Translations under genes and position numbers: made by a program
Shown here: positions 1-6,937 of the stretch, piece after piece
Numbering within the stretch: position 1 is the first letter of the stretch
Layout: every line of letters starts with the position of its first letter
Assembly (NCBI GenBank): GCA_035528375.1
Contig: DATKYS010000089.1
Coordinates: 1 to 6,937 of the forward strand
Length of the DNA stretch: 6,937 bases
Direction of reading: 5' to 3'
Origin: a bacterium
GTDB taxonomy: Bacteria; RBG-13-66-14
The notes under the pieces: model-generated
What the model was told of the DNA's origin: nothing
Databases searched by the model: none
Seen by the model: the letters and a program-made list of their open reading frames with translations, nothing else

Positions 1-24
1 GCCTTTAGATTCTTCCTTCATCAT
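1..24 (-). CDS. Possible start of a gene running off the left edge
   Basis: On the minus strand two ATG codons in tandem (22-24 and 19-21) are followed by open sequence to the window edge, reading MMKEESKG. An AGGG lies a few bases upstream, and a TAG in the same strand (25-27) directly precedes the first ATG. Only eight codons are visible, so the product cannot be judged. The position downstream of the nuclease-like gene on the same strand would make it part of that transcript. The call rests on start context alone. Confidence 0.22.
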
Positions 25-112
25 CTACCCTATATCTTTGAATTCTGCTTTCTGGATGAGTCCAACGATCGAAGTATAAATCAGATGGAGTTCTGTTTTC
101 GTGCCTCCTAGT

Positions 113-1030
113 TCACTCGAATTTCTCCAGGTGCCCCCACAGTTTCTTCTTGAAGTGTTCCAACGTGTACCGGCCATCTCCGTCAGGGGGGAACCGCTCC
201 ACGTTCGGCTCCATGCTGGGGGCGTTGACCTGCCACCAGCGGTCCATATCGCCGGCTCTTGGGAAACACAAGACACTCTGTGCGTCTCCCTCTGCCTGGA
301 GGTAGAACTCCCGCCAGTCTTCAGTAGGAACGACCGAGAGCCCGAACCAGAGGAAGCCCTTCATGCCCCCTGGGCGTATCAAGAAGCCATAAAACCACGA
401 ATTCGTAGTCGAACGTACAGGTCCAACATCGAAAGAGGAATACCGGAGCCTTATCTCGTCGCGAAGCCGTGCCAGGAAGCGGTGCAGTAGGCCGTAATCA
501 TTCTCCCAGGACCACTCTCCCCTCCCCCACAGACTCACGGCGTTTTTGACCTTTTCGGTGGTCAGTACCTCGACGCCGTGGACGTACTCCAGCAACTGCT
601 CGAAGAGTACTTTCGCCCGCGGCGTGGCTTGCGCCGGCCCCCCGGCGAAGTCCTCCCAGGTCTTGGTGGCTAAACCCTCCGCGTTGCACAGCCTGCGCAC
701 CTCATCGAGGCGGTACTCAGGCACAATGACCGCATGGAGCTCACCGGGCTCCGGGTTGGTGATGTCCGTGTGCTGCCCTTGGGTGAAGCCGGCGTGGAGC
801 TTCAACTCGACGATACGCCGCCCACCACTTTCAAACTCCAGCACCAGATCGTACCGGAGCCCCTCCCCCTGGACCTCCTCACGTACCCGGGTGCAGGGTC
901 CTTCATCCCCGAAGCCGAGCCATCCGACCAGCTCCTCGCGGAATTATGGTTCTTTGGATGCGTGAACGATGAGGGCTTGGACCAGGCGCTCGCCGGTGCG
1001 GCCATCTATGAGGTGGAGGAGGCTCATCAT
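113..1030 (-). pseudogene. PD-(D/E)XK nuclease-like protein, interrupted by in-frame TAA
   Basis: Reading from ATG at 1028-1030, the frame gives 28 residues (beginning MMSLLHLIDGRTGERLVQAL), then TAA at 944-946, then 276 more residues to TGA at 113-115. The two parts read as one protein: the PD-(D/E)XK core follows the stop, with Asp61 in LRYDLVLEFE and Glu75-x-Lys77 in RRIVELKLHAG, then Gln84/Gln86 after the lysine, the order seen in nuclease-fold families such as PDDEXK_4. The C-terminal half is rich in Trp, Phe and Tyr and is not recognised. Restarting after the stop is possible only at CTG or GTG (codons 62-63), which would drop Asp61, so a truncated product should be inactive. The role (defence, restriction, DNA processing) is inferred from fold and location only. 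The start is uncertain: the frame is open further upstream to 1180 and no convincing Shine-Dalgarno sequence is seen. A base-calling error at the stop is also possible. Confidence 0.6.
944..946 (-). other. In-frame TAA stop in the nuclease-like frame
   Basis: On the minus strand the context is CCA-TAA-TTC-CGC, between ...HASKEP and FREELVGWLGF. Both flanks are in the same frame and read as continuous protein. No upstream frameshift is needed to join them, so a single substitution would restore the gene. Confidence 0.75.
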
Positions 1031-1330
1031 CCAGGTGCCCCAACGATTACGTCTCCTGGACCTACATCGGGTACAGGGCTGCCAAGTTCTCAATTTAAGA
1101 TTATGGGGGCGAGGTATGTCAAGGAAGGTCACCGTGGGATTTTTTTTACGCAGAGAGGTAATTTCCTCTGCCAGCCACACCGCGCAGTCATCTTATTTAA
1201 CTAATAATAAATGAGATACAAAATTAAACATGGTAACCACTTGACATAAATTTGTTCTCGTGATATGATACCTAACGTTGATGATTGAGAGCCTAATTAC
1301 TCCTACTTGACGACGGGAAGGCGGTAGAAG
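1031..1330. promoter_or_regulatory. Divergent control region between nuclease-like gene and repressor
   Basis: This 300-base gap separates two divergently transcribed units. The part at about 1190-1300 is AT-rich and holds the strong plus-strand promoter annotated separately. On the minus strand a weaker candidate for the nuclease-like gene has TTGACA (1117-1122), an 18-base spacer and TTAAAT (1093-1098, four of six matches). A short hairpin (arms 1150-1155 and 1166-1171) lies next to a run of eight T at 1140-1147, but in an orientation that does not make a terminator. Repressor operators would be expected here, but I see no convincing repeated or palindromic operator pair. The minus frame stays open from 1180 into the nuclease-like gene, so part of this region could be coding if the true start lies upstream. 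Confidence 0.5.
1241..1269 (+). promoter_or_regulatory. Strong sigma70-type promoter for repressor-recombinase operon
   Basis: A perfect -35 TTGACA (1241-1246), a 17-base spacer, then TATGAT (1264-1269) with an extended -10 TGA just before it. Transcription would start near 1276, giving a leader of about 55 bases before the repressor ATG at 1331. The near-consensus quality suggests a promoter that needs control, presumably by the repressor itself. Confidence 0.8.
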
Positions 1331-2098
1331 ATGAGCAGCCTGGACATCTCCTCGCGAATTCGCCAGTGTAGGACACAGAAGGGCTGGACCCAGGGCGAGC
1401 TCGCGGAAAAACTCCTGGGTAGCGAGCTGAACGGCGTGGAAGGCGAAGAGCGGGATAACATGATTCGGTCCGTCCAATCGAAGGTCTCGGTGTGGGAGAG
1501 GGGTAAGTTCGAGCCGTCGCTGTCCAGTCTCGTAGAGCTCGCGGTCATCTTCGACGTGACCCTTGAATGGCTGGGCACGGGTAAGGAGAAAGACAGGAAC
1601 TGGACTAGAGGTATGCTCCCTCTACTCGAAGAGATCCCGCTCACTTTCCATTCCAAATACAATTTCAAAGAACACGTCGTAACCAACGAGATGCTGAATA
1701 AATCGCTGAAGGTCAGCGTGCCCCAGAAGCTCATAGACGACGGAGCTGATTACCTCGTCCAGGCGCTGGATAACACGATGTGCCGGGATGGAATCTACAA
1801 GGGGGACTACGTCGCCGTGCGCATGCTCCCTCTGTCTGGTGAAGAAGAAGATTTTATCGAGGCCGAGCCCGACGTTAACACCGGGAAAATCCTGCATGTA
1901 GCATTTTGGATGAGAGACGCTCACCCTCGGTGGGTACTAGGCAGGGCTTATCGTTCGACGGATTCAAGAGGCATCGACATCTACAAGAACGACGGCAGCT
2001 ACAACAACCCCGTGACGTACCCTTACGATACGCACCAATTCCACATCCTCGGGGAAGTCGTCGGGTGGATACATCTGGAAAAGCACAAGAAGGAATAA
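1331..2098 (+). CDS. Phage-type repressor, XRE HTH plus S24/LexA-like domain (dyad apparently lost)
   Basis: A 255-residue protein with the two-domain plan of CI-like repressors. The N-terminal HTH spans about residues 6-83 (IRQCRTQKGWTQGELAEKL, then SVWERGKFEPSLSSLVELA and DVTLEWLGTG). It carries an unusual acidic insert at about 31-46 between the first helices and the SKVSVWERG segment. The C-terminal half (about 138-250) resembles the S24/LexA fold: the stretch ALDNTMCRDGIYKGDYVAVR (145-164) matches the usual V-x-G-D-S-M...GD-x-v pattern, but the catalytic serine position is Thr149. Where the lysine is expected, the sequence reads PRWVLGRAYR (199-208), without lysine. Self-cleavage in an SOS response is therefore doubtful. 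The ATG follows a purine-rich GGAAGGCGG stretch. The gene heads the operon, 21 bases before the next start. It probably regulates its own promoter and the element's other genes. The target operators are not identified. Confidence 0.85.
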   Translation: MSSLDISSRIRQCRTQKGWTQGELAEKLLGSELNGVEGEERDNMIRSVQSKVSVWERGKFEPSLSSLVELAVIFDVTLEWLGTGKEKDRNWTRGMLPLLEEIPLTFHSKYNFKEHVVTNEMLNKSLKVSVPQKLIDDGADYLVQALDNTMCRDGIYKGDYVAVRMLPLSGEEEDFIEAEPDVNTGKILHVAFWMRDAHPRWVLGRAYRSTDSRGIDIYKNDGSYNNPVTYPYDTHQFHILGEVVGWIHLEKHKKE

Positions 2099-2119
2099 CC
2101 AAATCCCTCTAGGAGGAAG

Positions 2120-2371
2120 ATGACCGACCGGGACCCGGATACCGCCAGTACCCTACTCATTATTCCACGACGCTTGTATCTCAAGGAGGGCGCTGAGGGT
2201 GAACATACAGATTTTGAGCTGGAATTGTCTGAACCCATGCTCCGCGCACTGGCAGACCTAATCCAGCTCATCAACAACAACTCCCACCGCTTTCAGCACG
2301 GGGAATCCCCGGAGGAAGGCCCAAGAACACAGGAGGGGGAAGAAATTAAACACCAAGCCAGTTGTCCTTAA
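2120..2371 (+). CDS. Small acidic protein of unknown function
   Basis: An 83-residue protein lying 21 bases after the repressor and 24 before the recombinase. A full AGGAGGA Shine-Dalgarno sequence (2111-2117) supports the ATG at 2120, although the spacing is tight (three bases from AGGAGG). The N-terminal part reads TLLIIPRRLYLKEG, likely a beta-strand segment. About residues 37-52 (LSEPMLRALADLIQLI) form a plausible amphipathic helix. The last 25 residues are polar, rich in Glu, Gln and His, and probably disordered. There is no signal peptide, membrane segment or metal-binding motif. I do not recognise a family. Its place between repressor and integrase makes a recombination directionality factor, an accessory regulator or an antirepressor conceivable, but nothing in the sequence selects among these. 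Confidence 0.7.
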   Translation: MTDRDPDTASTLLIIPRRLYLKEGAEGEHTDFELELSEPMLRALADLIQLINNNSHRFQHGESPEEGPRTQEGEEIKHQASCP

Positions 2372-2395
2372 CCCCAAAAACGAAGGAGAGAAACG

Positions 2396-3961
2396 ATGGA
2401 AAAGAGAGCTGCTATCTATGCCAGGTCTTCAAACGATGAACACGATGTAAGCTGTGAGTCGCAGTTACGCATCCTGCCTGAGATGGCCGAGCGAGAAGGG
2501 TGCGCGGTAATCCTAGAAAAGGAGGAGCGAGGTGTAAGCCATTTCGACCAGCAGGAGCTCACAGCGCTGCTTGAAATCGCCCACACACAGAAGTCCTACG
2601 AGCATCTGTACGTCTATGACCCATCAAGACTGAGTAGACGCGTGAACACCTACTTCGAACTGCTGAGGGAATTCGATGTGTACGGAGTCAAGATCCATTT
2701 CAGCACGCTACCGGAAGTAGACGACGTTCCCACGAACAACCTCAACCGAAACCTCTACGGCGTTCTCAACCAGTTCCACAGCGATAACGCTGCTGCGGGG
2801 GCGAAGAGGGGCATGCGAGAGAATATCCTGAAAGGATGGCGCTCGGGAGGGCCTCCGCCCTACGGTTACAAGTTACGGCACGAGGTTCTTGGAAAAAACA
2901 AGAGGGGGAAAGAGGTTAAGAAGTCCAAGCTGGTTATCGAGGAGGATGAAGCCCAGATAGTGAGGGAGATATTCGGGCGCGTCAGCCAGCACGAAAGTTA
3001 CGCCTCCATCGCTCATGACCTTTCACTTCGAGGCATCCGACGCCGGCGCGGGAAAACTCAATGGGATGCGACTGCAGTCGGCTCTATCGTTAACAAAGCA
3101 GACGTTTACCTGGGGAACACTGTATGGAATAAAAGTGGTGTACGCCAGAAACGGCGAGGTCGGCACGATGCGTTCAAGCGCCCCGAAAGTGAGTGGGTAA
3201 TCAATGAGAATACCCACGAGCCCATTATCACCCAGGAGTTGGCCCTTCTCGTTGAAGAGGCAAAGCCGAGTAGGAAGCGCTACGGCCAACGCACGAACGT
3301 GGTGAATCCCCTCCAGGGACTGCTGAAGTGCGGCTACTGCGGTAGAGTGTTGCATCACTGGGGTAACAACAAGCTGGCCTGCGCTACCAACGCGCGGGGT
3401 GAGGGCTGCAGCTTACCTCGGACGACCATCGGTTACGTCTGCCAGAACGTCGCGGAGCTGATTCTACAGAACCTGAACACGCCGAAGAAGAAGGCGCGCA
3501 TCGTCCAGTACCTCCTGAGCCGCGGCAAGAAGGGTGCGGATGACCCGTACGCGGATGAATTCAAGAAGATTCTTAAAGAAATCAAGAGCCTTGAAGCCGC
3601 TCTCCGTGAGAGCAAGAGCCCCGATGACGCCGCGCGTCTGATGCGCGAAACCCTGAATCCGCTCTACGAGAAGCGGGACAAACTGGAAGGGGTTCGGCTT
3701 GAAAATGAGTCTCGGGACAAGGAGCTGGTGACGGAGGCGGAGGCGAGGAAAGCCGTTGAGGTTCTCTACGAATCCCTCTCCAGCTTCGAGCAGTTACCGA
3801 GGAAGGAGCTGGCTAAACTCTTCCGGTGCGTGATAAAGGAGATACTGATAACAGTATCTCCCGAGGATGACCATCGTTTCAGGCTGGAAATACAGTGGTT
3901 ACCCGAAACGAAGGGGGGTTTTATTGGTGGAGGCGGGGGGAATCGAACCCCCGTCCGATGA
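2396..3961 (+). CDS. Large serine recombinase (site-specific integrase)
   Basis: A 521-residue large serine recombinase that would insert and excise the element through a phosphoserine-DNA intermediate. The N-terminal resolvase domain (about 1-145) starts IYARSSNDE, with Arg10 and probable catalytic Ser12, and has the RLSR motif at 78-81. The recombinase domain follows (about 150-290, opening SGGPPPYGY). A zinc ribbon has Cys312, Cys315, Cys329 and Cys338. A charged coiled-coil runs through about 385-455, as in family members where it steers integration against excision. A good AAGGAG (2383-2388) sits seven bases before the ATG. The length is normal for the family. The last 11 residues (GGGGGNRTPVR) and the TGA are encoded by the antisense of the ssrA 3' end, so the natural C-terminus in the excised circular form may differ. 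It is third in the operon and faces ssrA head-on. Confidence 0.93.
   Translation: MEKRAAIYARSSNDEHDVSCESQLRILPEMAEREGCAVILEKEERGVSHFDQQELTALLEIAHTQKSYEHLYVYDPSRLSRRVNTYFELLREFDVYGVKIHFSTLPEVDDVPTNNLNRNLYGVLNQFHSDNAAAGAKRGMRENILKGWRSGGPPPYGYKLRHEVLGKNKRGKEVKKSKLVIEEDEAQIVREIFGRVSQHESYASIAHDLSLRGIRRRRGKTQWDATAVGSIVNKADVYLGNTVWNKSGVRQKRRGRHDAFKRPESEWVINENTHEPIITQELALLVEEAKPSRKRYGQRTNVVNPLQGLLKCGYCGRVLHHWGNNKLACATNARGEGCSLPRTTIGYVCQNVAELILQNLNTPKKKARIVQYLLSRGKKGADDPYADEFKKILKEIKSLEAALRESKSPDDAARLMRETLNPLYEKRDKLEGVRLENESRDKELVTEAEARKAVEVLYESLSSFEQLPRKELAKLFRCVIKEILITVSPEDDHRFRLEIQWLPETKGGFIGGGGGNRTPVR
3838..3861 (-). terminator. Perfect 10-bp hairpin, possible ssrA terminator
   Basis: An inverted repeat with arms GGAGATACTG (3838-3847) and CAGTATCTCC (3852-3861) around a four-base loop. 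It lies within the recombinase coding sequence, 64 bases beyond the ssrA 3' end. Read on the minus strand, the hairpin is followed by TTTATC, a short and imperfect U-tract, so it could stop ssrA transcription before it runs antisense through the recombinase. It could instead be an element-encoded protein binding site close to the attachment site, or a chance feature of coding sequence. The repeat is directly visible; its function is inferred. Confidence 0.4.
3925..3961. other. Candidate attachment site at the ssrA 3' end
   Basis: Element and chromosome meet near here. ssrA ends with its CCA at 3925-3927, and the recombinase frame continues through the acceptor and T-arm sequence to its TGA at 3959-3961. 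If integration used the ssrA 3' end, the crossover would lie inside or just beside this stretch, and the far end of the element would carry a partial copy. No such copy is present in the window, so the exact crossover bases cannot be set. Confidence 0.5.
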
Positions 3962-4182
3962 TGCCCTTGCGACAGCTCTACATGCTTAGCCGTGCTTGAC
4001 ATTCGCGACGGGCAGGGCGACGGCGACCTCAACCCGAAGCTAGCCCCTTCTTAATAGTCTCCCCCGGGGGAAGAGAGCCACCCCGGGCTCGACGCCCACC
4101 AGTTTCACGCCCACACCGCGGCCCGATGGGCCGAAGCCGCGGGGGACGGGCCTTACGTGCCTAGGTTATCCTAAAGGATAAC

Positions 4183-4212
4183 TTAAGCGGCCAACGCCAG
4201 ATCGTAATCGGC
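4183..4212 (-). other. tmRNA tag reading frame (ADYDLALAA)
   Basis: The frame GCC GAT TAC GAT CTG GCG TTG GCC GCT TAA encodes a nine-residue tag ending in ALAA, the usual protease recognition end; the alanine carried by tmRNA would precede it. GCC at 4210-4212 is chosen as the resume codon because it lies 12 bases after the 3' strand of the first pseudoknot (E. coli has 11), has A at -4, and encodes alanine. Resumption at ACA (4216-4218) or AAC (4213-4215) would give slightly longer tags and cannot be excluded. Confidence 0.75.
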
Positions 4213-4317
4213 GTTTGTGGTTTTGCCGCCTGTTTTACGAGGCCTGCGGCGACCTCGGCATGCAACCGGCGTTCGTGCTACCACCGTCGAACCCGAATCG
4301 CCCCCAGTGCGCAGACT

Positions 4318-4346
4318 AATATAGCCGCAATTTACCCCGGCGTCAA
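4318..4346 (-). promoter_or_regulatory. ssrA promoter (sigma70 type)
   Basis: On the minus strand: TTGACG (4341-4346), a 17-base spacer, and TATATT (4318-4323). Twelve bases then separate it from the mature 5' end at 4305, so the primary transcript would carry only a short leader for RNase P to remove. The strength suits an abundant stable RNA. Confidence 0.85.
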
Positions 4347-4382
4347 GCGCGGGCCTTTCCCGTGGCTGCGCAACCGTGCCCC

Positions 4383-4601
4383 TCAGTCCTCCTCACCTCC
4401 GTCCCGTCGGCCGACTATGCAGCGTCTCACCGCCGCCCAGGTCAAAAGCCCGACGAGCACGAACAGCAGGGCGTACTAGAGCCAGTCCAGCTCCTGCTGC
4501 AGGAAGACCGGCGCCCGTCCGTTGATAAGCGCAACGACGCCCTCCACGGCGAGCCAGAGGAGGGCAAGGCAGGCGATGACGACCCGGACGTACACCGTCA
4601 C
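4383..4601 (-). pseudogene. Small two-helix membrane protein, interrupted by in-frame TAG
   Basis: The start is GTG at 4599-4601, sharing two bases with the transporter's TGA, or more likely GTG at 4593-4595, which has AGAGGGTGA just upstream. The first part has one hydrophobic helix (VRVVIACLALLWLAVEGVVA) and ends FLQQELDWL at TAG 4476-4478. The same frame then continues for 30 codons with a second clear helix (YALLFVLVGLLTWAAV), a basic stretch RRCIVGRR and an acidic end GGEED, stopping at TGA 4383-4385. The whole would be about 70-72 residues forming a helical hairpin in the membrane. Either a 39-41-residue single-helix protein is made, or the gene carries a nonsense mutation (TGG to TAG would be one base), a readthrough codon or a sequencing error. 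The family is not recognised. Coupling to the transporter suggests a partner or accessory role. Its end lies 37 bases before the ssrA promoter. Confidence 0.55.
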
Positions 4602-5959
4602 CCTCTCTGCGAATTTTGACGGAACAGACCGCGCAGCCAGTGCACCGGCCGCTTGAACCCGGTCTCCCCCAGATGGGACACCAGCGGTTGGACGTAGCTC
4701 TCCGTCCTCTTGCTCATCCGCAGGAAGAGGAGGGCCGACGCCACGCGAAGAACGCCGGAGATGACGAAGACGAGCTGATACCCGGTGGGCCAGCCGCCGG
4801 CGAGGGGGACGGTGCCGCCGATCACCTTCGCCACGGCGCCGCCCGTCATCGAGCCGCCGAAGTACGCCAGGCCGGAGAACACCGCCACCAGGGCGATGGC
4901 GTAGGGACGGCTCTTCTTCGTCGCGATGGCCAGTGGAGTGGCGAAGACCGCCAGGTTCATCGCCGACCAGAACGCCCCCGACAGGACCGCCTCGGGCCAC
5001 ACGGGCCAGCTGAACCCCGGCCCGGTCGTGCTCCAGACCAACGGGAAGAGGCCCAGTACGACCCCGCAGGTCGCCAGGACCGCCCGGGCGCCGAAGCGGT
5101 CCAGCGCCCGACCCCAGAACCGGTTGGTGACCAGGACCGCCACCGTCACGATGACGCCGTACACCTGGATGGTGGTGTAGGAAAACCGGAGGTAATTCAG
5201 GGCGTGGGGCAGGAAGAAGGGTCCGCCCACGCCGAGGGCGAAATTCCAGCATACGACGGCGAAGAGGAACCGCCGCAGATTGTCGTTGCCCACGGCGTCC
5301 CGCAACCCCTGGAAGATGTTGAACTCGGTCCGATTCTCTCCGGGGGAGGGCGGGTAGATGGAGAGGAGGTAGACGCTCACCGTGCCGGCCACCACCGCGG
5401 CCCCGAAGACGATGAGGTGTCCGATGGCGAGGTCTCCCTCCCCGAGAAGGTCCACGAGCCCCGCGGCGCCCAGACCGGCGGCGAGCCCCGTGGCGCCGGT
5501 GAAGATGTTGCGCGTCCCGAAGTACCTCCCCCGGATGGTGACGGGGACGAAGTCGGCGGACCAGGAAACCCAGGCGTTATCCAGGGGGGCCGCAAAGGCG
5601 TAGCTGACGGCCGCGGTGAAGAGGAGCAGCATGAGGCGGGAATCCGAGTCCAGGGGCAGTAAGAGGAGCACCGCCGGAACGACCCACAATATCCGGTGCA
5701 CGGCGGAGGTCCAGATGAAAATCGGCCGGTGCCGCACACCCCGGGAGATGAGATAGGCCGAGACGAGCTGGAGGGGGCGGAACAGAAAGGGCAGGGAGCC
5801 CAGGAGCCCCAGCAGAAGCTCGTCGGCCCCCAGCTTGATGGCGAAACCGGTCAGGACGACGCCGGTGACGATGGAAAGGTGGAATTGGGCCAGGCAGCCT
5901 TCCCAGGTGCAGAGGTCGAGATCGCGCTTGAGCTGCCCGCGGTCGAGCTCCACGTTCAA
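4598..5959 (-). CDS. MFS transporter, 12 membrane helices
   Basis: A 453-residue integral membrane protein of the major facilitator type. About twelve hydrophobic stretches can be picked out, for example around 26-44, 48-72, 86-103, 109-125, 153-172, 179-202 in the N-half and 232-258, 264-284, 294-315, 322-347, 353-382, 394-416 in the C-half. A loop reading WSADFVPVTIRGRYFGTRN (133-151) after helix 4 is characteristic of a branch of MFS proteins of unknown substrate; NRFWGRALDRFGARA (282-296) is the equivalent loop in the second half. The polar C-terminus is basic. The TTG start at 5957-5959 overlaps the phosphatase TGA; GTG at 5951-5953, six bases after AAGGG, is a likely alternative start that loses two residues. 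The substrate cannot be inferred. The overlap implies co-translation with the phosphatase. Confidence 0.9.
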   Translation of the reverse strand: MNVELDRGQLKRDLDLCTWEGCLAQFHLSIVTGVVLTGFAIKLGADELLLGLLGSLPFLFRPLQLVSAYLISRGVRHRPIFIWTSAVHRILWVVPAVLLLLPLDSDSRLMLLLFTAAVSYAFAAPLDNAWVSWSADFVPVTIRGRYFGTRNIFTGATGLAAGLGAAGLVDLLGEGDLAIGHLIVFGAAVVAGTVSVYLLSIYPPSPGENRTEFNIFQGLRDAVGNDNLRRFLFAVVCWNFALGVGGPFFLPHALNYLRFSYTTIQVYGVIVTVAVLVTNRFWGRALDRFGARAVLATCGVVLGLFPLVWSTTGPGFSWPVWPEAVLSGAFWSAMNLAVFATPLAIATKKSRPYAIALVAVFSGLAYFGGSMTGGAVAKVIGGTVPLAGGWPTGYQLVFVISGVLRVASALLFLRMSKRTESYVQPLVSHLGETGFKRPVHWLRGLFRQNSQRG

Positions 5960-6621
5960 CCCTTGGGGAAGAGGGTCGGGAAGGGGTCCGAGCGTAGCTC
6001 GGGGGGAAGATGCTCCCGGTCGTTGAAGCAGGCGAGGCTGGGGCGCTCATCGGGCCAGACGACTCGGGCGAAAGACGCGTTGTCGAGGCGGAACCGGACC
6101 CAGCCGTCGAAGGGGACGCCCAGGACCGAGGCGAGGAACTGGGAGAGGATGCCCCCGTGGGCGGCGACGAGGGCCCGGGTCCACCCCTCGCCGACGATCC
6201 TTTCCGCCGCGGCCGAGGCCCGCTCGAACAGGTCCCGTCGGGATTCGCCACCCGGGAAGCGGTACTCGCCCCGGCGGTACACCTCCAGGTCTATATCGGA
6301 TAAAAATCCCGCGTGAAACTCATCGTAGGTGAGGCACGCCGCCGTTCCCAGGTCTATCTCCTCCAACTCGTCAATAATCACGGGACGCGGTATCCGCGCC
6401 CCAAGGGAAAACCCCCGCTCGAAGGCGGGGGCCAGAGTCGCCGCCACCCTCCCGGCCGGCGAGGCGTAAACGGCGTCAAGGCCAAGATTTACCAGCACGT
6501 CGGCCAGAGCCCGGGCCTGCCGAACGCCGCGTGCGGAAAGGGGGTAGTCCGTCCGACCCTGGAGGATACCCCGCTCGTTGGCCACCGTTTCGGCGTGTCG
6601 TAAGAGGATTAGCTCGCGCAA
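5956..6621 (-). CDS. Histidine phosphatase (phosphoglycerate mutase-like)
   Basis: A 221-residue cytosolic member of the histidine phosphatase superfamily, clade 1. The signature LILLRHAET places Arg8 and the phospho-accepting His9 at the N-terminus. QGRTDYPLSARGVRQA (21-36), SPAGRVAATL with Arg58, ELEEIDLG with the acidic residue near 85-88, GGESRRDLFER (124-134) and LVAAHGG with His155 follow in the family order. Relatives include alpha-ribazole phosphatase (CobC-like) and broad-specificity phosphatases (PhoE/GpmB-like); the sequence alone does not select a substrate. The start is TTG at 6619-6621, six bases after the preceding gene's TAG and in the same frame; the Shine-Dalgarno sequence is weak, which fits coupling to the upstream gene. 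The 3' end overlaps the transporter start. Confidence 0.9.
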   Translation of the reverse strand: MRELILLRHAETVANERGILQGRTDYPLSARGVRQARALADVLVNLGLDAVYASPAGRVAATLAPAFERGFSLGARIPRPVIIDELEEIDLGTAACLTYDEFHAGFLSDIDLEVYRRGEYRFPGGESRRDLFERASAAAERIVGEGWTRALVAAHGGILSQFLASVLGVPFDGWVRFRLDNASFARVVWPDERPSLACFNDREHLPPELRSDPFPTLFPKG

Positions 6622-6627
6622 CTCGAC

Positions 6628-6937
6628 CTAGAGCCGCTCGTGAACCTTGGCCATGGCGGCGTTGAGATCGGTGGGAACCCCCTCGAGGAGGTTCTTGATG
6701 GTGTCCCTGGTCTCCCGCACGAACCCCTCGTCCTTGATCCCGCCGAGGTTTATCTCCACGTTGAGAATCGCCCCGTTTATTCCGGCGGTCAACAGGAGCG
6801 CGCCGACCCCGATGTCGCTGACGGCGTTCTGGTTTCCGATGAGCGCCAGCCGGGGCGCCTTGGTGAGCAGGCGGCGGCCCAGCCGGGCCACCTCGAGCGG
6901 CACCTCGATGGCCCGCTTCGTGCATTTCTGAACCGCA
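6628..6937 (-). CDS. fchA: Methenyl-THF cyclohydrolase / formimino-THF cyclodeaminase, C-terminal part
   Basis: This is the last 102 residues or so of a longer protein whose start lies beyond the right edge. The visible segment matches the cyclodeaminase/cyclohydrolase family (FTCD_C domain) in one-carbon folate metabolism. It reads EVPLEVARLGRRLL, then the hallmark GNQNAVSDIGVGALLL, GAILNVEINL and GIKDEGF, followed by a helical tail ending AMAKVHERL. Stand-alone bacterial members of about 200 residues (FchA) interconvert methenyl-THF and formyl-THF or act on formimino-THF in histidine or purine breakdown. The length suggests about half the protein is present. No defect is visible. It is the first gene seen of the phosphatase-transporter cluster, but whether it heads the operon cannot be told. 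Confidence 0.88.
   Translation of the reverse strand, partial: AVQKCTKRAIEVPLEVARLGRRLLTKAPRLALIGNQNAVSDIGVGALLLTAGINGAILNVEINLGGIKDEGFVRETRDTIKNLLEGVPTDLNAAMAKVHERL

Follow-up and report, generated by a model that had tools for sequence, protein, structure and literature searches.

Phage-type serine integrases, e.g., phiC31 and Bxb1, usually have protein-coding genes as their targets. The literature gives protein-coding genes as the usual targets of serine integrases (PMC6109161), surveys of Mycobacterium found serine systems outside tRNA genes (PMC8092301, PMC10654092), and the 2015 Islander paper stated that serine integrases were not known to target tRNA genes (PMC4383910). The closest described systems are the Dehalococcoides ssrA islands, which carry the large serine recombinase (LSR) DsiB reading into ssrA, a 20-bp repeat, and tandem copies (McMurdie et al. 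2011, PMC3146451).

The locus described here was likened to the DsiB islands by arrangement. As in those islands, one LSR of about 520–540 aa lies at the ssrA 3′ end, the 3′ end of its gene overlaps the attachment site and runs antisense into ssrA, and several repeats follow downstream (tandem islands). Unlike in those islands, the small serine recombinase DsiA and the six-gene module are absent from the 3.9 kb next to ssrA, where instead a CI-type repressor and an 83-aa ORF precede the LSR. The inferred insertion falls in the middle of the T-loop in Dehalococcoides but within the block of T-stem, acceptor, and CCA here. Resolvase and Recombinase domains and membership in a PHROG integrase family are shared with phiC31, Bxb1, A118, TP901-1, and SPbeta YokA; however, the four phage-type serine integrases included in our tree fell outside the branch of this LSR, and enzymes of that type, unlike this one, usually target protein-coding genes. 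As in the tRNA/tmRNA islands of tyrosine integrases (Islander, PMC4383910), a tDNA 3′ end is targeted, the gene is kept intact, and a displaced fragment marks the far end. The streptococcal rumA ICEs (PMC4701971) likewise have their att site in the 3′ end of the integrase gene, the tail of which is altered by integration, but are conjugative elements with a protein-coding target.

Organization of the ssrA locus

The window, i.e., the whole stretch of DNA analyzed, is the entire contig C89 (6937 bp) of G000, a 2.6-Mb draft genome (Table 1). The tmRNA was matched across the full Rfam model RF00023 (159.8 bits), in agreement with ARAGORN, and was the only one above the cut-off in the G000 genome. 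The stop codon of the LSR lies inside ssrA, giving an antisense overlap of 37 nt (approximately the last 12 codons) with the ssrA 3′ end. The description in an earlier note on this DNA, i.e., an LSR adjoining the 3′ end of an intact ssrA with its frame running into it, was hence accurate. Of the 22-nt repeat at the junction, 16 nt belong to the ssrA 3′ end and 6 nt lie beyond it. GC content was 0.54 in positions 1200–3918 and 0.67 in positions 4306–6937, and there is therefore a composition step at the ssrA 3′ end.

Table 1 Features of the window (contig C89 of G000)
Feature	Positions	Strand	Basis or remark
Cargo gene, nuclease-like by eye (VELKLH motif)	116..1030	-	72% aa identity to the G003 cargo
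Sigma-70-like promoter TTGACA-17-TATGAT ahead of repressor and integrase	1241..1269	+	consensus match only
XRE/CI-type phage-like repressor, 255 aa	1331..2098	+	family match including PHROG; upstream of integrase, same strand
83-aa ORF between repressor and integrase	2120..2371	+	no family match
Large serine recombinase (integrase), 521 aa	2396..3961	+	Resolvase and Recombinase domains, PHROG match, alignment
Attachment junction, 22-nt repeat	3919..3940		copy at G000:C71:3268-3289
ssrA (tmRNA), intact, single-copy, tag ADYDLALAA, host target gene	3925..4305	-	ARAGORN, Rfam
Host flank: MFS transporter, histidine phosphatase, others	4306..6937		~90% identical and colinear with G001
Promoter-like site just upstream of ssrA	4318..4346	-	consensus match only

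The LSR matched Pfam families Resolvase (PF00239, 2e-18) and Recombinase (PF07508, 2e-18), both above the cut-off, and the PHROG integrase family phrog_95 (8e-67). Both its length and its domain order are those of LSRs (catalytic domain followed by Recombinase, roughly 450–700 aa). The catalytic residues Y8-R10-S12, R78, and R81 as well as the zinc-ribbon cysteines C312, C315, and C329 were invariant in an alignment of 17 sequences, while no Pfam zinc-ribbon family was matched at an E-value of 0.001. Judged by these invariant residues, the enzyme looks catalytically intact. The only solved structures matched at the sequence level were labelled resolvase homolog YokA or site-specific recombinase. 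Phage and plasmid records gave matches of roughly 20–30% identity only, and viral contigs scanned with this LSR alone gave one short match. N-terminal LSR-like fragments in G000:C11, G001:C168, and G002:C144 had no DNA in common with the window and were not considered further.

The phage gene found in the 3.9 kb assembled next to ssrA was the CI-like repressor (PHROG). The cargo gene has one in-frame stop in the window copy (counterpart in G003: L034 1786-2742, minus strand) and had no Pfam, PHROG, or PADLOC match; its VELKLH motif suggests a PD-(D/E)XK nuclease.

Far boundary of the element

A further copy of the ssrA 3′ end, for which the earlier note had proposed a search, was present in the G000 genome. 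Searching with the ssrA 3′ end returned one strong second site, on contig C71 (20 nt of the query, E-value 0.001), which extends to 22 identical nt (window 3919–3940 = C71:3289-3268). This site is flanked by AT-richer DNA on one side and by a strong hairpin (-21.8 kcal/mol) followed by host genes on the other. A hairpin of this type also follows ssrA in the congener G001, and the genes after the C71 hairpin are lipocalin-like and then outer-membrane-protein-like (by eye). The latter gene is colinear with DNA downstream of ssrA in G001, and the order of the two recurs in G002.

Another copy of the ssrA end is located at C71:2868-2951 (85 bp, 87% like the ssrA flank of G001). Here, the inner 14 nt of the junction (3924–3937) are identical at C71:2868-2881, about 0.4 kb from the 22-nt copy. 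The shared core hence comprises 14 or 22 nt, depending on which of the two candidate partner junctions, C71:2868 or C71:3268, is taken. Two copies of the ssrA end on one contig point to tandem insertions, an arrangement known from the ssrA islands of Dehalococcoides. The locus has the two ends of an ssrA-integrated island, namely an intact ssrA and, on the far side, a displaced fragment of its 3′ end; we infer that C89 and C71 are linked and bound one element or a tandem pair, the stretch between them lying outside the assembly.

At C71:1-1060, beside or inside the ssrA insertion region, host-like DNA with a GC content of 0.67 was found. An apparent nadE accounts for 321 bp of it and matches the end of contig C70 at 99% identity; a HEAT-repeat gene region that comes next is 82% identical to C126. 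This duplicated DNA could be cargo, a rearrangement, or a strain mixture, and it counts against a model of a single LSR insertion.

Element-free alleles and a sister element at tRNA-Glu

An element-free allele, which the earlier note had proposed to seek in related genomes, was found in G001 (contig C173), where ssrA is directly followed by its terminator, without an LSR. Window positions 3919–6932 were 90% identical to this genome, and on the other side of the insertion C71 was 87–89% identical to it from position 4114 onward.

Downstream of ssrA, G001 has a separate AT-rich insert (C173:8390-9300) encoding a protein that resembles trypsin by eye, at the point where G000 and G002 carry the lipocalin-like gene. 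Within the genus, the DNA that follows ssrA seems to be a hot spot for insertions. Contig G006:C54 ends exactly at the CCA of ssrA, and no ssrA hit was obtained in four other family members (G002–G005); assembly breaks at ssrA are expected if insertions there are frequent or repeated.

The nearest relative of the window LSR (40% identity) is encoded by the congener G003; its frame runs 64 nt into the tRNA-Glu 3′ end, as does that of an LSR fragment in G001. The tRNA-Glu gene of G000, in contrast, has a plain terminator-like flank without an LSR. By this comparison, the occupied site is ssrA in G000 and tRNA-Glu in G001, the other site being empty in each. A CCA follows the discriminator in the occupied tRNA-Glu alleles but not in the G000 allele, and the element therefore seems to supply it. 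Despite integrases of only 40% identity, the window and G003 elements have the cargo gene in common (72% protein identity) and a repressor in the same position, while the 83-aa ORF of the window is without a counterpart in the sister element. The latter also encodes a Prim-Pol primase, of which no relative was matched in G000, and a type III methyltransferase, both of which suggest a phage- or satellite-like element.

Serine recombinases at tRNA and tmRNA gene ends

When the neighbors of close recombinase homologues were tabulated, a check proposed together with the original claim, these homologues were also located at tRNA or tmRNA 3′ ends. Within the set of nearest relatives, the LSR of Sphingobacterium endophyticum (519 aa) overlaps ssrA by 39 nt, and LSRs of other genomes and viral contigs overlap tRNA-His, tRNA-Ser, tRNA-Ala, and tRNA-Glu.

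As a control, Recombinase-domain hits were collected from 242 genomes, nearly all of other families and phyla, irrespective of their similarity to the window LSR, and duplicates as well as the window LSR itself were taken out. This yielded 58 LSRs with a complete 3′ end, which were counted if they ended antisense in, or at most 120 nt from, a tRNA/tmRNA 3′ end. This applied to 22 of the 58 in a sample that is weighted toward poorly studied phyla and does not allow an estimate for bacteria as a whole. The number expected by chance, based on the RNA-gene density elsewhere in the same loci, was 0.27 (about 0.005 per LSR), and none of 207 other ORFs in the control loci ended antisense at a tRNA/tmRNA 3′ end. 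A single control LSR (L123, G196:C41) met a tRNA gene in sense orientation, at the 5′ end of tRNA-Met. Three of the 22 are ssrA users, overlapping the gene in G029 and G232 and lying 117 nt away in G135, which together with the window and Sphingobacterium gives five ssrA cases overall. The view of the earlier note that serine integrases using ssrA are uncommon could hence not be maintained, all the more as the Dehalococcoides islands had been described in 2011 (PMC3146451).

In a tree of 92 LSRs, the tDNA label needed 11 changes, at least 7 of which were forced by well supported branches; the ssrA users were scattered, and the window and G003 LSRs were sisters. As this was a quick tree with long branches, only a coarse statement was drawn from it. 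A two-sequence LSR profile run against viral contigs detected 27 loci, with 2 of 15 distinct LSRs at tRNA genes.

Judged by their position, the other LSRs located at tDNA would have integrated there. Long displaced tDNA repeats were searched for in eight LSR elements from outside the genus and in that of G003. Only G143 yielded a plausible short repeat, of 15 nt, which spans the 3′ end of tRNA-Pro and is located 6.6 kb away; nothing above background was obtained for the rest. Short cores, which are expected for this class of integrase, or larger elements would explain the missing repeats. On balance, it is likely that serine integrases recurrently use tRNA/tmRNA gene ends as attB across phyla and in several separate lineages, their attP lying at the 3′ terminus of the integrase gene. 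If so, the rule assigning tDNA to tyrosine integrases would stem from the choice of phyla and phages for study. A statement of a general LSR-tDNA pattern was not found in the open-licence library that was searched, which is weak evidence of novelty. The text of the 2025 TIGER/Islander release carries no remark on LSR-tDNA islands, although the release may already contain many of them (PMC12424338). The single ssrA locus varies a known arrangement; what merits further study is the recurrent targeting of tDNA ends by serine integrases.

Serine integrases generally make do with short sites and require no host factors. Almost all genomes contain the conserved attB sites of tDNA, and LSRs targeting tRNA genes or ssrA would therefore be portable integration tools. 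Island-finding programs in which tDNA signatures are combined solely with tyrosine integrases, an approach stated in the 2015 Islander paper, would miss such elements. A natural comparison is offered by two unrelated enzyme families that have arrived by convergence at a common target and a common gene-restoring geometry.

Probable insertion by the serine recombinase and alternative explanations

Taken together, the ssrA junction and the repeats at the far boundary, the tmRNA gene left intact, the G001 allele lacking the element, and the converse situation of the sister element at tRNA-Glu are best read as an LSR-driven insertion at ssrA, which we regard as very probable from the sequence evidence. 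The central proposal of the earlier note, an LSR-bearing element integrated at the ssrA 3′ end, is thereby borne out by a displaced ssrA fragment at the far end and an element-free allele in a congener. The LSR of the window would itself have carried out the recombination, with the crossover presumably within the shared 14–22 nt.

Accordingly, the left 3.9 kb of the window would be that end of a mobile element which carries its integrase and a phage-like repressor. A single LSR would recombine attP, located at the 3′ end of its own gene, with attB at the ssrA 3′ end, which would span the 3′ strand of the T-stem, the acceptor strand, and the CCA. Since these parts would be common to both sites, ssrA would stay whole, whereas its terminator and the downstream host genes would be pushed to the far end, behind the copy of the ssrA 3′ end. 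The integrase frame would then read antisense into ssrA. The sequence replacing the ssrA terminator folds with -3.8 kcal/mol, no better than shuffled sequences. Transcription of ssrA may consequently continue into the integrase gene, and such read-through may dampen this gene while the element is integrated.

In addition to, and not in place of, such an insertion, the ssrA-encoded tail of the LSR might be functional, so that integration would switch the C-terminus of the integrase. The predicted protein has 521 aa in the integrated state and 552 or 522 aa in the circle, depending on which far arm is joined, i.e., the predicted circular forms carry different tails. An exchange of the integrase gene end upon integration was described for the streptococcal rumA ICEs (PMC4701971) and discussed for DsiB (PMC3146451). 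However, the tDNA-encoded tails of other LSRs use all three frames (GGIRTP/GNRTP/GIRTP, DSNPRP, and GIEP types), as is expected from a passive reading of the T-arm, and the sequence conserved between the sister LSRs stops before the junction. Such an overlap was also pointed out for DsiB by McMurdie et al., who considered it unlikely that the ssrA-derived part has a function (PMC3146451). We consider a functional tail doubtful; the occurrence of all three frames among other LSRs led us to reject selection for the tail.

Insertion by the LSR is also to be weighed against insertion of the island by a tyrosine integrase encoded in the unassembled middle, with the LSR as a passenger at its edge. 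Since ssrA is a classic target of tyrosine integrases and the interior of the element is missing from the assembly, this deserves consideration, and the same comparison set contains a textbook arrangement in which a tyrosine-type recombinase (by eye; G033:C74, L225) ends 45 nt from ssrA. A passenger, however, fits poorly with an LSR that adjoins and overlaps the junction, with its nearest relative having the same arrangement at tRNA-Glu in two genomes, and with the geometry recurring in 22 of 58 other LSRs; moreover, none of the element ORFs scanned matched a tyrosine-integrase family. Insertion by a tyrosine integrase is hence improbable.

The in-frame stop in the adjacent cargo gene implies that parts of the element may be decaying, but chance adjacency, or a fixed LSR relic unrelated to the ssrA junction, is highly improbable given the exact ssrA repeats at the far boundary, the element-free allele, the composition step at the same place, the invariant catalytic residues, and the chance expectation per LSR, chance adjacency being largely refuted by the far repeat and the control LSR count.
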